DNA from: Microcaldota archaeon
GTDB taxonomy: Archaea; Micrarchaeota; Micrarchaeia; Norongarragalinales; UBA8480
Length of the DNA: 8,903 nt
Assembly (NCBI GenBank): GCA_023247085.1
Contig: JAHFHC010000006.1
Span: 37,683 to 46,585 of the forward strand
Direction of reading: 5' to 3'
Shown: positions 1-8,903 of the stretch, piece after piece
How positions within the stretch are numbered: the first letter of the stretch is position 1
How the letters are laid out: each line of letters starts with the position of its first letter
Notes under the pieces: generated by a model
Database searches by the model: none
Told to the model about the DNA's origin: nothing
Seen by the model: only the letters and a program-made list of their open reading frames with translations
Made by a program: the position numbers and the translations under genes

Positions 1-3000
1 TATCAAAAATAGATTTGCCACTTTCGTTTATATTATTCAATACCCCGCTTGCCCAAGTATTCTCTACTAGCGCATATGCGGGAACAGGCAAGCCATCAAC
101 GGTTGGAACCTTATCAGCCCCAACTTGGACTGGGTTTGAATAGAGAAATGAAAAAGATAATGACCTCGGCGAACTTGGATTAGTTGCATCAGGGCGAATT
201 TGCAAATTATCTACAAGAGCATATAACTCTAAGGATGCAGAGGAGCTATTTGAACCAATGTCAGTTGGTGATTCAAGTGTTCCGAATACTAAGTTTTTCA
301 AATTCTCGTTATTCGCTACTGTTACTGTTATTTTAATGTCTTTTACATCAAGTGGACTTTGGCCAGTTGCCCGGTTACAAACTAATTTTAGGGAAGCATT
401 TACAGGGGTAACCTTGTTGCCAACAACGTTGCCACATTTAACTGCATTGAAGCGAAGCGCGTACCCTTTGAAATCGTTTAAATCAGCTACCATATCGTCC
501 TTCAAGTCAAAACAATTCTGACCATTTGCAGCTAGTGCATCTTGCGTAACGCTTCCTTCACTTAGTGGCATTAAGGCAGTTTGAGTTTCTGAGGTCCTGC
601 AATCGCCGACTCCAGTTGAGTTTTCAATGTAAATTGGAACAGCGTCAGCTGGGAAAATTGGGTCAACTATAAGCGGAATTGTACTACAGCCACTCCAGCC
701 TGAGCCAGTTGAAAGTAACTTATCATCGTAAGTATAGTTGAAGCGCGTTTGGTCACTGCATGGGCCAGTCAATAAACTCAGTGAAGAGGGTTGTTCAACT
801 GGGCTTACACTTACCCATATTGACTTAGTGAGTTTTTGGTTACTGAGTGAACCATTTTCAAAACGTTCTGTGAATTCAACAATTATTTCAGTACGCGGCG
901 CGGAACCAAATGCGGATAAGTTTACAATTGAAGATATTTGTGTGCTTCCGCCTGTACCGAATTGGGATGGAAGCAATTCAGTTTCAAACACTGCACTTGG
1001 CGGTACTGGATTTCGGAGAAATGGAGAAAAGCCGCCAATTGTGAAAGACTCATTGGTTGGCAAAAAGAATTCTGGATTAGATTGAAACTTTAATATGCCC
1101 CCTTTCACGTTGTGGTTTAACTGAATATTTATTTTAGCTGAAAGTGGGTTTGCAAGGCCACTGTCAACTGGAAAGCCATTGCAGTCAAACGTAGAATATC
1201 TATCGGTAAAATTCGGCGATTCTGAAATCACTCCACATGCAACTGGCTTACCCGTGTTTACATCGGCAATTGGGTTTCGGTTTTGTTCAAAATTTAAAGT
1301 AAGCATACCTTGGTCGTTATAAACTGAATTCGGTGAAGCAACTTGAAAGGAATAATTGTACGCGTTTGCACTGCATTGGCTGCTTGCGCCGTTGAATTGA
1401 ATTGGTGAAACTCCAAGCAACTGGTCGAACGGGTTACGAATATACTCTTCACCGCGCTTGATTGTTGAACTCATAGCAAGCGAGAGGTTTGTATACTGCC
1501 GTGAGCTATACGCTTGGTCAGGTGCTTGTGCAACGAAATAAAATGAATAGCCTTGAGAAAAAGAGGATAAGTCATTGCGGGGCATGCTTAGCAAAACGCG
1601 TTTCCAATCCGAACCAGAAAGAAGCGGGCCACAATCACTTCGCGTACTTGAAATTGACGCACGCGCTTCTAAGCCACTTGGTGCATCAATTGTGTTTGGA
1701 AATGGAGTGAAATTTAAGAGAATTGGTTGTTGTGAATCCGCACTCGGAGTAAAGAACACATGCGCTTCACGGGCATTTGCAAAATAGCCCGATACTGAAG
1801 CAAGGTAAACTCGGTTCTGCATCAATGCACTAGTAGAAGATATTTTTTCGTTGGTTGCAGCGTCGTAAACCCCATTAAGCACAACGCGCGTATCCCGCAC
1901 ACTCTCTAAAGACATCATTGACGCATTAACTTGAGTTAGTGAATTTTCTTCAAGTGTATTTGAATCTAAACTACTTGGCGAACCAAGCGACTGAACGTAG
2001 TCAAAATAATTTGGGTTAGAAAAATTAAATTCATAAAAACCACGCGTTTTTACACGTACATCGCATGGAACAATGCACGTTGCAAAACTTTCACCATTAC
2101 GTTTAACTGAAACGTTTATTCCAGTTAGTAGTGCATTAGTTAAGGCGTCAACTGCGTTGAAAGAAAAATTCGCAAAGCGAAGCTCCATTGAAAGTGTAAC
2201 AGTTACGTGCGAGTCATTTAACAAAACTGTTTTTTCGCTGCTTAAATCCGATGCGCTTCCTTTGACTATGACAGTAGAATTGCGAGGCAAGTATGTAAAT
2301 TCATGCGAAGCGCGCTTGACTGGTTTCTTTTCAATTAGTACATTGTCTTCAGAATAAATTGAGACAATCCCTTCGATTGGCGCAGCGTACTCATCTTCAA
2401 AATTCACAGTAAGCGTAGAAACGACATCGGGAGTCGCAGGAAGCAATTCAACTACTACATTACTTGTATTTGAACTGAAGTGTGGCGAAACTTTAGTTAG
2501 AAACGCATCTTTCTTTGCTGATACAAAATACTGCTTATTAATTGCTAGTTCAACTGTAAAGTTTCCACTGCTAGTTGTTGAATAGTTTTTCAACTCAACA
2601 TTATCAGCATCATAAAGCACGACATAAACTCCGCTCAATGGTTGTTTTGTTAATGAAGAGATAATCGAAATAGTAGTGTTGAGGAAAGGCACTGCCTCAA
2701 ATACAATATCTATGTTTTGTCGTTCTCGTTTAACGATAATTTCACTTGACTTATTTGACGAAAAGCCAAGTATTCTTGAATAGACGTATATGTGTTGGTT
2801 CAGCGCTAAGTTTTCAAATACGGCAATTCCATTAACTGATTGCACTGACGCTATCTCATTGTCAGTTACTGCATCAAAAACTTTGACAGTTCCATTTAGT
2901 TTAGCGCCTGCTGTTTTGTCAACTAGGTTAACTTGAATTGAACCAAATTGTTGTGAATCAATAAAAGCATCAATTGGCGGCTTGAAAAAGATACTTGATG

Positions 3001-3541
3001 GCGACCCACTTTGGCCATTAGCATTTAATCCGGATTGGTTTGACGAAGTGGGTTGGTTTTGTCTTGGATGGTAGGTTGATTTTAAATCTAGCCTTACGAT
3101 TACTGAATCACTTATTGGCTTAGAGGCGTCTAAGTAATCTGGGTGAGTGACTTTAAGTTGCAATGCAGCAGATGAACTGGAAAGAAATAATTCGCCGGTT
3201 GCGTTTGTTAATCCGCTTGCAACTACTTGGTGGTTAGCAGTTAACAATTCTACAGAAGCGCCTGGAACTGGCATTGAATTATCGCCAATAACTTTAACGT
3301 AAATCATTCGGTTACCAGCAATAACACTTGGAACTATTGTAAAAATTGCAAAAGCAGCAACAGTGGCAACTAACAAAATGAAGATAACTGCAAATGGAAA
3401 ACTAGGGTAGCCTTTTTTTTCAACTGGCGTTACAAATGACTCGTAGATCGAAATTCCTTTTTCGTCTAATGTATCACATAACTCATAGTACTTAGATTCA
3501 ATTTCAAAGTAGAACCTAAGTAACTCCGCCCTTATCCCCAT
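1..3541 (-). CDS. Giant membrane-anchored surface protein with tandem beta-sandwich repeats (N-terminal part, runs off left edge)
   Basis: One frame stays open on the minus strand from the ATG at 3541 to the left edge, about 1180 codons without a stop; the C-terminus lies outside the window. Residues 1-45 are charged and probably cytoplasmic, and residues ~50-72 form a single hydrophobic membrane anchor. About five tandem repeats of 75-90 residues follow (roughly 78-155, 201-283, 289-365, 374-450 and 456-515). Each resembles a carboxypeptidase regulatory-like / Ig-like beta-sandwich; the first has the typical VPGASVELL start and a later G-LTNATGELFL turn. A Q/N/S-rich linker sits at ~156-185. 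Beyond ~520 the chain is cysteine-containing, rich in N-x-S/T sequons and has no recognisable catalytic motif. An adhesin, S-layer-like or scaffold role on the cell exterior is inferred from architecture only. A TATA-like box about 29 nt upstream of the ATG suggests a leaderless mRNA. Confidence 0.85.
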   Translation of the reverse strand, partial: MGIRAELLRFYFEIESKYYELCDTLDEKGISIYESFVTPVEKKGYPSFPFAVIFILLVATVAAFAIFTIVPSVIAGNRMIYVKVIGDNSMPVPGASVELLTANHQVVASGLTNATGELFLSSSSAALQLKVTHPDYLDASKPISDSVIVRLDLKSTYHPRQNQPTSSNQSGLNANGQSGSPSSIFFKPPIDAFIDSQQFGSIQVNLVDKTAGAKLNGTVKVFDAVTDNEIASVQSVNGIAVFENLALNQHIYVYSRILGFSSNKSSEIIVKRERQNIDIVFEAVPFLNTTISIISSLTKQPLSGVYVVLYDADNVELKNYSTTSSGNFTVELAINKQYFVSAKKDAFLTKVSPHFSSNTSNVVVELLPATPDVVSTLTVNFEDEYAAPIEGIVSIYSEDNVLIEKKPVKRASHEFTYLPRNSTVIVKGSASDLSSEKTVLLNDSHVTVTLSMELRFANFSFNAVDALTNALLTGINVSVKRNGESFATCIVPCDVRVKTRGFYEFNFSNPNYFDYVQSLGSPSSLDSNTLEENSLTQVNASMMSLESVRDTRVVLNGVYDAATNEKISSTSALMQNRVYLASVSGYFANAREAHVFFTPSADSQQPILLNFTPFPNTIDAPSGLEARASISSTRSDCGPLLSGSDWKRVLLSMPRNDLSSFSQGYSFYFVAQAPDQAYSSRQYTNLSLAMSSTIKRGEEYIRNPFDQLLGVSPIQFNGASSQCSANAYNYSFQVASPNSVYNDQGMLTLNFEQNRNPIADVNTGKPVACGVISESPNFTDRYSTFDCNGFPVDSGLANPLSAKINIQLNHNVKGGILKFQSNPEFFLPTNESFTIGGFSPFLRNPVPPSAVFETELLPSQFGTGGSTQISSIVNLSAFGSAPRTEIIVEFTERFENGSLSNQKLTKSIWVSVSPVEQPSSLSLLTGPCSDQTRFNYTYDDKLLSTGSGWSGCSTIPLIVDPIFPADAVPIYIENSTGVGDCRTSETQTALMPLSEGSVTQDALAANGQNCFDLKDDMVADLNDFKGYALRFNAVKCGNVVGNKVTPVNASLKLVCNRATGQSPLDVKDIKITVTVANNENLKNLVFGTLESPTDIGSNSSSASLELYALVDNLQIRPDATNPSSPRSLSFSFLYSNPVQVGADKVPTVDGLPVPAYALVENTWASGVLNNINESGKSIFD

Positions 3542-3565
3542 TGCCAAACATTACAATAAAGGCTA

Positions 3566-3573
3566 ATTTAAAT
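3566..3573 (-). promoter_or_regulatory. TATA-like box of the giant surface protein gene
   Basis: The minus strand reads ATTTAAAT, centred about 29 nt upstream of the ATG at 3541. This is the usual archaeal spacing from TATA box to transcript start plus a few bases, so transcription would begin at or next to the start codon. No Shine-Dalgarno sequence lies before the ATG, which agrees with leaderless translation. Confidence 0.55.
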
Positions 3574-3587
3574 GCTTTCACTCGTGG

Positions 3588-3690
3588 AAAAAAAACTAGA
3601 AAAAGTGAAGAAAAAAAAGGAAAAATAAAAGCAAAAAAAGTGAAAGAAAAAAAGAAAAAACAATAAAAAACAAAAGAAATACAGCAAAAA
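3588..3690 (-). terminator. U-rich terminator tract downstream of ftsZ
   Basis: On the minus strand the ~100 nt after the ftsZ stop is almost pure pyrimidine, with repeated runs of 5-8 T broken by single C, G or A. Archaeal transcription terminates at such oligo-U tracts without needing a hairpin. It also separates ftsZ from the promoter of the giant surface protein. No ORF or structured RNA was seen in 3542-3703. Confidence 0.55.
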
Positions 3691-3703
3691 TCGACAATTA
3701 GCT

Positions 3704-4807
3704 TTAGAGGAATTCAATGTCGCTTACGCCAGCAACGTTGCTTTTTGAGGAGAATGAATCCGTTGAAGATTGGCGAACGCTTTTGCCTAGCACGTATGGG
3801 CTTTTAATGCCAGTGAAAATCGCTATTGCTTCAATTTTACCATCGAAGTCAGGCGTGATACGCGCGCCCCAAATAACTGAAGCATTTGGGTCAACTTGTT
3901 CGGTTAATGCTTCTCCAATTGAATTGCATTCACCAAGCGTCATGTCTGGCCCGCCGGTTATATGTAGCAATACTCCAGTTGCGCCAGCGTAGTCCACGTC
4001 AAGTAAAGCGTGGCTCAAAGTGTTTTTAACAACGTCTTTAGCGCGGTTAGGTCCTTTTGCTTCACCAACTGCTATCATTGATACGCCACCATTGCTCATA
4101 ACTGCCTTCACGTCAGCAAAGTCGAGGTTAACAAGCGAAGGAGTGGTAATAGTCTCGGTAATGCCACGCACTGCACGTGCGATGATTTCGTCAGCTACGT
4201 TGAACGCTTGGTCAATTGGCAAATTTGGTACAATTTGCACTAATCGGTTATTGTCAATGACTATAATGGTGTCAGCTTGTCGTTTAAGCGCCTCTAAACC
4301 CTGGTCTGCTTTTTCTAAACGAGCGCGTTCCAATGCAAATGGATAAGTGACAATTGAAATTACAATTGCGCCTGACTTTTTGCATACTTCAGCGATAACT
4401 GGAGCGCTGCCAGTTCCGGTACCACCACCCATTCCGCAAGTTAAGAAAACTAAATCTGCTCCACTGAAAATCTTTTCAAGTGCTTCGCGTGAAACATCAG
4501 CTGCTTTCATACCGATTTCAGGGTAACCACCAGCTCCCAATCCGCGCGTGATACTTGCTCCAATTAGCACTTTTTTAACGCTTTCAGCTACAGTGGTTAA
4601 GTGCAACTTGTCAGTGTTAATTGCAACTAGTTCAGCGCCCTTGATGCCCGCACGTGCCAATCGGTTAATTGAATTACATCCACCGCCACCAGTTCCAACT
4701 ACCATAATTTTTGGTGACAAAAACCCGTCGTCTAGAGTTTTAGACTTTTGGCTATTACCAGAACCACTTTTTGAACTTTTTAACGCTTCAGAAATAAGAT
4801 CTTCCAT
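3704..4807 (-). CDS. ftsZ: Cell division GTPase FtsZ (archaeal type)
   Basis: FtsZ is the tubulin-like GTPase that polymerises at mid-cell to form the division ring. Numbered from the ATG at 4807 (367 aa, normal family length), it shows the N-terminal nucleotide-binding motif GTGGGG (38-43), the tubulin signature GGGTGTGS (127-134), the NNR segment near 186-188, and the T7 catalytic loop NLDFAD (227-232) whose acidic residues complete the GTPase site of the neighbouring subunit. The GTPase and C-terminal domains are intact. A short S/K-rich segment precedes the core, and the tail ends in DIEFL after a serine-rich linker, where FtsZ partners usually bind. An in-frame TTG at 4828 would add seven residues, but AGGTGA at 4824-4819 fits the ATG better. 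The gene is monocistronic: a TATA-like box lies upstream, a U-rich tract downstream, and the SRP RNA gene is divergent. Whether it is FtsZ1 or FtsZ2 was not determined. Confidence 0.97.
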
Positions 4808-4818
4808 AGAAAATAACT

Positions 4819-4824
4819 TCACCT
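4819..4824 (-). promoter_or_regulatory. Shine-Dalgarno site that favours the ATG start of ftsZ
   Basis: The minus strand reads AGGTGA, matching the anti-SD core of archaeal 16S rRNA, 11 nt before the ATG at 4807. It overlaps the codons just after the alternative TTG start at 4828, so it can only serve the ATG. It is the clearest SD-like site in the window; most other genes here lack one. Confidence 0.5.
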
Positions 4825-4878
4825 TCAATTTTGAAAAAAACCCTTGAGTTTTCCCTTGGCAAGTATTACATAGCCAAA

Positions 4879-4886
4879 ATTTAAAA
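4879..4886 (-). promoter_or_regulatory. TATA-like box of ftsZ
   Basis: The minus strand reads TTTTAAAT. A transcript start about 25 nt downstream (near 4857) would give a ~50-nt leader that contains the AGGTGA site. Confidence 0.45.
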
Positions 4887-4946
4887 GACTTGTGAAAACC
4901 AGGTTCGGCTATATTACAAAATTATTAACAAACTTTCGCAAAATTT

Positions 4947-4992
4947 ATGCTATTGGCGACTAGGGTATAGGTCATTGCGGCTAGAATAGCAT
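4947..4992. repeat. 8-bp perfect inverted repeat between ftsZ and the SRP RNA gene
   Basis: ATGCTATT (4947-4954) and AATAGCAT (4985-4992) are exact reverse complements separated by 30 nt. On the plus strand the second arm is closely followed by a T run (4998-5002). The arms lie in the divergent intergenic space and could be an operator or part of a small RNA. No known RNA family was recognised. The rest of 4808-5023 holds only the ftsZ promoter and leader. Confidence 0.3.
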
Positions 4993-5023
4993 ATGCCTTT
5001 TTATCGATACTTTGCCCAATACC

Positions 5024-5308
5024 ATGTGGCTTTTGAGCTAGCTGGGGAGCTAGGGGTTCCCTGGAAGCTGCAATCCCCTTAAGCTGAGCGAAGAGAGCTG
5101 CTCACGGCTTTTGAATAGCTATAACTAGGTTCAGCAGAAACTGTAGACGCTTTGCCTCACGTTACGTGGGTCAATGTGAACCGAGCCAGGTCCGGAAGGA
5201 AGCAACTCTAAACATTGAAAAACGTGCTCGTGAGTTACAAAGCCGAGGCGAAAGTTGAATGCCTATAGTTATCCAACTGACAAGACAACTCCGCTCAAGA
5301 GCCACTCT
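5024..5308 (+). ncRNA. ffs: Signal recognition particle RNA (7S RNA)
   Basis: This is the RNA scaffold of the signal recognition particle, which targets nascent membrane and secreted proteins to the translocon. The ends pair as helix 1 (5026-5038 with 5293-5305, 13 bp including one wobble). The Alu domain has helix 3 (AGCT 5048-5051 with AGCT 5066-5069, flanked by GGGG 5044-5047 and CCCC 5075-5078), the conserved GCAAT turn (5070-5074) and helix 4 (GAGC 5086-5089 with GCTC 5100-5103). Helix 5 includes ATAACTA (5121-5127) with TAGTTAT (5266-5272), GCCT with AGGC near 5154/5246, and CACG with CGTG. Helix 8, the SRP54-binding site, is closed by TCAATGT/ACATTGA (5171-5177/5212-5218) and carries the invariant core CCAGGTCCGGAAGGAAGCA with its GGAA tetraloop at 5194-5197. 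The usual archaeal helix 6 is not evident (see findings). Ends are set by helix 1 and are approximate. Confidence 0.93.
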
Positions 5309-5309
5309 T

Positions 5310-5362
5310 TATAGAAAAAAGTAAAACATAGAAAAAGTAGAAACTACAAAAAGAAAAAAACA
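5310..5362 (-). terminator. U-rich tract after the small lipoprotein gene
   Basis: On the minus strand, immediately after the stop codon at 5365, come several T runs (7, 5, 5 and 6 T) within ~50 nt, a typical archaeal oligo-U termination region. It also separates this gene from the convergent SRP RNA. The SRP RNA's own plus-strand end has only a short CTTTAT. Confidence 0.45.
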
Positions 5363-5364
5363 TT

Positions 5365-5589
5365 TTAGCCGCCAAGCGTATCATTTAATTCTTGTTCTGA
5401 AATATCTAAATTGGAAAAATCATCTGATACATTAGTCAAGTCGCTTCCAATGTTTGCGATATCTCCGTCTGGCAAAGCAGTATAATTACTAGAATAGCCC
5501 GCGGGAGTTGGCTGTTTTTGGCTGGTTCCGCCTAAACAACCAAAAAGTAAAATTGAAAAAATAAGCGCACAAACAGCAAGTTGCTTCAT
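5365..5589 (-). CDS. Small acidic lipoprotein, function unknown
   Basis: This 74-residue protein starts with a classic lipoprotein signal: MKQ, a hydrophobic stretch (residues 4-17), and a lipobox LLFGC with the lipidated cysteine at position 18. The remaining ~55 residues are rich in S, T, N, D and G, have two or three N-x-S/T sequons, are strongly acidic and probably disordered, ending DTLGG. No catalytic motif or family was recognised. It is probably anchored to the outer face of the membrane through Cys18. The gene has its own AT-rich promoter region, shared with the divergent protease cluster. The clear signal peptide and the fitting promoter argue that it is real despite its size. Confidence 0.75.
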   Translation of the reverse strand: MKQLAVCALIFSILLFGCLGGTSQKQPTPAGYSSNYTALPDGDIANIGSDLTNVSDDFSNLDISEQELNDTLGG

Positions 5590-5608
5590 GTCAAAAAACC
5601 CTTTTTTC

Positions 5609-5642
5609 TTTTTTAAAAATTATCACAGCAGCGTATTTAAAT
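5609..5642. promoter_or_regulatory. Divergent promoter region between the lipoprotein gene and the Lon-like protease cluster
   Basis: TATTTAAAT (5634-5642) contains a palindromic TTTAAA and could act in either direction. To the left it gives a ~20-nt leader for the lipoprotein gene. To the right it gives a ~50-nt leader for the protease gene. A second element, TTTTTAAAAA near 5612-5620, lies about 26 nt from the lipoprotein ATG and would make that mRNA leaderless. Which element is used cannot be decided from sequence. Confidence 0.4.
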
Positions 5643-5713
5643 CTGTTCTATGAGTTGCTAATACTAATACAAAACAAGGCAACAAAACAACAAAACAAAG
5701 AGACAAGACAAAA

Positions 5714-6592
5714 ATGGAAAAAGGTGTTGAAGAAAAAACAATTTATATTATCGTAATAGCCGTGTCGCTTTTAGTGGTTTTTCTAATTGGAATGGAAATC
5801 GGGTCAAAACAACAAAGTAGCAGCATAATACGCATACAGTCAAACGAATCTATTACAAATCCAAACGTTGGTGCTAATTATGCGGCCAGTAATGGCGACA
5901 AATTTAATCAGAGTTTAGCAAATGAAGCCGCGACGCATAGTTCACTTATTTTACCGGGGGTAGACTCCAACCAGCAAGGGGTTATTGCGCGGTTAAATAT
6001 TGAAAAGAAAAACGGCACTGGCAAAACGTTTATTGAATTCGGCGAATCTCAACCCACTATTGCGCTTGAAACATTTGAGTCAATAAAAAACGCAACGCAA
6101 GTTGTTAAAACAATCAGCAGTAAAGCAAATGCAAATTACTGGCGTAGTAATTTACTTTATTCATTTGAAACAAATTCAGATGAAGTAGCTGGATCAAGCG
6201 CGGGCGCAGCAATTACAATTGGTACACTGGCTTTGCTTGAAAACAAAAAACTGAATGCGTCAATCGCAATTACCGGCGGGATAAATTCAGATGGTTCAAT
6301 TTCCCGCGTTGGTGGAGTGTTAGAAAAAGCAAGGGCATTGAAACGCCTAGGCAACGTAACAACTTTTTTTGTACCAATTGGAGAAGCTCAACAAGAAATC
6401 ACCACAGTAAAGCAGGGGGAAGCGTGTACTGAACAATCAATTGGAAACGGCACGTTCACAAGTTGTAGAAACAATCAAACAATTGAAACGCGAATAATAG
6501 ACGTAAGCAATGAGACGGGGATACGCGTAGTTGAAGTTGCAAATATAGCAACAGCTTATTTACAAATGATACAAGGAATGCAGCAAGGATAA
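5714..6592 (+). CDS. Membrane-anchored Lon-like serine protease (S16 fold), first of a tandem pair
   Basis: This 292-residue protein has a short charged N-terminus, one membrane segment (residues ~10-27), a variable linker, and a C-terminal domain matching the proteolytic domain of Lon. The catalytic Ser162 sits in GSSAGAAITIG, and Lys205 in GGVLEKARALK after the conserved AITGGINSDGSISRVGG strand-turn. The Ser-Lys spacing is 43 residues, the same as in E. coli Lon (S679/K722). There is no AAA+ ATPase domain, so this is an ATP-independent stand-alone protease of the archaeal secreted Lon-like type (COG1750-like). An insert at ~234-262 carries Cys237 and Cys251, which could form a disulfide if the domain lies outside the cell. 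The ATG at 5714 is preceded by an A/C-rich leader without an SD site. The next gene follows after 26 nt, suggesting an operon. Substrates are unknown. Confidence 0.85.
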   Translation: MEKGVEEKTIYIIVIAVSLLVVFLIGMEIGSKQQSSSIIRIQSNESITNPNVGANYAASNGDKFNQSLANEAATHSSLILPGVDSNQQGVIARLNIEKKNGTGKTFIEFGESQPTIALETFESIKNATQVVKTISSKANANYWRSNLLYSFETNSDEVAGSSAGAAITIGTLALLENKKLNASIAITGGINSDGSISRVGGVLEKARALKRLGNVTTFFVPIGEAQQEITTVKQGEACTEQSIGNGTFTSCRNNQTIETRIIDVSNETGIRVVEVANIATAYLQMIQGMQQG

Positions 6593-6618
6593 AAAAAGAA
6601 AAAACGAGATACATAACA

Positions 6619-7227
6619 ATGGATCTAAAATTACTTTCGATATTAGTTGCTTTAATTGCAGTTGCAGCTGCGATGCTTGGCTATTCGGCCGCGCCTGGCC
6701 CAGTTAAAACTAGTGACTTTCAAGCTCCTGCAATTACCGATAATGGAATAGGCGCAATGGTGCCATTTCGAATAACATTATCTCCGGGAAACGGCAGGAC
6801 ACTTGTCAACGTCGATAATGCAAACTATCATAGGGACACTGAAAATGCACTTGTAAAGGCAAAGCAAAATGCCGAGAAATTAATCGGAATAAAGTTTCGT
6901 TACTTTGACGTTGTGCTTGATATTGGTGCAAGTGGAAGCGACATTGGGGGAGAAAGCGCGGGGGCAATGTTCGCCGTTGGCATAATTTCAGCTTATACTG
7001 GAAAGCAAGTAAACCCGTTTGTTTCAATGAGCGGCGGGATTACTCCTACTGGCAATTTGTTTCCAGTTGATGGTATTGAAGAAAAGATAATTGCAGCTAA
7101 AAATAGTGGCAAAACGAAATTCGTAGTTGCAAAAGAACAAGTGGTAAAAAACACAATTGATTCTACTAAAATGGAAATAATTCGCGTAACTAATATAAAG
7201 GAAGCCAGCGATATTTTGCTAAGTTAA
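6619..7227 (+). CDS. Membrane-anchored or secreted Lon-like serine protease, second of the tandem pair
   Basis: This 202-residue protein has an N-terminal hydrophobic segment (residues ~5-22, MDLKLLSILVALIAVAAAM), followed almost at once by a Lon-type proteolytic domain. The nucleophile Ser113 is in GGESAGAMFAVG, and Lys156 is in DGIEEKIIAAK after SMSGGITPTGNLFPVDG. The spacing is again 43 residues, as in the upstream gene and in Lon, so both copies look active. The N-terminal region differs from the first copy: it lacks the long linker and the cysteine insert. The segment may be an uncleaved anchor or a signal peptide; there is no lipobox. It follows the first protease by 26 nt without an SD site. 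Old duplication followed by specialisation is the likely origin. Confidence 0.85.
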   Translation: MDLKLLSILVALIAVAAAMLGYSAAPGPVKTSDFQAPAITDNGIGAMVPFRITLSPGNGRTLVNVDNANYHRDTENALVKAKQNAEKLIGIKFRYFDVVLDIGASGSDIGGESAGAMFAVGIISAYTGKQVNPFVSMSGGITPTGNLFPVDGIEEKIIAAKNSGKTKFVVAKEQVVKNTIDSTKMEIIRVTNIKEASDILLS

Positions 7228-7291
7228 TTTTTAATAAGCAGATAAAGAAAAAGTCAAATTAAAAACCAACAAAAAACTGATTTCATTAACA

Positions 7292-7456
7292 ATGAACCAA
7301 ACTTCTTTGCTGCTTTTAGTGATTCTAATATTCGGGCTATTCAATTACACGCCGGGAAGTAACCCACTAGCGTTTACATTTCTTGCAATTGTGCTTGTAA
7401 TTCATGTAACTAACCACACTTGGAAAATAAAACCAAGCGAAAATGCAAAACACTAA
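7292..7456 (+). CDS. Small two-helix membrane protein (54 aa), unknown function
   Basis: The ATG at 7292 opens a 54-codon frame ending in TAA at 7456. The protein (MNQTSLLLLVILIFGLFNY...) has two hydrophobic helices (~5-18 and ~26-40) joined by a short NYTPGSNP turn, and a polar basic tail (HTWKIKPSENAKH). This helical-hairpin pattern is far from random. It lies 64 nt after the second protease on the same strand, so it may be the third gene of that cluster, although a TTTTTAATAA just after the protease stop could be a separate promoter. No family was recognised. A role as partner or regulator of the membrane proteases is only suggested by position. Confidence 0.6.
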   Translation: MNQTSLLLLVILIFGLFNYTPGSNPLAFTFLAIVLVIHVTNHTWKIKPSENAKH

Positions 7457-7476
7457 AGCAAATGGTTTTGGAGCAA

Positions 7477-7695
7477 TTAGGCGATTATCTCAACTGTTTT
7501 TTTCTTTGACTTTTCTCCACTGACAATACGCACTTTTTTTTCATCTACTTTAAAATGAGCAGCAAGTAATTCAACGACTTCTTTATTCGCTTTCCCGTCA
7601 AATGGAAGCGACTTCACTTTTACCTTTACAGTATCTTCTTGTTCCCATACGCCTGGCTTATCTGAATTAGTAACAACTTTAACTTCAAAAATCAT
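7477..7695 (-). CDS. DUF167 / YggU-family protein (UPF0235)
   Basis: This 72-residue protein matches the small DUF167 (YggU) family in length and in its signature: a beta strand of alternating K and V (VKVKVKSLPFDGKANKEVVELLAAHF), then KVDEKKVRIVSGEKSKKKTVEI. The DGKAN and SGEKSKxK motifs are the conserved core. The fold is known from structures, but no biochemical role is established; cytoplasmic location is expected. The gene starts 15 nt after the stop of the FKBP gene on the same strand, so the two are probably co-transcribed. It is convergent with the small membrane-protein gene, with 20 nt between their stops. Confidence 0.88.
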   Translation of the reverse strand: MIFEVKVVTNSDKPGVWEQEDTVKVKVKSLPFDGKANKEVVELLAAHFKVDEKKVRIVSGEKSKKKTVEIIA

Positions 7696-7710
7696 TTTCC
7701 AAGAGTCTTC

Positions 7711-8229
7711 CTAATCACGAGTAATGTCTACTAGTTTTATTTTAAACACAAGTGTTTTTCCAGCTAATTCATGGTTAAAGTCAACTTTTACAGTTGAATT
7801 AGTCACTTGAATTACCCTGCCGGTTGAACCACTAGAAGCGCTTAGCATAGTGCCTACCGTGATATTGCCGTTTATGTTTTCGCGCGGAATATCTTGTACA
7901 AGCGCAGGGTTTTTTTCTCCATAACCTTCAGCTGGAGGAACCGTAATTGTCTTTTCTTCACCAATTTTCATCCCAATTACGCCATCATTAAAACCTTTAA
8001 TCACTTGCCCGCTGCCTACAATGAATTCAAGTGGCGCATAGGCCTGACGCAATGGAAGCCGCGCGTTTTCTGCATCTGCTTTTATGCTAGTGTCAAACAC
8101 TTTTCCGTTTTGAAACGAACCAGTGTAGTCGATTAAAACAGTATCATTATTTTTAACAGTTAGAACAGTACCCGTAGAAACGCACCCCAGTAAAAGTAAG
8201 AAAGGCAAAAGTAAAATAAACTTATTCAT
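7711..8229 (-). CDS. Lipoprotein FKBP-type peptidyl-prolyl isomerase (SlyD-like)
   Basis: This 172-residue protein begins with a lipoprotein signal: MNKF, a leucine-rich stretch, and the lipobox LLLGC with Cys16. The rest is an FKBP domain of the archaeal short/SlyD class: VLIDYTGSF (32-39), GKVFDTS (42-48), PLEFIVGSGQVIKGFNDGVIGMKIGEEKTITVPPAEGYG (66-104) and a final NHELAGKTLVFKIKLVDI (152-169). The ~105-150 segment is the insert-in-flap region that gives this class chaperone activity. Active-site aromatics Y35, F45, Y103 and acidic D46 are present. It should catalyse proline isomerisation and assist folding on the outer face of the membrane, unlike the usual cytoplasmic SlyD. A TATA-like box and a 14-bp palindrome lie upstream, and the DUF167 gene follows. 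Confidence 0.93.
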   Translation of the reverse strand: MNKFILLLPFLLLLGCVSTGTVLTVKNNDTVLIDYTGSFQNGKVFDTSIKADAENARLPLRQAYAPLEFIVGSGQVIKGFNDGVIGMKIGEEKTITVPPAEGYGEKNPALVQDIPRENINGNITVGTMLSASSGSTGRVIQVTNSTVKVDFNHELAGKTLVFKIKLVDITRD

Positions 8230-8260
8230 AAAAATCTATAAATGGTTTAAACAAAAAGAG

Positions 8261-8269
8261 TTTATTAAA
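8261..8269 (-). promoter_or_regulatory. TATA-like box of the FKBP-DUF167 operon
   Basis: The minus strand reads TTTAATAAA, centred ~36 nt upstream of the FKBP ATG. Transcription would start near 8240, giving a very short leader without an SD site. Its upstream end overlaps the palindrome at 8267-8280. Confidence 0.4.
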
Positions 8270-8280
8270 CCGCGCGGTTT
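8267..8280. promoter_or_regulatory. 14-bp perfect palindrome overlapping the FKBP promoter
   Basis: AAACCGCGCGGTTT equals its own reverse complement and stops exactly at 14 bp, since the flanking bases do not pair. It lies where the BRE element and TATA box of the FKBP gene should be, so a dimeric repressor or activator could bind here. The GC-rich core stands out in an AT-rich intergenic region. Confidence 0.4.
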
Positions 8281-8319
8281 TGACGATTGTTAAAAAGGAA
8301 ACAAACGAAGCAGTAATTA

Positions 8320-8346
8320 ATTAAAAAATAAAACAAAAAAAGTAAA
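8320..8346 (-). terminator. Oligo-U terminator after the tRNA-Ser gene
   Basis: Directly after the discriminator base at 8347, the minus strand runs into T tracts of 7, 4 and 6 T within 27 nt, a typical archaeal tRNA 3' end. No CCA is encoded, so it would be added after transcription. Confidence 0.6.
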
Positions 8347-8360
8347 CGCGGGGAGTGGGA

Positions 8361-8426
8361 TTTTCGTGCCGTTTTTCTTTTGGCCACGCCTGGCCTTTTC
8401 TTTTTCTAAAAGAAAAGGCATGGCTT
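8361..8426 (-). other. tRNA intron 3, in the T-loop (position 59/60), 66 nt
   Basis: The T-stem GTGGG/CCCAC acts as the outer helix. The central 4-bp helix is TTCG (8432-8429) with CGAA (8366-8363). The two 3-nt bulges are AAA (8428-8426) and AAT (8362-8360), each cut between its second and third base, which leaves the exact 7-nt loop TTCGAAT. The inner intron helix begins GCC/GGC after one A-A mismatch. Inside the intron is a strong hairpin, CCTTTTCTTTT with AAAAGAAAAGG, 11 bp with a TCT loop. This is the best-formed bulge-helix-bulge of the three. Confidence 0.83.
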
Positions 8427-8460
8427 TTCGAACCCACGCGAGATTTACACCTCAATAGCT

Positions 8461-8501
8461 GACCATTCCTGATTTCCTTTATTGGTTAAAAGGAAATTTG
8501 T
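8461..8501 (-). other. tRNA intron 2, at the canonical anticodon-loop site (37/38), 41 nt
   Basis: The exon ends CTGCTA (A37 at 8502) and resumes with A38 at 8460, followed by the 3' anticodon stem GCTAT. The outer helix is AGC/GCT. The central helix is weak: CTG pairs with TGG through one C-G and two G-T pairs, plus a C-A mismatch. The bulges are TA|A and TC|A. The intron core is a perfect 9-bp hairpin, ATTTCCTTT with AAAGGAAAT. The site is canonical but the motif is relaxed. Confidence 0.7.
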
Positions 8502-8509
8502 TAGCAGGC

Positions 8510-8579
8510 TTGCGTACCCAAAAAATTTCTTTTTTTTGAAACCGTAAACGGCCTTTTTCTTTGAAGGAAAAAGGGGGTT
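8510..8579 (-). other. tRNA intron 1, in the 5' strand of the anticodon stem (29/30 or 28/29), 70 nt
   Basis: The exon ends GCGGTA (8585-8580) and resumes GCCTGCTAA (from 8509). An A on both sides makes the cut ambiguous by one base, without changing the mature RNA. The central helix is GCG/CGC (8585-8583 with 8514-8512) plus a G-A mismatch. The bulges are TA|A and AA|G, and the inner helix is ACCC/GGGT (8578-8575 with 8519-8516). The intron contains a CCTTTTTC/GAAAAAGG hairpin and an A6/T6 hairpin. No outer helix was found, so this is a relaxed motif. Confidence 0.65.
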
Positions 8580-8636
8580 TACCGCAATAGCCACTATGCG
8601 ACCCCCGCATTTGTAAATATTTTAAGGAGAAAAGAA

Positions 8637-8645
8637 GTTAAATAG
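8637..8645 (-). promoter_or_regulatory. TATA-like box of the tRNA-Ser gene
   Basis: The minus strand reads CTATTTAAC, centred about 33 nt before the first tRNA base. A transcript start 5-6 nt upstream of the acceptor stem would fit. It lies in the 64-nt gap after the icd stop codon, so the tRNA is probably transcribed on its own. Confidence 0.45.
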
Positions 8646-8672
8646 GTTTTTAGTAGAGTTGCTTTACTTGTT

Positions 8673-8903
8673 CTAGCTCTTTTCAATACGGGTAACTATT
8701 TCATTTGCAAACTCTGAACACTTGACAAGCGTTGCGCCTGGAATTTGGCGGTGGAAGTCATACGTGACTTTTTTGCTTTCAATTGTTTTTGCCATTGCGG
8801 TTTCAATTAGTTTACCAACTTCATTCCAACCCATGTATTCGAACATCATCGCCCGCTTAAGATAACGCTGCCCGGATTAACTTTATCTTGTCCAGCGTAT
8901 TTC
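8673..8903 (-). CDS. icd: NADP-dependent isocitrate dehydrogenase, C-terminal fragment, with an apparent frameshift
   Basis: This enzyme oxidises isocitrate to 2-oxoglutarate with reduction of NADP+. From the right edge the minus strand encodes KYAGQDKVNPGSVILSG, the conserved cofactor-binding segment, and then in a different frame MMFEYMGWNEVGKLIE...KKVTYDFHR...GATLVKCSEFANEIVTRIEKS and a TAG at 8673-8675. The KY pair, V of DKVN, and the Y and R of TYDFHR correspond to E. coli residues K344, Y345, V351, Y391 and R395, which bind the NADP 2'-phosphate, so NADP specificity is likely. The switch occurs at GGGCG (8855-8851), where one G appears missing: the upstream frame reads into TGA, while the family expects S-G-A-M-M there. 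Either the gene is broken or the base was lost in sequencing. Most of the protein (about 340 residues) lies beyond the window. Confidence 0.9.

Follow-up and report, generated by a model that had tools for sequence, protein, structure and literature searches.

A three-intron tRNA-Ser(GCT) gene in a Micrarchaeota genome and a dispersed family of short structured introns

Introduction

In the archaeal BHB splice motif, two 3-nt bulges lie around a 4-bp central helix, and the cuts are made within the bulges. Thermoproteales such as Pyrobaculum and Thermofilum have up to three BHB introns per gene, comparable to the three probable BHB introns described here, at both canonical and non-canonical positions and with relaxed motifs, and their splicing endonuclease offers a further likeness in its specificity-broadening loop (PMC4033280, PMC8450103, PMC3218864). 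They nevertheless belong to a different phylum and use a heterotetrameric endonuclease, whereas the enzyme here is of the epsilon2 type, and the likeness concerns gene structure, motifs and enzyme. Within the same phylum, ARMAN-1 and ARMAN-2 share the epsilon2 endonuclease type and the presence of multiple and non-canonical introns, with multiple-intron tRNA genes listed for both of these Micrarchaeota (PMC4033280); many such genes are also found in Asgard genomes (PMC11291895). The tRNA-Ile(UAU) gene of the red alga Cyanidioschyzon merolae is comparable in having three introns, in the D, anticodon and T arms, albeit as a eukaryotic nuclear gene (PMC9602550). Similar introns in diverse tRNAs of one Thermoproteales genome have been read as the result of spread (2010 work, cited in PMC4033280); as far as that study can be followed through the citing paper, the introns considered below resemble them in this respect, and differ in coming from Micrarchaeota, where they occur in several families and orders. 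They frequently occupy the T loop, a 16S rRNA gene holds one copy, and some copies are antisense.

Published work already covers tRNAs with several introns in Micrarchaeota (ARMAN), as well as intron transposition on a large scale in Thermoproteales. The literature searched, to which the primary ARMAN and transposition papers did not belong, yielded no description of the Micrarchaeota intron family reported here. A sequence-only reading of this DNA had taken triple-intron tRNAs to be known mainly from Thermoproteales, and the neighbouring genes to belong to an archaeal lineage other than Crenarchaeota. The second point proved correct, the genome being a Micrarchaeota MAG; of the first, the difference in lineage stands, and the novelty is smaller than suggested, given the ARMAN (PMC4033280) and Asgard (PMC11291895) examples.

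The window, meaning the whole stretch of DNA analysed, constitutes the terminal 8.9 kb of contig C24 in an 892 kb assembly (G000) of 36 contigs that is 92% complete. The named relatives are likewise Micrarchaeota MAGs, the closest being nzgw34 (contig JAHFHN010000007.1; G002 below), a member of the same genus with a 99% identical FtsZ.

Results and Discussion

Structure of the gene

The tRNA-Ser(GCT) gene occupies the minus strand from 8608 to 8347, and is 262 nt long before splicing. Its four exons are separated by introns of 70, 41 and 66 nt, removal of which (177 nt in total) would leave a product of 85 nt. Read along the minus strand from 8608 to 8347, it is composed as follows:

8580-8608, minus strand: exon 1, GCGGGGGTCGCATAGTGGCTATTGCGGTA, with the acceptor 5' strand GCGGGGG, the D arm, G26 and positions 27-29 (from sequence)
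8510-8579, minus strand: intron 1, 70 nt, at position 29/30 (or 28/29)
8502-8509, minus strand: exon 2, GCCTGCTA, positions 30-37 with the anticodon GCT (from sequence)
8461-8501, minus strand: intron 2, 41 nt, at the canonical position 37/38
8427-8460, minus strand: exon 3, AGCTATTGAGGTGTAAATCTCGCGTGGGTTCGAA, with A38, the anticodon-stem 3' strand and the variable stem (from sequence)
8361-8426, minus strand: intron 3, 66 nt, in the T loop at 59/60
8347-8360, minus strand: exon 4, TCCCACTCCCCGCG, with T60, the T stem 3' strand, the acceptor 3' strand TCCCCGC and G73 (from sequence)

The variable stem in exon 3 is of 5 bp with a GUAA loop, and is followed by the T stem 5' strand and the T loop up to position 59; the discriminator G73 lies at 8347. 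Owing to a shared A, intron 1 can be placed at either 28/29 or 29/30 with an identical product. The coordinates proposed in the sequence-only reading, which left the strand unstated, are exact, and the paired stems, loop motifs and G73 that it described are all present in the spliced sequence.

ARAGORN calls the spliced 85-nt sequence as tRNA-Ser(gct) [1,85], whilst making no tRNA call on the unspliced 262-nt gene or on the plain window, where Rfam RF00005 also fails to report the gene. The spliced form has the 7-bp acceptor stem, 5-bp anticodon and T stems and long variable arm of a tRNA-Ser of type II, the type that had been claimed. A grammar-based parser, given tRNA-Ser rules alone, recovered the three-intron solution unaided. 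It found no parse in 3,000 versions of the gene in which the interior was dinucleotide-shuffled and 18 nt at the start and 8 nt at the end were held fixed; compared with shuffled sequences, the fold of the unspliced RNA is better by 4.8 SD. Together with the orthologue junctions discussed below, these results confirm the three-intron structure of the tRNA-Ser(GCT) gene, with 177 nt of intron and 85 nt of exon, and support the earlier interpretation of the locus.

Several other readings were rejected. One on the plus strand is ruled out by the position of the gene on the minus strand. If intron 2 is given a different 3' splice site, based on CCTG/CAGG pairing, the anticodon loop is lost and 39-43 no longer pair with 27-31; placing this intron at 38/39 leaves no central helix. 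Group I and II introns are marked by a catalytic core or by an encoded maturase or homing endonuclease; Rfam reports no intron of this kind anywhere in the window, and lengths of 41-70 nt are too small.

Orthologues and exon boundaries

Orthologues of the gene, several of which lie close to ftsZ in named records, vary in their complement of introns. Three (L053, L061 and L064) are intronless, lie near ftsZ and are called as tRNA-Ser(gct), and contain the same segment as exon 1 of the window. Others have introns at 29/30 and 37/38 only (L041/L133 and L042/L134; 18-21 nt), at 59/60 only (L048 and L050) or at 37/38 only (L059). Such intronless and partly introned genes allow the exon boundaries to be read off directly. 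The site of intron 1 is occupied by introns of 18 and 21 nt in L133 and L134, with a neighbouring site used in L130, whilst site 37/38 of intron 2 also has introns in L121, L131, L133, L134 and L139. For a number of class members, the strict variable-stem rules caused the parser to fail or to return spurious parses, and intron positions are given here for individual genes only.

Three introns are not confined to the window. The G002 orthologue (L135) has all three; its exons, including exon 1, are identical at 85 of 85 positions, and its first two introns differ by indels. About four intron events separate the two copies, none of them in intron 3, a divergence too low to tell exon from intron constraint. 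In the same comparison, the 60 nt upstream differ at one base, and similarity stops at the tRNA 3' end (window position 8347). The gene in G015 (L130) has three introns, the first at or beside the site used in the window, and that in G057 (L105) has them in the D loop and at 37/38 and 59/60; once spliced, both are called as tRNA-Ser(gct) by ARAGORN.

Copy number and requirement for the gene

Neither a DNA search with the spliced sequence nor a serine D-arm pattern revealed a second tRNA-Ser(GCT) in the assembly (892 kb, 92% complete). Apart from 18 nt shared with the T arm of another tRNA, pieces of the spliced sequence match at this locus only, and the D-arm pattern likewise has matches solely at this locus. 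The other serine tRNAs among the loci read manually have the anticodons GGA and TGA, which cannot read AGY. As AGC and AGT account for 89 of the 243 serine codons (37%) in the main ORFs of the window, loss of tRNA-Ser(GCT) should not be tolerated. The sequence-only reading had likewise expected this AGC/AGT decoder to be essential, and had proposed a search for another copy.

Splice motifs and processing enzymes

The three splice sites differ in quality. That of intron 3 is a near-canonical BHB in the minimum-energy fold, with an outer helix GTGGG/CCCAC, a central helix TTCG/CGAA and the 3' bulge AAT. Intron 1 has a relaxed BHB, in which the central helix GCG/CGC with a G.A mismatch supplies three of four pairs, and the fold containing it lies 3.3 kcal/mol above the minimum-energy fold; the motif of intron 2 is distorted, with a weak central helix. 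The orthologous introns in L133 and L106 form better central helices than introns 1 and 2 of the window.

A splicing endonuclease gene is present in the genome (G000:C26; L068, 1426-2594) as two frame pieces separated by a short run of Ns, which leaves the reading frame uncertain in the present assembly. Against the epsilon2-type EndA of ARMAN-2 (4fz2/9w2k), one half covers residues 12-180 (E 8.5e-43) and the other residues 198-387 (E 3.7e-82). By reading of the alignment, Y160, K161, Y236, H251, R275, K282 and W384 are kept; in ARMAN-2 EndA, Y236, H251 and K282 are catalytic and Y160 and K161 belong to the ARMAN-specific loop, the roles of R275 and W384 being taken from the same source (PMC12397907). 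Epsilon2 endonucleases cut relaxed BHBs at non-canonical positions (PMC4033280). The genome also encodes an RtcB ligase (E 2e-172).

The transcript would most likely be cut at six sites by the epsilon2-type endonuclease, with the exons joined by RtcB. Intron 3, given its near-canonical motif, could leave at any stage. Intron 2 has an outer helix that pairs 27-31 with 39-43, and as intron 1 splits 27-31, this helix should form only after removal of intron 1; intron 1 would thus be expected to leave before intron 2.

A dispersed intron family in the genome

Intron 3 contains a two-hairpin element with many relatives in the same genome:

8374-8416, minus strand: two-hairpin element copy within intron 3, an exact pattern match (G000:C24:46056-46098)

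The core pattern used for the family was a TTTTCTTT / AAAGAAAA hairpin followed by AAAGAAA, with two gaps, and the control was the reversed pattern. There are 35 exact matches in 0.89 Mb, as against three for the control. Hairpin 1 is 97.6% paired and has a covariation score of 0.308, compared with 0.115 in shuffled data (0 of 500 as high) and at most 0.124 when the pairing is slid. Intron 3 aligns to the 37/38 intron of tRNA-Arg(TCT) over about 52 nt, with none of 200 shuffles as good, and is on this evidence a member of a dispersed family of structured elements of about 60 nt. Intron 1 does not match the exact pattern and aligns significantly to some family members, its best alignment being unequalled in 200 shuffles for two of them, such that it probably belongs to the same family; intron 2 neither matches the pattern nor clearly resembles the family in alignments.

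Reading of the flanks places roughly 30 of the 35 copies within tRNA genes, mostly in the sense orientation, one in the 16S rRNA gene (L178; G000:C28:1570-1611) and about three elsewhere, with antisense copies in the minority. A copy at L173, just beyond the splicing endonuclease gene, is flanked by direct repeats of about 25 nt, and G009 apparently has several copies in rRNA (L230 and L232).

Most of the tRNA genes examined in this genome are disrupted, largely by this one family, and among them the interrupted serine gene is unexceptional. In a partial inventory of 24 tRNA matches, to which Rfam adds one more on C36, seven are clearly intronless (Asn, two Val, Ile, Thr, Asp and His). ARAGORN accepted eight of nine tRNA genes spliced by hand, with L087 probably assigned the wrong anticodon. 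The tRNA-Gln(TTG) gene (L160) is an apparent second three-intron gene, with one extra A at the proposed junction. At L007 (G000:C27, about 25,300-25,550), tRNA-Tyr has ahead of it a second copy of its upstream region and 5' half, with hairpin sequence after that copy, an arrangement that is either a partial tandem duplication or split-tRNA-like; the 5' end of tRNA-Thr(TGT) (L081) is similarly duplicated.

Distribution in relatives and T-loop copies

Of 60 relatives, 28 contain matches to the family pattern, the control giving almost none, and the family, as judged from sequence, recurs across the class in several families and orders. In G057, which lies outside the order of the window, a T-loop intron shares about 60 nt with a G003 intron at about 90% identity, and all ten copies sampled are T-loop introns, each in a different tRNA gene (one record ending at the contig end). 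Near-identical copies occur in different tRNAs of one genome.

Members of the family in T loops mostly end in YGAAAA. The final YGAA of T-loop introns, ahead of the 3-nt bulge, pairs with TTCR of the T loop, and the intron base opposite R57 covaries with it: G57 is found with C in 16 of 18 cases and A57 with T in 11 of 14 (Fisher p 4e-6 for the C/T table, in which introns were parsed with at least three central pairs, somewhat favouring pairing, and related copies were treated as independent). Nearly every tRNA has TTCR in its T loop. Hence nearly any tRNA can form a splice motif with an intron ending in YGAAAA, and through this pairing one and the same intron would be removable from almost all of them.

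Origin of the introns and alternative explanations

We consider it very likely that this is the sole functional tRNA-Ser(GCT) gene of the genome, with three BHB-type introns spliced by the epsilon2 endonuclease and RtcB, of which intron 3, and probably intron 1, would have been gained through the spread of the hairpin-forming family of about 60 nt through tRNA and rRNA genes. The gene might alternatively be a decaying, non-functional copy, its working counterpart lying in the unassembled 8% of the genome; the assembly is 92% complete in 36 contigs, and two of the three splice sites have relaxed motifs. Nevertheless, two congeneric genomes agree at all 85 exon nucleotides, with pairing in every stem of the mature tRNA, neither the DNA nor the D-arm search found a second gene, orthologues in many genera look clearly functional, and similarly disrupted tRNA genes abound in this genome, making decay very improbable.

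The shared A/T-rich hairpins could instead be convergent low-complexity spacers that serve BHB folding, rather than members of one spreading family. The shared core, TTTTCTTT / AAAGAAAA, is of low complexity and intron 2 has no clear match, yet we think this unlikely in view of the 35 matches against three for the reversed pattern, the extended similarity of the G057 and G003 introns, the near-identical copies in different tRNAs of one genome, and the copies in 16S rRNA and, in a few cases, outside RNA genes. Slightly less probable again is that the T-loop intron arrived with an integrase-type element at the tRNA 3' end, carried in the attachment site, as proposed for Caldiarchaeum tRNA-Thr (PMC3293823). 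In L122 and L127, a direct repeat of the tRNA 3' end lies downstream of the gene, which suggests integration events at the tRNA end there, and the 3' flank changes abruptly at this point between the window and G002; however, no tRNA-end repeat follows the window gene, and related copies occur at a distance from attachment sites, in 16S rRNA and in the D and anticodon loops of tRNAs. A downstream repeat of the tRNA-Ser(GCT) 3' end is perhaps also present in L125 and L131.

We suggest more generally, and with somewhat less than even confidence, that the tRNA and rRNA genes of Micrarchaeota are being colonised by a short structured RNA, itself non-coding, that behaves as an intron able to be spliced. 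It would settle in the T loop through pairing of its 3' end with TTCR, be tolerated by a permissive epsilon2 enzyme, move between genes and lineages, possibly by reverse splicing of the excised intron RNA, and have repeatedly yielded two- and three-intron tRNAs. The minority of antisense copies argues that not all insertions would have resulted from reverse splicing of RNA.

Other features of the window

A full-length match to archaeal SRP RNA at 5030-5301 on the plus strand, scoring 74.5 bits against a gathering score of 96.5, appears from its sequence to be a divergent SRP RNA gene. On the minus strand, 8641-8903, which lies upstream of the tRNA, contains the 3' end of an apparent isocitrate/isopropylmalate dehydrogenase gene with a frame break, where one G seems to be missing near GTTATCTTAAGCGGGCG; at this contig end, the break is either an assembly error or a frameshift. 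A CRISPR-DR40 match at 2446-2475 lies within a long ORF and scores below gathering, and was dismissed as chance.

Significance

The standard tRNA model places only 11 tRNAs above its cut-off in this genome; default tools miss such genes, and the tRNA counts of these MAGs are likely to be too low. Three-intron tRNA genes are here recorded for a DPANN lineage, each junction being backed by comparison with orthologues. The greater interest lies in the intron family, of which the gene carries at least one copy and probably a second. To our knowledge, large-scale spread of tRNA introns has been reported for one order, the Thermoproteales; the many copies in many genomes, some of them nearly identical, make the gain of tRNA introns by archaea testable outside that order. 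With at least one intron from a family spread through many tRNA genes, the tRNA-Ser(GCT) gene is well suited to the study of tRNA intron multiplication.
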